Assembly: GCF_018986915.1 (NCBI RefSeq)
Contig: NZ_CP076723.1
Span: 3,319,501-3,383,500, forward strand
DNA length: 64,000 nt
DNA from: Geomonas oryzisoli
Lineage (GTDB): Bacteria > Desulfobacterota > Desulfuromonadia > Geobacterales > Geobacteraceae
Reading direction: 5' to 3'
A program made the translations under genes and the position numbers. The notes under the pieces were generated by a model. It made no database searches and was not told the DNA's origin. It saw only the letters and a list, made by a program, of their open reading frames with translations. Shown here piece after piece: positions 1-64,000 of the stretch (position 1 is its first letter; every line of letters begins with the position of its first letter).

Positions 1-3000
1 TTGTAGTACATCGCACCGTCTTCCTCGGGATAGAGGATGTCGGCACGCTCGATGGTGGAGGCGTAGCTGTAGTCGACTCCGCCTACGTTGACGTCATGGA
101 CGAAGTTGATTTCACGCGGCTGGCCGAGTTTGTTGTAGCCCTCGAAGTAACCGGTGAGGTCGCCCTTGTAGGCCTTGATGCGGACCGGCTCAAGCGGACG
201 CATCATCATGTTGCCGTCGTCACCCTCGATGCTCCACCCCTGGGCGGTGTGACGCATCGGCTCGCCGGTAGCCGCGTCGACTACCAGGTTGTCGTAGGGG
301 TCAAGGATCGGGGAGTTGCTCGGGTCGTAGCTCTGGGTGGACGGAAGCGCCGGACCGATCATGTCGAAGCTCCCTTTGAAGAAGCCTTTGCCGCTGGCAT
401 GGCAATCGGCACAGCCGGTTTTACCCTTGGCGTAGATGGCGGTCGGTTTCACGCCGTGGGTCACCATGAACGGCGCGCCGATCAGGGTGAGGGTGGTGCC
501 ATCCCAGGATTTGCCGTCGGTGGCGTTCTTGATGGCGCTGCGGTAGTTCTTGTAGCCGCGGATCTGGTCCGGCTCGGTGAAGACCACCGCACCACTCCAG
601 ACGGACGCGTACTTCCAGTTGTCGTTGGCGAACCTGCCGGTCTGCGGGTTGTACAGGCTCTGGTATGCGCCGGCGGTCGGGTCGGTCATGTTGGCCGGGG
701 TGCCGAAGCCACCGAAGCCGGTGGAGATTACGGAAAGCGGTCCCGGCATGAAGTTGAAGCCGGACTTCAGGTCGCGCATGATCCACGGGTCGAAGATCGG
801 CTTCTCGAACCCGGAGGTGTTGTTCGCGTCGGGAACGTCACCGGTGAAGATGTCGCGGTAGCCCCTAAGCGACGGTTTGGTGATGTCGTTGCCCTGGGCA
901 TCGAGGTGGTGGTTACCCGCCAGGTCGGCATCGCCGATCAGCAGGCCGCCCGGCACGCCGTCGCCGTTGGCATCGACCGAACCGCTCTCGTTGTTCCAAA
1001 GCACTGCGGTGATCGGGTTGGTCAGGTACAGCTTGCGACGGAACTGCATGTCGGTTTTCGGGGCGTTATCCATGCTAAGCGGCAGTTCCATGTTGCCGTA
1101 AGGCTGCCACATGACAACCGGTTTCCACGGCTTGAGCTCGCCGCCCATCTTGGTTACGTCTGCGCCCATGCCGGTCGGGTCCTCGAACAGACCGAGCATC
1201 CCCCTCTCGGGGTCGGTGCCGACGATGGCCGGGAAGCGCATGCCGGAGCTGGCATCGAGCGAACGAACGGCCATGCTGACCTTGTTCACGTGGCAGACGG
1301 TGCAGTCCATGACGTCGAGGTGGTTACCCCGGCCAAGGACGGTACCACCGGCAACCTTGCCGTCTTCCTGGGTGGTGAAGTTGGACAGCCTGGGCACCCC
1401 TTTGCCGCCGTACTGGCCGTGGAGCCCCATCTGGTTGACAACCTGGGTGAGGTTGGCCATGAGGCCTGCCTTGGTGTGGGCGGTGGTCGGGTCGGGCGCG
1501 CCGAAGGTGTCGATGGCGTTGCCCTGGTAGTCGGTGCCGGTCACATGGCAGAACTCGCAGCGCTTGATGGTGTTGCGGGTGTCATGCTTTTTGATGGTGG
1601 CAGCGAGATCGCCACCCTCGACGACCGGAGCGCGCTCCTTGAACGCCGGCAGGCCGTCCTGGATGGTGGAGGCCGCATCGAAGCCGCGGGCCGGGTCGCA
1701 CTGGTTCTTGTCGGTGGAGTTGCCGGTGAAGTGGCAACCGGCGCAGCCGAAGGAGCCGTGAACATCCTGGCCGGTCTGCCATGCGTCGCCGCGCTTGAAC
1801 CACTCGGCGCGGGGGAACGGCATGGTGGAGCGCTTCAGGATGTTCTGGTCGACGGGCTTGCCGTCCATGGTCGAGTAGTACAGCGGGCCGGTCATGGCCA
1901 TGTTGCCGCCGCCGATCTCACCCTTGGTCGGATCCAGGGCGTTGAACGGAGAGGGGCCCATCGCCTGCGGGTAGGTGAGGCCGGCCATCATCATGGTGCC
2001 GGCGTTCTGGCCGGTCACCACCGGGGAGGTGCCGCTTCTCATGAAGGGCGCGTTGATGTCGTAGTTGACCATCTTCTTGCCCAGGGGGCCGACGCCGTTA
2101 GCCGGGTCGTACACCATCGGTGCGGAGGAGAGGAAGCCGGTGCTGGTGCCGGTGACGCCGAACATCTCGGGGAAGTTCTTCAGGGTCTTGGTGGCGTGGC
2201 ACTGGTGGCAGTTGTTCTCGTCAGGCTTTCCTTTGATCTGGTCGGTGACCTTGGCGGTCAGGAAGACCAGCTCGTGGGACGAATAGCTCGCGAAGCCCAT
2301 CTGCGGCAGCATGGCGCCCATCGGGGTGTCACTGATCTTCACGAAGGAGGACTTGCCGCTGTTCGGGTCGTACCCCATGTAGGTCGGCGACAGGGAGAAC
2401 ATGTCGAAGAGCCCGGCGCCGGTGGTCGGGGTGGCCGAGAGGGAACCGGCCTGGACCATCACGGAGGCGCTGACGTTGTCGTAGCCCTTGAGGTGGCAGA
2501 ACAGGCAGTCCATCTCCTTGACGTTCGGCATCATGAGCTGGCCGGCCTTGACGGTGTAGGGAGCGCCGCCGTTGTTGTTGGCCATGGTCATGTCTTTGGG
2601 TGCCCAACCGTTGGGAACGATCATCGGGCCGCCGTCCGGGAGGTTCGGGTCAGGCGCGCCGCCCATCCCCATGTAGACCGGGTAGACCCAGGGAGACATG
2701 GCGACGAAGGATTTGTCCATACCGGTGGAGGAGTAGTTCTCCCACACGGTCGCGGTGATCGGGTTGAGGTTGGGTGCCTGCCCCATGAAGGCCGGGCCCC
2801 AGTCGGCCAGTGCCCTGGCCGGGAGGCGGGTGCCCATCCGGTCCTGCTCGTAGAAGACGCCGCCCACGTGGCAGGTACCGCACATGGTAGCCTGATCCCA
2901 CAGGGACATGTCGACCTTCGGGTACGCGTTGCCGTAGGCGTCGTTGCCGCCTTTAAGGAAGTTCGCAAAGCCGTCAACACCCGGCTGCATGTAGTTGATG

Positions 3001-3518
3001 TACTGACCGCTACCGTTCAGCTGATAATCCGCCACCTGGCGGAGAGAAGGCGGTCACCACTTGCCGTTGTGCCCGTGGGACTGAACCCAGGGCTTGTTGG
3101 AGGCGAGACCGGTCTGGGTACCTTTGGGTACCAGATCGTCCGTGCCGGTGCTGACGAACAGGCCACCCTTGGAGTTATCCATCCACTCGTTGAAGCCGAG
3201 CGCGGCATGGTAGGCGTGCTTGGAGAGATCGTCGTAGCTCTTGGCGAGTTTGGAGTTGCCGGCCGCGGTGTTGCCGTGGCAGGCGACGCCGTTTTGGTCG
3301 CCGAAGCAGGTCTGCTTCGGGGAGTAGGGCATACCCTGTTTGGTCACCCTGTCGACCATGACCGGGGCTTTGGGGAAGCCCATCTGCTGGGCCACTTCTT
3401 CGTAGGTGTACAGCTGGATCGGCGGGTGCGCCGCCATGGCGATGCTCGCGCCCATGGTGACGCCGGCGACCGCCGCTGTAACCGTCAGAAGCGAACTTGT
3501 CTTTTTCGTTCTCTTCAT
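1..3518 (-). CDS. Large multiheme c-type cytochrome, probable selenoprotein (3' end outside window)
   Basis: Secreted electron-transfer protein. The start is the ATG at 3518, preceded by an AAGGAA ribosome site and followed by a Sec signal peptide (about residues 1-29). The reading frame meets one TGA at 3054-3056 (codon 155) and then stays open to the left edge, at least 1,172 codons. Downstream of the TGA, in the same frame, are seven heme motifs: CGTCH (213), CLFCH (338), CHQCH (437), CAGCH (592), CEFCH (654), CTVCH (739) and CADCH (1036). I checked each against the frame set by the ATG. N-terminal to the TGA, C71 and C80-H81 form a CX8CH, which is not a standard heme motif. A SECIS-like hairpin follows the TGA, so I infer selenocysteine rather than a stop. 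The alternative is a nonsense-mutated gene. Within the annotated 154-residue frame there is no CXXCH, so that short product alone would make little sense. Confidence 0.8.
3028..3056 (-). promoter_or_regulatory. UGA codon with SECIS-like hairpin
   Basis: On the minus strand the UGA (3056-3054) is followed by 10 nt, then a perfect 6-bp stem UCCGCC/GGCGGA (3043-3038 with 3033-3028) closed by the loop AGGU. The loop begins 16 nt after the UGA and has G at its second position. The E. coli fdhF SECIS has loop AGGUCU 17 nt after its UGA, and bacterial SECIS rules ask for a G in the first two loop bases and about 16-37 nt spacing. The match in stem, loop and distance is what makes selenocysteine likely. 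The selenocysteine machinery is not in this window. Confidence 0.7.
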
Positions 3519-4056
3519 GAGTGGTTCCTTTTTGACATTTGGATTAGTGAACCTGCATTACATGTCCTGCGCCCGCCTTGCCGCTTTTTTGGGGGGGGTG
3601 CGGAGGGCGGGGTGCTGCGGTGCTGCTACAACGGTTTTAAAGAGAGCCGCCCTAGCCGTAGCAATAGCGGTACCAATATATACAAATCGGGCCATGAATC
3701 TGGCGATCGGAGGCGAAATAATTCCGTGAGAAACCGGGATCCGCACTACAAACAACTTGAATCACGGTTCTTTTTCTGGTCTACTGCAAGTCGTCCCGCC
3801 CCCCCCGCGCACCGCCCCCCCCGGGTACAACGCTGGATCGCACCCCCCAGTCGCCCTAGGGTGAACCCCCCAGAGAGGGGGCCCGAACGCGACCGGGGCA
3901 GGGGCATTCTGAGGGGGCATTTAACCTAGCTGGGGGAAAAGACGCAGGTGGCGGCGGGGATCGGGGCTCTAATTAGCTGGAAGGACGTCGGACCGGATCC
4001 GGCTGACTATTTGCATAATGAGAATGTTATTTTTTTACCCACAGGAGGAGTCGCAG
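3519..4056. other. Divergent intergenic region
   Basis: About 540 bp separate the divergent cytochrome and BamE-like genes. It holds a sigma-54-like promoter for the cytochrome (3660-3675). Directly upstream of that is the 14-mer ATATATACAAATCG (plus strand, about 3675-3690), which also occurs upstream of the 15-heme cytochrome. The middle is rich in C and G runs. No convincing gene is seen. Confidence 0.6.
3660..3675 (-). promoter_or_regulatory. Sigma-54-like promoter of the large cytochrome
   Basis: Minus-strand TGGTACCGCTATTGCT has GG and GC elements exactly 10 nt apart, matching the -24/-12 pattern TGGCAC-N5-TTGCW. Predicted start of transcription is near 3648, about 130 nt before the ATG at 3518. 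Confidence 0.55.
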
Positions 4057-4431
4057 ATGAAAAAGTTGTTGCTGGTGCTGGCCGCGCTGCTTGTCGCCGC
4101 ATGTGCTCACGCCCCCGCGCAGAGCGCGAAGGAGGCAGGGGCTAAGACCGAGAGGAACTTCTCGCCGGCGCACGTGAAAGAGGTGATCGTCAAGGGGAAG
4201 ACGACACAAAAGGAGATCCTGGCAAAGATAGGGACGCCCAACTCGGTCAAGAGAAGGTCGCTGGGGGTGACCACGGGCCCCGCCGAGGTATGGAACTACT
4301 GGACGGCGCCGCCGCTCAACGACGTGGCCAAAGGGGGCCTGCAGCCGGTAACGTCCCTGGCGGTCGTCTTTGACGACAACGGGGTGGTGCAGGACTACGC
4401 GGCGGCGGACAGCAGCGTGCTCATCCAGTAG
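4057..4431 (+). CDS. BamE/SmpA-like small lipoprotein
   Basis: A 124-residue predicted outer-membrane lipoprotein. The start is the ATG at 4057, behind a strong AGGAGG (4043-4048), rather than an in-frame ATG 39 nt upstream. The signal peptide ends in a lipobox (LVAAC). The mature part contains a BamE/SmpA-type stretch, 'TQKEILAKIGTPNSV', followed by a WNYW segment and a beta-rich end, the fold used by BamE to bind the BAM barrel-assembly complex. Most relatives are generic lipoproteins, so a role in barrel assembly for the neighbouring porin is only a guess from position. It runs divergently from the large cytochrome and converges on the dodecaheme gene, with 46 bp between stops and no obvious terminator. 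Confidence 0.7.
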   Translation: MKKLLLVLAALLVAACAHAPAQSAKEAGAKTERNFSPAHVKEVIVKGKTTQKEILAKIGTPNSVKRRSLGVTTGPAEVWNYWTAPPLNDVAKGGLQPVTSLAVVFDDNGVVQDYAAADSSVLIQ

Positions 4432-4477
4432 CAACGGCCAGGCGAGGTTTGCGGGACCGGGGCCCGCGCGGCGCTCA

Positions 4478-6226
4478 CTAAAAGGAGCGCAGCGCGGGTC
4501 TTTTCGTTCCCAGCACCTTGGCCGCGGAGGAACCGGGGCCGTAGGTCCTGGGGTTGCCGGAGTGGCAGCTGGAGGTGCAGGACTTGGGGAGTGCGGTGGA
4601 GTCGTAGCTCGCGACGATGCCGAAGTTGGTGACGAAGTTGATGAGGTGTGCGTTTTTCTGCACCGTGCCGCCATGCCCGCTGCTGACGCCGTGGGGGTCG
4701 TGGCAGATGAAGCACCCCACCCCCTGCTGTTTTACGTGCACGTCGTGCAGGGCGAGGTTCTTCGCCGGCGCGTAGAAGGGAGAGGTGGGGGTGAAAAGGG
4801 TGTCCTTGTTGTGGCAGCGGTAGCACAGGGCGTAATTGCTTTCGCTGTAGCTCAACGGGTAGAACTCCGTGTCGTAGCGCTGCAAAAGCATGTACTTGAA
4901 CGATGACCCGTGCGGGCCGTTGGGGCCGCTGCCGCCGGCCTTGACGCTTTGGTCGCTGCCGTGGCAGTCGCTGCAGTAGATGACGCTTGAGGTGGAATAC
5001 CCGAGGTCGGTACGCAGGCTGGGGACGCTGTCGCCCCGTCCCTGGGCCATCACCGGATGAAACGAGGGGTTGCCGGGGGAGAATTCCAGGCGGGTGTTCA
5101 AGGTAGCCACCTGCCGGGTGATCACGGTGCTGGAGAAGTTGTTGTCGCCGTGGCACTTAAGACAGACCTCGTACTCGTAGGTTGCCGTCTTCACCTCTCC
5201 GGTCATGGCGACCCCGCGCACCTGGGAGAGCCTGCCGTTCACGTAGGGGGCTACGGCAGCGGCGCCGTTGGCGGCGTGGGGGTTGTGGCAGTCCTCGCAC
5301 TCGACGTGCCGTGCCGCGCTCAGAGGGTTCTCCGCGTCGTCGTGTACTCCGAAGGTCTCGTTCACCTTGTGGGCGGAGAGTCCCCCCAGCAAAGAGAAGA
5401 CGTTCTTGCCGCTGCCGGTCCCGGAGTGGCACGGGGCGCAGTTTTGCTCCTCGGGGGTCTCCTTCATCAGCCTGGGGGCGATCTTGGCGTTGTGCGCCAC
5501 GTGGCAGTTGCCGCACCCGTTCACGGAGGTGGCGGCGTTCAGGTAGTGTCCCCCCTGCTCCCACCCGGTCTGGTTGTGGCAGCCGACGCACAGCGCGGAG
5601 CCGGCCGGGTCCATCACCAGGAACTTGCCGTAGGGGTTGTTGTGCGGGTTGTGACATGTGGTGCACTGCAGGTTCTTGTCCGCGTCCAGCTTGAGCTTTG
5701 CCGGAATCAGTGTCGGCAGACGCAGCTGGTGGTTCTTGGCCACCAGTTCCGGGGAATACTGGAAGGAGATCGGGTGGTCGTTGGTCAGGTTCTTCCCCTG
5801 GCTGCCACCCAGGTTGGTAGGGCGGTCCTGCGGGATGGTGGTGTAGCCGCCGGCCATGGGGATGGTGACCTGGTTGATCAGGGCACCGACGGCGATGGTG
5901 CCGTCATGGCAGGAAAGGCAGAGCCGGGAGGATCCGGTCGGCTGCCCGGGCTTCGCGAAGCGGGTCGAAGAGCTGTACAGGTCGTAGACGGTTGTCGACT
6001 CCTCGCGGCTCCAAAGCGGGGTGACCTGGCTTGCGTGATGCGGCGTGTGGCAGAAGATGCAGACCTGCTGCTCGGACGCGGCCTTGATCGGCCCGGGGCC
6101 GCCGGCGGAGAGGTTGTGCTTGGTGACCAGGATGCCGTCCTGCATGGCCGCCTGGGCCGGATAGGGCAGCTGCAACAGGACGCCCCCGGTCAAAACTGTG
6201 ATGGTGCAAAAGGCGCTAATACGCAT
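4478..6226 (-). CDS. Dodecaheme c-type cytochrome
   Basis: A 582-residue exported cytochrome, last gene of a five-gene operon. Signal peptide is about residues 1-26 (cleavage near AQA). There are eleven CXXCH motifs (CIFCH, CLSCH, CTTCH, CVGCH, CGNCH, CAPCH, CEDCH, CLKCH, CSDCH, CYRCH, CFICH) and one CTSSCH, which is a CX3CH variant seen in multiheme proteins, giving 12 predicted hemes. Its N-terminus (CIFCHTPHH, later CLSCHDGTIAVG and NDHPISF) resembles that of the tetraheme protein at 11254-12162, so the two share an ancestral module. Most likely it is the extracellular or outer-membrane partner of the barrel protein at 7291-9258. It starts 24 nt after the NHL lipoprotein gene ends. Confidence 0.9.
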   Translation of the reverse strand: MRISAFCTITVLTGGVLLQLPYPAQAAMQDGILVTKHNLSAGGPGPIKAASEQQVCIFCHTPHHASQVTPLWSREESTTVYDLYSSSTRFAKPGQPTGSSRLCLSCHDGTIAVGALINQVTIPMAGGYTTIPQDRPTNLGGSQGKNLTNDHPISFQYSPELVAKNHQLRLPTLIPAKLKLDADKNLQCTTCHNPHNNPYGKFLVMDPAGSALCVGCHNQTGWEQGGHYLNAATSVNGCGNCHVAHNAKIAPRLMKETPEEQNCAPCHSGTGSGKNVFSLLGGLSAHKVNETFGVHDDAENPLSAARHVECEDCHNPHAANGAAAVAPYVNGRLSQVRGVAMTGEVKTATYEYEVCLKCHGDNNFSSTVITRQVATLNTRLEFSPGNPSFHPVMAQGRGDSVPSLRTDLGYSTSSVIYCSDCHGSDQSVKAGGSGPNGPHGSSFKYMLLQRYDTEFYPLSYSESNYALCYRCHNKDTLFTPTSPFYAPAKNLALHDVHVKQQGVGCFICHDPHGVSSGHGGTVQKNAHLINFVTNFGIVASYDSTALPKSCTSSCHSGNPRTYGPGSSAAKVLGTKRPALRSF

Positions 6227-6250
6227 GATGGTACCTCTGCCCGCCCGGCC

Positions 6251-7294
6251 TTAGTCCAGCCAGACGTAGCCGAACAGCTGGAAACGCTTGTTGAACGTGT
6301 CCGCGATGTAGATGTTGTCGTCCTTGTCGATGGCGATCCCCGACGGCATCCAGAATTCCCCCTTGCCGCTGCCGGTGCTGCCGAAGGTGATCAGCAGGCG
6401 CCCCTTGGAGTCGAACACCTGCACCCTGTCGTAGAGGGCATCGCAGACGTAGATGTGCCCCTCGCTGTTGACCGCGATCCCCTTTGCCTTGCCGAAGAAG
6501 CCGGGGGTGTCGCCGGCCTCGCCGAAGCTGTCCAAAAAGACGCCGTCCTTGGAAAAGATCTGGATCCGTGCGTTCAGGGGGTCGGTCACGTACAGTTTCC
6601 CTTCGATATCGACGGCGATGTCGGTGGGGAGGTTGAACTCCCCCCTGCCGTGCCCGGAGCGCCCGATCCGTCGCACCTCTTTGCCCTGGCGGTCGAAGAC
6701 GACGACCTGGGCGGCCAGGGTGTCGGTGACGTACAGGAGCTTGTTCAAGGGGTTGAAGACGATGCCGGTGGGTCGTTGCAGCCCGTCCGTGAACTGGACC
6801 AGGCGCCGGTCGCTCAGGCTGAACCGGTATACCTTCCCGGCCCCCGCGTCGGTAACGTACGCCATGTTGTTCTCGTCTTCGGTGACCCCGATCGGCAGAT
6901 TGAAGACGCTTTCCTCGCCGCCACTTATGAAGAAGTAGCGCTTGAGCTCGCGGTCGAAGAGGTGCACCCCGCGCTTTTGGGAGTCGACCACGAGGACCCG
7001 TTTCCTGCAGTCGGCATGGATGCCGTAGGGACGCACGATGGTTTCCTCTCCCCCCCCGGTCACCATGCGCCACAGGCTGGAGACCAGGCCGGTGCCGATG
7101 TGAAGGTCCTCGGCGTTGGCGGCGGCACCGGTCCAGACGATGCGGGTGGGGTTGGGGCTGGAGGGCCAGTTGCGTTCGGCTCCCCGGTCCGAGCCGGGCT
7201 TCACGCAGGAGGTAACCAGCAAAGCCGCCGCCACGCACAACAGACGACGATACAGCCGGGACCGCCCCTTCCTGTTGCTAGCTGCTGTTCTCAA
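6251..7294 (-). CDS. NHL-repeat lipoprotein
   Basis: A 347-residue predicted lipoprotein with a six-bladed NHL beta-propeller. The lipobox is LVTSC near residue 30. About five or six repeats of the form 'hxxPxGIAVDxxGxhYVxDxxNxRhQhF' run from about residue 85 to the C-terminus, with clear units such as LPTDIAVDIEGKLYVTDPLN and MPSGIAIDKDDNIYIADTFN. The start is a TTG at 7294 whose last two bases overlap the TGA of the upstream barrel gene (TTGA), with AAGGAGG ahead of it, so translation is probably coupled. NHL propellers recur beside Geobacter outer-membrane cytochrome genes. They are thought to be structural or assembly partners, but their exact role is not known to me. Confidence 0.87.
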   Translation of the reverse strand: MRTAASNRKGRSRLYRRLLCVAAALLVTSCVKPGSDRGAERNWPSSPNPTRIVWTGAAANAEDLHIGTGLVSSLWRMVTGGGEETIVRPYGIHADCRKRVLVVDSQKRGVHLFDRELKRYFFISGGEESVFNLPIGVTEDENNMAYVTDAGAGKVYRFSLSDRRLVQFTDGLQRPTGIVFNPLNKLLYVTDTLAAQVVVFDRQGKEVRRIGRSGHGRGEFNLPTDIAVDIEGKLYVTDPLNARIQIFSKDGVFLDSFGEAGDTPGFFGKAKGIAVNSEGHIYVCDALYDRVQVFDSKGRLLITFGSTGSGKGEFWMPSGIAIDKDDNIYIADTFNKRFQLFGYVWLD

Positions 7295-9258
7295 AATGCC
7301 CTCCTTAGGGAGAAGCCGATGGACTCGCTCAAGGAGGTCCCCAGACTGGAGTAGGACCAGTTCATCGACGAGGTCAGCATCGCGGTGAGCTTGCCGAACT
7401 TCCCCTCGAGGTTCAGCAGCAGCCCGATGTACTGCGCCATGTCCCCGGTTTCAACAAGGGAGTTGGAGTAGCTGGCCTTGAGGCGGGCGGCGATGTTGTT
7501 GAAATTTCGATAGTAGGACGCCTGGCATCCCAGGCTGTTCAGCCAAGGCTCGGCGCCCCCCTGCTGCGTTCCCCAGGTCATGCGGTCGCTGGCGTCCAGG
7601 GAGAGGTTGCCCCGCAGGTACGGCGCGGAGTAGCTCCAGGAGGAGTAGATGTAGTAGTGGTTCTGCGCATAGGTCTTGTCGTACCCCATTTCCCCTCCGA
7701 GCTTGTGCCGCCCGAGGTTGGCATTGGCGCCGGCGTCGTAATGGCTGGTCCCCACCAGCGTCACCGCCGTGGCCTGTCCCCTGATCACCTCCTGTCCGGT
7801 CGAACGCGCGTTGGCGTAGAGCCGGTACTTGTCGCCGAAGAGCCCTACGGAGGTCGAGGCGCTGTGCGAGGTCGCGATGCTTGCGGTGGAAGGGTCGCGG
7901 CGGTAGCGGTAAGAGATGAGAACGGTGCTGTCCCCGGCGAAGTCGGCGATCAGCTCGATCCCGTCGGCAATGACGGTGTAGCTCCCCGGGGGATAGGGGA
8001 GCATGGTCTGGCCTCCCACCACCTCGATGCTGTCGGCGATGAAGGTTTCGTTGTTCAGCTTGATGCGGCGCGGCAGGATGAGAGGCGTCGTGTGCTGCTC
8101 GGCGGTCACCTGAACCTCGGAGACCGCGCCGGTGCTCTCCTGGTACCCCTTGCCGTAGTTGTAGCCTGCGTTGAAATTGCTGTCCTGCGGCAGACGCTTG
8201 TTGTAGTTGAAAGCCAGGCCGCCGGAGAGGGAGCGGCTGGCGCCGTTGTCGAACTGCTGTTCGTTGCCGTAGAGATTCACGCTGGTGGCGAGGCTCCCCA
8301 TGAGCCTGTGGGTCAGCGACCCGGTGGCGGTGCGGGTGCGGGACTCCTGGACGTCGGACATGCTTTTGGTTTCCATCCAGGTGGCGCGCCCCTGCAGGGC
8401 CTTGCCGAACTGCCAATCCATGTTGCTGCTCAGGCTCTGGTTGTCCATCCGGACCACTCCGGTGGCCTGCTGGTAGACGTAGGAAGCGCCAAAGCCGCGG
8501 GAGAACCCCGTCGGCGACATCCAGGTCTTGTTATAGCTGGCCTGCGCGAGGGAGGTGGCGTTGTGGGTGGCGAGGCTGCTTTCGACCGCGGCGCTGTCGC
8601 TCTCGGTCATGGAGACCCCGAGGTTGAGGCTCCCCAGCATCCCGAGGTTCGGCGTCGCGTTCACCACGAAGGAGTCGCTGCTCTGCCTGAAATTGCGGAC
8701 CAGCCCGGACGTTTGCGTGCTCTGCCTGCTGTACTGGATGCTGGAGGGGACGAAGTTGTTCAACAAGGAGAGCTGTGAAACCAGGCTGTCGGTATCGGTG
8801 CTGTAGGTGGGGCCGAAGGTCTCGGAGATGGTCTGCCTGCTGGAGTTGGCGGAGATGCTGACAGGGAACGAGTCCTTGCTGAAAAGCATGGAGTTGATGT
8901 TGTAGCGCAACTGCACATCCGAGCTGTCTGCGCCGTTGCGGGAGTCCTGCTGATATTCCAGGTACAGAGAGGTCTTTCCCTTGATCAACTGCGGCGCCAG
9001 GATGCTGTACTCAAAACCGAAATTGTAGTCTTCACTCGACGAGGTGTCCCTTTCACCGGGCTGACCGGAGCCCTTGGCGTGGCTGACGAAGTAAGAGGCC
9101 CCGGCGGACTGGGAGATGTCGCGAATGGAAAGCAGCGTGAGCGCCCCGGCCTGCCGTTGCGTAGCCAGCAGCAGACACACCGTCAGCGCCACCGCAAACG
9201 TTGCCGGGCGCCCCGGCGCGAAGCCCCGCCCCTTCCCATTGCACAAAAAGTACTGCAT
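7291..9258 (-). CDS. Outer-membrane beta-barrel of a porin-cytochrome conduit
   Basis: A 655-residue protein with a signal peptide (ends about residue 40, near GALT) and then mostly alternating amphipathic strands rich in Tyr, Ser, Asn and Gly. It closes with a barrel-type C-terminus ending in Phe (SLRRAF). Length suits a barrel of 20 or more strands, like the porin subunits that sheathe cytochromes in Geobacter porin-cytochrome complexes. No heme motif is present. A short globular insert sits near residues 395-455 (around 'IKLNNETFIADSIEVVGGQ'). It lies between a pentaheme lipoprotein and an NHL lipoprotein/dodecaheme pair, which supports the conduit reading. Family-level identity is not certain. 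Confidence 0.8.
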   Translation of the reverse strand: MQYFLCNGKGRGFAPGRPATFAVALTVCLLLATQRQAGALTLLSIRDISQSAGASYFVSHAKGSGQPGERDTSSSEDYNFGFEYSILAPQLIKGKTSLYLEYQQDSRNGADSSDVQLRYNINSMLFSKDSFPVSISANSSRQTISETFGPTYSTDTDSLVSQLSLLNNFVPSSIQYSRQSTQTSGLVRNFRQSSDSFVVNATPNLGMLGSLNLGVSMTESDSAAVESSLATHNATSLAQASYNKTWMSPTGFSRGFGASYVYQQATGVVRMDNQSLSSNMDWQFGKALQGRATWMETKSMSDVQESRTRTATGSLTHRLMGSLATSVNLYGNEQQFDNGASRSLSGGLAFNYNKRLPQDSNFNAGYNYGKGYQESTGAVSEVQVTAEQHTTPLILPRRIKLNNETFIADSIEVVGGQTMLPYPPGSYTVIADGIELIADFAGDSTVLISYRYRRDPSTASIATSHSASTSVGLFGDKYRLYANARSTGQEVIRGQATAVTLVGTSHYDAGANANLGRHKLGGEMGYDKTYAQNHYYIYSSWSYSAPYLRGNLSLDASDRMTWGTQQGGAEPWLNSLGCQASYYRNFNNIAARLKASYSNSLVETGDMAQYIGLLLNLEGKFGKLTAMLTSSMNWSYSSLGTSLSESIGFSLRRAF

Positions 9259-9271
9259 TAAAATTCCTGTC

Positions 9272-9850
9272 TCATTTCAGGAAATACCTGCTTGTACCGG
9301 AATGCGGATCATGACAGTCGATACAGACGACGGACGCCGACTTGATCTTGTCATGCATGGCGGCGGCGAGGCGCTTTTCGCTGTGGCATTTCTCGCATAG
9401 TTTCGACGGTTCCCGGACCAGCAAGGACGGGTAGTTCGCCTCGTGCGGCAGATGGCAGCCAAGACACTCCCCTTCCGCGGCCGGACCATGGGCGAAAGCA
9501 TGTTTGAGTATCTTGGGGTGGCACATGAAGCAAAGCTCCGACTTGGGCTTTATAAGCCCGGAAACCGAGGTTTTCTCCGCCTGGTGGCAGTCGTTGCAGC
9601 GCTTTTCGGCATAAGGGGGATGGGAGCTGTTGGTGGGCGCCGCCGCCTGCTGCACCTCCCTGCCCGCGGCCCGTGCCTTAGCCGCTTGCACCTGCCTTTC
9701 CTCCGCATCGCTGCAGTATTGCTCCAGCGGCGGCAGGACCGGGACGTCGTCGAAAAAGGTCACCAGGAACTGGTGGCGCGCCACCGGGTCACACCCCCCC
9801 AGAAACAGCAGTATGGCCACTAAAAGCCTGCGCACGGAACCTTGAAACAT
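9272..9850 (-). CDS. Pentaheme c-type cytochrome lipoprotein
   Basis: A 192-residue lipoprotein. The ATG at 9850 was chosen over a longer frame because the upstream 56 codons are an Arg/Lys-rich antisense-like stretch overlapping the preceding gene, whereas this start gives a signal peptide with lipobox FLGGC. Five heme motifs follow (CNDCH, CFMCH, CLGCH, CEKCH, CIDCH), spaced as the doubled-CXXCH modules seen in decaheme and NrfB-like proteins. It is likely the periplasm-facing electron entry to the barrel encoded next. It starts 13 nt after the NHL gene ends and finishes 13 nt before the barrel gene begins. The ribosome site is weak, so translation may depend on the gene upstream. Confidence 0.88.
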   Translation of the reverse strand: MFQGSVRRLLVAILLFLGGCDPVARHQFLVTFFDDVPVLPPLEQYCSDAEERQVQAAKARAAGREVQQAAAPTNSSHPPYAEKRCNDCHQAEKTSVSGLIKPKSELCFMCHPKILKHAFAHGPAAEGECLGCHLPHEANYPSLLVREPSKLCEKCHSEKRLAAAMHDKIKSASVVCIDCHDPHSGTSRYFLK

Positions 9851-9863
9851 GCCTGAAGAAAGC

Positions 9864-11093
9864 CTATTTCCCTGCGCCTGCAATCGGCGCGGAATCCGGA
9901 GACTTTTCCTTCTTCTCTTCCTGTGCCTTCTTCTCTTCCTGCGCCTTCTTCTCTTCCTGCGCCTTGCGCTCCTTGATGATCGCCTCCTCCTTTTTACGGA
10001 TCTCCTCGAGCCGCGCATTCAGCAGCCCCTGGTAGTCGACCCCATTCTTCTTGCCCAGGCCGTAGATGCTCACCTTGTCGGCGCCGAACTGGCTGACCAC
10101 GAAGATGACCTTTTCCAGGGTGAAATCGGGGGCAGCCAACTGCTGATAATAAGGGAGGTTGTCGTAAGAGACCGCTATGCCCGCGGGAACGTTGAGGGAC
10201 CCGGGGGTGCCGGGGGCGCCGAAGGACATGAGGAGTTGGAACTGGTCGTTCAGGAGGCGGACTTCCTGGTTGGCCGCATCGACGATATACATGATCCCTT
10301 CCTTGTCGAAGATGACGGAGCGGGGACGGTTGAACTCGGAAAGGGAGGTACCGAGCCGGCCAAACTTGCGCAGCGGGTGACCGTCGCGGTCGAAATGGAC
10401 GATCCTGCCGTCCAGGTTGGTGACGTATACCCCCCCTTTGCCGTCCAGCCCGAGCCCCAGCGGCGAGAAAAGGTGACCTTCATCCGGCCCTTCCTGGCCG
10501 AAACTGCGCACCGGCTCGGAGGTGAAACGGTCATAGAGCTGCACCACGGCTGCCTGGCCGTCCAGGACGTAGAGGTACAGGTCGTCCACCGCAACGGCCA
10601 CAGGCTTCATGGGCTCGCCCCCTATCGCCCTCAGGAAGGCCCCGCTAGGCTCGTATTTGAGCACTTCGTGCCGGACGGTGTCCGTCACATAGATGAAACC
10701 GTCGCTGTCAACGGCCACGTTGATCGGTTTTTTAAGCTGTCCCGGACCGGTGTTGCCGCTTAGGTAGGATGCCTTCTTGTTGACCGGATCGAGGATGGCC
10801 ACCTGGGCCCCTATGGTGTCGCAGACGTAGATGACCCCCTTGCTCACCGCGATGCCGTAGGGTTTCACGTACCCGACCACCTTCTCTTCTTCCTGTCCGA
10901 GGTCAAGGAGTTTTATCGACTTCTTGCCCACCACGTCGTTGGAGCTCGCGATGTGCTTCAGGTACTGCACCCTGGGCGGATCGGGCAGACCCGGCCAGAA
11001 CTGCGGTTTGACCTGTTCTTTCGAAGCGCAGCCGCCAAGGATGGCAAGCGTGAAGGAAACCGCCAGGAAACCTTTTGAATACTTGTTCAGCAT
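9864..11093 (-). CDS. NHL-repeat lipoprotein with charged C-terminal coil
   Basis: A 409-residue predicted lipoprotein, first gene of the operon 11093-4478. Lipobox is ILGGC at about residue 22. NHL repeats cover about residues 80-330 (for example KPINVAVDSDGFIYVTD and FNRPRSVIFDKEGIMYIVD), predicting a beta-propeller. The C-terminal 60 residues are highly charged, with three copies of the heptad KAQEEKK in a predicted coiled coil. The corresponding DNA is a tandem repeat of about 21 bp (about 9905-9965). It is the second NHL lipoprotein of the operon, and the two are clearly related in plan. AAGGAG precedes the start. The upstream 160 bp carry an AT-rich promoter-like stretch (about 11125-11145). 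Confidence 0.87.
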   Translation of the reverse strand: MLNKYSKGFLAVSFTLAILGGCASKEQVKPQFWPGLPDPPRVQYLKHIASSNDVVGKKSIKLLDLGQEEEKVVGYVKPYGIAVSKGVIYVCDTIGAQVAILDPVNKKASYLSGNTGPGQLKKPINVAVDSDGFIYVTDTVRHEVLKYEPSGAFLRAIGGEPMKPVAVAVDDLYLYVLDGQAAVVQLYDRFTSEPVRSFGQEGPDEGHLFSPLGLGLDGKGGVYVTNLDGRIVHFDRDGHPLRKFGRLGTSLSEFNRPRSVIFDKEGIMYIVDAANQEVRLLNDQFQLLMSFGAPGTPGSLNVPAGIAVSYDNLPYYQQLAAPDFTLEKVIFVVSQFGADKVSIYGLGKKNGVDYQGLLNARLEEIRKKEEAIIKERKAQEEKKAQEEKKAQEEKKEKSPDSAPIAGAGK

Positions 11094-11197
11094 GACACCG
11101 CTCCTTGTAACGTGGTTGATTCAAATATCCGGATATATATAGTAAATTCCAACAAATGTGAAGCGATTTTTAACGCCCGGAGGGAACTCGTGCGCCG

Positions 11198-11228
11198 AAA
11201 AAAAAGGCCGCCACAAGGTGGCGGCCTT
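11198..11228 (-). terminator. Intrinsic terminator after the OmcE-like gene
   Basis: Stem GGCCGCCAC/GTGGCGGCC (11206-11214 with 11218-11226), extended by A-T pairs and followed on the minus strand by eight Ts. It separates the tetraheme gene from the downstream conduit operon. Confidence 0.9.
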
Positions 11229-11253
11229 CTCTGGCATTGCAACAAAACAGAGC

Positions 11254-12162
11254 TTACTTGGTCGGGGTACCGTCGGGTACGCCCTGGAGACCGTTTTTGT
11301 TGTGGCAGGTGAGGCAGAATGCGGAGTTGACCTGCGAGCCGTACAGCAGGAAGCCGCGCATGTTGCTGGCCGGAGCCTTGTTGCCGACGGCATTGCCGTT
11401 GTGAACGTCGTGGCAGGAAGCGCAGGTCACGAAGTCCTTCACGTTGGTGCTGTCCATCGGGTCGCGGTACAGAACGCTCTGAACGGTCCAGGCGGTCTTG
11501 GTGTTGGTGGTGTCGACGAAGTTGGTGCTGGTCGGCATCAGCTCGTACGGGGTGTCGTTTTCGTCTTTGGCGCCCAGGAAGTCGCTGTACCTCATCCCGA
11601 TCGGGTGGTCGTTGGAGAGCCCTTTGGGATCGGCAGCGATGCCGATGCTCTTCACGCCGCCGCCGCCCTCGGGTCCGTTGAACTCGTCGAAGGTCTGCAC
11701 GGCCACCATGCTCTTGTTGCCGTAGTAGGAGTCGAGCGCGATGGTGCCGTCATGGCAGGTCAGGCAGAGACGGGACGGTCCGATGAGGGGATCGTACGGC
11801 TTGCCCAGGGAAGACGGGTTGAAGGTCTGGCTGACGTAGGCATCGGGTACCTTCTGGTTGGACATGTCGCGGCTCCAAAGCGGAGCGTAGATGTTGTAGG
11901 TGGTCCCGGCAGCGGTGCCGTCGAGGTTGGCGACGGTGTCGCTCTGCTCGAGGTTGGTGTTGGCGCTGTGGTGCGGGGAGTGGCAGAATGCGCAGATCCT
12001 CTGACCCGGGTCGCTTACGTTGTAGCCGCTTGCGCCGGTACCACGGCCGCTGAGGTCGTGAACGGAGCCAACAATACCTTTACCAGTGGAATCTGCACCC
12101 TGTGCTACTGCCGCGCCGATGGCGAGTCCTGCCACGGCCGCTACTACTGCAAGCTTTTTCAT
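11254..12162 (-). CDS. Tetraheme c-type cytochrome, OmcE-like nanowire subunit candidate
   Basis: A 302-residue exported cytochrome. The ATG at 12162 has GAGGAAGG ahead and opens a classic signal peptide (cleavage near AQGA). Four heme motifs appear: CAFCH-SPHH, CLTCH-DGTIALDSYYG, CASCH-DVH and CLTCH-NKNG, with NDHPIG between the second and third. From memory, this order and these flanking residues match the OmcE family, whose G. sulfurreducens member polymerises into extracellular heme filaments with four hemes per subunit. It is longer than the roughly 210-240 residues I recall for OmcE. It is monocistronic, with its own sigma-54 promoter and a strong terminator, as suits an abundant structural protein. 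Filament formation is inference. Confidence 0.8.
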   Translation of the reverse strand: MKKLAVVAAVAGLAIGAAVAQGADSTGKGIVGSVHDLSGRGTGASGYNVSDPGQRICAFCHSPHHSANTNLEQSDTVANLDGTAAGTTYNIYAPLWSRDMSNQKVPDAYVSQTFNPSSLGKPYDPLIGPSRLCLTCHDGTIALDSYYGNKSMVAVQTFDEFNGPEGGGGVKSIGIAADPKGLSNDHPIGMRYSDFLGAKDENDTPYELMPTSTNFVDTTNTKTAWTVQSVLYRDPMDSTNVKDFVTCASCHDVHNGNAVGNKAPASNMRGFLLYGSQVNSAFCLTCHNKNGLQGVPDGTPTK

Positions 12163-12304
12163 TTCCTTCCTCCATTGCATGTGATGTGTTCAATCTGTTT
12201 TTGGTATTGGCTCTCTTCCAGCTACATAAGCTACCGGTTGTCAAATCACCGTTGCCTCCTCCCCCCAGAGTCGGCCCCGGAATTGCCTGAATGAACACAA
12301 ACTT

Positions 12305-12320
12305 AGCAACCACCGTGCCA
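12305..12320 (-). promoter_or_regulatory. Sigma-54 promoter of the OmcE-like gene
   Basis: Minus-strand TGGCACGGTGGTTGCT fits the sigma-54 -24/-12 consensus at every conserved base. Predicted transcription start is near 12295, about 130 nt ahead of the ATG at 12162. Confidence 0.85.
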
Positions 12321-12339
12321 ATGGGGAAAAACGCCACAA

Positions 12340-12353
12340 GTGATTGAAATCAC
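12340..12353. promoter_or_regulatory. GTGA-N6-TCAC palindrome
   Basis: GTGATTGAAATCAC is a perfect inverted repeat of the CRP/FNR-family operator type. Its centre is about 52 bp upstream of the predicted sigma-54 start. It could bind a CRP/FNR-type regulator or an enhancer-binding protein. Confidence 0.5.
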
Positions 12354-12395
12354 AATTGCGCAGCAATGAACGGCCTGGAAAATGAGGATACGGGG

Positions 12396-12413
12396 GTGGG
12401 TGAGTTGCCCCAC
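12396..12413. promoter_or_regulatory. Candidate enhancer site, copy 1
   Basis: Inverted repeat GTGGG-N8-CCCAC, 18 bp, about 110 bp upstream of the predicted sigma-54 start of the OmcE-like gene. A second copy (14075-14092) agrees at 16 of 18 positions, consensus GTGGGTSAKTTGCCCCAC. The distance is typical for an enhancer-binding protein site. Confidence 0.5.
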
Positions 12414-12499
12414 CGGGGCGTGGAAGTGGGTTATTTATCCTGCCCCGCCGGCCCGGGGAGGGCCGACGGAGGAGGAACCGGAGAGGGGGGAAAGCGCGG

Positions 12500-13858
12500 T
12501 TACTTGGAGGGAGCCTTGGCCGGGGCCGCGGCCTCGGCTTTCTTTTGGTAGCTGACCGGCTTGACCCGGTCATAGCTGTAGGGCCAGTGGCAGCCGGGCG
12601 CGCAGCTCCCCCCGGTCGAGGTGAGCTTCAGGCGCGACTTGATCCGCCAGGGGCCGAAGGTCGCCCCCTCCTTGTTCCCCATCATGGTCCCGTCGGCGGC
12701 ATGGGACTCGTGGCAGGCAAGGCAGGAGCGCCCCTTGAGCCGGTCGGCGACATGGACGAAATGGAGGTTCTGGTCCCCGTTGCGGAACTTGGTGTAGATC
12801 GTGGTCTGGGCGAAGGTCAGCATGTTCTTGTCATGACATCTAAGGCACAGCCCATACGCTCCCTCGCGGTAGGGAGCATAGAAGGAAGCAGGGTAGTTGC
12901 CAAGGAGCAGGCGGCGGTAGTCCGATGCGTGCGGGTCGTGGCAGCCGTCGCACTTGCCGTTTTTGATCGGCCCGTGCAGCACCTTGTTGCCGGCGAGTTC
13001 CTTGGCCATATCCCTGAGCGAGCCGGATGATTTGCCGCTGTGGCATCCGACGCAGATGGTCCTTTGGTCTCCGGCCATCATCCCCTTTGCCGCCGAATAG
13101 TGGGTGGAGTGGCAGTTGCCGCACCCTTTGGCATCGGCCAGGGGCTGATGCATCACCTTGGCGGACTTCATCTTCTTGCCGATGTCCTTGTGACAGCCGA
13201 TGCACAGATCCGGCATCTTATCCTTCAAAAGGGCAGGATTGACGGAGGCGTGCGGGTCGTGGCAGGAGGTGCAGGGGGCGTTCTTCACCGGGGCGTGCAC
13301 CCGGGCCGCCTGTTTCATCCCCTTGGCGAAATCGTCGTGGCATTTAAGGCAAAGCTCCTTCACGTCGCCCTTCAAGAGCCCCTTCGTGCCGGAGTCGTGC
13401 GGGTCGTGGCAGGCGGTACAGGCCCCCTCGGCGACCGGGCCGTGCACGTACTGTTTCTTGAAGGCGGCAGCGTCATGGCAGCCGAAACAGAGGGCCTTCT
13501 GGTCCTCATCCGCCTCCATCAGGAACCTGCCGTTGCCGCCGTGAGGGTTGTGACACGAGGTGCAGTCCCCCTCCTTGACCGGCGGGTGCACCACCTTCTT
13601 CTTGCCGATACGGTCATGGCAGCCGGCGCACAGGGCGCTTCCCTTGGCGGCCGTCTCGAAACTCTTCGCCTTGGGCAGCGGGTGTTCCTTCGCCTTTTGC
13701 ACATGACAGGACAGGCAATCCCCCTGCGCCGGGGCGTGCGGGTGCTTGAAGGCGGCGATTTTGGCATGGCACCCTGCACTCAGGCAGTTGTCCGCCGCCG
13801 CGGCAGTAAGGGCGGAAAGGGCGAGAAGCAAAGGAGACAGCAACAGGTATCTTTTCAT
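12500..13858 (-). CDS. 15-heme c-type cytochrome
   Basis: A 452-residue exported cytochrome. The ATG at 13858 (with AGAGGAAG upstream) was preferred over an in-frame ATG ten codons earlier because it begins the signal peptide (about residues 1-22, ending TAAA-AD). Thirteen CXXCH motifs plus two CX3CH variants, CLSAGCH at the very N-terminus and CAPGCH near the C-terminus, predict 15 hemes in 430 mature residues. The motifs fall in a regular doubled-CXXCH pattern ('CTSCHDPHxxxxxxLLK' units), suggesting growth by module duplication into a long heme wire. Ends with an Ala/Lys-rich tail. It is likely periplasmic or part of the outer-membrane electron relay serving the neighbouring locus. Confidence 0.92.
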   Translation of the reverse strand: MKRYLLLSPLLLALSALTAAAADNCLSAGCHAKIAAFKHPHAPAQGDCLSCHVQKAKEHPLPKAKSFETAAKGSALCAGCHDRIGKKKVVHPPVKEGDCTSCHNPHGGNGRFLMEADEDQKALCFGCHDAAAFKKQYVHGPVAEGACTACHDPHDSGTKGLLKGDVKELCLKCHDDFAKGMKQAARVHAPVKNAPCTSCHDPHASVNPALLKDKMPDLCIGCHKDIGKKMKSAKVMHQPLADAKGCGNCHSTHYSAAKGMMAGDQRTICVGCHSGKSSGSLRDMAKELAGNKVLHGPIKNGKCDGCHDPHASDYRRLLLGNYPASFYAPYREGAYGLCLRCHDKNMLTFAQTTIYTKFRNGDQNLHFVHVADRLKGRSCLACHESHAADGTMMGNKEGATFGPWRIKSRLKLTSTGGSCAPGCHWPYSYDRVKPVSYQKKAEAAAPAKAPSK

Positions 13859-13883
13859 GGGGCTTCCTCTTGGGCAGCACCGC

Positions 13884-13899
13884 TGCAAGGAGAGTTCCG
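13884..13899 (-). promoter_or_regulatory. Weak sigma-54-like promoter of the 15-heme gene
   Basis: Minus-strand CGGAACTCTCCTTGCA keeps GG and TTGCA with correct 10-nt spacing but is poor in the -24 box. The start would lie about 15 nt before the ATG. An AT-rich element ATATATACAAATCG sits 20-30 bp upstream (about 13918-13931), as it does at the large cytochrome promoter. Confidence 0.35.
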
Positions 13900-14074
13900 G
13901 TCCGGCATCGACTCACATATATACAAATCGATATATTGCAACCGCGCCCTTTGTTAACCCATAAGCGGCCGTAAGTCAATGCGAAATTGGAGAGGCTTCC
14001 CCGAGCCTGCACTCACCACTGCGGCTCGCAATTCCGCCTCGCTCCCGCCACGACCGGGGGGCGCGGCAACCATT

Positions 14075-14092
14075 GTGGGTCATTTGCCCCAC
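14075..14092. promoter_or_regulatory. Candidate enhancer site, copy 2
   Basis: GTGGG-N8-CCCAC, nearly identical to the site at 12396-12413. It lies about 150 bp upstream of the predicted start of the parvulin gene and about 210 bp from that of the divergent 15-heme gene, so one bound activator could serve both. Confidence 0.5.
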
Positions 14093-14208
14093 CCCGTCGA
14101 ACGCCCCTTTCTCCGTTGGGGGTTTTCCCGCACCCGACCACCCTCCCCCCGGACCGTTCCCCGCCCCAACCATGCATAAACTTAGATATTTAAATTTACG
14201 ATCCACCT

Positions 14209-14224
14209 TGGCTTCGGAATTGCT
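14209..14224 (+). promoter_or_regulatory. Sigma-54-like promoter of the parvulin gene
   Basis: TGGCTTCGGAATTGCT keeps TGGC and TTGCT at the correct spacing. Predicted transcription start is near 14235, 70 nt before the ATG. Confidence 0.6.
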
Positions 14225-14304
14225 ATAGCCACTGGGTCCGTCGGCCACGCCGCAGGACGCACATCTTTTAATAGCCATCCGTTGCCAACAAAGGAGACCG
14301 TGCA

Positions 14305-15309
14305 ATGAAAAGAATCACCAAGAGTATCGCATCGACCACCGCAGCCCTTCTCTGCCTCGCCGGCTGCGCCGGCGCCAACAAGGCGGCCCTGCCCGCAGCG
14401 CCCCCGCAGGCACAGGCCGTCGAGGTGAAGGACACGGTGCAGCTGGTAAACGGCGTCGCCATCACCCGCGCCGAGGTCGAGCGGGCCACCCGCGTGCTGC
14501 TGTCGCAAGGCGGGCAGCCGCAGCAGCTCCCCCCGCAGGCCATGCAGCAGGCGACCCAGGCCGCCCTTGACCAACTCACCATGGCCGAGCTCCTCTACCA
14601 GGAAGCGGCGAAAATCGAGATCAAGGATCTGGACCAGCAAGTCGAGAAGAAAGTGGCCGAAAGCAAGGCGCTCTACCCCTCACCCGCCGCCTTCGAGGAA
14701 GCCCTCAAGGGAAGCGGCCTCACCATGGAGGAGATGACCCGCAACGCGCGCAAGACCATCGCGATCAACACCTTCATCGAGCAGCGCTTCGCCTCCAAGG
14801 TCCAGGTAAGCGATGCCGACGCGCAGAAGTTCTACCAGGACAACCTGGAGAAATACTTCACCAAGCCGGAAAACGCACGCGCCAGCCACATACTGGTCAA
14901 GACCGACGCGAAGATGACGCCGGAGGAGAAGCAAAAGGCGAAGGATAAGGCCGAGGCGCTTTTGAAGCGGGTGAAAGGCGGTGAGGATTTCGCGGCAGTG
15001 GCCAAGGCCGAATCGGGCTGCCCCAGCGCGACGGTAGGGGGCGACCTCGGCACCTTCGGCCGCGGCCAGATGGTCCCCCCGTTCGAGAAGGCGGTTTTCG
15101 ACCTGAAGCCGGGTGAGATCAGCGGCATCGTGGAGAGCCAGTTCGGCTTCCACATCATCAAGCTGGCCGAGAAGCACGAGGCGGGCAAGGTGAGCTACGA
15201 CGAGGCGAAGGGAAAGATCTTCGAGTACCTGAAGGCGGAGAAGGTGAGACAAGCGGTGACGAGCTTCGTGGACGAATTGAAGAGCAAGGCGAAGATCAGC
15301 CGGGTGTAA
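14305..15309 (+). CDS. SurA/PpiC-type peptidyl-prolyl isomerase lipoprotein
   Basis: A 334-residue lipoprotein (lipobox CLAGC) that would catalyse proline cis-trans isomerisation in exported proteins. A SurA-N-like chaperone region spans about residues 45-180 ('VNGVAITRAEVERATRVLL'). The parvulin domain is about residues 190-290 with the signature ARASHILVKTD, GGDLGTFGRGQMVPPFEKAV and ESQFGFHIIKL, then a helical tail. AAAGGAG precedes the ATG. The gene is divergent from the 15-heme cytochrome and shares its regulatory region. Parvulins are often encoded beside Geobacter extracellular cytochromes, so folding or maturation of the OmcE-like or 15-heme protein is a reasonable but unproved role. 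Confidence 0.9.
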   Translation: MKRITKSIASTTAALLCLAGCAGANKAALPAAPPQAQAVEVKDTVQLVNGVAITRAEVERATRVLLSQGGQPQQLPPQAMQQATQAALDQLTMAELLYQEAAKIEIKDLDQQVEKKVAESKALYPSPAAFEEALKGSGLTMEEMTRNARKTIAINTFIEQRFASKVQVSDADAQKFYQDNLEKYFTKPENARASHILVKTDAKMTPEEKQKAKDKAEALLKRVKGGEDFAAVAKAESGCPSATVGGDLGTFGRGQMVPPFEKAVFDLKPGEISGIVESQFGFHIIKLAEKHEAGKVSYDEAKGKIFEYLKAEKVRQAVTSFVDELKSKAKISRV

Positions 15310-15359
15310 CCGACAGCGTAGGGGCAAAGCACCCTATCACCATACTTGTTATTTATGTT

Positions 15360-15401
15360 GCAGCCAGCGCCGACCGTCTCCCGGCCTGGCTGCTTTTTTT
15401 T
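15360..15401 (+). terminator. Intrinsic terminator after the parvulin gene
   Basis: Stem GCAGCCAG/CTGGCTGC (15360-15367 with 15386-15393) followed by eight Ts that run into the stop codon of the convergent kinase gene. Confidence 0.85.
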
Positions 15402-17758
15402 CACCCGTTGCGCAACCCGTCCAGCAGCCGGCAGAGCTGGTCCGGGTCGTAGGGCTTCACCGTGGCGGCACAGAAGCCGTAGGCGTGGAAGTCGTGCATG
15501 ACGACGTCGTCGCTGTAGCCGCTGGAAACGACGAGGCGCGCCGCGGGGTCCCGGGCCAGGATCTGCTTGGCCGCCTCCTTCCCCCCCATGCCGCCCGCGA
15601 CGGTCAGGTCAAGGAGCGCGGCGAGGAAGGGTGTGCCGCCTTCAAGCGCCTGCTGGTACAGCTCCACCGCCTCCTGGCCGCTGCTGCAGACGGTGACCAG
15701 GTATCCCTGGTCGGAGAGCACCCCCGCGGCGAGCTGCCTGATCATCTCCTCGTCGTCCATGACCAGTACCGCATTGCCGCGACGCGGCTCCGGCGCAGGC
15801 ACCTCGCCGTCGGCGCGCGAGGCGGCCGACGCGAGGCTGAAAACCGGGAGGTACAGGGTGAAGGTGGTCCCCTTCCCCCACTGGCTGTCGAAGGTGATCA
15901 TCCCGCCGTGCCTGGTGACGATGGAATGTACCGTGGCGAGCCCGAGTCCGGTCCCCAGTTGCGCCTTGGTGGTGAAATACGGGGTGAAGATGCTGGACTT
16001 GTCCTCCTCGCGGATGCCGCACCCCTCATCCTGGAAGGAGAGCTCCACGTAGCAGCCGCAAAGCGGGGCCGGCAGCCTGTCCCGCTCGGAACAGACCTGC
16101 CTGCCGCGCACGGTGAGCCTTCCCCCCCCCGGCATGGCCTGCACGGCGTTCAGGCAGATGCAGTTGAACGCCTGCCGCATCTGACCGTCGTCGACGAAGA
16201 CCGGCGGCAGGTGCGGGTCGAGTTCGATACTGACGGTGACGTTGCCCCCCTTGGTGGAGACCAGCACCGACTCCTCGACCAGCGCGGCCACCGGGACCCC
16301 CTTGCGCAGTGGCGCCCCCCCTTTGGCGAAGGAGAGGAGCTGGGTGGCGAACCCGGCGGCGCGCTTGGTCGCCTTCTCCGCCTGCTGCAGCAGTTCGTGG
16401 GCGTTGTGCGCCGGTTCCAGGAATTTCTTGGCGAAGGAGATGTACCCAAGCACCCCGGTCAAGGCGTTGTTGAAGTTGTGGGCGATGCCCCCCGCCAGCA
16501 CCCCGATCGATTCCAGCTTCTGGTTCCTTACGATCTGCTGCTGCAGGAGCTCGCGTTCGGTCATGTCGATCATGATATCGACGATGCGGGTGCCGGAACG
16601 CTGGTTGCTGCAGTTCAGGTGGCGCACCGAGCCGTCCCAGCACTGGGCGCTGACCTCGTAAAACGTCACCAGGCTACCCTGCTCCCAGGCGGCGATGGCG
16701 GCACGGCGTTTCTCGAGCACCCCCTCGCGGTAGGCCCGGTCGGGAAAGATCAGGGCAAAGAGCGTATCCAGGTCGGGCGCCTGGTTGCCGCCGTAGCCGA
16801 AAGTTTCCACCATGAAGGAGTTGAGGTACTCGATCTCCCCGTGCTCGTCGGACCAGACGATACCCAGCGGGAGCTGCTGCACCAGGTTCTTCAGTTCCTG
16901 GCGCGCCTGGGTCCTCTGCTCGATCTCCTTCTCCAGGTCGAGGTTGACGGCAACCAGCTGCTCCTTCGAGGCGATCTCAAAGTCCATGGCCGCGATCAGC
17001 TCCGCGTGCAGGCGGCGATTCTCCTCCTCGCGCTGCCTGAGCGATTCGGCCAACTCGTTGAGAGAGGCCGAAGCGCGCCCCGGCTCGTCATCGGAGACGA
17101 TGTCGATACGCGAGACGTAGTCGCCGCCATGGACCTTCTCCATCCCCCGCATCAGGGTGTCGAAGGAGGCGGTCACCCGCCGGAGAATGAAGTAACAGGA
17201 GAGGCTGACGAAGAGCCAGCAGGTCGTTGCCAGCACCACGCTCAAGGCCGCCAGGCGCCTCCCTTCCCGCCACAGGTCATCGGTGCCGCGATAAAGCCGC
17301 ACCTCCCCGACCAGGTCGCCCGCCCCGCTCTGCTCGCCAGCGAGGGCCTGTTCCGGGGAAACCGTGAGAGGATGGCCATGCACCTCGGCCGTCTGGCTGA
17401 TCAGTTGCTCCGACGAGCCGGGGCGCGAGGCGGAGAGCCTGACCAGGACCTTGCCGCGGGCGCTGGCGATCTCGACGGCACGGATCTCGGGGAGGCGGAT
17501 GGTTTCGGCGGCATGGTTTTCCAGGAGTTCGACGCTTTCCGCGTACAAAGGGAGGCGCACCGCATCGGCCAGGGCACGGGCCTGCAGCTGGAGCATCTGT
17601 TCGGCGTGACTCTTGTTCTGGTTGATCTGGTGCAGCACAAACAGGGTGCCGCAGACCACCGCGACTACCGCGGAGAAGACGGTGAAGCGCAGGAAGAGCT
17701 TGAACTGGAAGCTGGAGCGGAAGGAGCGAAAGCGCTGGGGCAACGACAACCCGGTCAT
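15401..17758 (-). CDS. Hybrid sensor histidine kinase with receiver domain
   Basis: A 785-residue membrane kinase. Two transmembrane segments (about 21-43 and 171-192) bracket a periplasmic sensor region of about 125 residues. Then come a HAMP-like segment, a coiled coil (about 230-295), a PAS domain (about 295-400), a dimerisation domain with phospho-acceptor H427 in 'GGIAHNFNN', and an ATPase domain with GCGI and GTGLGLATV motifs. A C-terminal receiver domain (about 650-785) has DDEE, ALLDLTV and TVKPYDP, so its phospho-Asp and Lys are present. The GGIAHNFNN type of H-box is common in kinases that lack a dedicated adjacent regulator. None is encoded next door, and the signal sensed cannot be told. 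Convergent with the parvulin gene. Confidence 0.92.
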   Translation of the reverse strand: MTGLSLPQRFRSFRSSFQFKLFLRFTVFSAVVAVVCGTLFVLHQINQNKSHAEQMLQLQARALADAVRLPLYAESVELLENHAAETIRLPEIRAVEIASARGKVLVRLSASRPGSSEQLISQTAEVHGHPLTVSPEQALAGEQSGAGDLVGEVRLYRGTDDLWREGRRLAALSVVLATTCWLFVSLSCYFILRRVTASFDTLMRGMEKVHGGDYVSRIDIVSDDEPGRASASLNELAESLRQREEENRRLHAELIAAMDFEIASKEQLVAVNLDLEKEIEQRTQARQELKNLVQQLPLGIVWSDEHGEIEYLNSFMVETFGYGGNQAPDLDTLFALIFPDRAYREGVLEKRRAAIAAWEQGSLVTFYEVSAQCWDGSVRHLNCSNQRSGTRIVDIMIDMTERELLQQQIVRNQKLESIGVLAGGIAHNFNNALTGVLGYISFAKKFLEPAHNAHELLQQAEKATKRAAGFATQLLSFAKGGAPLRKGVPVAALVEESVLVSTKGGNVTVSIELDPHLPPVFVDDGQMRQAFNCICLNAVQAMPGGGRLTVRGRQVCSERDRLPAPLCGCYVELSFQDEGCGIREEDKSSIFTPYFTTKAQLGTGLGLATVHSIVTRHGGMITFDSQWGKGTTFTLYLPVFSLASAASRADGEVPAPEPRRGNAVLVMDDEEMIRQLAAGVLSDQGYLVTVCSSGQEAVELYQQALEGGTPFLAALLDLTVAGGMGGKEAAKQILARDPAARLVVSSGYSDDVVMHDFHAYGFCAATVKPYDPDQLCRLLDGLRNG

Positions 17759-17925
17759 GGCTGAGGCCCTCCAGTGCAGGGTTGGATCACAATCACAGTG
17801 AAGCTACCCTGTAAGACTTTTTTGATTTATGGGACGTGATACTATAACTGACGCATTCGTGTTATCAACTTTTGCGGACAACAAACCACAAAAGAAAAAC
17901 ACAGGCAGTATTAAGGGAAATTATT

Positions 17926-17954
17926 TTGACAGGTATCTCTTAAGCTGATACGTA
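17926..17954 (+). promoter_or_regulatory. Sigma-70-like promoter upstream of the TonB receptor
   Basis: TTGACA (17926-17931), 17-nt spacer, TACGTA (17949-17954). The leader to the start codon is about 65-70 nt. No riboswitch fold was recognised in it. Confidence 0.5.
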
Positions 17955-18029
17955 TACCGCCACCTTTGTGCCAGTTTTTCCAGAAAAAGATGGCGCTGTC
18001 AACGTTCTTTTTTCTGATGGGCAGGATTA

Positions 18030-19907
18030 TTGACCGTTAAGTTCCTCCGCAAATTTTTACTCGTCTCGCTGCTGCTCCTGATCCCGCTGGCGCCGCACCG
18101 GGCCATGGCCGAGCAAGAAGACGAGGTCACGCGCTCGCTCGGCCTTTCGGAAGAGCAGCCGGACGACATCTCGCGCCTGCCCCGCCCCGCATCCCTCATC
18201 GCGGAAAACGTCACCGTAGTCACCGCCGACGAAATCGCCCGGCTGAACGCCCACACCGTGGCCGACGTGCTGCAGACCATCCCGGGCGTGCAGATGGACC
18301 TGCTGCAGACACCGGGCGGCATCCTCCTTTACGACATCCTTGGCTCCCCGAACCGGCACGTCCTGGTACAGATCGACGGGGTGCCCCAGAACTTCGTCTC
18401 CGCGGAAAACCTGGCCCACGTGGGCATGATCCCGATCCAGATGATCGAACGCATCGAGGTCGTGAAGGGTGCGGCCTCTGCTGCCTGGGGCTCGGCGCTG
18501 GGGGGAGTCATCAACATCGTCACCAAGGCCCCGGTGGCCGACCGGGGCGCCGCCGGCCTCGCCTCGGCCTCCATCGGCAAGAAGGCGACCAGCGACCTGA
18601 GGGGCGAAGTAAGCGGCACCAGCGACGGCTTCGGGTACTACCTGACCGGTGGGACCATCCGCTCCGACGGGCTGCGGGGCGGCAACAACGTCGACTTCAG
18701 CCACGGTTTCGGCAAGATCACCTACGACTTCCTGGGCGGCGCCAAGGCGACCCTGGGGCTCGATGCCCGCTACGCCGACACCGGGACCATGGCCTCGACG
18801 CGCTACAACCTGGCCCAGACCGGTGCGACGCACTACCTGGACGGTTATCTCGCCCTGCAGGTGCCGCTCGCCGAGCGCGCGAGCCTCGAGGTAACCGGCC
18901 GCGGCGGCGTGCGCGACTCGGCGGACCGCCGCACCCTGCTCGCCCCGGGCCTCCTCGTCTTCAACGCCCAGACGCGCGAAGTGCACCAGGGATACACGGC
19001 AGCGCTGAATCTGGGTGACGCCCACCAGGGGGTCAAGACCGGCCTCGAGTTCGAGAGGATCGGCGTGAGCCAGGCCGAACTGGTGCAGCACAGGCCCGGC
19101 TCCGACGCCGACCTCTCACTTACCCGTTACTCCGCCTACGCCAACGGCACCTTCACCGTTGGGCGGCTCTCGCTGCTTCCCGGCGTGCGCGTCGACCACC
19201 TGAACCTGCTCGACGACGCGGTCAGCGCCACCCTGGGCGCCACCGTGCGCCTGGGCGAGAACACCCTCATGCGCGGCTATGCGGCGCGCGGCTACAGCCT
19301 CCCCTTGATCAGCTTCTTCGGCTCGACCAACGGCGAGGTGCAGCACGAGTTGCAGCAGGTGACCACGGTGCAGTGGGGAATGGAAAGCAGCGCGATCCCC
19401 TACCTCTGGCTCAAGGGGATGCTGTTTAACAACAACGTCTGGAACGTCCAGGAGTACGACTACCAGGCCGGGGTGATGCTCAAGCAGCGGCAGCGCCGCC
19501 AGGGCGTCGACCTGGAGCTGCGCACCTCCCCCTGGTACGGCTTCGCGCTGACCGGCGCCTACACCTTCACCGATGCGATCAACAGCAGCACCGGCGCGGA
19601 GCTCGACGGCAGCCTGACCGGCCCCCGCCACGCGGTCAAGGGTTCGCTCAGCTACAATAACACCGCGGCCGGCCTCACCTGCGTCGTGACCGGCAACTAT
19701 ACCGACTGGAAGCTCGACACACCCGGCGCGCACCCGGTGGCGACGCTTTTCGACCTGCACGTGAACCAGAAGCTGATGCCGTCCCAGGACAACTCGCCGG
19801 AACTGTTCTTCTCGGTGCGCAACATCTTCGACGCGAAGCTGTACCAATACGACTTCCACCAGGCAGCGCCGCGCTGGTTCGAAATCGGGGGGAGGTTCCG
19901 GTTTTGA
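18030..19907 (+). CDS. TonB-dependent outer-membrane receptor
   Basis: A 625-residue receptor for energised uptake across the outer membrane. The start is a TTG at 18030 with an AGGA ahead, supported by the signal peptide that follows (ends AMA). The plug domain (about 60-170) has 'ENVTVVTADEIARLNAHTVADVL', 'VLVQIDGVP' and 'IERIEVVKGAASAAWGSALGGVINIVTK', the standard plug signature. The remainder is a 22-strand barrel ending in GGRFRF with terminal Phe. The gene overlaps the next by TGATG, forming a two-gene unit with an ABC-type binding protein. Substrate unknown. The pairing with a PF04392-like protein is seen in Geobacter receptors for metals or small organics, but this is only a hint. Confidence 0.92.
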   Translation: MTVKFLRKFLLVSLLLLIPLAPHRAMAEQEDEVTRSLGLSEEQPDDISRLPRPASLIAENVTVVTADEIARLNAHTVADVLQTIPGVQMDLLQTPGGILLYDILGSPNRHVLVQIDGVPQNFVSAENLAHVGMIPIQMIERIEVVKGAASAAWGSALGGVINIVTKAPVADRGAAGLASASIGKKATSDLRGEVSGTSDGFGYYLTGGTIRSDGLRGGNNVDFSHGFGKITYDFLGGAKATLGLDARYADTGTMASTRYNLAQTGATHYLDGYLALQVPLAERASLEVTGRGGVRDSADRRTLLAPGLLVFNAQTREVHQGYTAALNLGDAHQGVKTGLEFERIGVSQAELVQHRPGSDADLSLTRYSAYANGTFTVGRLSLLPGVRVDHLNLLDDAVSATLGATVRLGENTLMRGYAARGYSLPLISFFGSTNGEVQHELQQVTTVQWGMESSAIPYLWLKGMLFNNNVWNVQEYDYQAGVMLKQRQRRQGVDLELRTSPWYGFALTGAYTFTDAINSSTGAELDGSLTGPRHAVKGSLSYNNTAAGLTCVVTGNYTDWKLDTPGAHPVATLFDLHVNQKLMPSQDNSPELFFSVRNIFDAKLYQYDFHQAAPRWFEIGGRFRF

Positions 19908-20758
19908 TGCGCCCCCTGCTCCTGTGCATACTGCTTCTCGCCTGGGCCTTCGCTGCCCCGGCGCTCGCCTCGGACCTCCTCATCCTGCAGTCCAGCCGCA
20001 GCCCGGTCTACGCCGAGGCCCTGCGCGGCCTGCGTGCCGCGGCGAGGACCAACGAGCAGCCCCTGGTGCTCTCCGACTACGCCGAGGTGGACGTGCAGCG
20101 TCTGGTCCGGGAAGAGCGCCCGAGACTGGTGGTCGCCGTGGGCGACCAGGCCCTGATCGCCTGCCGCAAGATCAGGGAGGTGCCGGTGGTCACCATGCTC
20201 TCCCTGTCCTTGTCGCAAAAACCGCAGTCAGATCGCGTCGGCGGGGTGTCCATGGTGGCGTCTCCGGAGCGCTACATGGAGCTCTTCGCCCAACTGGGCG
20301 CCAAGCAGGTCGGGGTCCTCTACGACCCGAAACTGTCGGGGCTCTACCTGAAGCGGGCTGCCGCCGAGGCAGCCGATCACGGCATCACCCTCACCATGGA
20401 GCCGGTGCGCCACTCGCGCGACCTGCAGGGAAAACTGGAGAAGCTCAAAGGAGAGGTGGACCTGTTGTGGCTGCTGCCGGACAGCACCGTGGTGACCACG
20501 GTCAACATGGAGGCGCTGCTGCTTTTTTCCATGACTCAGGGCATCCCTGCCGTCACCTTCACCGGCCAGTACCTGAAAAACGGCGCCGCCGCCTCGCTGG
20601 ACGTGGACCCCTACGATATCGGGGTGCAGACCGGCGAGCTGGTCTTCTCCCTGCTGAGAAGCGGCGCATCGCAGAAGATCCCGATGCTGGACCCGCGCAA
20701 GGTCCGGCTCCAGGTGAACGAAAGCGTGCTGCGCAAGCTGCGCCTGAAGATGCCATAG
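19907..20758 (+). CDS. ABC transporter substrate-binding protein (PF04392-like)
   Basis: A 283-residue periplasmic binding protein translated from the ATG overlapping the receptor stop (TGATG); a TTG one codon earlier is possible. The signal peptide ends near ALAS. The rest has the two-lobe pattern of the ABC_sub_bind family: 'RLVVAVGDQALIACRKI', 'VGGVSMVASPERYMELFAQL', 'VGVLYDP', 'LLWLLPDSTVV', 'IPAVTFTGQYLKNGAAASLDVDPYDIG'. No permease or ATPase gene follows, so it may work with a distant transporter or act as a sensor partner of the receptor. Ends before a repeat-rich gap. Confidence 0.82.
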   Translation: MRPLLLCILLLAWAFAAPALASDLLILQSSRSPVYAEALRGLRAAARTNEQPLVLSDYAEVDVQRLVREERPRLVVAVGDQALIACRKIREVPVVTMLSLSLSQKPQSDRVGGVSMVASPERYMELFAQLGAKQVGVLYDPKLSGLYLKRAAAEAADHGITLTMEPVRHSRDLQGKLEKLKGEVDLLWLLPDSTVVTTVNMEALLLFSMTQGIPAVTFTGQYLKNGAAASLDVDPYDIGVQTGELVFSLLRSGASQKIPMLDPRKVRLQVNESVLRKLRLKMP

Positions 20759-20767
20759 GAAGCAGAA

Positions 20768-20913
20768 GGGACCGGCTCCGGTCAGGTGCCTGTCCCTCTA
20801 GCGGAACGCTTTTTCAGCTCAGCCAGCTTGCCGAAGCCTTACGGGGACAGGTATCTGGCGGAGCCAGTCTCCACCGGCACTAAGGGGACAGGCACCTGGC
20901 GGAGCCAGTCCCC
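20768..20913. repeat. REP-like palindromic repeats, three copies
   Basis: Two direct copies of a 30-bp unit beginning GGGGACAGG (20843-20872 and 20884-20913) and a related inverted copy (20768-20797). Each has a core CTGGCGGAGCCAG that can fold on itself. Such units are dispersed in Geobacter-type genomes. Confidence 0.7.
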
Positions 20914-20940
20914 CCCTTTCGCATCATGATCCGCAAACGA

Positions 20941-20973
20941 GAAGAGGCCAGCCGTTTACCGGCTGGCCTCTTC
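20941..20973. terminator. Bidirectional terminator
   Basis: Perfect 14-bp stem (GAAGAGGCCAGCCG with its complement) and a 5-nt loop between the binding-protein gene and the convergent ald gene. Confidence 0.85.
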
Positions 20974-20999
20974 TTGTTACTGGTTATTCCCCGCTGCGC

Positions 21000-22115
<1,116 letters not shown>

Positions 22116-22280
22116 CTTAGTTTCCTTTCCCTTTTTGGTCAGTTGCAAGCTGATGGCCCAGCCGCGGCCGGAGTCCCGGCACCTGTAAAGAAGCATACCA
22201 AAAAAGGGCCCGTTTTTTCTTGCGAATCGCGGGCAAAGCGGTTATTTTTTCGCAGAATATTTCAAGGGTAAGGAGCGAAT

Positions 22281-22754
22281 ATGAAGGATCTTGCGCCAGG
22301 AACCGTAGACAAGATTGATCGAGCCATTCTGACCGAGCTGCAAAAGGACGGCAGGCTCTCCAACGTGCAACTCGCCGAACTGGTCGGCCTCTCCGAATCG
22401 GCCTGCCTGCGCCGGGTACGCAACCTGGAGCAAAGCGGCATCATAGATCGTTACGTGATGCTGGTGGACCAGGGGGCGATCGGCAAGCCGGGCAACGTCT
22501 TCGTGCGCGTCACCCTCGACGGTCAGCAGCGGGAGAAGCTGTCCAGCTTCGAGGAGGCGATCACGACCGTGCCCGAGGTGATGGAGTGCTACCTCATGTC
22601 CGGCGACGTCGACTACCTCTTGCGGGTGATCGTCAAGGACACCGACGACTACCTGCGCCTGCACAACAAGCTGACCGGCCTGCCCGGTGTGTTGCGGGTG
22701 CAGTCCTCCTTCGCCCTGCGCACCGTGGTGAGCAAGACCTCCCTACCCCTCTAG
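22281..22754 (+). CDS. Lrp/AsnC-family transcriptional regulator
   Basis: A 157-residue regulator. An N-terminal helix-turn-helix (about 10-60) reads 'IDRAILTELQKDGRLSNVQL' then 'LVGLSESACLRRVRNLEQSG'. The C-terminal RAM effector-binding domain (about 70-150) has 'VFVRVTL' and 'VMECYLMSGDVDYLLRVIVKD', typical of Lrp/AsnC proteins that bind amino acids and form octamers. TAAGGAG precedes the ATG. It is divergent from ald across about 165 bp, so it is the likely local regulator of alanine dehydrogenase. Confidence 0.93.
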   Translation: MKDLAPGTVDKIDRAILTELQKDGRLSNVQLAELVGLSESACLRRVRNLEQSGIIDRYVMLVDQGAIGKPGNVFVRVTLDGQQREKLSSFEEAITTVPEVMECYLMSGDVDYLLRVIVKDTDDYLRLHNKLTGLPGVLRVQSSFALRTVVSKTSLPL

Positions 22755-23117
22755 CTCGCCTCCGACAATTATTTTTCTAAAATCCCGATGTAACCTTTTC
22801 GTGGTTATCTCATAAGAATACTGTTACAACCAGTGCCTACAACTGTATGAATTTGAAAGAAACTTTCACAGCAGACGCGTGACGCTCTCATTAGCGAACC
22901 GCTTTATGTATTCGCCAAGTTACATCGACCACGCCCTGGCTCACCGCCCCCCTGTCCCCACCGTTTTTTCCTCATTACTACGACCTCAGCCGGCACTACG
23001 GACCTCCTGAGACAGATCCTCTTTTTTCGCATATAGCTGATTGTTGCCGTTTTTTTCTTGTTGACCATTTTTGTCGTGATGAGATATATCCGATTCAGCA
23101 TCTATACAACTTGTGGT
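22755..23117. other. Intergenic region upstream of the riboswitches
   Basis: About 360 bp without a convincing gene. AT-richer than its surroundings; a sigma-70-like promoter lies at its right end. Confidence 0.5.
23061..23090 (+). promoter_or_regulatory. Promoter of the riboswitch-controlled gene
   Basis: TTGACC (23061-23066), 18-nt spacer, TATATC (23085-23090). Transcription would start near 23098, just ahead of the first aptamer. Confidence 0.45.
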
Positions 23118-23226
23118 ACACGATAATACTAAACCACCCGCGAGGGTGGGACGGAAAGCCTAAGGGTCTCACGCAGACAGCCGGGTCGCCGAAATATCAC
23201 TCACGATACTCGCGCCCGGCTTTTTT
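23118..23226 (+). promoter_or_regulatory. GEMM-I riboswitch, cGAMP (GEMM-Ib) type, copy 1, with terminator
   Basis: The conserved GEMM blocks are in order: ACTAAACC, a short hairpin CACCCGCGAGGGTG, GGACGGAAAGCC, and AGCCGGGTCGCCGAAAT. Aligning AAACC with the Vc2 c-di-GMP aptamer puts A at the position of Vc2 G20, the change that marks the GEMM-Ib class binding 3',3'-cGAMP in Geobacter. AGCCGGG (about 23179-23185) can pair with CCCGGCT before six Ts (23221-23226), forming a terminator that competes with the aptamer, so ligand should turn transcription on. Confidence 0.9.
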
Positions 23227-23309
23227 GCGCGCGTGTTCGGAGGATATCCTTGCCGTAACGCCAACGCAGACCACATATCCGCAGCTTCTCTGCGGAGTCA
23301 AGACACCGA

Positions 23310-23418
23310 TACACGACAATACTAAACCACCCGCGAGGGTGGGACGGAAAGCCTAAGGGTCTCACTGAGACAGCCGGGTCGCCGAAATATCTTCACGATG
23401 TTCGCGCCCGGCTTTTTT
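23310..23418 (+). promoter_or_regulatory. GEMM-I riboswitch, cGAMP (GEMM-Ib) type, copy 2, with terminator
   Basis: Nearly identical to copy 1, offset by 193 bp, with the same A at the selectivity position and its own AGCCGGG/CCCGGCT terminator and T-run (23413-23418). It lies about 190 nt before the diheme protein start. Both copies must be read through for expression. Confidence 0.9.
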
Positions 23419-23609
23419 CGTGCCCGAACCAAACCTGTACCATGCAGTCGCAGTCCTTATGCTTCCGGAGTTACAGCCTGAGCCCACGCCACCAGGTAGC
23501 GGCAGGCAACGCTAAAGGAGGAGATGCACACTCCGGATGTCCGAAGCTGTATGAGGAAAACGCAGTCTCTCAAAAAAACACACAAGTTCTTACAAACAAA
23601 GGAGCTCGC

Positions 23610-26168
23610 ATGACTCAGAAGAATCAAGGAAGGTTACTGGTGTTGTTCGTCTTCGCACTGTCCCTGCTGTCCTTTCAGCTCTGGCGCAACGAGGCGCAGG
23701 CGCAGTCGTCCTACTATACGGCCATGGGGTGCGTGAACTGCCATACCACTACCTCCACCTGCAACGGCTGTCACGCCCACGGCACCCACGCCACCAGCAC
23801 CAAGAACACCATCAACGTGACCGGCACCACCAACAAGACCTCCTACGCTCCAGGTGAAACCGTATCCGTCACCATAGCCGGCGGCTACCGCACCGGTTGG
23901 GTGCGCGCCGTGCTGCTCGACCAAAGCGGCGCCCAGTTGGCAATCTCCAGCGGCACCGCCAGCGGCATGGGAAGCTCGACCACCCTCCCTGCCGTCCTGA
24001 CCGCACCGGCGCCGGCCGCGGGGGGGACCTACACCTGGCAGGTGGGGTGGTACGGCAACCAGTACGACATCGCCGGGGCCGCTTTCGGCAGCTGGCTCCC
24101 CGACGCCAACAACCCCAACCACGGCTACGAGATCGTCAGCACCAACTCCTTCACGGTGGCCGCGGCTCCCGCCGCCGACACCACCGCGCCCGTCGTGGGC
24201 ACCTTCACCCTGCCGGCCACCGCGACCAGCCTGACCGTACCGGTCACCGCCTTCACCGCCACCGACAACGTCGCCGTCACCGGTTATCTCGTCAGCACCA
24301 GCTCGGCAGCACCGGCTGCCTCCGCCGCCGGGTGGAGCGCCACCGCTCCGGCAAGCGTCACCGCGGTCGCCGGGAGCAACACCTTCTACGCCTTCGCCAA
24401 GGATGCCGCCGGCAACGTCTCCGCCGGCAAGAGCGCCAGCGTCACCGTCACCCTCCCCGACACCACCGCTCCGGTCGTGGGCACCTTCACCCTGCCGGCC
24501 ACCGCGACCAGCCTGACCGTACCGGTCACCGCCTTCACCGCCACCGACAACGTCGCCGTCACCGGTTATCTCGTCAGCACCAACTCGGCAGCACCGGCTG
24601 CCTCCGCCGCCGGGTGGAGCGCCACCGCTCCGGCAAGCGTCACCGCGGTCGCCGGGAGCAACACCTTCTACGCCTTTGCCAAGGATGCCGCCGGCAACGT
24701 CTCCGCCGGCAAGAGCGCCAGCGTCACCGTCACCCTCCCCGACACCACCGCGCCCGTCGTGGGGACCTTCACCCTGCCGGCCACCGCGACCACCCTGACC
24801 GTACCGGTCACCGCCTTCACCGCCACCGATAACGTCGCCGTCACCGGTTATCTCGTCAGCACCAGCTCGGCAGCACCGGCCGCCTCCGCCGCCGGGTGGA
24901 GCGCCACCGCTCCGGCAAGCGTCACCGCGGTCGCCGGGAGCAACACCTTCTACGCCTTCGCCAAAGATGCCGCCGGCAACGTCTCCGCCGGCAAGAGCGC
25001 CAGCGTCACCGTCACCCTCCCCGACACCACCGCCCCCGTCGTGGGCACCTTCACCCTGCCGGCTACCGCGACCACCCTGACCGTACCGGTCACCGCCTTC
25101 ACCGCCACCGATAACGTCGCCGTCACCGGTTATCTCGTCAGCACCAGCTCCGCCGCACCTTCGGCCTCAGCCATGGGCTGGAGCATGACTCCCCCGGCGG
25201 TGGTCACCGCGGTGGAAGGGAGCAATACCTTCTACGCATTCGCCAAGGACGCGGCAGGAAACGTTTCGATCGGCAAGAGCGCGAGCGTGACCGTTACCAT
25301 CCCCGCGCCGACCGCCGACACCACCAACCCGACCCTGGTCGTCTCGACCCTGGCCGACGGCTCCTACACCAACAAGGTGACCCTCAACATAAGCGGCAGC
25401 GCGACCGACGCCGGCGGGCTGCAGTCGCTCACCATCAACGGCCAGGCCGTCATCGTGAACCCCGACGGCTCCTTCAGCGCCGCCGTCACCCTGGTGCCCG
25501 GCGCCAACGTGATCACCGTGGTGGCCGTGGACCAGGCCGGCAACGCCCAGAGCGTCGTCCGCACCATCACCTTCGACCCCACCGCGCCGGTGCTCGCCAT
25601 CACCGCCCCCGGCGACAACAGCGACTCGGCCCAGTCCTACATCACCGTGACCGGGACCATCGATGAAAGCTCCACCGTCACCGTGACCGACAACGGCGGC
25701 AACCAGACCTCGGCCGCCATCAACGGCAACACCTTCACCGCCACCGTCAACCTGGTAGCCGGCGTCAACACCATCACCGTCACCGCAACCGACCTGGCCG
25801 GCAACGTCACCAGCGCCAAGCGGACCGTGACCTACACCCCGGCCGGCGTCCTCACCATGGCGGTGACCTACCCGGCGCAGGACATCACCACCAGCAAGAA
25901 CAGCATCGTTGTGACCGGCACCGTGGCCGACACGGTCGGCAAAGCCACGGTCCTCGTGAAGATGAGCGGCCGCACCTACAAGCCCAAGGTCGACAGCACC
26001 GGCGTCTTCAAGCAGCAGCTCCGGTTCCTGAAAAACGGCACCTACGTGATCACCGTGACCGCCACCGACGCCGCGGGCAACAGCAGCACGGTCACCCGCA
26101 ACGTCATCTACCGCAAGGCGACCCTCAGCGAGCTCCGGCTCAAGCACAAAGAGCGCTACGACGACTAA
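23610..26168 (+). CDS. Secreted diheme protein with Ig-like/Bacterial-Ig repeats
   Basis: An 852-residue surface or extracellular protein. The ATG at 23610 has AAAGGAG at good spacing; the open frame further upstream runs through the riboswitch leader and is not used. Signal peptide about 1-34. Two heme motifs, CVNCH and CNGCH, sit just after it (about residues 43-56), followed by a His-rich HAHGTHATS stretch. A beta-sandwich domain (about 65-185) precedes four near-identical 94-residue repeats (190-565) with 'TAFTATDNVAVTGYLVS' and 'FYAFAKDAAGNVS'. Three further Ig-like modules close the protein. Controlled by tandem cGAMP riboswitches, as are several Geobacter surface cytochromes. Role is probably surface attachment or electron transfer; not proven. 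Confidence 0.9.
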   Translation: MTQKNQGRLLVLFVFALSLLSFQLWRNEAQAQSSYYTAMGCVNCHTTTSTCNGCHAHGTHATSTKNTINVTGTTNKTSYAPGETVSVTIAGGYRTGWVRAVLLDQSGAQLAISSGTASGMGSSTTLPAVLTAPAPAAGGTYTWQVGWYGNQYDIAGAAFGSWLPDANNPNHGYEIVSTNSFTVAAAPAADTTAPVVGTFTLPATATSLTVPVTAFTATDNVAVTGYLVSTSSAAPAASAAGWSATAPASVTAVAGSNTFYAFAKDAAGNVSAGKSASVTVTLPDTTAPVVGTFTLPATATSLTVPVTAFTATDNVAVTGYLVSTNSAAPAASAAGWSATAPASVTAVAGSNTFYAFAKDAAGNVSAGKSASVTVTLPDTTAPVVGTFTLPATATTLTVPVTAFTATDNVAVTGYLVSTSSAAPAASAAGWSATAPASVTAVAGSNTFYAFAKDAAGNVSAGKSASVTVTLPDTTAPVVGTFTLPATATTLTVPVTAFTATDNVAVTGYLVSTSSAAPSASAMGWSMTPPAVVTAVEGSNTFYAFAKDAAGNVSIGKSASVTVTIPAPTADTTNPTLVVSTLADGSYTNKVTLNISGSATDAGGLQSLTINGQAVIVNPDGSFSAAVTLVPGANVITVVAVDQAGNAQSVVRTITFDPTAPVLAITAPGDNSDSAQSYITVTGTIDESSTVTVTDNGGNQTSAAINGNTFTATVNLVAGVNTITVTATDLAGNVTSAKRTVTYTPAGVLTMAVTYPAQDITTSKNSIVVTGTVADTVGKATVLVKMSGRTYKPKVDSTGVFKQQLRFLKNGTYVITVTATDAAGNSSTVTRNVIYRKATLSELRLKHKERYDD
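24177..25304 (+). repeat. Four tandem 282-bp coding repeats
   Basis: Units start at 24177, 24459, 24741 and 25023. The first three differ by only a few bases, mostly silent. The fourth diverges in its second half. Copy number may vary by recombination. Confidence 0.95.
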
Positions 26169-26196
26169 CCCGGGCGTTGCGCCCGGCATGAAAAAA

Positions 26197-26258
26197 GGCC
26201 ACCTCCGCACGGAGGTGGCCCACCTGACCCCGCCTCTCTCTCCGAGGCGGGGTTTCTT
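26197..26258 (+). terminator. Double-hairpin terminator region
   Basis: GGCCACCTCC/GGAGGTGGCC (26197-26206 with 26211-26220) and ACCCCGCCT/AGGCGGGGT (26227-26235 with 26245-26253) followed by a T-rich tract. Ends the diheme gene transcript. Confidence 0.8.
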
Positions 26259-26360
26259 TCGTTTGTCTGGATAGCATATCTGCCTCGCCTGGAGCCCAAC
26301 CTGCAGCCGCCGACGTATGGGCCCCCTCCGGGCGGTGCCGCCAGGGGTACAGAGCAACAA

Positions 26361-26391
26361 CAAAGGGATCCGCCAGTGGCAGATCCCTTTG
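26361..26391 (-). terminator. Displaced terminator of the original initiator tRNA gene
   Basis: Stem CAAAGGGATC/GATCCCTTTG, T-rich on the minus strand. It lies immediately 3' of the tRNA-derived repeat at 26397-26444, where the tRNA transcript would have ended before the island entered. Its original role is inferred from position. Confidence 0.6.
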
Positions 26392-26396
26392 TGATG

Positions 26397-26444
26397 TTTT
26401 GGTTGCGGGGACAGGATTTGAACCTGTGACCTTCGGGTTATGAG
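26397..26444. repeat. Left attachment repeat (partial tRNA-fMet copy)
   Basis: A 48-bp perfect duplicate of 41205-41252, covering the 3' half of the tRNA from the anticodon loop to CCA. It cannot form a tRNA because the 5' half is missing. Confidence 0.9.
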
Positions 26445-26844
26445 AGCAACCAAGCCCCCTGAACCCACTTCAAGAAAATCAGCAACTTGCTAAAATAACG
26501 GACGGTTGAAAACCCGTAGACGAATACTCATGTATCACATGTTACCCATGTTTGCAAGACTTTAGGGTACAACAAAGGGTACAGAGAAGGTTTGCATCGA
26601 ATGTCAACAAAATGACAGGACACGGGGTTCGAACCAGTTGGCTTGTGGCGCAACCGCGACTATAAAAAACAACAAAACCTATAAAATCAGACCATTAGCA
26701 CTGCTCCGCCTTGCGGTTTCCGTCCGACGAAATGCATGGAGTCGAAGCAAGATCCAGCACAACCTGCGAAAGTGTTGCGAAAGGTAAACTATTTGCGCGA
26801 TGGCGGTTCCGGGGGGGGGGGGGCCAAGCGCGCCGTTGCTGTCG
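26445..26844. other. Island left end, non-coding
   Basis: No gene seen. Contains the pair GGGTACA-N7-GGGTACAG (about 26569-26590), matching a pair near 41140, and a run of 13 Gs (26811-26823). Confidence 0.6.
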
Positions 26845-27360
26845 TCAAGTGAACCTTTCGCCCAATTTCCCTTGACTTTTTGTCGACACTCGTCGGCCGG
26901 CCTCATCCACCTCAGGCACTTCACAGATCAGCCAGAAAGCGGCGATTGCCTTTAGGAATTCAATCAATTCCTTGGGGTCCTGCGGTTTGACAATATAGGC
27001 GCTTGCTCCAAGCATGTAAGCTCTTTTTATGTCATCCGAGTCATTTGACGATGAAAGTACGATGGTGGGAATGATTGCAGAGTCTGGCGTACTTTGCAGA
27101 AAGGCGAGAATCGAAAACCCGTCACCGGGAAACATTTTCAAGTCAGTGAGAAGGAATGATGGGTACTGATAGTTTGAACGGTCGTCGAACACTCCTTCAC
27201 CTTTAAGGTATGCAATTGCTTCTTCTCCGCATGTCACTAGTCGAAGCTCTGCCTTTACAAGGCTGGCCTTGAAAGCTCGTTCCATCAGCAGCCGATCATT
27301 TGGGTCGTCATCAGCCACGAGAATAGTGTACTTTTTGTGCAACATAGGCCGGTTTTCCAC
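26845..27360 (-). CDS. Single-domain response regulator
   Basis: A 171-residue CheY-like receiver without an output domain, of the Rcp1-like group. The acidic pair is in 'ILVADDDPNDRLLMERAF', the phospho-acceptor Asp in 'FLLTDLKMFPGDGFSIL', the Thr/Ser position in 'IVLSSSNDSDD', and the conserved Lys in 'AYIVKPQD'. The C-terminal extension (about 145-171) is short and basic. Start could be the ATG at 27360 or the ATG five codons later. No kinase gene is adjacent. A degenerate copy lies at about 32690-32862, so the gene was once duplicated in the island. Confidence 0.88.
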   Translation of the reverse strand: MENRPMLHKKYTILVADDDPNDRLLMERAFKASLVKAELRLVTCGEEAIAYLKGEGVFDDRSNYQYPSFLLTDLKMFPGDGFSILAFLQSTPDSAIIPTIVLSSSNDSDDIKRAYMLGASAYIVKPQDPKELIEFLKAIAAFWLICEVPEVDEAGRRVSTKSQGKLGERFT

Positions 27361-27552
27361 TCAAAATAGGCATGGAATGCGGACCAGCGACCGGGGCAAG
27401 TTTGCAGGAGCATTCATCGGCTCACCCCGATCAATATGGATTGCCCGCATACAAGAGTTGTTGAAAGTAAAGTCTGTGTCAGTCGGGCAGTGCGTGAGCT
27501 TTGAGTTACGGTCAGATTATAACAGTCAAAGTGCATTTTGTACAAAACTAGC

Positions 27553-27711
27553 TTAGCTTATGCGGCGGAGGGGAAAGGAAGTTCTGAGTCGTTCGGTGCT
27601 TACCATCTCCCATCCGAGCTTTGCCATTTCATCCAGGTGACCCTGCAAATCAAGGGCAAGGAGATCATTTGCCGGGTAATGTTTGGTGGTGAACGTATAG
27701 GTCTTTGCCAT
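27553..27711 (-). CDS. Small DUF4177-like protein
   Basis: A 52-codon frame, MAKTYTFTTKHYPANDLLAL onward, with 'LDEMAKLGWEMVSTERL' near its end, the pattern of small DUF4177-type proteins (a core strand then 'GWExV'). GAGGA lies about 9 nt upstream of the ATG. Too short for routine gene callers. No function known. Alternative frames here lack any family pattern. Confidence 0.5.
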   Translation of the reverse strand: MAKTYTFTTKHYPANDLLALDLQGHLDEMAKLGWEMVSTERLRTSFPLRRIS

Positions 27712-28115
27712 TTTTGAAAATCCTCGACCGGCGGGATAATTGCAAACCTCGAAGGTGTCGAAACCTCGGTCCGAAGAACCGACCTGTAGGTAGTTTCATC
27801 TTTTCGTTTTGACAAGAGATTTTGGTGAGAATGGTCACTTCCCCTTTCCTTCAGTGGCTCATGCCCCTGGGGAAGGTTGCGCTGGCTTCGATTTTCGGGG
27901 CAGCGAGCAATGCTTTTCTATCCGCTTACCGCTCTTGTTCCGTATTTGTTAATTGTAACACGTTTCATGGCAGTTATAATGATGACAACACGAGTCGGTA
28001 AAACAGCGGGTTGTATCTCCGAATGAAGGCCAGGAATCGATCACCTTACCGACTCTCTGTCAGAGAACCTGAAAGCTGGAGAAGCGGCTTCGATATAAAA
28101 AGGGAGGCTAGTGAT
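27712..28115. other. Intergenic region
   Basis: About 400 bp between divergent small genes. AT-richer than average, presumably holding their promoters. No further gene seen. Confidence 0.4.
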
Positions 28116-28295
28116 ATGACCAGGATTGAGTTGACTGAAAAAGAGGCGGGCATTCTGATCGAAATACTCGAGTCATCCCTCTCCAACCTAAAAACTGAGA
28201 GAGTAGGCACCGACAACCGGGCATGGCACTTAGGACTTTTGGAACGTGAAGAATTCGTGAGTAATCTCCTGTCCCGGCTGAGAAGCAAGCCCTGA
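28116..28295 (+). CDS. Small hypothetical protein
   Basis: A 59-residue, mostly helical protein (MTRIELTEKEAGILIEILES onward). The ATG at 28116 is chosen for the strong GGGAGG nine bases upstream; the open frame upstream is longer but lacks a ribosome site. No recognised domain; 'LTEKEAGILIEILES' suggests an amphipathic helix. It lies 42 bp before the TMEM175-type gene and is probably cotranscribed. Confidence 0.65.
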   Translation: MTRIELTEKEAGILIEILESSLSNLKTERVGTDNRAWHLGLLEREEFVSNLLSRLRSKP

Positions 28296-28337
28296 GCGAT
28301 TGCTCCAGTGGCAACGTCTTGCCGGCAGCAGAGAGCC

Positions 28338-28964
28338 ATGGTCAAGAGCTTTGCAAGAAAGGAAACAGGACGCATTGAGGCGTTCAGCGACGGGGTTTTC
28401 GCCATCGCCATAACACTGCTGGTCTTGACCATCAAAGTGCCAAATGCTTCGGAACTCGGTGCCGATCAGAGCCTGAGTTCTGCCTTGCTGGCGCTGTGGC
28501 CCCACTACCTTGCCTTCGTGACGAGCTTTGTCACGGTCCTCGCCAAGTGGGTGAACCATCACCGGATTTTCACCTTCGTCCAGAGAAGCGATCACACGTT
28601 CCTGTACTTGAACGGTTTGGTGCTGTTGCTGGTCACCTTCCTGCCGTTTCCGACCGCCTTGGTGGCGGAATACCTTCTTCACCCTGAAGCGAAGGTTGCC
28701 GGTGCGGTCTTTTCCGGCACCTTCTTCGGGATAGCAATAGCATTCAAGGGGTTGTGGCACTACGCCTCAAAAAATGGAAGGTTGCTCGGGGGGGGGCGAA
28801 GCGTGGACCCTCAGCACATTGATCAGATCACCAGACAATTCAGCTTCGGGCCGTTCATGTATCTTGCCGCGTTCGCTGTTTCTTTCGTGTCGGCAGGGTT
28901 GAGCGTTGTTTTCTGCCTCTCCCTGGCGGTAATCGTCGGTTTCAAAGGCTGGCCACGGAAGTAG
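28338..28964 (+). CDS. TMEM175/DUF1211-family potassium channel-like protein
   Basis: A 208-residue integral membrane protein with six predicted helices. The first helix carries the family signature RIEAFSDGVFAIAITLLVL, where the FSD motif helps shape the pore in TMEM175 potassium channels. A conserved 'WVNHHRIF' loop follows helix 3. Bacterial members have one six-helix unit and assemble as tetramers. The start MVKSFARKETG at 28338 is preferred because family members begin shortly before this signature. A run of nine Gs encodes LGGGR near 28786-28797. Neighbouring MgtA and YihY genes fit a theme of ion or envelope homeostasis. Confidence 0.85.
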   Translation: MVKSFARKETGRIEAFSDGVFAIAITLLVLTIKVPNASELGADQSLSSALLALWPHYLAFVTSFVTVLAKWVNHHRIFTFVQRSDHTFLYLNGLVLLLVTFLPFPTALVAEYLLHPEAKVAGAVFSGTFFGIAIAFKGLWHYASKNGRLLGGGRSVDPQHIDQITRQFSFGPFMYLAAFAVSFVSAGLSVVFCLSLAVIVGFKGWPRK

Positions 28965-29271
28965 CAAGCCTACACCCGCCTGGTGTTCCAGCCTCCAATC
29001 GATGACCATGCAAGATAAGCAGCGAGCGGTTTCCCACTCTCATTGCAGCTGAGTTCCAGCTTGAGGTGGTTAGGGAACGGCATAATATCGAGTACCGATT
29101 CGGAGCTGAAAGCCAAGGCGTTTTGTGCGCAAAGAACGATCTCACCGAGGATCGAAACTTAATCCAAGGAAAGCGAAACGTCTCGGCTCCGTCACGCGCG
29201 ATCATGAGGTGCGCCATGTGGCTCGAACTGCATCAGCCGACGCGTCCCCGCGTGCTCCCAGGATCCTTGCC
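28965..29271. other. Convergent intergenic region
   Basis: About 307 bp between the channel gene and the radical SAM gene stop. Short frames on both strands show no family pattern or ribosome site. Nothing recognised. Confidence 0.4.
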
Positions 29272-30780
29272 TTAGCGGCACTCATCGGTGGGTGGGGAGC
29301 AGATCTGGTCGGAAACGGTACGGAAATGAAAACCATAGATTGCCAGCGTTATGGTCAACGGGAGTAGTCGTGGTTTCCTGAGGAGCGTCCAGAAAAAAAC
29401 CTTCCAATAGTGCAGCCGCTCCTTACCCAGAATCCCCAGAAAAAGCACGGATCGGAAAAATGCCCTGACATCACGCCACTGTAGCGTGGAAAACAGGGAT
29501 GGTCCCGAAAGCCGGTACTCTTTCAGAAAAGTCATCATGCGATCGTAGAAATAATCCGGCGAATAAATGGTCCTCACCAGTCGCTGATAACCTGCTATCA
29601 GCACCTGTGGGCTCATCTTCGGGGTAAAAGTGAGGGCGGTATCGGTGTTGTTGCCATTGGCAGTACTGATGATCCTTCCCTCGCTGGCGAGCCGGCTATG
29701 CAACTTGGTACCACGCAGGACCATCAGTATTCCCACCATGGCCGTAACGATGCCGCTTTTCTGTATGAAGTGGAGCTGTTTGTCGAAGATTTCAGGTGAG
29801 TCACTGTCGAAACCCACGATGAAGCCTCCCTGCACCTGAAGCCCCGCCTGTTGGATATAGCGCACCGAGGCTAGGAGATCGCGGTTGTGGTTCTGCAGTT
29901 TGCCCGTTTCCCTCAGAGAATCCGGTTCCGGGCTTTCGATGCCGATGAAGACCTCCTGAAAACCGGCGGTGACCATCAATTCGAGGAGACGCGGGTCGTC
30001 CGCAAGATTGATGGAAGCCTCGGTATAGAAGAAGAACGGGTATCCATGCGCCTTCATCCAGGAAATCATCGCCGGAAGAACTTCATTTATCAGCTTTCGT
30101 TTATCGCCAATGAAGTTGTCGTCAACGAAGAAAACCCCTCCGCGCCACCCCCTGGAGTAGAGCGCATCGAGCTCGGCTATGACCTGTTCCGGAGTTTTGG
30201 TTCTCGGGTTGTGACCGAACAGTGCAGTGATGTCGCAAAACTCGCAATCGAAAGGACATCCCCGGGAATACTGTACATTCATGGAGGCGTACTTGTGCAT
30301 GTCGATCAGCGCCCATCGCGGGATCGGCGTGCGAGCAATGTCGGGGCGGTTGCCGGGGAGGTAAATCCGCTGCTGGCTTTTTTTTTCGAGGTCTTCCAGA
30401 AAACGCGGCAATGTGACCTCGGCCTCACCGAGCACCAAATGGTCCACCTCGGGAAACTCATCATGGCATGTCGAGAAAAGCGGGCCTCCCCCGACGGTCT
30501 TGATCCTTAGAGAGCTGCATCGGCTCAAGACTTCCCTTACGGACTCCCTCTGGACCGTCATGGCACCGAGAAATACGTAATCGGCCCACTGCAGGTCATT
30601 ATCAGAAAGCCGCTCGACGTTAAGATCGATCAGCCTCACTTCCCAGCTGTCAGGGGTAAGCGCCGCAACAGTAAGAAGACCCAGGGGAGGAAACGCGGCT
30701 TTTTTCCCGATAAACGGCATTGCATAGCTGAAACTCCAATAGGTATCTGGGTACTTAGGGTAGACGAGCAGAACCTTCAT
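29272..30780 (-). CDS. B12-binding radical SAM protein (DUF4070, HpnP-like)
   Basis: A 502-residue enzyme. An N-terminal B12-binding-like Rossmann domain (about 1-150) starts MKVLLVYPKYPDTYWSF and contains 'PPLGLLTVAALTP'. The radical SAM domain (about 165-390) has the iron-sulfur motif CPFDCEFC with 'YSRGCPFDCEFCDITALFG'. A DUF4070-type C-terminal region follows. The hopanoid C-2 methylase HpnP belongs to this family, with similar 'PRTKT', 'FVDDNFIG' and 'TEASINLADD' blocks, but the family also has other members, so hopanoid methylation is only one possibility. No hopanoid genes are nearby. It runs in the same direction as the YihY-family gene. Confidence 0.85.
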   Translation of the reverse strand: MKVLLVYPKYPDTYWSFSYAMPFIGKKAAFPPLGLLTVAALTPDSWEVRLIDLNVERLSDNDLQWADYVFLGAMTVQRESVREVLSRCSSLRIKTVGGGPLFSTCHDEFPEVDHLVLGEAEVTLPRFLEDLEKKSQQRIYLPGNRPDIARTPIPRWALIDMHKYASMNVQYSRGCPFDCEFCDITALFGHNPRTKTPEQVIAELDALYSRGWRGGVFFVDDNFIGDKRKLINEVLPAMISWMKAHGYPFFFYTEASINLADDPRLLELMVTAGFQEVFIGIESPEPDSLRETGKLQNHNRDLLASVRYIQQAGLQVQGGFIVGFDSDSPEIFDKQLHFIQKSGIVTAMVGILMVLRGTKLHSRLASEGRIISTANGNNTDTALTFTPKMSPQVLIAGYQRLVRTIYSPDYFYDRMMTFLKEYRLSGPSLFSTLQWRDVRAFFRSVLFLGILGKERLHYWKVFFWTLLRKPRLLPLTITLAIYGFHFRTVSDQICSPPTDECR

Positions 30781-30915
30781 TTTCCCCTCCGAGAGCCTGC
30801 CATATTTCAGCCAGTGCTTATCAAACCCAGAACTCAGAGCAACCAGTGTTGCCGTCCAGTCGGTTCCGCAGTCCCGGTGGACGTGGGCAACAAAAGAGGT
30901 GTAAATGTGTCTAGA

Positions 30916-31809
30916 TCATGTCTCAAATTCTGGTGGTACTTCTCCGGCCGATGCGTCGGATTTGCGTTCAAGTTCGGCAATAACCTGGGCTCCCAACAGC
31001 AGAATCAGCGCAACAGCCTCCATACTGAGAAGGGCCACCACCGTTAGGGCTATGGAGCCGTATATGATGTTTACCATGGATATAGAGGCGTAATACCAGA
31101 CCAACACCCGTCGAGTGATCTCCCATAAAATGGCCGTGATTAGCCCGCCGATTATCGCGTGACGAAACCTGACCCGCACCATGGGCATGACCAGATAGAG
31201 GGCGGTGAGTAAAAGCACCTCGCCAACGATCCCCAGGATGTACAAAACCACAACGGCGGTTCCTCCAAGGTTAAAATTCCTGCCAAGTATCTCAAGATGC
31301 CTGCTTTCCAGGGTCTCGATGGCGCCAACAATATACGACACGAGCACGATACCCAGTCCCATCAGGAAAATGAACAGGTAGGGAATAATAACGGAAATGA
31401 TGACGTTACGACGCTTAATCCTGACACTTTGGGAAAAAATCACCGACATGGCGTTTCTAAACATGGAAAAGGCAAGGGAGCTGAAAAACAACATGACGGT
31501 GAAACCGACCATGCCGATTACCTTGCGGTCCTTAAGGAAAATCCGCACCTGTTCGGTCAAAGTCGCCGCGTAACCGGGGATTACCATTTCAAGGTACGTT
31601 GCCATGGTGTGAATCAACCGCTGCTCTTCGATAAAATGCGTCAGCACAACGAGGGCGAGTATAGACATGGGGACAATCGACAACAACGTATAGTAGGCGA
31701 CGGCGCCGGATAACAGGAGCCCCTGGTTACGTTGGAAACTGCGCAGTACCTGCAGCAGGAACACGAAGGCAAGGTTGAGGAATACACATAAATGCTGTCG
31801 TTTGTTCAT
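30916..31809 (-). CDS. YihY/BrkB-family membrane protein
   Basis: A 297-residue inner-membrane protein with six predicted helices. Family marks: 'LLLSGAVAYYTLLSIVPMSILALVVL' region near residue 30, 'AMSVIFS', and the C-terminal 'YASISMVNIIYGSIALTVVALL' block. Once misnamed RNase BN; members are thought to act in envelope or transport processes, but the substrate is unknown. It ends with a charged tail. It is 13 bp downstream of the small receiver-like gene and likely in the same transcript. Confidence 0.87.
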   Translation of the reverse strand: MNKRQHLCVFLNLAFVFLLQVLRSFQRNQGLLLSGAVAYYTLLSIVPMSILALVVLTHFIEEQRLIHTMATYLEMVIPGYAATLTEQVRIFLKDRKVIGMVGFTVMLFFSSLAFSMFRNAMSVIFSQSVRIKRRNVIISVIIPYLFIFLMGLGIVLVSYIVGAIETLESRHLEILGRNFNLGGTAVVVLYILGIVGEVLLLTALYLVMPMVRVRFRHAIIGGLITAILWEITRRVLVWYYASISMVNIIYGSIALTVVALLSMEAVALILLLGAQVIAELERKSDASAGEVPPEFET

Positions 31810-31822
31810 AGTAGGGATAAGA

Positions 31823-32233
31823 TCAAGTGCCTGAACGCGATCTTCCTAAACGCTCTCTTTCCACCTCAACTATCTTATCATTGACCAAAGTGATCAGTTC
31901 CTCGATGTTTATCGGTTTGCCAATTATGTAAGAGTTTTCTATACCGGACATCCTGTCTAACTCATCCTTTTGGCCGGAGCTAGTCATTATAATAATCTTA
32001 ATCGGGTTGTTCTCGATTCTTCTGATACTGTCAAGCATGTCATTGCTGCTGGTAGGTTGCATCGATGTTGCTGTAATGACTATATCTATTCTGAGTGTTT
32101 TACATAATTCAAGCGCAGATTCGAATTTAGAGGTAGCATGTATGACTGCATTTGGTATACGAAAGGAAATGAGACGACAAATCAGATCCCTTGTTATTTC
32201 ATCATTATCGACGATCAGTATTGATGTTATCAT
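31823..32233 (-). CDS. Receiver-like protein lacking the phospho-acceptor Asp
   Basis: A 136-residue CheY-like domain. It keeps the acidic N-terminus (ILIVDNDEITRD), a Thr/Ser pair ('IIIMTSSGQ') and the conserved Lys in 'SYIIGKPINI'. The strand that should end in the phosphorylated Asp reads 'DIVITATSMQ', putting Ala at the acceptor position. It is therefore a pseudo-receiver, probably signalling without phosphorylation or binding a partner. Lower GC than the flanks. No ribosome site stands out strongly. Upstream of the YihY gene. Confidence 0.8.
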   Translation of the reverse strand: MITSILIVDNDEITRDLICRLISFRIPNAVIHATSKFESALELCKTLRIDIVITATSMQPTSSNDMLDSIRRIENNPIKIIIMTSSGQKDELDRMSGIENSYIIGKPINIEELITLVNDKIVEVERERLGRSRSGT

Positions 32234-32329
32234 TTGTCGGCACCTTCCACTGGTACTACATGCGATATAAAATTAACTATCAATATTTATGTGAAAGTAT
32301 AGGCTAATATAATTTTACACGGAATCGTC

Positions 32330-32533
32330 TCAGCGCTCATGTTCCCTACCAAGAGATTGCTTCTCTAGATTGGTTAAAATTGCTGCAAACATCTGAGTCA
32401 CTAAATCTTTTGAATCGCCGGATTCGCTAGATTGAGGGTCGCCTTTAGCCGTAATGGCCGCATCTCTGATCGTTGCAGCTACGGTTAAGTTTGAAGCTAT
32501 TATCATCTTTGCTTCTTGTGAAAGTTCAAACAT
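32330..32533 (-). CDS. Small hypothetical protein
   Basis: A 67-residue acidic-to-neutral helical protein starting MFELSQEAKMIIASNLTVAA, with AGGAGA a good distance ahead. No domain recognised. 'MIIASNLTVAATIRDAAITA' is an amphipathic helix rather than a signal peptide. The island context offers no function. Confidence 0.6.
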   Translation of the reverse strand: MFELSQEAKMIIASNLTVAATIRDAAITAKGDPQSSESGDSKDLVTQMFAAILTNLEKQSLGREHER

Positions 32534-33347
32534 TGAGAATCTCCTTTGACAATGTTAGCAGAATGATACGTGTAGTTACTTTCTTAGAATCACTCTCAGG
32601 CGCTGCCGCACGTGGCGCCCCGGAACTTGTGATGGGCAGTACGCCCAGAATTGCCATGGTCGCAGCACCGTTCCCGGGAAACAGGTATGGCTCATCAGGT
32701 GAACCTTTCCCCAAGTTTGCCGCGGCTGTGCGAATATACGTTTGCCGGCGGTGTCCACATCCACTTCGCAAACCAACCGGTTGGCATAATGCCCCCCTTG
32801 CGGTATGCGGTAACTTCATCTCTGCAAGTCACCATCAGGAACTCGGCTTTCAAATCACTGCCGATGTAGCCTGTTTAAACTAAGATTCCCCAAAGTGCTA
32901 CCGCTACACAATAGTAACTGACGCTCAGATTATAGCTACCAGAGGCTTATTATCAATTCGCCGGCGGAAACCACTGTGGAGCGGTTTCGAATTTTGATGA
33001 TCATCCGAAATCCGTCTCCCCGTTTTTTGGGGGCAATGGAGGGCACGTTGAAAAACCTTTAAGCCGCCGACGGCACTCATTTCTATCAGATTATTTCACG
33101 TCCCGAATCCCGGTGAGTATTCTCCTCCGGTCGTCGGGGAGTTCGTACCGTTGCGAGGTCTCATTTACGGGCAGCGTCTAGCGTCTCCTCTTCCTACAGG
33201 GCCGTTGCCAAGGTATCTAGGCTCAGGGTTCATTGGCCGCGAGAATACGCCCACCGCCGACATCCCCTGGTCACATGGGCAGAGAATGTCGATACGGCAA
33301 GGAACGAGATAGTATCTCGTGACCGTCCACGGTCGCATCGAAAGCAA
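32534..33347. other. Long gap with a gene relic
   Basis: About 810 bp. The left part holds the response-regulator relic described separately. The rest (about 32880-33347) has only short frames without family patterns or ribosome sites. Nothing else recognised. Confidence 0.5.
32690..32862 (-). pseudogene. Relic of the island response regulator
   Basis: Minus-strand translation from about 32859 gives 'SDLKAEFLMVTCRDEVTAY', matching 'LVKAELRLVTCGEEAIAY' of the intact regulator at 26845-27360. A few residues later, in a shifted frame, it gives 'LVCEVDVDTAGKRIFA', matching that protein's C-terminal 'LICEVPEVDEAGRRVS'. The whole phosphorylation region between them is missing. This is a paralogue broken by an internal deletion and a frameshift. 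Confidence 0.7.
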
Positions 33348-34316
33348 TCAGGTATTTTTGTTGATCTCTAAAGTTCTCCGAATATCCAGCACAGCGGTTT
33401 TCCCCGACTCGTCGCTTGGTGCGGGGGGGGGCGCGACAGGCTCCGACAGTGCATCAACGAGGCTTCCCATCTCTTCCTGGCTGAAGTTCCGAACCTCCCT
33501 GCAGAAGGCGCAGGTAACCGTCCCCCCGCCCTCGCGATCAGCCATCGCCCGAAGGGCATCCTTTCCCTGAGTCAAAAGCGCCTGCTCACATTTTTCCCTG
33601 CTACAGGTGCACTGGAAGGAGATCACGCGTTTTTCAAAGGTCTCGAAAGGGATCCCGACGAAGAGGACGTCCAGCAGCTGTTCTGGGGTGCCGCCGCGAC
33701 AAAAGTGGTCTGAGAGCGAGGAGAGGTTACCGATTCGTTCCCAGAGAAGATGGATGGCCGTCTCGTCCTGGGGGGGGAGCGACTGTATCAGAAATCCGCC
33801 CGCCGCGCCGACCGTGCCGTCCTGTTCCACGAAGACGTCGAGCCTGACTGCAGAGGGGACCTGTTCCGATTCGGTGAGGTACATCGCCAGATCTTCGCCA
33901 ATTTCACTGGAGGTGAGCCGTACCGTCCCCTGGTAAGGCTGCTTCAACCGCAGGTCCTTGGTGACGGTAAGCAGCCCGGTACGGCCAAGAGCGCCGGCCA
34001 CGTCTGGCCTTCCATCGAGTAGAGGAAGGTCCACGGCCGGGTTGCCGACGGTACCTGCCACGGCTCCGGTGCTCAGGGCCTCGATGAGAATCTTGCCGAG
34101 GGGGCCGTTCCCTTCGAACTTCAGTGCCACCCGCTGGTCGGTCTTAAGGAGCGCCCCCATGAGCGCCCCTCCGGTTAGCGCCCGTCCCAGGGCCGCCGTG
34201 GCCGTGGGGAGCGTGCCGTGCCTCCTTGCAGCCTCAGCCACTACCCCTGTCGAGACGCAGGCCAGTCCCCGGAAGGTTCCCGCTTTAGTAAGAATGCGTA
34301 CTAGATAGTCATCCAT
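33348..34316 (-). CDS. hslO: Redox-regulated chaperone Hsp33
   Basis: A 322-residue cytosolic holdase chaperone activated by oxidative unfolding. The N-terminal domain starts MDDYLVRILTKAGTFRGLAC with 'TAALGRALTGGALMGALLK'. The zinc redox switch is present: CTCSREKCE followed about 30 residues later by CAFC (CXC and CXXC cysteines all visible). The C-terminal tail beyond about residue 290 is Pro-rich; a run of nine Cs on the coding strand encodes part of it (near 33423-33431). It starts 35 bp after the glucan phosphorylase gene ends and may be cotranscribed with it. Cargo status in an island is unusual for this normally core gene. Confidence 0.95.
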   Translation of the reverse strand: MDDYLVRILTKAGTFRGLACVSTGVVAEAARRHGTLPTATAALGRALTGGALMGALLKTDQRVALKFEGNGPLGKILIEALSTGAVAGTVGNPAVDLPLLDGRPDVAGALGRTGLLTVTKDLRLKQPYQGTVRLTSSEIGEDLAMYLTESEQVPSAVRLDVFVEQDGTVGAAGGFLIQSLPPQDETAIHLLWERIGNLSSLSDHFCRGGTPEQLLDVLFVGIPFETFEKRVISFQCTCSREKCEQALLTQGKDALRAMADREGGGTVTCAFCREVRNFSQEEMGSLVDALSEPVAPPPAPSDESGKTAVLDIRRTLEINKNT

Positions 34317-34351
34317 GTATCACTTCCTCCGGAAAGCTGTGTCCCCCCCAC

Positions 34352-36898
34352 TCATCGTTGCCACAGAATATGAGCGGCTTCTAGAGGTACCGCGGTGCCT
34401 GCGCGGTACGGTATCACACGCGCCGTGTAGTCCATGGCTGGTCTTGACGCAGCGACCTGTACACCATAGAGATAACCGTTTTCCGCGCCAACCAGTCTAG
34501 GGCCGCGCGTCATCTCCTTGCAAACAGGGTCGCCGCCATTGACTCCGTCAGCATACAGCTCAACCTTTACCGCATTAGGGTCGAGCCCGTTGAGATAGAG
34601 CTGAACCTCGAACGTATGCAGGTTCCCTTTCGTCACAACCTTGTCAACGCCGAAACGCAGATTACCCCACTCCCGTTTTACTGCCTTCAGCCAGTTCACT
34701 ATTGCTACGCCCGCTTCTCCATTATCCGCGGCGCGCTCGCGGTAGGCCGCAGCGGCTGGAATATAGTAGCTCTCGGCATACTGTCGTACAGTACGGTTAC
34801 TGGAGAATCGGGTCGTCAGGCGGGCCATACTCTCGCGTATGCGCGCTACCCATGCGGGAGGAATGCCGTTTCGGTCCCGGCTGTAAAACTCTGGGATCAC
34901 ATCCTGTTCGAGAAGTGTGTAGAGCGCCTCGGCCTCAGTTGCATCCCAGTCGGGGTCACAGCCGTGTTCTGCGCCGTCGCCCAGCGCCCACCCCATTTCA
35001 GGAGTGTAGGCTTCAGCCCACCAGCCGTCGAGTTCCGAAAGGTTTAGTCCACCATTGACCAGCACCTTCATGCCGCTCGTTCCGCACGCCTCCCAAGGTC
35101 GTCGAGGTGTGTTGATCCAGACATCCACCCCCTGTACAAGGTGTTCGGTCAGCAGCATGTCGTAATCACTGAGGAAGATGACGTGCCGGCTCGCATCGGG
35201 GCGCCGGATGAAACGTGTCCATTGCTCAATCATGGCCTGTCCCGCCTGGTCGGCTGGATCTGCCTTGCCGGCGATGATGAGCTGCACCGGGCGTCTCGGG
35301 TCGGTGAGGATGCGCAGGAGCCTTTCAGGGTCGTGCAGCAGCAGGTTCGGTCGTTTGTAGGTTGCAAAGCGGTGCGCGGACCCCAGCGTCAATGCGTTGG
35401 TATCGAAAATATGCTGCGCGCTCATGATCTCCTCCGGTGCTGCGGCTGAAGCGGCCAGCTGCTTGGACAGCCGTTCGCGGATGTAGCCGACGAGGGCCTT
35501 GCGGGCGTCGGCACGGAACTGCCAGAGCTTGTCGTCGGGAGCACAGCGGATCTTCCCCTCCATGGGCTCCGTCATCCCCAGCCAGCGCTCCTTCCCACAG
35601 TATTCGGTCCAGATGACGTCGGCCTCTGCCGAATCCCAGCTTGGCATATGGACGCCGTTGGTCACATGGCCCACCGGTACTTCCACCTCGGGCCAGTGCG
35701 GGAAGAGAGACTTAAAGATGCCCCGACTCACGTTCCCGTGTAGACGGCTCACCCCGTTTACCGCTCCACTCCCTCGAACAGCCAGGTAGGCCATGTTGAA
35801 AAGTTCTGAGGCATCGTCGGGGTTGAACCGGCCGAGGCACAGCAGATGGCTGGCGGGGATGCCGAGACTGTTCCTGGCATAATCGCCGAGGTAATGCTCG
35901 ATGAGCTGTGGGGCAAATCGGTCAAATCCATCAGCTACCGGCGTATGAGTAGTGAAGAGGTTGCCTGCCCGGGTAACGGCTAGGGCGACTTCGAACGTTT
36001 GCCCTGTCGCTGACATGAAGCTGCGTGCCCGCTCCAGCACCGCCAAGGCTGCATGCCCTTCGTTCAGGTGGCAGACCTCGGGATTGACGCCCAGTGTCTG
36101 GAGCAGACGCCAGCCGCCGATTCCAAGAACCATTTCCTGCCTCAGACGCTGTTCTGGCCCGCCGCCGTAAAGCTCGCTGGTTACCCCCCGGTAGGCTGGG
36201 AAATTCGCGGCATCATTACTGTCGAGGAGGTAAAGCTTCACTCTCCCAACCTGGACCTGCCAGGCACGCACCCAAAGCGAGTACCCTGGCAACACGATCT
36301 CAAGCCGCAACCACTCCCCACTGGGTTCACGCACGGGCATGACCGGCAACTGTCCGGGGTCGTTGTACGGAAAGAGGGCCTGCTGCGAGCCGTGCCGGTC
36401 GATCACTTGCCGGAAATAACCTTGTTGGTAGAGGAGCCCCACGCCGACCACCGGTACGCCCAGATCGCTAGCCGCTTTGAGTTGGTCGCCGGCCACGTTG
36501 CCGAGCCCCCCGCAATAAATGGGAAGTGCTTCGCTCAGCATGAACTCCATGCTGAAATAGGCGACCAAGGTCAAGGGACTACGCGGGTGCCTCTGCTGGA
36601 ACCAGGCTGGCACCTCCGCCTCGTGACGCTTGGTTTCCACCAGGTCGGCAACCTTCCCGCGAAAGGCCGGATCGTCCAAGGCTTGCTTGAGCCGGTCCCG
36701 CGAAACGGTTTGCAGAACGACCCAAGGGTTGTGGGTGAGGTCCCAGAGTCCCGGGTCGAGTTGCGCCCATACTTCGTCGGCCGCGTGGTTCCAAGACCAG
36801 CGCATATTGAGCGCCAGTTCTCCCAGGGAATCGAACCCCTCTATCTCTGTTGGGAATAGAGTGTAAATGGGGCTGCTGACTCTTTTGTGTTTGCTCAT
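34352..36898 (-). CDS. glgP: Alpha-glucan (glycogen) phosphorylase
   Basis: An 848-residue cytosolic enzyme releasing glucose-1-phosphate from glycogen or maltodextrin. The start is the ATG at 36898 (GAGGGA upstream); the longer frame adds a non-conserved stretch. An N-terminal DUF3417 region (about 15-120) contains 'NMRWSWNHAADEVW', typical of the short bacterial/archaeal type of the family. Catalytic region: 'YFSMEFMLSEALPIYCGGLG', 'FTTHTPVADGFDRF', 'VTNGVHMPSW', and the PLP-binding 'GTSGMKVLVNGGLNLSELDG' with its Lys. Last about 100 residues form a beta-rich tail. Transcribed towards hslO. Confidence 0.94.
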   Translation of the reverse strand: MSKHKRVSSPIYTLFPTEIEGFDSLGELALNMRWSWNHAADEVWAQLDPGLWDLTHNPWVVLQTVSRDRLKQALDDPAFRGKVADLVETKRHEAEVPAWFQQRHPRSPLTLVAYFSMEFMLSEALPIYCGGLGNVAGDQLKAASDLGVPVVGVGLLYQQGYFRQVIDRHGSQQALFPYNDPGQLPVMPVREPSGEWLRLEIVLPGYSLWVRAWQVQVGRVKLYLLDSNDAANFPAYRGVTSELYGGGPEQRLRQEMVLGIGGWRLLQTLGVNPEVCHLNEGHAALAVLERARSFMSATGQTFEVALAVTRAGNLFTTHTPVADGFDRFAPQLIEHYLGDYARNSLGIPASHLLCLGRFNPDDASELFNMAYLAVRGSGAVNGVSRLHGNVSRGIFKSLFPHWPEVEVPVGHVTNGVHMPSWDSAEADVIWTEYCGKERWLGMTEPMEGKIRCAPDDKLWQFRADARKALVGYIRERLSKQLAASAAAPEEIMSAQHIFDTNALTLGSAHRFATYKRPNLLLHDPERLLRILTDPRRPVQLIIAGKADPADQAGQAMIEQWTRFIRRPDASRHVIFLSDYDMLLTEHLVQGVDVWINTPRRPWEACGTSGMKVLVNGGLNLSELDGWWAEAYTPEMGWALGDGAEHGCDPDWDATEAEALYTLLEQDVIPEFYSRDRNGIPPAWVARIRESMARLTTRFSSNRTVRQYAESYYIPAAAAYRERAADNGEAGVAIVNWLKAVKREWGNLRFGVDKVVTKGNLHTFEVQLYLNGLDPNAVKVELYADGVNGGDPVCKEMTRGPRLVGAENGYLYGVQVAASRPAMDYTARVIPYRAGTAVPLEAAHILWQR

Positions 36899-37047
36899 CG
36901 GTGCCGTCCCTCGGACATTATTTTCGGGTCCTGGTTTTCGCGTAATTCGGGGCCACAAGGGTTTTCGGCCCAAACAGGGTGAAATATTGCCGGGATATAA
37001 GCCCTTTCACAGCCTCCCTAAAGAGCGTCGAATCTCCTATCTCGCGA

Positions 37048-37461
37048 TCAGTGCGGCGTGCTGCAGGACTTCAGCTTGCCATTTTCCTGGAGAAAAATTG
37101 GTTCGTATTGCGCGCAGGTCTTGCCGTCGATCTGTATCGTCTGGGAAAGATCGCAGGTTTTCAATTTGCCCGATGGGTAGAAGCTGACTTGTGAGTACTG
37201 GTTGCAAATGATGGATCCATAGATGAAAAAGTCGCTTGCTACGCAGCTTTCGAGCTTCCCGGTTTCATAAAAACTGATTGGTGCATATTGTTTGCATTTA
37301 ATCCCATTGCTAGCGAAATCATCCTTCAGTGTGCATGCCTTCAATTGACCGTTCGCATGATAGGTTGTGCTACCGGTATCGCAAATTAATTGATCGACAC
37401 CCAGACAGGTTCCGATATCGGTTATGAATATGATGCTCAGCATGATAATGGCGAACTTCAT
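37048..37461 (-). CDS. Secreted Cys-rich YwqK/MORN-like repeat protein
   Basis: A 137-residue exported protein. Signal peptide about 1-21. The mature part is four repeats of about 27 residues of form 'ICxQYxxhSFYxxGKLxxC' (GQLKACTL, GKLESCVA, GKLKTCDL, GKLKSCST), each with paired Cys. The 'NGxLxxC' core resembles YwqK/MORN-type repeats often annotated as toxin-antitoxin component but with no proven toxin link. Much lower GC than the phosphorylase and ATPase genes beside it, suggesting separate acquisition. Function unknown. Confidence 0.7.
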   Translation of the reverse strand: MKFAIIMLSIIFITDIGTCLGVDQLICDTGSTTYHANGQLKACTLKDDFASNGIKCKQYAPISFYETGKLESCVASDFFIYGSIICNQYSQVSFYPSGKLKTCDLSQTIQIDGKTCAQYEPIFLQENGKLKSCSTPH

Positions 37462-37541
37462 GATTTCCTCCTTCCATGAACTCTGTGCCCAGCCCTACTC
37501 TCTGCTCTATGCCTTTGTATCAGCGGGAAGACGAACGTGTT

Positions 37542-40088
37542 TTACTCCGCAGCAAAGCGGCGGAAGAACCACCTCTTCATCCCTTCCACAGCCACGAGAT
37601 AGGCCAGCAGCAAGGCTGTCAGCATCAGGAAAAAGAACGCCGGCGGCGCCACAAAACCGAGATGCCTGCCGATAGGGGCAAATGGCAGCAGCGCGGCCCC
37701 TGCCACGACGGTCAGCGAACAGGCGATCAGCCACGGGTTAGGGCGGCTCTTGAAGGGGCTTTGACGGGTGCGGATGATGAAGATGACCAGCACCTGCGTG
37801 GCCATGGACTCGATGAACCAACCGGTATGGAAGAGCGCCTCTCCGGCATGGAAGAACGTCAGCATCACATAGAAGGTGAGAAAGTCGAAAACCGAGCTGA
37901 CCGGGCCGATAACCAGCATGAAGTTGCGAATGAAGTTCATGTCCCAGTGCCGTGGATGGCTCAGGTAATCGTCATCTACGCGGTCCAGCGGAATGGGAAG
38001 TTCAGACACGTCGTAAAGGAGGTTATTGAGCAGGATTTGCACCGGCAGCATGGGAAGAAAGGGGAGAACGAGCGAGGCCCCGGCCATCGAGAACATGTTG
38101 CCGAAATTGGAACTGGTGCCCATCATGATGTACTTCATTATGTTGCCGAAGGTGCGCCTTCCTTCCAGGACACCGGCGTGGAGGACCCCCAGGTCCTGCT
38201 CCAGAAGGATCATGTCTGCTGCGGCTTTCGCCACGTCCACAGCGCTGTCCACTGAAATGCCCACATCGGCGGAATGCAGCGATGGGGCGTCGTTGATGCC
38301 GTCACCAAGATACCCCACCACATGACCGCGCCTCTTGAGCGCGAGGATGACCCGGTTTTTCTGGGCTGGTGCCACGCGGCAGAAAAGATTCACCTGCTCC
38401 GCCCGTGCCGCGAGTGCCGGATCATCCAATTGCTGGATATCAGCCCCGGTCAGCACCCCCGTCACGGGGAGCCCTAGTTCCTCGAAGATATGCTGGGTAA
38501 CCAGTTCATTGTCACCGGTGATGATCTTGACCTCGACCCGATCCGCGGCAAGGCCCGCCAGGGCTAGTTTGGCGCTGGCCTTTGGCGGGTCGAGAAATGC
38601 TGCGAATCCGGCGAAGACCAGTTCCGATTCATCGCCCACCACGGCATGAGGATGGTCCTTCCCCACCTTTCGCGAGGCAATGCCCAGCACCCGGAAGCCC
38701 TCCCGGCTCAGGGCCTCGAATTGCCCGTTAATGGCAAGCCGCGCCGCCTCGCCGAGTGGCTGCGCCTGCGCCTCCCCGTCAGCTGCAAAGCTCACCGACA
38801 ACCGAAGGATATCCTCTGGGGCGCCCTTGACGACCAGGAGCCTCTCCGTGCCGTTGTCGAGGAGAACCGAAATCCGGCGACGCTCGAAGTCGAAAGGTAC
38901 CTCGTCTATCTTCTTCCAACCGCTCGCGTCGATCTCGGTGTGCTCCAGGATGGCGTCATCCAGGGTGCTCTTCAGGCCGGTCTCGTAATAGCTGTTGTAA
39001 TAGGCCAGCTCCAGGACCCGCAGGCTGTCCTGCCCCAGTGGATTCAGGTGGCGTTCCAGATGGATTCGGGCCTCGGTGAGGGTGCCGGTCTTGTCGGTGC
39101 AGAAGACGTCCATGCTCCCCAGGTTGTGGATAGAGGCCAACCGTTTGACGATGACCTTCTTTGTCGCCATGCGCAGCGCTCCCCGCGAAAGGGTAACGGA
39201 GACCACCATGGGGAGCAGTTCAGGGGTAAGTCCCACAGCCAGGGCCACGGCGAAGAGGAACGATTCCAGCCAGGGGCGGTGAAAGAAGGCGTTGACCAGC
39301 AGGACGAACAGGACGAGGAGCACCGTCATGCGCATGATGAGCAGACCGAAGCGGTGGGTCCCCTCTTCAAAGGCGGTGGGGGGCGCCTTGGCCAAAAGCG
39401 TGTCGGCGATCTCGCCCAGTTCCGTGCGCTGTCCGGTACGGCAGACCAGCACCTGGGCCGTACCGCTCACCACTGATGTCCCCAGAAGAACGGTGTTGCC
39501 CGCTGCAAGAACCTGAGTCTCCTCCGGTAATTCCGCTGGTGATTTCTCCACAGGGAAAGCTTCTCCGGTCAAAAGAGCCTGGTTTACGAAGAAGTCCTTT
39601 GCCTCCAGTACCCGGCCGTCGCAGGGAACCAGGTCGCCGGCAGCAAGAAGCGCCACGTCTCCTGGTACCATCTCCGCGAGCGGAATCTCCAGGAACTTGC
39701 CATCCCTAAGCACCTGCCCTCGCACTGCCACCGACTGGCGCAGTCGTTCTGCAGCCTGGCCAGCCTGGTATTCCTGGACGAAATCCAGAGTCACACTGAT
39801 GAGGACAATGGTGCCGATGATGAAGAAGCTCGTAGTGTCACCGGTGAAGGCGGAGAGCGCGCTGGCCGTAAGGAGGATGATGACCAGGGGGTTCTTGAAT
39901 TTGGTGATGAATTGCAGGACCAGTGCCTTTTTACGCTCACCGTGGATAAGGTTGGGGCCGAATTGGGGCAGGCGTGAAGCCGCCTCCGTGCTGGTCAACC
40001 CCTGCGGGCTTGCGGCCAACTGTTCCAAAAGCACTGGGATGGGACATTGCCAGAAGGCGGAATCCGTGTTGTCGTCAGGTGTGAGCAT
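37542..40088 (-). CDS. mgtA: Magnesium-type P-type ATPase (MgtA/MgtB family)
   Basis: An 848-residue inner-membrane pump, importing Mg2+ in characterised relatives. Cytosolic N-terminal segment, then helices 1-2, the actuator domain with LTGEAFPVEK, helix 4 motif 'GLTPELLPM' typical of MgtA, the phosphorylation site DKTGTLTE, the ATP-binding domain with 'KGAPEDIL' and 'GDGINDAPSL', and MgtA-type 'MGTSSNFGNMFSMAGASL' before the last helices. All catalytic residues are visible. Length close to the family's (about 860-900). The 5' leader is about 560 bp of unassigned sequence; no Mg2+ riboswitch was recognised there. Confidence 0.92.
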   Translation of the reverse strand: MLTPDDNTDSAFWQCPIPVLLEQLAASPQGLTSTEAASRLPQFGPNLIHGERKKALVLQFITKFKNPLVIILLTASALSAFTGDTTSFFIIGTIVLISVTLDFVQEYQAGQAAERLRQSVAVRGQVLRDGKFLEIPLAEMVPGDVALLAAGDLVPCDGRVLEAKDFFVNQALLTGEAFPVEKSPAELPEETQVLAAGNTVLLGTSVVSGTAQVLVCRTGQRTELGEIADTLLAKAPPTAFEEGTHRFGLLIMRMTVLLVLFVLLVNAFFHRPWLESFLFAVALAVGLTPELLPMVVSVTLSRGALRMATKKVIVKRLASIHNLGSMDVFCTDKTGTLTEARIHLERHLNPLGQDSLRVLELAYYNSYYETGLKSTLDDAILEHTEIDASGWKKIDEVPFDFERRRISVLLDNGTERLLVVKGAPEDILRLSVSFAADGEAQAQPLGEAARLAINGQFEALSREGFRVLGIASRKVGKDHPHAVVGDESELVFAGFAAFLDPPKASAKLALAGLAADRVEVKIITGDNELVTQHIFEELGLPVTGVLTGADIQQLDDPALAARAEQVNLFCRVAPAQKNRVILALKRRGHVVGYLGDGINDAPSLHSADVGISVDSAVDVAKAAADMILLEQDLGVLHAGVLEGRRTFGNIMKYIMMGTSSNFGNMFSMAGASLVLPFLPMLPVQILLNNLLYDVSELPIPLDRVDDDYLSHPRHWDMNFIRNFMLVIGPVSSVFDFLTFYVMLTFFHAGEALFHTGWFIESMATQVLVIFIIRTRQSPFKSRPNPWLIACSLTVVAGAALLPFAPIGRHLGFVAPPAFFFLMLTALLLAYLVAVEGMKRWFFRRFAAE

Positions 40089-40654
40089 GTTGAATTCTCC
40101 CCTGAGTCCTGGGTGATTAGCGGACCAAATGTCAGAATAAGGTGATCCGGTTCACGCGTTGAATCTACCGAGGGCCTACAATTGGTGGCCTCGCAATCAA
40201 TGGTCATTCATTGCCTCGACAAGCTTAGCACAAAGGGATTTTCAATCTCGTTCAACCCAAGACCCGCTCGCCCTGAGCCTTGTCGAAGGGGGCAACTGAC
40301 CTCCCTGCAACAGCATCACTATTGGCGCCTATGGGCAAACCGTGGGCCTTGGACAGATTATAACTCTTCTAGTTTGCTCTACATGCTGCCGGGCGAAGAT
40401 TTGGAAGAAATAGTGAGAGGGCGTAGCAGGATTGTAGATCTGGCTAGCGGATAGCGTGTATGGAGATTGTATTGTTATTCAAGATGGTTGTACGGTTTGG
40501 AGCTCGGGGCTGCATTTGACAAGGCCGCAGAGCACTATACTGTCGATCGGCATCCAACTTTAACCCACCATCGGCATCTTGAGACCCACCCCCTCAATCT
40601 GTAAAGCCTCAATATTTCACAGGGGGTGGGTCACCCTTGGACGCCGATACTGGG
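40089..40654. other. Island right-end non-coding region
   Basis: About 566 bp with no gene. Contains a short dispersed-repeat-like segment (CCTGAGCCTTGTCGAAGGG, about 40272-40290) and a 12-bp perfect inverted repeat, GACCCACCCCCT (40583-40594) with its complement (40621-40632), just past the integrase fragment. Confidence 0.5.
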
Positions 40655-41083
40655 TTAAAATTCGAAGCCGATCCACAATGTGGACAGGACTTCGGCGCTG
40701 AGATGCTCGATGTGGGAGATGGAGATGATAGAGGCAGAGCCGGCACTCGGACGCTTCACGGCCTTTTGCGCGATGGCCTGGTTGCGAACCTGCAACGCTT
40801 CGCATACCGGACCGAAGGCACCGCGCAGGTAGGTGTTTATCTTAGGGATGTTCTTGTCCCTGCTGTGCCCGCTTTTGTACTTGATGTACTTCTCGAGGAT
40901 GTCGCCGATGGGGGTTTTGGTGGTAAGGGGAATCTCCTCTTCGCGGAACTGAGCCGACTCGATCTGGCGCAGTTTCTCCTTCGCGACCTGGAGGGACTCC
41001 GTGTGCAGGTTCACCCTCTTCTGTTTGCCGTTGTCGTAATACTGGGCGTAGTAGGCCCTGCCCCGCTTCTTCAGACTTGCCAT
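40655..41083 (-). pseudogene. Truncated tyrosine recombinase (phage-type integrase)
   Basis: A 142-residue fragment. It keeps the N-terminal arm-binding region (MASLKKRGRAYYAQYYDNGK, KRVNLHTESLQVAKEKLRQI) and part of the core-binding helical domain ('ILEKYIKYKSGHSRDKN', 'YLRGAFGPVCEALQ'). The catalytic domain, with its R-H-R-Y residues, is absent: the frame drifts into unrelated sequence and stops. Start ATG at 41083. It sits between the tRNA and the cargo, where the integrase of such islands normally lies. It was probably the recombinase that inserted the island. Confidence 0.8.
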
Positions 41084-41164
41084 AAAAAAATCCTCCGCAA
41101 GTCCTATTGTGCAGGCCAGAAACCCCTTTCCCGCGGACGGGGTACAAAAAAGGGTACAGGCATG

Positions 41165-41197
41165 AAAAAAGGGACTTGCAACGATGTGCAAGTCCCT
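41165..41197 (-). terminator. Island-borne terminator for the initiator tRNA
   Basis: GGGACTTGCA/TGCAAGTCCC (41171-41180 with 41187-41196) with a T-run on the minus strand, immediately 3' of the tRNA. It replaces the original terminator now 14.8 kb away. Confidence 0.85.
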
Positions 41198-41207
41198 GAT
41201 TTTCTTT

Positions 41208-41284
<77 letters not shown>

Positions 41285-41393
41285 TCATTGAGTCCCAACT
41301 TGTACCACAGCCCTTCCGGCGACGTCAACCCTTTTTTAGGAAAAAGTTTGATCAAGGCAAAAATGTCGCGCCATGGCTGGAACGGAGCCGGCC

Positions 41394-41431
41394 TAAAAAA
41401 ACGGGGGAGGCGCCTCACGCTCCTCCCCCGT
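41394..41431 (-). terminator. Intrinsic terminator after the small barrel gene
   Basis: ACGGGGGAGG/CCTCCCCCGT (41401-41410 with 41422-41431) followed by seven Ts on the minus strand. Confidence 0.9.
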
Positions 41432-41458
41432 CCCGTTCATCCGTGCGTTAAGCCGCTA

Positions 41459-42202
41459 TTACGGGAAGTTGATGTCCACCTGGGTGGTGAAGGTGTTCTT
41501 GCCGGCAAGCTGCTGGTCGTTGTAGATGTCGTAGCCGAGAATCACGGAGACGTTCTTGGAGAAGGCCCAGGAAGCACCGAAGCTGAAGGCGCCGACGGTG
41601 TTCTTGCCACCCTGGTAGTCGGCGGCCAGCCAGAGCTTGTCGGAAATCTCGCTCATGGTGCGGTCCCAGGAGAGGAGCACACCGTCATCCTTGGGCCCGA
41701 TCACCTTGTCGTTGCCGAAGTAGTAACCGGCGGAGAGACGGCCGATGACCGGGAGGGTCTTGGCGGCGAGACCATACACGATGTTCTGATCGGTACGGAA
41801 GGCGCTGTTCTTGTCGCCGTTGGTGCCGAAGCCGTAGCCGCCGACGGCCAGGGCCGGGGAGAGCTCGAAGAGCGACCCTTCCGGGGTGCCGACCTTGGCG
41901 TTGAAGTAGATCGGCCTGCTGTCGTAGCCGTTGGAGCCGCTGGTGATGTAGTCCACGCCGACCTCGGCCTGGATCTTATCGAAGGGAAGCACCCCGGCGG
42001 TTACCCCGAGGTCGTAGACGTTGCCTACACTGGAGTTGTTGGAGGTGCGGGTGTAGTTGTCGATACCGAGGTGCACACTCTTGAAGCCCTGGATGTCGGT
42101 GGAGGGGATCCAGATCTGGGTGGAAGGGGTCGCCATTGCGATCCCGCTGGTTGCGATGGTCAGCGCCGTTGCCATGATGATGCTCTTGATGGTTCTTTTC
42201 AT
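41459..42202 (-). CDS. Small outer-membrane beta-barrel protein
   Basis: A 247-residue exported protein. The ATG at 42202 has AAGGAG upstream and opens a signal peptide (ending AMA-TPS). The mature chain is a run of amphipathic strands such as 'LWLAADYQGGKNTVGAFSFG' and 'VSVILGYDIYNDQQLAG', predicting a barrel of about 10-12 strands. The C-terminus is VDINFP rather than a terminal aromatic. No family recognised beyond a general Geobacter outer-membrane protein type. Monocistronic, with a strong terminator. Confidence 0.75.
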   Translation of the reverse strand: MKRTIKSIIMATALTIATSGIAMATPSTQIWIPSTDIQGFKSVHLGIDNYTRTSNNSSVGNVYDLGVTAGVLPFDKIQAEVGVDYITSGSNGYDSRPIYFNAKVGTPEGSLFELSPALAVGGYGFGTNGDKNSAFRTDQNIVYGLAAKTLPVIGRLSAGYYFGNDKVIGPKDDGVLLSWDRTMSEISDKLWLAADYQGGKNTVGAFSFGASWAFSKNVSVILGYDIYNDQQLAGKNTFTTQVDINFP

Positions 42203-42711
42203 GTCCTTACTCCTTTGTAATGTAGTTCTCACTGTATTGGTGCTGCGAATATTTCTCTGAGCCTGCCTGCCTTTACGACCGAACCTCCCCCTTTCACTGG
42301 ATTGCATAAAAAAAGGCGCCTCTCACCCGTCGTGGAGAGGCGCCTTTGCCTGTCGTACCTAGCGGTCCCGTGCACTTCGTTGTGCTTCGTTACCTGGCCA
42401 TCCTTTTAGCAGAAGCTGTGCCAGATTGCCGGCTCGCGACAAAACCGCTAATATTGCGGGCCGTTACAATAAAACGCGCTCCGGACCGGCGAAATGCGCC
42501 TGACCCAGAAAGGGCAGAGCCGCCTAATACTTGTGCATCGAGTGGTGCGTACGCCGTCGCCTCGACGCCCGCGCGCCCTCCCGCCGCCGGGCACGCAAAG
42601 CGGGCCGGAACCCTAGATTTATTACCCTTTATTTATTTGTAAAGCGGGCGTAGAAAAGGTAGATTGTCCCGGTCGAAATGATCCGGCAGGGCGCCGGGGC
42701 GGAGGATATGC
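42203..42711. other. Intergenic region with a possible structured RNA
   Basis: About 510 bp without a protein gene. Contains a strong hairpin and T-run (see the RNA candidate at 42308-42611) and, at the right end, the GGAGG of the TauE-type gene. Confidence 0.6.
42308..42611 (-). ncRNA. Candidate structured RNA of unknown class
   Basis: On the minus strand a promoter-like TTTACA and AT-rich tract (about 42615-42643) precede about 300 nt of GC-rich, highly self-complementary sequence. It ends in a 13-bp perfect terminator stem (42312-42324 with 42335-42347) and seven Ts. The 5' segment CUUUGC-GUGCC (about 42600-42590) can pair with GGUAC...GCAAAG near 42360-42343, closing the molecule. It could be a stand-alone RNA or a leader upstream of the small barrel gene. 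I could not match it to tmRNA, 6S, RNase P or a known riboswitch. Confidence 0.4.
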
Positions 42712-43548
42712 GTGGTTATTACCTTCATAACGATTTTCGCGATAGGAATCGCGGCCGGCGTGGTCGGGGCGATCCTCGGCCTGGGGGGCGGCATCATCAT
42801 CGTCCCCGCCCTCACCCTTGGTTTCGGAATGCCCATGCGCACTGCGGTGGCAGCCTCGACCGTCTGCATCATCGCCACCTCGACCGGCGCCGCAGTGGCC
42901 TTCCTGAGAGACCGCCTCACCAACACCCGTGTGGCGATATGGCTGGAGATGGGAACCTCGACGGGGGCCCTGACCGGCGCCCTGGTGGCAGCCATGGTAA
43001 ACCAGCGCGTCCTGTTCATCCTGTTCGGCCTGCTGCTCGCCTATTCCGCCTACAACATGTTCCGCACCAGGAAGGAGCATTCCAGACCCGAGGTGGTTCC
43101 CGATGCCATCTCCAGGACGTTGAAACTGGGCGGTTCCTACTACGACAAGGCGCTGGGGCGCCGGGTGGAGTACCAGGTGACCCGGACGCTGCCGGGGCTG
43201 ATCATCATGTACTTCTCGGGGGCGGCTGCGGGTCTTTTGGGGATCGGTGCGGGAATCTTCAAGGTGCCGGCCATGGACCAGGTGATGGGGATGCCCTTCA
43301 AGGCGTCCAGCGCCACCTCCAATTTCATGATCGGGGTGACGGCGGCCTCGGGGGCAGTGGTGTACTTCGCGCGCGGCGACGTGAAACCGCTGGTGGCGGG
43401 GCCGGTGGTGCTCGGGGTGCTGCTCGGCGCCATCCTGGGGGCGCGCCTGATGATGCGCATGCCGGCCAGCAAGATCAGGCTGTTCTTCATGCCGATCCTG
43501 GCCTACACGGCCATCGAGATGATCTACAAGGGGGTGAAATGGTGGTAG
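42712..43548 (+). CDS. TauE/SafE-family membrane transporter
   Basis: A 278-residue permease with about eight helices, of the family exporting sulfite, sulfoacetate or related anions. GTG start at 42712 behind GGAGG. The two family repeats are visible: 'GVVGAILGLGGGIIIVPALT' near the N-terminus and 'AGLLGIGAGIFKVPAM' in the second half, each with the Gly-rich G-hG-GG pattern. It overlaps the next gene by 10 bp. Substrate unknown. Confidence 0.9.
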   Translation: MVITFITIFAIGIAAGVVGAILGLGGGIIIVPALTLGFGMPMRTAVAASTVCIIATSTGAAVAFLRDRLTNTRVAIWLEMGTSTGALTGALVAAMVNQRVLFILFGLLLAYSAYNMFRTRKEHSRPEVVPDAISRTLKLGGSYYDKALGRRVEYQVTRTLPGLIIMYFSGAAAGLLGIGAGIFKVPAMDQVMGMPFKASSATSNFMIGVTAASGAVVYFARGDVKPLVAGPVVLGVLLGAILGARLMMRMPASKIRLFFMPILAYTAIEMIYKGVKWW

Positions 43549-43853
43549 CAATCGAGCCGGAGGAAAAGGCCGAGCACCCTATCGAACTGGTGCTGGCGCG
43601 GCTGCTAAGGTTGGGGTCTTTGGTGGCTGCGGCGCTCCTCGCCGTCGGGATCGCCCTCATGGTGCTCGGTCATACCGGGCTCGCTCCCAAGCTGATCACC
43701 GCGGGGCTGCTGGTGCTGCTCGGCACCCCGGTCCTGCGCGTCGTTGCCGCCGCGGTCATCTTCGTCAAGGAACGCGACTGGCACTTCGCCCTGTTCTCCT
43801 TCGTGGTGCTCTGCGCCGTGGCCGCCGGGATCTATTTCGGCAAGGGGATGTGA
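43539..43853 (+). CDS. DUF1634 membrane protein
   Basis: A 104-residue protein with three predicted helices and 'ELVLARLLRLGSLVAAALLA' and 'LLVLLGTPVLRVVAAAVIF' blocks of the DUF1634 family. The ATG overlaps the last codons of the TauE-type gene, so they are translationally coupled; this pairing recurs in bacteria and suggests a two-part transporter. Role unknown. Confidence 0.85.
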   Translation: MVVAIEPEEKAEHPIELVLARLLRLGSLVAAALLAVGIALMVLGHTGLAPKLITAGLLVLLGTPVLRVVAAAVIFVKERDWHFALFSFVVLCAVAAGIYFGKGM

Positions 43854-43861
43854 CCGGAAGG

Positions 43862-44029
43862 CTACTCCCTTTGCCCGTCCCCTTTGCCGCTGCCGGCCAG
43901 CTTCTGGCGCGCCCTTTCGGCGATCTGGCGCCGGCGCGGCCCGCTCACCAGCTTCTCTTCCAAAAAGGCGATCATGGCGATTCCCACCGTGACCAGCACC
44001 CCGATACCCAATAGTTTCAACAAAAACAT
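43862..44029 (-). CDS. Small membrane-anchored protein
   Basis: A 55-residue frame (MFLLKLLGIGVLVTVGIAMI onward) with one N-terminal transmembrane helix and a basic cytosolic tail (GPRRRQIAERARQKLAG). GGAG lies seven bases before the ATG. It converges on the DUF1634 gene with an 8-bp gap. Too short for routine callers; no family recognised. Confidence 0.6.
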   Translation of the reverse strand: MFLLKLLGIGVLVTVGIAMIAFLEEKLVSGPRRRQIAERARQKLAGSGKGDGQRE

Positions 44030-44255
44030 CACTTACTCCGCTTTTCCCGTGTCGTTACGTCCGCCCAATCTGCCTGAAGCGCCGACGGTTGTCAACCTTC
44101 CCCCTCCCCAACTCGCAGCAGGCCAGCCCAGATTAGGCTGGCATAATATTTCTTTTCATGTAGAATGAGGCGGCTTTTCCCTCATGACCCGCGGTTCCTC
44201 GCCGATGAGGAAAGAAGCACCATCGCCCCCCGGGCTACATTAAAAGGAGGAAACT

Positions 44256-44945
44256 ATGAAGAGCAGCAAGCTAGCACGCAGGATCGCAGTAGTGGCAGCA
44301 GCCCTCGCCGCAACGGTCGGCATCGCTTTCGCTTCCGGCGCAGCGAGCGGCATCACGGCGGACCAGGCCCTTCAGAAACTGATGGATGGCAACGCCCGCT
44401 ACGTCGACAGCAAACTGTCGGCATCTGCGCTGTGCGATGCCACCGCCCGTGGCAAGCTGGCCAAGGAACAGCATCCCTACGCCATCATCCTCTCCTGCTC
44501 CGACTCCCGCGTCCCCCCCGAGATCATCTTCGACCAGGCGCTGGGTGAGGTCTTCGTGGTGCGCGTTGCCGGCAACGTGGCCGACCCGCTGGTCCTGGGG
44601 AGTGTGGAATACGCCGCCGAACACCTGAAGAGCTCGCTCATCATGGTGCTGGGGCACGAGCGCTGCGGCGCGGTCACCGCAACCGTCGCCGGGGGCAAGG
44701 CGGAAGGGAACATCGGCGCCATCGTGAAGGAGATCGCTCCTGCCGCCAAGAAGGCCAAGGCGACCTGTAAGGGGAAGGCTAAGGAGGAGATCGTGGAGTG
44801 CGCCGTCGAGATCAACGCCAAGGCCGTTGCCGCCGCACTTCCCAAGAAATCGAAAATCCTGGCCGAGGAGGTCAAGGAAGGCAAGATCAAGATCGTCGCC
44901 GCCAGGTACGACCTCGACGACGGCAAGGTCACCCTGCTCAAGTAG
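44256..44945 (+). CDS. Periplasmic beta-class carbonic anhydrase
   Basis: A 229-residue zinc enzyme interconverting CO2 and bicarbonate. The signal peptide (about 1-26, ending AFASG) places it in the periplasm, which is less common for the beta class. Zinc ligands are visible: Cys and Asp in 'ILSCSDSRVPPE', His and Cys in 'MVLGHERCGAVTAT'. The rest follows the class: 'DQALGEVFVVRVAGNVADP', 'GSVEYAAEHL'. AAAGGAGG precedes the ATG. An inverted repeat (CCAGCC/GGCTGG, about 44125-44143) lies upstream near a likely -10 element. Confidence 0.94.
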   Translation: MKSSKLARRIAVVAAALAATVGIAFASGAASGITADQALQKLMDGNARYVDSKLSASALCDATARGKLAKEQHPYAIILSCSDSRVPPEIIFDQALGEVFVVRVAGNVADPLVLGSVEYAAEHLKSSLIMVLGHERCGAVTATVAGGKAEGNIGAIVKEIAPAAKKAKATCKGKAKEEIVECAVEINAKAVAAALPKKSKILAEEVKEGKIKIVAARYDLDDGKVTLLK

Positions 44946-44961
44946 TCGCTGTGCCCCAAAT

Positions 44962-44998
44962 AAAAAAAGCCGCCTCCCATTCCGGGGGGCGGCTTTTT
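44962..44998 (+). terminator. Intrinsic terminator after carbonic anhydrase
   Basis: AGCCGCC/GGCGGCT stem with five Ts after and seven As before, so probably usable from both sides. Confidence 0.88.
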
Positions 44999-45020
44999 CA
45001 GTGTCGAGATGCTGCCGAAT

Positions 45021-45431
45021 TCACGGTTGGGGGCGGTGCACTTTCGGGATCAGGGCCTGGTCCAGTTCGGCCATGCGCTCCTCCCCCAGCGCGAGGAGCG
45101 CCTCACGCAGGGCACCCGCCTCCGCCACCACTCGGGCGACGTCCACGCCCAGGCAGATATCCGGGACCCGTCTCAGGAGATCGGGGCCCCGTTGCAGCAG
45201 CCCTTCCGCTCCCTTGAAATTGCCGTTACGCCAGTGGTACAGCGCCACCGCGACCTGCAAAAGCCCTTGGTAGAAGTCCCGCAGCTCCCCACTCGTGCCC
45301 ACCCAGAGTTCCTCGAGCGTCTCGTGGCATGCAAACCACTCCCGCAGGTTGAACTCCTCGATGGCCTGTTGCAGCTCCGGCGGAACCGGTCCCTGGCAGC
45401 GCTGGCTGTCCGGCATCCCCTGCGCCGACAC
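45021..45431 (-). CDS. DUF309-family protein
   Basis: A protein of about 136 residues. The core 'FNLREWFACHETLEELWVG' and 'DFYQGLLQVAVALYHWRNGNFKGAEGLL' is the DUF309 signature, with conserved His and Glu that may bind a metal. The start is uncertain: a GTG two bases after the preceding gene's stop (45431) or an ATG at 45416. Function unknown in the family. It appears translationally coupled to the TadG-like gene. Confidence 0.82.
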   Translation of the reverse strand: MSAQGMPDSQRCQGPVPPELQQAIEEFNLREWFACHETLEELWVGTSGELRDFYQGLLQVAVALYHWRNGNFKGAEGLLQRGPDLLRRVPDICLGVDVARVVAEAGALREALLALGEERMAELDQALIPKVHRPQP

Positions 45432-45433
45432 CG

Positions 45434-46648
45434 CTAGTCCACCAGCACCGGGCGCAGCCCCGGCAGGAGCTTCCGCGCCTGGCTGTCGCAGCCGACGCAG
45501 GAAATCCGGTCGATGTAGAGCCCGTCCGCTCCCGGGGTGCAGGAGGCGGCAGGGAGATCGGCCTGGCCCGAGGACTTGCTGCACCCGGCAGCGCCGCTGG
45601 TGCAGATCCTGCTGATGCGCACCAGGGAGTACCTGGTCACGACGTGCTGCTGATAGCTTTCGCCGGGGAGGAACGAGGAGCAGTCGGCAGCGGGGACGAT
45701 GACCCACCACCCGACCAGCTTGCCGCTTTTGTCATACTCCTTGTTGGAGCGGTCCACCTGGGGATCGTACATCATCGCCTTGATGTCGCGCAAAACGGCG
45801 TCGCTGTTGCTGGCCGCGGCGAAGATGGGGAGGCCGCAGACTTCCTGCACCGGCATCTCCTGGCAGACCAGGTCGGACATCGAGTTGGTGATGGTGACCG
45901 GATGCAAAAGCGAGGTGTAGAGGTAGCGCCCGGAGAGGGAGACGCCCGATGTGCGGTCCCAGGCGGCATGACTCATGCGGCGCTCGGGGATGCTGCAGAT
46001 CTGGGGAAAGGTGCACGAGGGCTGGCACGCCTCGGAGCAGATGGCGATGTTGGAGCGGGTTCCGGCAACAAGGGCGGCGGTCGCCACCGGCGTGGAGCCA
46101 AAGTCCTCGGTGCCGCTGATCTTGGCGATGAAGGTCCCCAGGGTACCAAGGCCTACCGAACTGCTTTCGGCGGTGCGTCTGGTCCTGACCTGGACGGCGT
46201 TGACCGGGGTCGCCCCGGGGGTGTAGCTGCGGCTGCTCATGTTCCAGAAACCGACGGTGATGTCGTTGTCGCCGGTGAGGGCATTGCCGTTGTTGTTCAA
46301 GAGCCCGACCAGGGCCGCGGCATCGTGTTTGCCGGTAACGAGGTCCACCGCGGCGGCCCGTGCCTGGGACTGGATCGGATCCTTGGAGATGTCGGGCAGT
46401 CGCGCCGGGTCGGTCTGCGCCTGCAAAAGGTAGCGCTGCTTGATGCTCTGGGCACCGGTCAGGGCCGCCGTCTCTGCGGAATGCTGCAGGTCCTCCTCGC
46501 TGACGTACATGTACCCGATATCGATGGCAAGACCTGTCACCACCAGGAAGACGACCAGCATGATGGTGACGTAACTGGTATCGAAGGCAGATTCTTCTTC
46601 GGACACGATCATCTCCAGAATGGGCAGTGTTTGTTGCGGGTGCGACAT
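45434..46648 (-). CDS. TadG-like pilus-assembly/DUF2134 protein
   Basis: A 404-residue membrane-anchored protein. One N-terminal helix (about 28-47) is followed by 'DIGYMYVSEEDLQHSAETAALTGAQ', the TadG-type hallmark in which Ala-rich helices follow the anchor. The large C-terminal part is periplasmic and Cys-rich (at least 13 Cys, several paired as in CSEACQPSC and CVGCDSQ), probably disulfide-bonded. Start uncertain: ATG at 46648 lacks a ribosome site; an internal ATG or GTG near 46606-46612 has TGGAG nearby. No other tad genes adjoin it. Confidence 0.75.
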   Translation of the reverse strand: MSHPQQTLPILEMIVSEEESAFDTSYVTIMLVVFLVVTGLAIDIGYMYVSEEDLQHSAETAALTGAQSIKQRYLLQAQTDPARLPDISKDPIQSQARAAAVDLVTGKHDAAALVGLLNNNGNALTGDNDITVGFWNMSSRSYTPGATPVNAVQVRTRRTAESSSVGLGTLGTFIAKISGTEDFGSTPVATAALVAGTRSNIAICSEACQPSCTFPQICSIPERRMSHAAWDRTSGVSLSGRYLYTSLLHPVTITNSMSDLVCQEMPVQEVCGLPIFAAASNSDAVLRDIKAMMYDPQVDRSNKEYDKSGKLVGWWVIVPAADCSSFLPGESYQQHVVTRYSLVRISRICTSGAAGCSKSSGQADLPAASCTPGADGLYIDRISCVGCDSQARKLLPGLRPVLVD

Positions 46649-46663
46649 AATAACATCATCGCG

Positions 46664-46694
46664 AAAAAAAGGGCCATGCAGAATCGCATGGCCC
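46664..46694 (-). terminator. Intrinsic terminator after the OFA transporter
   Basis: GGGCCATGC/GCATGGCCC with seven Ts on the minus strand and a T-run also on the plus side. Confidence 0.88.
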
Positions 46695-46728
46695 CCTTCA
46701 TTTTTTTTAACCTCGCGGCAGCAGCAAC

Positions 46729-48030
46729 CTAGGCGGAAGCCTTGACGGCGACCTTCTCGCCAGCGACCTCGGTTGCCTCGACCTCGACTGCTTTCTTCTC
46801 ACGCAGGAAGAAGGTGATCACGGTACCCAGTGCCAGGCAGGAGCCTGCCAGGATGAAGGACTTGTTCAGGCCGCCCGGCTGCGCGTTCATCATCTCGGAG
46901 ACACGCCCCATGACCAGGCCGCCGACGCCCCAGGCGGAGAAGAGCACGCCGTAGTTCAGGCCGTAGTTCTTGAAGCCCCAGTAGTCCTTGGCGAAGGAGG
47001 GGAACAGGGTCAGGTTGGAGCCGTAGTTGAAGCCGATGAACGAGGCGAGGAGCACCAGCATGGTGGCGGAACCGGAGCCGACCACCGGGACGGCGGCGAA
47101 CATCAGGATGGCCTGGAAGCCGAGCATGATGGTCAGGGTGGCTCGACGGCCGATCTTGTCGGAGAGCACACCGGCAACCACGCGGCCGGAGGCGTTGCCG
47201 ATGGCCATGATGGCCACGGCCACGAAGGCCATGGGGCCCATGCTCTTCTTGGCAAGGCCCGCGACGGAGCCGATCACCATGAGACCCGCGCCGGCGCCGA
47301 TGAAGAAGGTAGCCCACAGCATGTAGAATTTCGGGGACTTGAGCATCTCGCTCACGGTGGCGTCATAGCCGGATTTCTTGGCCGGAGCGGCCTTCTCGTC
47401 ACCCTTCAGGGCCGGCTCGGCCGGGACGTACCCTTTGGGGGGGTTGACGAGGGCGAAGGAGAGGCCGCAGACGATGACCGCGAAACCGGCGGCCAGGATG
47501 TACATGGACTGCTGGATGCCGTAGGCGCCCAGGAGGTAGCTGGAGAGCGGCGCGATGTACACCGGGGCGAGGCCGAAACCGGCGACCACGATGCCGGCGA
47601 TGAGGCCGGTCTTCTTGGAAGAGAACCACTTAAGCGCAGGCGGGGTGGCTGCGGAGTAGCCGAAGCCGAAGCCGGAGCCGGCCAGCACGCCGAAGCCGGT
47701 GACCCAGGCCGCGTAGCTGTTGGAGTAGCCCATGAGGCAGAAGCCCGAGCCCACCAGGATGCCGCCGATCAGCGCGGTACGGGCCGGGCCGATCTTGTCC
47801 TGGCACTTGCCGGCGAGGATCATGGAGAAGGCGAAGGCGAGACAGCAAAGGGCGTACGGATCGTTGATGGAAGCCTTGTCCCACTGGAAGGCGTCCGGGG
47901 CGTGAGACTCGATGGACGCCTTGATGGCTCCTTTGAAGATACTCCAGGCATACAGCACCCCGAGCGCCAGGTTGATTCCGGTTCCGGCGAAAACTACCTG
48001 CCAGCCCTTGTTAGATGTTGTCTGTGTCAT
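46729..48030 (-). CDS. OFA-family major facilitator transporter
   Basis: A 433-residue, 12-helix transporter of the oxalate/formate antiporter family. Marks: 'GTGINLALGVLYAWSIFKGA' in helix 1, 'DKIGPARTALIGGILVGSG' after helix 2, and 'SDKIGRRATLTIMLG' in the second half. Geobacter members are usually annotated as organic-acid (lactate, oxalate or formate) transporters; the substrate here cannot be told. The C-terminal tail is Val/Ala/Glu-rich. The 5' region is long and structured. Confidence 0.88.
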   Translation of the reverse strand: MTQTTSNKGWQVVFAGTGINLALGVLYAWSIFKGAIKASIESHAPDAFQWDKASINDPYALCCLAFAFSMILAGKCQDKIGPARTALIGGILVGSGFCLMGYSNSYAAWVTGFGVLAGSGFGFGYSAATPPALKWFSSKKTGLIAGIVVAGFGLAPVYIAPLSSYLLGAYGIQQSMYILAAGFAVIVCGLSFALVNPPKGYVPAEPALKGDEKAAPAKKSGYDATVSEMLKSPKFYMLWATFFIGAGAGLMVIGSVAGLAKKSMGPMAFVAVAIMAIGNASGRVVAGVLSDKIGRRATLTIMLGFQAILMFAAVPVVGSGSATMLVLLASFIGFNYGSNLTLFPSFAKDYWGFKNYGLNYGVLFSAWGVGGLVMGRVSEMMNAQPGGLNKSFILAGSCLALGTVITFFLREKKAVEVEATEVAGEKVAVKASA

Positions 48031-48449
48031 GCCTTTATACCTCCATGTTGGGATTGACCACTCTTGCCACAGACCTTAGCAACTCGCATACCAATGTTTT
48101 ACAATTTTGTATATTTTTACAAGCCACGCAAAAACGGCAACTTACACAAAGGGCGTTACCCCGCCCCATGCCAAGAGCAACACCCCCTTTTCGCATAAGA
48201 GCAAAAAGGCCGCCCGCTGATAAAACCGCCGGAGATGCCCGATGCGGCGTGATATCAGCACGTTGATCATTGCGGCCTGGCCGCCGGATCCCTTTCGCAC
48301 AAATGCGAAAGCAAACTTAGTGTTTTGCAAAACTGTAAATAACGCAGAATTTGTATAACAGGTGGGTACCGAATTTTAGGGAGGCCAAAAGCAAAGGCCG
48401 GCTCTATAAAAGAAGGCCGGCCTTGTCTGTTGCGGTGACGGGGACTGGT
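48031..48449. other. Intergenic region with a long nested hairpin
   Basis: About 420 bp. Between about 48208 and 48278, GGCCGC, GCTGATA and CCGC pair in order with GCGG, TATCAGC and GCGGCC, giving a three-step hairpin about 180-250 bp upstream of the transporter start. A terminator for the small gene at 48450 lies at 48394-48424. No protein gene supported. Confidence 0.5.
48394..48424 (-). terminator. Terminator after the small 67-residue gene
   Basis: AAGGCCGGC/GCCGGCCTT stem with a T-rich tract on the minus strand. Confidence 0.7.
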
Positions 48450-48653
48450 TCAGCAGAACAGGACGTTCCCCCTGCGCTCGGGGCCGCGATAGTTTCTCCC
48501 ACCCATTCCTCTCACGCTGTCGATGCCGACCTGCACGCACTCACCGTCGCTGCGCAAGAATGAGACTATCGCTGCCTGCTCTATCAACTCCTGGAGTTCC
48601 TCAGCCTTTACCAGCCCGCGCCTTTCATCAGCAAACACAACCGGAATTTTCAT
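48450..48653 (-). CDS. Small conserved-looking protein (GSU3473-like)
   Basis: A 67-residue protein, MKIPVVFADERRGLVKAEEL onward, with 'AAIVSFLRSDGECVQVG' and a terminal 'RNYRGPERRG'. GGAGGGG lies just upstream of the ATG. Geobacter genomes carry families of such proteins with this start, middle 'FxRSxGW/E' and final 'GPERR' type tail; function unknown to me. It is monocistronic with a terminator. Confidence 0.75.
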   Translation of the reverse strand: MKIPVVFADERRGLVKAEELQELIEQAAIVSFLRSDGECVQVGIDSVRGMGGRNYRGPERRGNVLFC

Positions 48654-48917
48654 AGCCCCTCCTCGATGACGGTTCAGCGAAGTTCAAGCTTCGTTAGTAC
48701 ATTCTAGCAATATGGATCGGGATGGCAAGGACCGTTCTGGCAAAAAACGCCACGCGACTCTCATATCCCGATGCGTTGTAGCCTCTTCAGTCGTCCCGGG
48801 CACAATCGGTGAGATTTCCTCAATTCGTTCACATTTGCTTCATAATCCCGCAGTACCTTAAACACATACCTAGCCCGGAAACCAGGCTGCTAAGCCAGAC
48901 ATGAAAGGAGAAATGAC

Positions 48918-49415
48918 ATGAACAGACAGCTAAGACAACTGGTACTACTCACCTGCGTCACCGCAACGGCCGTTGTGGGAAGCGGGAGCGCGTTCGCCGG
49001 CTACGGCCCGATGAACGGAGAAAGCGGCAAAGAGTGCTTCGAGCAGCAAAAACATGAGGGGCGTCGCGGCATGTTCATGAAGATGGCCAAGGAACTGGAG
49101 CTCTCCGACCAGCAAAAGAGCGAGGCGCGGGCCATCTTCGAGGCCGGCCGCGCCAAGAACGCCCCACTTTTCGCCTCCCTCAGGCAGGAGCGGCACGAAC
49201 TGCAGACCATGGTCCGCTCCGGCAGCGCCGATGAATCCGCCATAAGAGCCCAGGCGGCGAAAGTTGCGGCGCTGCAGGCGGACGTAGCGGTGCAAAGGGG
49301 AGCACAGACCAGGCAATTTCTTGCCCTGCTGACACCGGAGCAGGCGACCAAGTTCAAGGCGTTGCGCGAGGCACGCCACGACGCCCGCGGGCACCACCCC
49401 CATCACGACAGATAA
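48918..49415 (+). CDS. Spy/CpxP-like periplasmic protein
   Basis: A 165-residue exported protein. Signal peptide ends SAFA. The mature part is alpha-helical with the LTPEQ-type motif of the Spy/CpxP family ('LLTPEQATKFKALREAR') and a first repeat 'LELSDQQKSEARAIFEAG'. Relatives act as ATP-independent chaperones or metal/envelope-stress sensors. It ends in a His-rich tail (GHHPHHDR) that may bind metal. AAAGGAG precedes the ATG. Confidence 0.88.
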   Translation: MNRQLRQLVLLTCVTATAVVGSGSAFAGYGPMNGESGKECFEQQKHEGRRGMFMKMAKELELSDQQKSEARAIFEAGRAKNAPLFASLRQERHELQTMVRSGSADESAIRAQAAKVAALQADVAVQRGAQTRQFLALLTPEQATKFKALREARHDARGHHPHHDR

Positions 49416-49420
49416 CTCAA

Positions 49421-49452
49421 CAGGCGCTGCCGCACCGCTGCGGCAGCGCCTG
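49421..49452 (+). terminator. Hairpin after the Spy-like gene
   Basis: Perfect 13-bp stem CAGGCGCTGCCGC with its complement. No T-run follows, so it may be a terminator or transcript-stabilising hairpin. Confidence 0.6.
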
Positions 49453-49567
49453 CCGATTCCGCACCCCTTCCTTTCATACTACTCCCCCCTGCCGCACAAA
49501 CTCCGTTGCCGCGTTGTGCATTCCCCCCCGGTGGCGTAAAATAGCAGCTGGTTCAAGGAGGTGTCAC

Positions 49568-50026
49568 ATGAGAAGACTGAGACCCATCTTTTTAATGCTG
49601 TTTGTGCTCCTGGGCGCCTGCGCCACGTACCCCGACCTGCAGCAGCAACGAATGGCGGCTCTGCCGCAGCACTACAAGCAGTTCGACGTCCTGATGGGAT
49701 GGGAAGTGAAGCCTGCTGACGGGAGCACCATCGTACAGGGGGTGGTCAAGAACGTACGCTACTTCCGAATGCGCAACCTGGAGATCTGGGCGTCGCAACT
49801 GGACAGCCGCGGCAAGGTCATGGTCCAGGGCATGACTTTCATCGTACCGTCGGAACTCGGACTGGATGAAAGCGCCGATTTCACCATCAAGATTCCGGCT
49901 GCACTGGCCGCGGGTGACCGGCTCCGCATCACCTATAAGTACTTCGGCAACGATGGCGGTACCCACGGGATGGGCGACGGCACCAACTGGATGCAGAGTT
50001 TCGAGACCGTGGTCCCGGCAAGGTAA
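49568..50026 (+). CDS. Lipoprotein of unknown function
   Basis: A 152-residue predicted lipoprotein. The ATG at 49568 has a near-perfect AAGGAGGT; the upstream in-frame extension is discarded. Lipobox LLGAC. The mature chain is beta-rich ('VVKNVRYFRMRNLEIWASQL', 'FTIKIPAAL', 'RITYKYFG'), suggesting an immunoglobulin-like fold. No family recognised. A 9-bp tandem repeat begins 12 bp after its stop. Confidence 0.75.
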   Translation: MRRLRPIFLMLFVLLGACATYPDLQQQRMAALPQHYKQFDVLMGWEVKPADGSTIVQGVVKNVRYFRMRNLEIWASQLDSRGKVMVQGMTFIVPSELGLDESADFTIKIPAALAAGDRLRITYKYFGNDGGTHGMGDGTNWMQSFETVVPAR

Positions 50027-50037
50027 TCGCCCTTCCC

Positions 50038-50099
50038 GCAACCACGGCAACCACGGCAACCACGGCAACCACGGCAACCACGGCAACCACGGCAACCAG
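50038..50099. repeat. 9-bp tandem repeat between two genes
   Basis: Six full copies of GCAACCACG and a partial seventh, placed 18 bp ahead of the sensor kinase ATG where its ribosome site should be. Confidence 0.95.
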
Positions 50100-50116
50100 A
50101 GCACAGGCACGGACAC

Positions 50117-51670
50117 ATGGTCAACAAACGCGATGAAGACAAGGCGATCGGCGACGTTTCGGAAGCCGCTCAGCGGGCAAGGGACCAGCTGTTTCGCCTG
50201 ATGGCGGAGCAGGTGAGGGATTACGCCCTGATCCTGCTCAACGCGAAAGGCGAGATCGTCTCGTGGAACCACGGCGCCGAGCGCATCACGCGATACCTCG
50301 CCCACGAGATCCTGGGGCGACATTTCTCCGTGCTGTACCCCAAGGAGGAGATCCGCTCGGGCGCGCCCCAGCGTGAGCTCTCCATCGCCGACAGCATGGG
50401 CAGCCTTGAGCTGCAGGGGTGGCGCATACGCAAGGATGGCAGCCGCTTCTGGGCAAGCATCACCCTCAACGAACTGCGTGGCGCGGCCGACGAGCATGCG
50501 GGTTATGTGCTGATACTGCACGACAACACCGAGCGGCGTGCTTCCGAGGAGGCCATGGTGAAGAGCCGCACCATGCTGGAGCGCCTCTTCGAAACCGCCC
50601 CCGACGCCATCGTGGTGGTGGACGGTACCGGGGTGATCCGGAAGGTGAACCAGCAGGCCGAAGTGACCTTCGGCTACATGCGGGAGGAGCTGGTGGGGCA
50701 GCGCATCGAACTGCTCATCCCCAAGCGTTTCCACAAGCGCCACCGCCAGCACCTGCGCAACTACTTCGGCGATCCCAGGGCCCGCAAGATGGGGATCGGG
50801 CTGGAACTGTACGGGCGCCACAAAAACGGTACCGAGATACCGGTGGACATCATGCTGAACCCCATCGAGGCGCAGGAAGCGACCTGGGTCTTCGCGGTCA
50901 TCCGGGACATCACCATCCAGAAGCAGGGGGAGGCGAAGATCATGGAACTGAACCTCGCCCTCAGGAACCAGCTGGAGCAGTTGGCTGCCACCAACCGCGA
51001 GCTGGAGTCGTTCAGCTACTCGGTCTCACACGACCTGCGCGCGCCGCTTCGGCATATCATCGGGTTCGTGGATCTGCTGAACTCGAAGGCGGGGCTTGGG
51101 CTGGACGAGAAGAGCCACCACTACCTGGACGTAATCAGCGGCGCGGCGAAGAAGATGGGGCTTCTCATCGACGACCTGCTGGCATTCTCCCGGATGGGGC
51201 GCAGCGAGATGATGAAAGGTTGGGTGGACCTGGGCCTACTGGTGCGGGAAATCGTGGCGGATCTGCAGGGGGACCTGCAAGGGAGGGAGGTCGCATGGGA
51301 CATCGCGCCGCTGCCGGTGGTGCTGGGCGACGCCGCCATGCTGCGCCAGGTGCTGATCAACCTGATCGGCAACGCCGTTAAGTTCACCCGCTCCCGTGCT
51401 CCCGCCAGAATAGCCATCGGCGCACTGGAGCGGGAAGACGATCAGGAAATTTTCGTCAGGGATAACGGTGTCGGTTTCGACGAGGCCTATGCCAACAAGC
51501 TGTTCGGGCTGTTCCAGCGCCTGCACGCCAACGAGGAGTTCGAGGGAACCGGCGTGGGACTCGCCATCGTGCAGCGCATCGTGCTCAGGCACGGCGGCAG
51601 GGTCTGGGCGGAGGGGGGAGTGGGCACGGGAGCCTGCTTCTGGTTCTCGCTGCCCAAGAAGGCAAGGTGA
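50117..51670 (+). CDS. PAS-domain sensor histidine kinase
   Basis: A 517-residue cytosolic kinase with no transmembrane helix. Two PAS domains (about 22-145 and 150-270), the first with 'SWNHGAERITRYLAHEILGR', the second with 'IPVDIMLNPIEAQEATWVFA'. A coiled linker leads to the dimerisation domain with phospho-acceptor H305 in 'SYSVSHDLRAPLRHI', the phytochrome-kinase type. The ATPase domain has 'NLIGNAVKFT', 'DNGVGFD' and 'GTGVGLAIVQRI'. No response regulator gene is nearby. The ribosome site is weak and sits just after a 9-bp tandem repeat. Confidence 0.93.
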   Translation: MVNKRDEDKAIGDVSEAAQRARDQLFRLMAEQVRDYALILLNAKGEIVSWNHGAERITRYLAHEILGRHFSVLYPKEEIRSGAPQRELSIADSMGSLELQGWRIRKDGSRFWASITLNELRGAADEHAGYVLILHDNTERRASEEAMVKSRTMLERLFETAPDAIVVVDGTGVIRKVNQQAEVTFGYMREELVGQRIELLIPKRFHKRHRQHLRNYFGDPRARKMGIGLELYGRHKNGTEIPVDIMLNPIEAQEATWVFAVIRDITIQKQGEAKIMELNLALRNQLEQLAATNRELESFSYSVSHDLRAPLRHIIGFVDLLNSKAGLGLDEKSHHYLDVISGAAKKMGLLIDDLLAFSRMGRSEMMKGWVDLGLLVREIVADLQGDLQGREVAWDIAPLPVVLGDAAMLRQVLINLIGNAVKFTRSRAPARIAIGALEREDDQEIFVRDNGVGFDEAYANKLFGLFQRLHANEEFEGTGVGLAIVQRIVLRHGGRVWAEGGVGTGACFWFSLPKKAR

Positions 51671-51692
51671 CCCCGCATCAAGAGCACGCCCG

Positions 51693-51869
51693 CTAAAGCT
51701 TGTTCCTGAGTGTTTCCTTCAGTTCCAGGATGGCAAGGGTCTGCATGTACTCACCTAGAAAATCGATGTTCTTGAACGCCACTCCTTCGCCGAAATAATC
51801 GTCGATCTCGTGAATGGCCTGTTTCATCAACTTCTGCCCCGGGGTCAATCTAGCCAGATCTGGGTTCAT
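51693..51869 (-). CDS. Small hypothetical protein
   Basis: A 58-residue frame, MNPDLARLTPGQKLMKQAIH onward, including 'EIDDYFGEGVAFKNIDFLGEY' as a likely helix-loop-helix. GGAGCG lies seven bases before the ATG. It converges on the PAS kinase gene with 22 bp between stops. No family recognised. Just below common length cut-offs. Confidence 0.6.
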   Translation of the reverse strand: MNPDLARLTPGQKLMKQAIHEIDDYFGEGVAFKNIDFLGEYMQTLAILELKETLRNKL

Positions 51870-52068
51870 CGTTCGCTCCGCGTTTCAGGAATGAGTGCTG
51901 GACCGATTAATCAATTCTAAAGACAGTGCCCATTGTGTCAACAACTCCGACGCTCGCCGGTCAGGAGATTTGTCTTTACCCGCCGCAGCAATCGGGTTAC
52001 CCTGTGCCGCACCGATGTCATCCTGGCGGCCGCCCCAGCGCCGCCGCTAACGCGCGAGCACGGCCCAC

Positions 52069-53259
52069 ATGAAGATCCTGTTCGTCTCCCTTTTCCTGCC
52101 GCAGCAAAAGGCCTACCACGCCGGCGGCCGCTACGTGAACGAGTTGGTGCGACGCCTGTCGCAGCAGCACGAGATCCACCTGGCGACCCGGCTGGAGGAA
52201 GGAGAGGAGCCCCTGCTGGCGGAGCTTGTCCCCTATTGCGCCGGGATCCACCCCTTTAGCTATCCCCGACTGCCCAAGCGAGGGCTCCTCGCCTCGCTGC
52301 GCCTGGCCGCCAACTACCTCGCCTTCAGCATCTTCGCCAACCGCCTCATCCGACAAGGGGATTACGACCTGGTCCAGGTGGAATGGGTGGAAACCGCGCT
52401 CCTGATCCGCCGCGGCCGGACGCCGATGGTGCTGGATGCCCATGACGTCATCACCAAGCCCGCCCGGCGCTCCTACCTGCGCAGCACGGGGATGGCGCGC
52501 CCGGTCCAGTGGGTCCGCTGGCAGTTGGTGCGGCTCCTGGAAGTCACCATCATGGCGCGTTTCGACCGGATCTTCACCATGTCCGACTTCGACCGGCGTT
52601 ACCTGCTCGACCTCGCGCCCAGGCTCAAGGTCACCACCGTCCCCATTCCCGCCGGGATGGATCTCACACCGGCCTGCTACCCGCGTGTGCCGGGACGGCT
52701 CCTGTTCCTGGCTTCTTACAAATATCGCCCGACCAACGTCGAGGCGGCCCTTTGGTTTTACGCCGAGGTCCTGCCGCTGGTGCGCCGCGAGGTTCCGGAG
52801 GCCGAATTCGTCATCGCCGGTTTCGGTCCGCCGCCGCAGTTGCTGGAGCTTGCCGAGCGCGATGCGCGAACCATCGTCACCGGTTTCGTGGACGACACCG
52901 ACCAGCTCTACAAGAGCGCGTCGGTTTTCGTGGCGCCGATTCTAACCGGAGGCGGCATCATCGTCAAGGTTCTGGATGCCCTGGCAGCCGGCACCCCGGT
53001 GGTGACCACCTCTTTCGGCAACGAGGGGGTCGAGGCCACCCCCGGCGCCGACCTCCTTGTCGCCGACACGGCGCGGGAGTTTGCCGACGCGGTGGTAACC
53101 CTCCTGCGTGACCGGGAGCGTGCGGAGAAGCTGGGTGCCAGCGGTGCCGCCTTCGTGGCCCGCACTTTCAGCCTGAGCGCCGTGCTGCAGCGGATCGAAA
53201 CCAGCTACCGCGAAGTTGCCGCCGCCACAGGCGAGCCGGGGCCTGTCGCCGGAAGTTGA
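52069..53259 (+). CDS. GT4-family glycosyltransferase
   Basis: A 396-residue GT-B-fold enzyme. N-terminal lobe: MKILFVSLFLPQQKAYHAGG with the acceptor-side Gly-rich 'AGGRYVNELVRRLS'. C-terminal lobe: 'FVIAGFGPPPQLLEL' and 'SASVFVAPILTGGGIIVKVLDALAAGTPVVTT', where the E-X7-E motif of the family is not strictly kept (ILTGGGIIVKVLDAL). Likely adds a sugar to a surface glycan or lipid. It stands alone here, so the pathway is unknown. Confidence 0.85.
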   Translation: MKILFVSLFLPQQKAYHAGGRYVNELVRRLSQQHEIHLATRLEEGEEPLLAELVPYCAGIHPFSYPRLPKRGLLASLRLAANYLAFSIFANRLIRQGDYDLVQVEWVETALLIRRGRTPMVLDAHDVITKPARRSYLRSTGMARPVQWVRWQLVRLLEVTIMARFDRIFTMSDFDRRYLLDLAPRLKVTTVPIPAGMDLTPACYPRVPGRLLFLASYKYRPTNVEAALWFYAEVLPLVRREVPEAEFVIAGFGPPPQLLELAERDARTIVTGFVDDTDQLYKSASVFVAPILTGGGIIVKVLDALAAGTPVVTTSFGNEGVEATPGADLLVADTAREFADAVVTLLRDRERAEKLGASGAAFVARTFSLSAVLQRIETSYREVAAATGEPGPVAGS

Positions 53260-53305
53260 AGGTAAGGGTGACGCAGAACAACGGAACGTTGAACGTGAAC
53301 GTCCA

Positions 53306-53387
53306 CATAGAACATAGAACATAGAACATAGAACGTAGAACGGTCGTATCAAGTAGACTGTCGTATCAAGTAGACGGGCGTATCAAA
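53306..53387. repeat. Short tandem repeats ahead of the RHH-type gene
   Basis: Five units of CATAGAA or CGTAGAA (53306-53340), then two copies of GTCGTATCAAGTAGAC and a partial third (53343-53387). The second family could be operator sites for the following DNA-binding protein. Confidence 0.85.
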
Positions 53388-53452
53388 AAGGGGTTGCCTC
53401 GTCGAAGGCGTCGTTGCTATAGTGCGCTGGCATTTTTCAGCGGGGGTGAGGC

Positions 53453-53815
53453 ATGTCGGACTTGGAAAACCAGATGGGGCTGTTCGAACTGGCGGGGATC
53501 GTGGAGAACCCGGCGCCGCCGCAGACGCCGCCCACGCCGCCCCCCCGCCCTGAACCCAAGGCGCGCCCCCCCAAACAAAGTCAGCCCGCCGCAGCCCCGA
53601 CGCCGAAGACGGACGCGCCCGCTGCGCGCGGCAAAAAACGTGGGCGTCTTCCCAAGGGGGCCGTGAAGGCGGTGTCGGGCCTCGTTCCGGAAGGTGACGT
53701 GCGACTGACCGCCAACATCAGACAGGATCTGCACCTGAAGCTGAAGATCGCCTCCGCCTACCGCAGGATCACCATCGGCGAGATCATAGAGGAACTGGTC
53801 GAGAAGTACGTGTAG
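53453..53815 (+). CDS. Ribbon-helix-helix-like protein with Pro-rich N-terminus
   Basis: A 120-residue protein. The first about 75 residues are Pro/Ala/Lys-rich and probably disordered ('PPTPPPRPEPKARPPKQSQP', KKRGRLPKG). The C-terminal about 40 residues, 'VRLTANIRQDLHLKLKIASA' then 'YRRITIGEIIEELVEKY', fit the strand-helix-helix of ribbon-helix-helix DNA-binding proteins. It starts behind GGGGGTGAGG, a moderate site. The repeats at 53343-53387 lie 65-110 bp upstream and may be its own operators. Function otherwise unknown. Confidence 0.7.
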   Translation: MSDLENQMGLFELAGIVENPAPPQTPPTPPPRPEPKARPPKQSQPAAAPTPKTDAPAARGKKRGRLPKGAVKAVSGLVPEGDVRLTANIRQDLHLKLKIASAYRRITIGEIIEELVEKYV

Positions 53816-53916
53816 CCTTTCGCCCTCGCCGGCTCCCCCTTCCCCCTCACTCCCCCCCTTCGTATAAGTCGTCGCCGACATGCCCTCTGATGCCGGCTCG
53901 CTCCCAATGAAGTGTT

Positions 53917-53957
53917 CAAAAATAACGAATCCCGAACCGGAAGGCGGCTCGGGATTC
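53917..53957 (-). terminator. Terminator after the triheme cytochrome
   Basis: GAATCCCGA/TCGGGATTC (53927-53935 with 53949-53957) followed by a T-rich tract on the minus strand. Confidence 0.85.
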
Positions 53958-53985
53958 AAGGGGCAATCACCTGCAGGTGTCGAGG

Positions 53986-54660
53986 CTACTTGTCGTGGCA
54001 GGTCTTGCACAGTGCGCTGCCGTAGTCGCTCATCACCAGGTGGCCCTTCTCGGTGTTCAGCGGGTCGTGGCAGCTCAGGCAGCCGACCTTGCCGTTCACG
54101 AAGATCATCTTGTTGTTGCCGATAGGTTTGTAACCGCGGTTGGCTGCCACGTAGGAGTCGTAAGTCATCCCTAGCGGGTGGTCGCTGTTAAAAGAATTCA
54201 CCATGGACGTCCGGTCGAAAGGACGGTCCCTGAAGTCTACGTTGACCTGGGAAGCTCCGACGCCGTCATGGCAGCTCAGGCAACCGACAGAGAAAGAATC
54301 CAGTATTCCGCCGGAATTCGCGGTTTGTTTCGCAGTAGAGCCGAAGGTGATGGAGAGGCCGCCGGTGGTGCTCTCATCGTCGGAATAAGCGGCGGGAACG
54401 ACGTTGCCGTACATGTCATCGACGCTGCCACCGGCAGTGTAGCTCGAGCCACGCACCGCGTCGATTTTTACCAGGTAGTCCCTGCGGGCCTGCACCGACT
54501 TCTGCAGTTGAAGGGTGTAAACGCAGGTCTCACTACCGGAGCTGGCACCGACTTTTCCGAAAGCACCGGCGCCCTGGGCAAGACCCAGGATGATCGCTGC
54601 CGCACATGCCATCCCGGTCAACTTCTGCATCATGCTCTGTTTGCTCTGTTCGGTTCTCAT
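53986..54660 (-). CDS. Triheme c-type cytochrome, OmcE-like family member
   Basis: A 224-residue exported cytochrome. ATG at 54660 behind GGGGAGG; signal peptide ends GAGA. Three heme motifs: CLSCH-DGVG, CLSCH-DPLN and CKTCH-DK at the C-terminus. The spacing and the block 'NSDHPLGMTYD' match hemes 2-4 of the tetraheme protein at 11254-12162. Where heme 1 should be there is a lone Cys ('SETCVYTLQLQ') without CXXCH. It is monocistronic with a good terminator. It may be a shortened relative that caps, modulates or replaces a filament subunit, or an independent periplasmic carrier. Confidence 0.85.
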   Translation of the reverse strand: MRTEQSKQSMMQKLTGMACAAAIILGLAQGAGAFGKVGASSGSETCVYTLQLQKSVQARRDYLVKIDAVRGSSYTAGGSVDDMYGNVVPAAYSDDESTTGGLSITFGSTAKQTANSGGILDSFSVGCLSCHDGVGASQVNVDFRDRPFDRTSMVNSFNSDHPLGMTYDSYVAANRGYKPIGNNKMIFVNGKVGCLSCHDPLNTEKGHLVMSDYGSALCKTCHDK

Positions 54661-55041
54661 GGCCCACCTCCCCGGTTCGTTACCCAATCAATTACAATCG
54701 GAGTACCATCCGGCGGCACAGTCCAAAAAAACCCGCAAGCCACTTGAACAACTATGCTTTTACGGAGCAGCAAAAAGGAAACTGACTTCTCATTTCAAAA
54801 ATCCACTGTGCAAGTGTTGAACATCTGAACAGGAGCTATTCTCACATTGTTCAGAAAGCCGCGTGCCGCAAGGGTCCATCCGCGGTCAAAGGTTGAACAG
54901 GGGAATTCAGCATAGAGAACGCAACAGGTGGTGCGGGATAGCGGCGGGAGACACGAGCGTGGAGACAATGGGCGTAAACGGCCTGAATCGCAGTAGTGAC
55001 AGCCGGATTTGTGGTTGAAGTAAGGCTTTACTTAGTATAAG
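54661..55041. other. Divergent intergenic region
   Basis: About 380 bp between the triheme and OmpA-like genes. Promoter-like elements at its right end (TTGAAG 55015-55020, TATAAG 55036-55041, 15-nt spacer). No gene and no sigma-54 site found. Confidence 0.5.
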
Positions 55042-55077
55042 ATGCGACAATCACACGTCTTGTATGGGAGTGGGAAG

Positions 55078-56535
55078 TTGCCCCGATTCTTTTACTGCCT
55101 AATAACCGTCCTCAGCCTGTCCCTGTTTCTTTCTTCCCCAGGACATGCAGCGACCGCAGTACCTAAGACACAGAAGCCGATAAATTCAGTCGGGCTCTCT
55201 CCTGTTGTCGGCGGCTATTATTTTTCCTCCTCCCAGGCACTGGACCCCGCCCCCACCTACGGCTTGAGGCTTAGCTACGACCATATCGGCAAGGGGCTCA
55301 TCGACAGTATCGGCGTCGAGGCCACCTTCAACTACCTCAGCACAACCGTGAAAAACCAGGATACGAAGGCATCCGCCTACCTGTTCCGCACCGACGCCAT
55401 CTACTCCTTCGATCCCAGGAGCAAGTGGGTTCCCTTCCTGGCCCTCGGCGCCGGCGGGATCTTCACCGACCGCGAGGGCGTCAGGGACAGCAGTCCCTTT
55501 CTCGACTTCGGCGTCGGTATCAAGTATTTCTTCGACGACTACCTGGCCATCCGGGCGGACCTGCGCCAGCTCATGGTGTACAACAACGTCAACACCAGCA
55601 ACGACTTCGAGTTGACCACCGGGCTGACCTACTACTTCGGCAAGGAGCGTAAGAAAAAAGCGCCGCCGCCACCGCCTGCCCCACCGAAGGCACCGGTGCC
55701 GGTCATCGTCGAAGAACCGGCGGCAGCGCCCGCCCCCGCGGAAGCTCCCGCGGCCGCGGCACCTCCGCCCAACATCCTCGAGCTCATCGGAGCCACGGGC
55801 GCGGCGGCCCTGGGTCTCAACACGCTGCCGCCGCAGTTCCAGCCCGGCACCGCGCTCGAAACCCAGCCCAAGGTCCCGGTCAAGGCACGGAAATCGACTC
55901 TCAAGGAGATGCCGAAGACCGTGGCACCGCCGAAGGCTGCACCGGCGGCTCCCGCACCGGCTCCCGCACCGGCTCCCGCACCGGCTCCCGCACCGGCTCC
56001 TGCACCGGCTCCTGCACCGGCTCCTGCACCGGCTCCTGCACCGGCTCCGCCTGCGCCGAAAGCGCCCGAGGTTGCGCCTGCACCGGCACCGGTACAGCCC
56101 CCTGCTGCGGCTCAGGCGCCCGTTGCCCCGGCAGCGCCGCCCCAGCCGGCACCGGCACAACAGGAACCCGCGCGGCAGCCGCAGCGCTCGATCAGGACCC
56201 TGACCATCGAGTTCCTGTTCAGCAGCCCGGCGATACGCCCGATCTACCAGGCCCAACTGGCAGCGTTCGCCGCCTTGATGAAGACCAACCCGGAGTCGAC
56301 CGCGCTCATCGAAGGGCACACGGACAACGTGGGCGACAGCCGGTCCAACGTCGCGCTCTCGCAGCAGCGCGCGCAGAACGTGAAGAGCGAACTGCTCAAG
56401 CATGGCGTCGACCCCGCCAAGGTCAGCGTCAAGGGGTACGGCTTCAGCAAGCCGCGGGCAAGCAATAAAACCAACGAGGGCCGACAGAAAAACCGCAGGG
56501 CGGTGGTGACGCTCACCCTTGTGATCACGCAGTAA
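55078..56535 (+). CDS. OmpA-like protein with N-terminal barrel and Pro-Ala linker
   Basis: A 485-residue outer-membrane protein anchoring to peptidoglycan. I choose the TTG at 55078 because GGGAGTGG precedes it and it begins the signal peptide cleanly; an in-frame ATG at 55042 lacks a ribosome site and overlaps the likely promoter. An eight-strand barrel (about 40-200) is followed by a long linker rich in Pro and Ala (about 205-385) and a C-terminal OmpA domain (about 390-485) with 'ALIEGHTDNVGDSRSNVALS', 'KGYGFSKPRASNKTNEGRQKNRR'. Peptidoglycan-contacting Asp and Arg are in place. The NrfJ-like lipoprotein gene follows after 75 bp. Confidence 0.9.
   Translation: MPRFFYCLITVLSLSLFLSSPGHAATAVPKTQKPINSVGLSPVVGGYYFSSSQALDPAPTYGLRLSYDHIGKGLIDSIGVEATFNYLSTTVKNQDTKASAYLFRTDAIYSFDPRSKWVPFLALGAGGIFTDREGVRDSSPFLDFGVGIKYFFDDYLAIRADLRQLMVYNNVNTSNDFELTTGLTYYFGKERKKKAPPPPPAPPKAPVPVIVEEPAAAPAPAEAPAAAAPPPNILELIGATGAAALGLNTLPPQFQPGTALETQPKVPVKARKSTLKEMPKTVAPPKAAPAAPAPAPAPAPAPAPAPAPAPAPAPAPAPAPAPAPPAPKAPEVAPAPAPVQPPAAAQAPVAPAAPPQPAPAQQEPARQPQRSIRTLTIEFLFSSPAIRPIYQAQLAAFAALMKTNPESTALIEGHTDNVGDSRSNVALSQQRAQNVKSELLKHGVDPAKVSVKGYGFSKPRASNKTNEGRQKNRRAVVTLTLVITQ
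55954..56049 (+). repeat. 12-bp coding repeat, eight units
   Basis: Units of GCACCGGCTCCN encode the (Ala-Pro)n linker of the OmpA-like protein. Copy number is prone to slippage and would lengthen or shorten the linker in steps of four residues. Confidence 0.92.
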
Positions 56536-56610
56536 GACGCATGACGCCAGCCGCCGAGAGACGGACGTCAAACCTCCGGCGAGGCCGGAAACACCCAAGA
56601 GGAGTAGTAA

Positions 56611-57648
56611 ATGAAAACGATGAAGACGCTCACCACCGCGACGGCACTCACCATACTGGCAGCCTGCGCGGGTTGTTCCCTTCTTCCCGGCAAGACCGCC
56701 AAGCCGACCCCCCCCCCGGCCGCGACTCCCTACCTCCTCACCGGAAAGGTGGCTGAAACCTTCGACGCGGGCGGGTACACCTACGTCAACCTGGTGAAGA
56801 ACGGCGAGAGCACCTGGGTCGCCGCGCCTGTGATGAAGGTTGTCGTGGGACAGGAGCTGCAACTCCTGCCCGGCGCCACCATGCCGAGCTTCACCAGCAA
56901 GTCCCTTGGCCGCACCTTTGAAAACATCGTCTTCTCCGGCGGCCTTCCCGCGCAGCAGAAGGCTCCGAAAGCAGCAACTGCACCCGCTGCGGGTACGGGC
57001 GCAGCCACTCCCCAAGCCGACCCCAACGCCCCCGCAGAATCCGATGAGGCCATTCTCGCCGGTACGGTGATCGACACCATCGCCGCAGCCAACTACACCT
57101 ACCTGCACATCGAGAAAGACCACAAGGCCGCATGGGCTGCCGTGCCCAAGACCAGTGTCACGGTGGGCGACGAAGTACAGCTCGCACCGGGGACGGCGAT
57201 GGGAGAGTTCAGCAGCAAGAGCCTGAACCGCACCTTCAAGTCCATCTACTTCGCAGGCGGAGTGGAGGTGACCAAGAAGAATCCGAAAGCGCCGGCCCCG
57301 GAGGTGGTACCCGCTGCTGCGGCTCCCGCCGCCGACAACGCGTCACTGTTCGCCGGGCATCCGAAGATCGATCCCGCCGATATGGAGAAAGCCGTAGAAA
57401 AGGCGAAGGCGGCAGCCGCGGCTCCCATCACCGGCAAGGTGACCGAAACCGCCAATGCCGGCGGGTACACCTACATCTGCGTGGAGAAAAACGGTACCAA
57501 AACCTGGGTCGCCGTTCCTCCCATGGAGGTGAAAGTCGGCGAGGAGGTAGCCCTCTCCCCCGGCAACGTGATGACCAACTTCTCCAGCAAAGCCTTGAAT
57601 CGCACCTTCGACAAGATCATCTTCTCCAACGGTCCTGCCGCGAAATAG
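56611..57648 (+). CDS. Lipoprotein with three NrfJ-like repeats
   Basis: A 345-residue lipoprotein (signal peptide with lipobox-like AACAGC). Three copies of an about 75-residue domain, at about 40-120, 145-225 and 265-345, share 'GKVxETxxAGGYTYxxVEKN', 'WVAxPxxxVxVGxE' and 'SKxLNRTFxxIxF'. This is the domain of NrfJ, a small protein linked to nitrite reductase clusters and proposed in some species to handle metals or heme. Pro/Ala-rich linkers join the units. AGAGGAG precedes the ATG. Follows the OmpA-like gene, so it may be part of the same envelope assembly. Confidence 0.8.
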   Translation: MKTMKTLTTATALTILAACAGCSLLPGKTAKPTPPPAATPYLLTGKVAETFDAGGYTYVNLVKNGESTWVAAPVMKVVVGQELQLLPGATMPSFTSKSLGRTFENIVFSGGLPAQQKAPKAATAPAAGTGAATPQADPNAPAESDEAILAGTVIDTIAAANYTYLHIEKDHKAAWAAVPKTSVTVGDEVQLAPGTAMGEFSSKSLNRTFKSIYFAGGVEVTKKNPKAPAPEVVPAAAAPAADNASLFAGHPKIDPADMEKAVEKAKAAAAAPITGKVTETANAGGYTYICVEKNGTKTWVAVPPMEVKVGEEVALSPGNVMTNFSSKALNRTFDKIIFSNGPAAK

Positions 57649-57673
57649 CCGTTTTTTAGGCAAAGATGTCCCC

Positions 57674-57706
57674 AAAGGGGGGCGGAGTTCATCTCCGCCC
57701 CCCTTT
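57674..57706 (+). terminator. Terminator after the NrfJ-repeat gene
   Basis: Perfect 14-bp stem AAAGGGGGGCGGAG with its complement, followed by a T-rich stretch. Confidence 0.85.
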
Positions 57707-57851
57707 CCTTTTTCAGTTCCTCCCGCCGCCCTCCACGTCGCATCGTGCTCTGCCGCCTCCTTGCTGAACAGCTTGCCAAACTGCCCGCGAAATCACGGCG
57801 CCGCCGCCGTATCTATGTGGAAAATATAATTTTTTTAGCATTTCACCATTC

Positions 57852-57879
57852 TTGACAACGAGGTTCGACCACCTATTAC
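57852..57879 (+). promoter_or_regulatory. Sigma-70-like promoter of the 22-heme gene
   Basis: TTGACA (57852-57857), 16-nt spacer, TATTAC (57874-57879). Transcription would start near 57886, about 60 nt before the ATG. Confidence 0.6.
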
Positions 57880-57949
57880 TTATGCGGGAGGATGTGACCT
57901 GGAGCCATCCAGAGTCGTGATCGGCAAAAACAGGGAGGGAGGGTTCGGT

Positions 57950-60900
57950 ATGGGTAAGAAATCGCTGCTGTTCCTTTGCGCTTTTCTGTCTGTCTCCGTT
58001 GCGCTCTTGTGCTGGAGTGCCACCACCTGGCAATTGCAAACCAAGCTGTCCAACACCGGAGGAACACTCCAGGTGAGAGACAAGGTCCCGCAAACCACCG
58101 CCGGGATCGTCGCGTACCACAACTTCACGACCTCCGCCCCCGTTCCGGTTACGGTCGCCGCGAATACCGGCTACCAGATCGCATCCCTATTCAGGAACGG
58201 GGTTGCCATCCCGGTCGGCAACTACACCTCGCACTACCTCACCACTTTCCAAAAAAGCGGCGCGACGCAATCGCTGGTGGCGGGGTTCGCAGCTCGACAA
58301 GTCACGGTGACCGCCTCGGTATCCGGCCCCGGCAGCATCACTCCCAGCAGTATAAAGGTGAACTACGGCGGGAGCGCCGTCTTCACCGGCGTCCCCAGCA
58401 CCGCCGGCTGCTACCTCACCTCGGCAAGCGGCGGCAGCGTCACCGATCTAAACGGCGCCCCTGTCACCCTTCCCTACTCCGGGACGGTCCGGATCACAGC
58501 CGGCAACGTCACCACGCCCCGAACCGTCACCGCCTGTTACGCCTCCTACAGCGTCGACGCCGGCATCGACCAGCGGGCCCAGATAAACGGCACCGTGCGT
58601 CTGTCCGGGAGCATGGTGGGAGGCGGAGTGCCATCCTGGAGCCAGATTTCCGGCCCCGCTGTTTCCCTGGTCGGCGCAGGCACGCTCACCCCGAGTTTCG
58701 TCGCGGCAAGCACTGGGACCTACCAGTTCCGGCTCACCCAGTCGGTTTCAGGCGTCGCCGTCGCCTCGGCCACGACCCAGGTGGTGGTGGTCGCCTCCCT
58801 GGTCGAGGACATGCGGCTTGGCTGCATGGGGTGCCACGCCGCCACCGGGGTCGTTCCCGCCCCGTACGTATTCACGGGCTGGTCCTCATCGAAACACGTC
58901 GCCGCCGGGGTCTCCTGCATCACCTGCCACACCGACGGCGCCATGCCGACACCGGTGAACTCCTCCAGCGTGGACGCGAACACCTTCGCCTACCGTTCCG
59001 GCGCCGGCAGCTTCTGCCTGAACGGAAGCTGCCACCAGCCCGGCATCACCCACCGTACCGTCGGCATGACCTGCTCGGGGTGTCACGGCAGCTACAGGAG
59101 CCACAACCCGGCAACGACCTTTGGCGCGTCCTTGAATGCCTGCTTCACCTGTCACGGTGCAGCCAACTCCACCCACTACCAGGTCAGGTCCAGCCTTTCC
59201 GCCGCCGACTGCCTGATCTGCCACCGCCCCGCGGGACACGATCCGGCCCCGGATGCGAAAGTCACTGCCGCCCACTTCAACGGCTACACCTCCTACGCCA
59301 ACCCCTCCTATGCCCTGGCCTACGTGACGCCGCTCACAGTCTGCGCCGACTGCCATCGGGACGGGGCCCCCAAGGGGAGTGCCGACGGCGCATTGCTTGA
59401 GTTCCGTCGCGACTGGGCCGCTTCAGGCCACGGCATCGGCCCCGCCTGGAAAAACTCGCCCTACTTCAACTGGAAGACGGCAGGCACCGCGGGGGCCAAG
59501 GCCGCGCAGAGCGCGAGCGTGACGACGGACTGCCAGCGTTGTCACAGCACTGCCGGGTTCCTCAAATTCGCCCTGTACACGAGCATCGACCCGGTCCAGG
59601 CAGGCGCCGAACGCTACAGCGAGCCGCTCACCTGCAACGCCTGCCACCCAAGCGGCGACTTCGCGGCGCCGCGCGCCATCTCCCCGCGCACCGGCTACTA
59701 CAACTACTCGGGGCCGGCGACCGGAAGAGTCCAGGTGAGTGCATCGTATCCCGACGCCGGACGGTCCAACATCTGCCTGGGGTGCCACGTCGGACGCCAG
59801 GCGGGGGCCACCGTGCAGGCGCTCTCCCGGGCGACGGCGCAGAAAAGCTATTCGAGCGCCTTCTGGCGCGACCTCCGCTTCGTCGATGCACACTATCTCT
59901 CCGCCGGCGGCCAACTCTACGGAGCCACCGGATACCACTACCCGGGGCTTTCCTACGACAACGCCGGCGTGAACCACACCGCGATCGGCGACACCGGTGC
60001 TGGCCCCTGCGTCGCCTGCCATCTCCCCTCGAGCTCCCACACGCTCTCCGTTGCCGCCGGCGGCTTCACGCTCTGCAACGGTTGCCACATCGACGGCGGC
60101 CTGGTAAGCGCCGGGTTCCTCCAGCAGAGGCGCGACCAGTTCGCCGGGAGCCTGAAGGCGCTGGCGGCCGCCCTGACCGCCAAGGGGCTCCCCCCCCTCA
60201 CCGATGCCGGCGGCAAACCCGCGTACCCGTACTTCGCCGCGACCAACTGGGGCGGCCGCGACGACGGACCGGGGAACCTCGGCGCCGCCTTCAACTACAA
60301 CCTGCTGGTGCACGACCCGGGCGCCTTCGCCCACAACCCGGCCTACGTAAAAAGGCTGGTGCGCGACTCCATCGACTTTTTGACCTTCGGCAGCATCGAC
60401 CGCGGCCGCGACCTCACCCCGACCATCGAGGCGCTGCTCCCCGGCAGCGCGGACAGGGACAACGCCACCGCCTTCCTCTCCCTCGCGGGTAGCGGCGCCT
60501 CCGCCTGCCAGGTCTGCCACCGGGGAGCGACCGACCCGCTCACCGGCGGCAACATAGTCGCCGACTACGGCGCGAGCAAGCATGCCCTGAGTGCCGGCGG
60601 TGCCGCCTGCGTATCCTGCCATGCGCCGTCGGCCACGACCATCCATCCCAACGCGGCGCCCATGCTGAAGGCGACCTCAGACATCAACCCGAAGTGCCTG
60701 AACTGCCATCCGTTGCATCCCTGGCCCAGCGAGGGGATCTGCACCGACTGCCACAACGGACACCGGCTCAAGGCGGTGCTCCCGGCGCCGCACCTGGCCA
60801 ACTTCAGCACGGCACAGTACGTCACCACGCAGGTTGAGTGCGACAGGTGCCATTACACCGCCGCAGGTTCGAACGTCGCGAAGTTCGTGCTCTTGCAGGA

Positions 60901-62155
60901 ACACCGCGACTGGGCGCAGAGCGCCAAGGGAGACTACCGCTCCCCCGCCCTGACCAGCTTCGATTTCAAGACCATGGGTACTCCGGCACCGGTCACTCCG
61001 GCGACCACCGTACAGCAGGATTGCGTGCGCTGCCACACCACCAGCGGTTTCAACAGGTACGTCCAATCCAACTTCGCCGACATCTCCCCGTTCGGGATAC
61101 CCGGCGCCGCACCCGGCGGCGACCGCACCCGAGAGATGATCGGCTGTGCGGCCTGCCACGCCACGCCCCCGTTCACCGCCAACTACGACAGGTGGAAGGT
61201 CGGCATCGTGGACGAGGTTACCGGCACCCGGGACGTCAGGTCCTGGTACAACTACTCTTCCGCGGCGACAGGGAAGATCATCAGGTCGAAACTCTTCCTG
61301 GACAGCAACGCCTACGACCTCGGCGATTCCAACATCTGCATCACCTGCCACGCCGGCAGGCTGGCCGGCGACGTCATCAAGCAGACCACCACCAGCACGA
61401 CGACCGGCGCGATCATCTGCTCCACGCTCCCCTCCATCGTCTGCCGCCTCGGGAACAATACCCTCGCCGACGGGCTGGTCCACGACTTCTGGGGCAGCGT
61501 CGACTTCATCGACCCGCACGGCGGAGTCGCCGCCAACATGATCTACCCGGACAACCTGCGCCCCGGGTACGAATATCGGGCCGCAGCATCGACCACCGCA
61601 CACGCCAATGTCGGCATGGAGGCGGGCAGAGGTCCCTGCGTCGGGTGCCACATGAGTTCCCCTGCCGGCAGGCACGCCTTCACCGCCTTGTCCACCGCAA
61701 CCAACGGCGTCATCGGTGCCATCAGGAGTGCTGCCTGCAGCGGCTGCCACGGGCCGACCGCGGTGGCGCTCACCCCGTCGGACCTGCAGGGCAAAAAGGA
61801 GGGGTACCAGGCGTCGCTCTCCCTCATCGCCGCGCAGCTCGCGGCCCAGGGGATCCACTACAATCGCGGGAAATCCCCTTACTTCTTCGATACCGCCGAC
61901 GAGGCACAGCAGTCCCAGGCCACCCGCGTAACCAACTGGAACAGATCCGCCGCCTTCCGCGGCGCCCAGCTCATGGGGGCTGCGTTCAACCTGCGGCTGC
62001 TCGACTCGGGAAGCGGCTGGGTCCACAACGGGGTCTACGCCAAGCGGCTGCTCTACGACACCATCGACTACCTTGACGACGGACTCACCAACCACACCGT
62101 GGCCGCCACGGTGCAGGACCAAACGATCCTCTCGTACCTGTACCCGCGGCGCTGA
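57950..62155 (+). CDS. 22-heme c-type cytochrome
   Basis: A 1,401-residue secreted cytochrome. ATG at 57950 behind GGGAGGG; signal peptide about 1-28. An N-terminal beta-rich region (about 30-285) has Ig-like modules ('VTASVSGPGSITPSSIKVNY', 'VAASTGTYQFRLTQSVSG'). Twenty-one CXXCH motifs and one CLNGSCH (CX3CH) lie between residues about 292 and 1265, giving 22 hemes. Blocks at about residues 440-815 and 945-1380 are related: each has a cytochrome pair, 'YNYSGPATG'/'YNYSSAATG', 'NICLGCHVGR'/'NICITCHAGR' and 'YVKRLVRDSIDFL'/'YAKRLLYDTIDYL'. The protein arose by internal duplication. No partner genes adjoin. Confidence 0.93.
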   Translation: MGKKSLLFLCAFLSVSVALLCWSATTWQLQTKLSNTGGTLQVRDKVPQTTAGIVAYHNFTTSAPVPVTVAANTGYQIASLFRNGVAIPVGNYTSHYLTTFQKSGATQSLVAGFAARQVTVTASVSGPGSITPSSIKVNYGGSAVFTGVPSTAGCYLTSASGGSVTDLNGAPVTLPYSGTVRITAGNVTTPRTVTACYASYSVDAGIDQRAQINGTVRLSGSMVGGGVPSWSQISGPAVSLVGAGTLTPSFVAASTGTYQFRLTQSVSGVAVASATTQVVVVASLVEDMRLGCMGCHAATGVVPAPYVFTGWSSSKHVAAGVSCITCHTDGAMPTPVNSSSVDANTFAYRSGAGSFCLNGSCHQPGITHRTVGMTCSGCHGSYRSHNPATTFGASLNACFTCHGAANSTHYQVRSSLSAADCLICHRPAGHDPAPDAKVTAAHFNGYTSYANPSYALAYVTPLTVCADCHRDGAPKGSADGALLEFRRDWAASGHGIGPAWKNSPYFNWKTAGTAGAKAAQSASVTTDCQRCHSTAGFLKFALYTSIDPVQAGAERYSEPLTCNACHPSGDFAAPRAISPRTGYYNYSGPATGRVQVSASYPDAGRSNICLGCHVGRQAGATVQALSRATAQKSYSSAFWRDLRFVDAHYLSAGGQLYGATGYHYPGLSYDNAGVNHTAIGDTGAGPCVACHLPSSSHTLSVAAGGFTLCNGCHIDGGLVSAGFLQQRRDQFAGSLKALAAALTAKGLPPLTDAGGKPAYPYFAATNWGGRDDGPGNLGAAFNYNLLVHDPGAFAHNPAYVKRLVRDSIDFLTFGSIDRGRDLTPTIEALLPGSADRDNATAFLSLAGSGASACQVCHRGATDPLTGGNIVADYGASKHALSAGGAACVSCHAPSATTIHPNAAPMLKATSDINPKCLNCHPLHPWPSEGICTDCHNGHRLKAVLPAPHLANFSTAQYVTTQVECDRCHYTAAGSNVAKFVLLQEHRDWAQSAKGDYRSPALTSFDFKTMGTPAPVTPATTVQQDCVRCHTTSGFNRYVQSNFADISPFGIPGAAPGGDRTREMIGCAACHATPPFTANYDRWKVGIVDEVTGTRDVRSWYNYSSAATGKIIRSKLFLDSNAYDLGDSNICITCHAGRLAGDVIKQTTTSTTTGAIICSTLPSIVCRLGNNTLADGLVHDFWGSVDFIDPHGGVAANMIYPDNLRPGYEYRAAASTTAHANVGMEAGRGPCVGCHMSSPAGRHAFTALSTATNGVIGAIRSAACSGCHGPTAVALTPSDLQGKKEGYQASLSLIAAQLAAQGIHYNRGKSPYFFDTADEAQQSQATRVTNWNRSAAFRGAQLMGAAFNLRLLDSGSGWVHNGVYAKRLLYDTIDYLDDGLTNHTVAATVQDQTILSYLYPRR

Positions 62156-62180
62156 CACGGCGACTAAAAAAAAGCAAAAA

Positions 62181-62218
62181 AGAAGGCTTCGAGGAATGTT
62201 CCTCGAAGCCTTCTTTTT
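62181..62218 (+). terminator. Strong terminator after the 22-heme gene
   Basis: Perfect 16-bp stem AGAAGGCTTCGAGGAA with its complement, then five Ts. Usable in both directions. Confidence 0.95.
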
Positions 62219-62233
62219 GCAAAAAATCCGGTC

Positions 62234-62340
62234 CTAACGCAAAGCCGCAGAAGCGCAAAGACACCCACTGCATTATTCGATTTAAGCCAATTTGCTCCGT
62301 TTTTGTTTTTCTTTGCGGCCTGGCGCCTTTGCGTTAAACA
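62234..62340. repeat. Palindromic dispersed-type repeat
   Basis: AACGCAAAGCCGCAGAAGCG near 62237 and its imperfect inverse CTTTGCGGCC...CTTTGCGTT near 62310-62337 form a long stem. This sequence type is scattered through Geobacter-like genomes as far as I recall. Confidence 0.6.
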
Positions 62341-62350
62341 AGCCTTTGGC

Positions 62351-62716
62351 TTACAATTTGTGCGCCTTTTGCTCCTCTTTGAGATCCTCTACCTGCTTTC
62401 GCAAAAGCGCTACTTCCTGGGCGAGATTGTGGTTGCCCTCCGAGAGCCTGGAAAGGGTGACGGAGTGCCCGATGGCCACCAGCAGCAGGAACAGGACGCC
62501 GACCAGGAACAGCAGAGAGGGAGGGTAATAGATACCGATGGCAAGGGCCGCGACCTCGAGGATGTGGCGCGACACGGTAAGGAGGATGACGAAGACGGAG
62601 GTGCAGAGCCAGAGCAGGGCGTACTTCTCGCGCAGGCGGCGCTCCCTGACCAGCCAGACCACGAAGCAGAAAATGCCGACGCTGAGGCCAAGCGAAGCGA
62701 TTTTTGTTAAATCCAC
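62351..62716 (-). CDS. DUF2304 membrane protein
   Basis: A 121-residue protein with three predicted helices and a C-terminal coiled segment ('LAQEVALLRKQVEDLKEEQK'). DUF2304 proteins are usually encoded beside dolichol-phosphate-mannose-like glycosyltransferases, as here. GTG start at 62716, three bases after the stop of the transferase gene, with GGGGAA upstream. Probably helps anchor or regulate the transferase. Confidence 0.85.
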   Translation of the reverse strand: MDLTKIASLGLSVGIFCFVVWLVRERRLREKYALLWLCTSVFVILLTVSRHILEVAALAIGIYYPPSLLFLVGVLFLLLVAIGHSVTLSRLSEGNHNLAQEVALLRKQVEDLKEEQKAHKL

Positions 62717-62719
62717 AGG

Positions 62720-63421
62720 TTATGATTCCCCGACCAGATCCCTGCCGCGCATGGCATCCACCACCATCGCCAGCGTGACCTTGAGCATGTAGTAGGCGGA
62801 CTTTCTCCTGGTGATGGAGGAGTGCCCGGAAAGCCTGCCCCGCATCAGCACCGGGACCTCCACCACGCGCAGCCCGTTGCGTGCGGCGGTGATGATCGAC
62901 TCGACCTCGGGGTAGTCGTCGGTGTAAAAGCGCGAGAACAGGCGAATGGTCTGCTTGCCGTAGCAGCGGAACCCGGAAGTCGGGTCGTGAATGGCCTTCC
63001 CGGCCAGGCAGCGGATCAGGCAGTGGAAGATGCGCGAACCGATGAAGCGCGTGATCCCCATCTTGTAGCCGCCAGGCAGGGTACGCGAACCGATCACCAG
63101 GTCGGCCTCCCCCTTTTGCACCAGCTCGACGATCTTGAAGATCTGGTCGCCGCGGTGCTGGCCGTCGCCGTCGAACTGAATGGCCATGTCGTAGCCGTGC
63201 TCGTAGGCGTATCTGAGGCCGGTCTGCACCGTCCCGCCAATGCCGAGGTTGAAGGGGTGGCTCACCACCTCCGCGCCGAGACTCTTGGCAATGGCGGCGG
63301 TATCGTCGGTCGAGCCGTCGTTGACCACCAGGATGTCACCGCGAAAAGACTTGAGGTCCTCGATGACTGCCGTGATATTACGGGCCTCGTTGAAAGCCGG
63401 TATTATTGCAAGAATCCTCAT
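62720..63421 (-). CDS. GT2-family, DPM1-like glycosyltransferase
   Basis: A 233-residue GT-A enzyme transferring a sugar, probably to a polyprenyl phosphate. Motifs: 'IIPAFNEARNITAVI', 'DILVVNDGSTDDTAAIAKSL', and the metal-binding 'MAIQFDGDGQH'. 'SGFRCYGKQTI' is typical of the DPM1-like group. No C-terminal transmembrane pair is present; the coupled DUF2304 protein may supply membrane contact. The ATG at 63421 opens the frame. Forms a two-gene unit. Confidence 0.92.
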   Translation of the reverse strand: MRILAIIPAFNEARNITAVIEDLKSFRGDILVVNDGSTDDTAAIAKSLGAEVVSHPFNLGIGGTVQTGLRYAYEHGYDMAIQFDGDGQHRGDQIFKIVELVQKGEADLVIGSRTLPGGYKMGITRFIGSRIFHCLIRCLAGKAIHDPTSGFRCYGKQTIRLFSRFYTDDYPEVESIITAARNGLRVVEVPVLMRGRLSGHSSITRRKSAYYMLKVTLAMVVDAMRGRDLVGES

Positions 63422-63608
63422 ATCCCCACCTGTGCCAACGCCATATGGCGTAAAAGAAAGCCGAAAACGGATCGTTTCTGAACGAATACAAGATCCGGAC
63501 CAACTTTATAGGCACAACACTGGAGATAACGCTTGCCAAGGTTGCCGATACTAATATAAATATCTGGCGGCGCGCAATCAAAAATCCGTTCAGTGGTTGC
63601 CTTCCCAG

Positions 63609-63652
63609 TCCCTCTCCCTCTGGGAGAGGGTGCCCGAAGGGCGGGTGAGGGG
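63609..63652. repeat. REP-like dispersed repeat
   Basis: CCTCTCCCTCTGGGAGAGGG with the following TGCCCGAAGGGCGGGTGAGG forms two small stems; this unit is scattered widely in proteobacterial genomes. It lies in the 300-bp gap between divergent glycosyltransferase genes. Confidence 0.65.
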
Positions 63653-63718
63653 AATTTTGTCGCGAGATCCGCGCCACAACCAGGATCGTCGTTTTTAAAC
63701 TCAGCACCCGGAGCAGTC

Positions 63719-64000
63719 GTGCGCGTATCCGTCATCATCGTCAACTGGAACGGCCTCGGCCATTTGCCGGAATGCCTGGAAAGCCTGCAAGAGCAGACCT
63801 TCCACGACTTCGAGGTGATCGTCGTGGACAACGGCTCCAGCGACGGCTCCGTTGCCTACCTCAAGCAGCGCCCGGAGGTCAGGCTGGTCCCGCTCCAGGA
63901 GAACGCAGGCTTCGCCGCGGGCAACAACGCCGCCCTCCCCTACGCGCAAGGCGAGTACCTGGTCACCCTGAACAACGACACCAAGGCTGAGCCCGACTGG
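63719..64000 (+). CDS. GT2-family glycosyltransferase (3' end outside window)
   Basis: The first 94 codons of a GT-A glycosyltransferase of the rhamnosyl-transferase-like type. GTG start at 63719 behind GGAG. Visible: 'VSVIIVNWNGLGHLPECLES', 'FEVIVVDNGSSDGSV', 'NAGFAAGNNAAL' and the metal-binding 'LVTLNNDTKAEPDW'. Divergent from the DPM1-like gene, so this edge is probably the start of a surface polysaccharide region. Confidence 0.93.
   Translation, partial: MRVSVIIVNWNGLGHLPECLESLQEQTFHDFEVIVVDNGSSDGSVAYLKQRPEVRLVPLQENAGFAAGNNAALPYAQGEYLVTLNNDTKAEPDW

Follow-up and report, generated by a model that had tools for sequence, protein, structure and literature searches.

A giant multiheme cytochrome of Geomonas oryzisoli almost certainly contains selenocysteine (Sec), inserted at an in-frame UGA that is codon 155 of its reading frame. 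The gene lies at the start of the window, by which is meant the whole 64,000-nucleotide stretch of DNA that was analysed. The support for Sec insertion comes close to the most that sequence can give: the UGA is conserved, distant relatives have Cys in its place, a covarying hairpin that follows it is lost in the Cys genes, and the sel machinery is present. It is highly probable that the insertion takes place in a new protein family. SelB and tRNA-Sec would decode the codon, with the hairpin just 3' of it as the signal, and the product predicted from the sequence would be a single multiheme cytochrome of 1,392 residues whose start resembles a signal peptide.

The frame begins on the minus strand at an ATG at position 3518, with the Shine-Dalgarno-like AAAGGAACCACTC ahead of it, and its N terminus resembles a signal peptide when judged by eye. 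The earlier note had described a frame open over at least 1,172 codons save for the UGA at codon 155, and the frame reading agrees. There is no further stop between UGA155 and the window edge, and in the whole-genome copy, which ends after codon 1392, this UGA is the sole internal stop. The seven CXXCH motifs that the note had placed beyond the UGA and in the frame of the ATG were all located in that copy (residues 213, 338, 437, 592, 654, 739, and 1036). Gene calling was said to split the gene, and the 154-residue open reading frame (ORF) ending at the UGA is indeed a separate entry in the ORF list. The spacing of the heme-1 motif is very variable among the aligned relatives, which have CXXCH, CX4CH, CX7CH, or CX8CH. 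The features of the locus are collected in Table 1.

Table 1. Features of the cytochrome gene and its conserved neighbours (positions in the window)
Feature	Position	Strand	Basis or remark
Giant multiheme cytochrome, predicted to contain Sec	1..3518	-	codons 1-1,172 of 1,392; gene continues beyond window start
UGA codon 155, read as selenocysteine	3054..3056	-	frame reading and alignment of relatives
Putative SECIS hairpin UCCGCC-AGGU-GGCGGA	3028..3043	-	position, and covariation in relatives
Heme-1-type motif CX8CH, residues 71-81, the single heme motif before the UGA	3276..3308	-	aligns with CXXCH and other CXnCH in relatives
CGTCH, residues 213-217, proposed to correspond to catalytic heme 2 of OTR	2868..2882	-	equivalence via intermediates
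Lys447, may correspond to the Lys ligand of OTR heme 2	2178..2180	-	invariant in aligned sequences; equivalence inferred
Cytochrome with 11 CXXCH, 582 aa, conserved neighbour	4478..6226	-	ORF list, comparison of relatives' loci
NHL-repeat beta-propeller protein, conserved neighbour	6251..7294	-	family matches, relatives' loci
Conserved protein, 655 aa, no family match; suspected outer-membrane barrel	7291..9258	-	family searches, relatives' loci
ORF with 5-CXXCH cytochrome, conserved neighbour; true start probably inside the listed ATG	9272..10018	-	family search, relatives' loci
Second NHL-repeat protein	9864..11093	-	family search, relatives' loci

The protein was found in 19 of the 58 genomes searched, its own included, and exactly one TGA stands in each of the 34 match rows that span residue 155 (own gene included). 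For the earlier note, an ordinary sense codon other than Cys and no conserved hairpin in close relatives would have spoken against Sec; instead, all 34 rows have the one TGA and the hairpin covaries, and Cys appears at the same column in more distant relatives. The matches form two groups. The first consists of orthologues of the window gene, with GKWUxPSLRQ; the second is another giant cytochrome, with GxWUPPSARQ, and its copy in the same genome is some 6 kb beyond the window. Paralogue B, located between these two Sec cytochromes, has Ser at the Sec position. Among 28 aligned sequences (28-80% identity to the window protein) 13 columns are invariant, and ten of these are at the Sec motif, forming the block W-x-Q-x5-G-x-W-U-x-P-S-x-R-Q. 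In L020 and L040, extra N-terminal heme motifs are in one frame with the gene, and the UGA falls near codon 508 or 601. Directly upstream of Sec cytochromes of the AWUPPSYRQ/GWUPPSYRQ type, four loci (L111, L127, L160, and L163) have a 12-CXXCH cytochrome of about 300 aa.

A profile of the Sec region has matches in 32 of 141 genomes of the order and in 78 of the 395 genomes sampled from the phylum (50 of 246 genera), where matches often cover a heme motif only and the 78 genomes are not a count of Sec forms. By a hand count from the list, 78 phylum rows span the Sec column, 58 with one TGA and 20 without, and this is the tally free of locus-choice bias. Codon 155 was also read in 101 distinct sequences, as UGA in 80, Cys in 10, Ser in six, and another codon in five; these figures describe inspected loci and are not a frequency, as some came from a UGA-requiring pattern (38 found) and other loci were hand-picked (20 mainly TGA-free rows and 20 with TGA). 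Sequences with identical first 50 bases were counted once, reducing 110 items to the 101. The 10 Cys sequences, which include GNWCPTYQRQL and GGNWCSPAPLYRQL, are all in distant clades, and in the Cys relatives inspected the frame runs through the site without a stop. A tree of 84 rows, used without fixing its root or the direction of change, calls for five or more changes in the UGA label and for two to three in the Cys label; left out of it are L130 as a duplicate, the second (Cys) gene of L130, L144, and every row that does not exceed 250 residues.

The signal for insertion is most probably the hairpin that follows the UGA. The earlier note had described an AGGU loop 16 nt past the codon on a perfect six-pair stem, and loop (3037-3034) and stem (UCCGCC/GGCGGA, 3043-3038 and 3033-3028) lie exactly there. 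A hairpin taken from a single sequence is weak evidence: its folding energy is ordinary (z -0.77, with 39 of 200 shuffles at least as stable), and Rfam gives no SECIS match in the window. No cell of the six-pair stem is unpaired across the 28 aligned sequences. Three of its pairs vary on both sides, and two-sided changes number 22, where shuffling gives 6.9 +/- 2.1 (none of 500 shuffles as high). Two further measures on the same sequences are unremarkable, the number of stem pairs altered on both sides being equalled in 99 of 500 shuffles and the number of pair types in 462 of 500. Some changes in the stem alter the protein and preserve the pair, such as GTG GCG to GTG CCG (Ala to Pro) and TTG GCG to TTG TCG (Ala to Ser). 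In sequences with two extra codons after the UGA (for example, PPSSDSSQLAR), the hairpin shifts together with the Gln-Leu codons.

The presence of the hairpin follows that of the UGA. The five inner pairs are intact in 77 of 79 scored UGA sequences, in none of the 10 Cys sequences, in one of six Ser sequences, and in none of three scored genes with another codon; one UGA sequence and two of the others have no scorable motif, and the Cys genes belong to few clades and hence are not independent. One form with Ser (TCA), L147 in genome G372, has a perfect hairpin and selB in its genome. It looks like a recent loss of Sec, because UGA to UCA is a change of one base and the hairpin is kept. Another Ser (TCA) form, L137, is found in a genome (G172) with no selB over the cut-off. 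As in SECIS elements of the E. coli fdhF type, the hairpin is directly 3' of the UGA and has G/U in its apical loop. It differs from them in its four-base AG[G/U]U loop (AGAU in one case) and its short stem.

A check for sel genes found all of them present in the genome: selA, selB, one tRNA-Sec whose anticodon is UCA, and a selD gene with a UGA of its own. In other genomes, selB is over the cut-off in 78 of 80 chosen among those with matches, against a base rate of 131 of 148 sampled phylum genomes, and its co-occurrence was dropped as a line of evidence. One genome with the UGA form (G220) has no selB over the cut-off.

UGA155 could also be a true stop, so that a 154-residue product would be followed by a separate downstream cytochrome. 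Such an arrangement has the listing of the first part as its own ORF in its favour, together with an in-frame ATG at codon 228 that is preceded by AGGA, the sole start of this kind within 400 nt of the UGA; a conserved operon was likewise raised as an alternative for the Sec cytochrome ExtKL (PMC1914089). However, this ATG comes after the CGTCH motif, at a distance of 73 codons from the UGA, and the downstream part would be without a signal peptide. The UGA is moreover flanked by or within ten of the 13 invariant columns, and the inspected Cys relatives are open across the site, which makes two separate genes very unlikely. Equally slight is the probability that a near-cognate tRNA reads the UGA as Trp or Cys without selenium. 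Against it stand the covarying hairpin that tracks the UGA, the existence of Cys homologues, and the full Sec machinery of the genome. A nonsense mutation or sequencing error, which a lone in-frame stop would normally suggest, has a negligible chance given one TGA in every close-relative row and in most of the phylum rows that span the site.

The giant cytochrome has no NCBIfam model in a search of the window proteins against that collection, and Pfam gives it generic cytochrome matches only, one of them barely over the cut-off. That the family is new and lacks an NCBIfam model can be held with high confidence. The 119 selenoprotein families or subfamilies tabulated in PMC13188914 include ExtKL, GSU2204, and a Sec form of the octaheme tetrathionate reductase (OTR) family, and nothing in that table could be matched to the giant cytochrome. 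Searches of openly licensed literature gave no report of this family. One entry, a "cytochrome c family protein" with PF13435 (WP_013164579.1; PMC9312934), has an apparent counterpart that PMC13188914 names ExtKL; if WP_013164579.1 belonged to the giant-cytochrome family, the family would not be new.

The earlier note knew of no established Sec in cytochromes of this type. This stands for the present protein, which matches the model of neither known case, but not for multiheme cytochromes at large, as ExtKL and Sec-OTR are both on record (PMC1914089, PMC13188914). The protein now called ExtKL was proposed as a Sec cytochrome in 2007 (PMC1914089), and the ext cluster is described in PMC5877670. 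Like the window protein, ExtKL (NF040886) is a multiheme c-type cytochrome with UGA/Sec in Geobacteraceae. It differs in having five hemes and in the place of its Sec (HSIPDGUPTPNRL), which is in a C-terminal part devoid of heme motifs. ExtKL was rejected as the family of the window protein, which has no NF040886 match, and the profile scores of ExtKL against the superfamily of the giant cytochrome are low (34-44); the one NF040886 hit over the cut-off in the same genome is a different locus, an ExtKL. MmcA (TIGR04314) is also OTR-related and gives a weak profile match to some short relatives of the giant cytochrome. It is distinguished by seven hemes and the absence of the second-heme motif, and the available text of the source makes no mention of Sec in it (PMC11024163).

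Profile comparisons place the giant cytochrome in a broad superfamily that is probably related to OTR, distantly and indirectly. The kinship is indirect because the link runs through short relatives and the second Sec group. The window protein has no match to TIGR04315 at E up to 1, and ten relatives reach at best 52.7 bits against a cut-off of 375. Comparison of the short relatives with OTR aligns eight heme motifs in order, and hhalign on differently cut profiles gives 182 and 200 for them against OTR and OTR-like sets. Controls against the OTR-type profiles give 63-94 (three other multiheme sets) and 96-102 (ExtKL). The second Sec group reaches 78 and 122, above controls against one set only, and the window subgroup 43 and 57, below controls. 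The window subgroup is joined to the short relatives at 446 and to the second Sec group at 464. The E-values of hhalign refer to single pairwise comparisons and not to database searches. These values do not show direct membership of the window subgroup in OTR, and the link was kept via the intermediates.

OTR sequences carry N-[FY]-[C/U] before heme 2, and in the 1sp3 chain, by hand-counted numbering, the Cys stands at 64, with a Lys at 153 after heme 4. We take Lys153 to be the heme-2 ligand and Cys64 to be near the active site. Heme 2 is the catalytic heme and is ligated by a conserved Lys (PMC11024163). A Lys follows heme motif 4 in 57 of 77 family rows by a loose pattern, and in the window protein this residue is Lys447, which all 22 aligned sequences share. 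The TYKK stretch that comes after heme 3 was rejected as a source of the heme-2 ligand, as Lys153 of 1sp3 follows heme 4. Four Cys forms of one clade (L131, L132, L134, and L141) have no Lys of the KKRG type directly behind heme motif 4; Cys and Lys may have changed together in this clade.

OTR (TIGR04315; 1sp3) and the short relatives share the eight-heme order, the Lys after motif 4, and a Cys or Sec between motifs 1 and 2, and Sec forms of OTR exist as well (PMC13188914). In contrast, the window protein has about three times the length of OTR, its Sec context is WUxPSxRQ rather than NFUV, and the stretch from Sec to heme 2 is longer. Six OTR-like genes are present in the same genome, with Cys before the second heme motif in the five that were read.

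Sec155 falls in the interval from heme motif 1 to heme motif 2, which in OTR holds Cys64, and Lys447 is in the region of the OTR heme-2 ligand. Sec155 may thus take the place of Cys64 near the catalytic heme and would probably act as a redox-active selenolate beside heme 2. A place for Sec at the catalytic heme is slightly favoured by these comparisons. Sec155 might also be real and stand away from that heme, serving in metal binding, heme tuning, or a redox pair elsewhere, with the likeness to OTR being one of heme-motif spacing only; this is a serious possibility, with somewhat less than an even chance. It is consistent with the controls, which exceed the window subgroup against OTR-type profiles, and with the placement of the residue: of six hhalign runs, a single one pairs W-Sec with F-Cys64, three miss the site, and two place Sec elsewhere, as does the eight-heme comparison of the short relatives, where Sec is also off Cys64. 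It gains as well from the poor quality of the predicted models. Mean pLDDT is 42.5 for an AlphaFold model of residues 30-1172 and 54.1 for one of residues 28-478 (22 sequences each), a search with the latter by Foldseek and VIA-align gave no usable match, and nothing is drawn from either model. Against an off-heme Sec stand the values of the short relatives, about twice those of the controls, the joining of the window subgroup to them, and the invariance of Lys447.

Sec beside heme 2 would have a part in a wider proposal, which is tentative. It envisages widespread outer-surface or periplasmic cytochromes that have Sec at a c-type catalytic heme (heme 2 with His/Lys), as a selenolate or even as a heme ligand, and that would reduce an oxidant from the environment. 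A role as an extracellular terminal reductase has about an even chance. The five neighbouring genes are upstream of the giant cytochrome on the same strand. Their relatives adjoin the orthologue in the Geomonas loci L009-L011, and more diverged ones stand next to a Sec cytochrome of the second type at L060 and L063. The cluster looks like an electron conduit to the outside, and electrons would pass by way of its cytochromes and porin-like component to an acceptor outside the cell.

The family adds a large group to the known selenoproteins, one that annotation will probably overlook for want of a family model. It places Sec in giant electron-transfer proteins of Geobacteraceae and their relatives, and the members with Cys, Ser, or a relic hairpin provide a ready comparison of Sec and Cys within one protein scaffold. 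If Sec is at the catalytic heme, testable questions follow on the substrate and on the selenium dependence of extracellular respiration, and the selenium-heme chemistry, if true, would be a new kind of active site.

Elsewhere on the plus strand of the window, tandem riboswitches of the c-di-GMP-I class (RF01051; 23118-23193 and 23311-23386) precede a 908-aa adhesin-like ORF (23442-26168). A 1,412-aa ORF at 57917-62155 (+) has 21 CXXCH motifs in its frame and no NCBIfam match over the cut-off.
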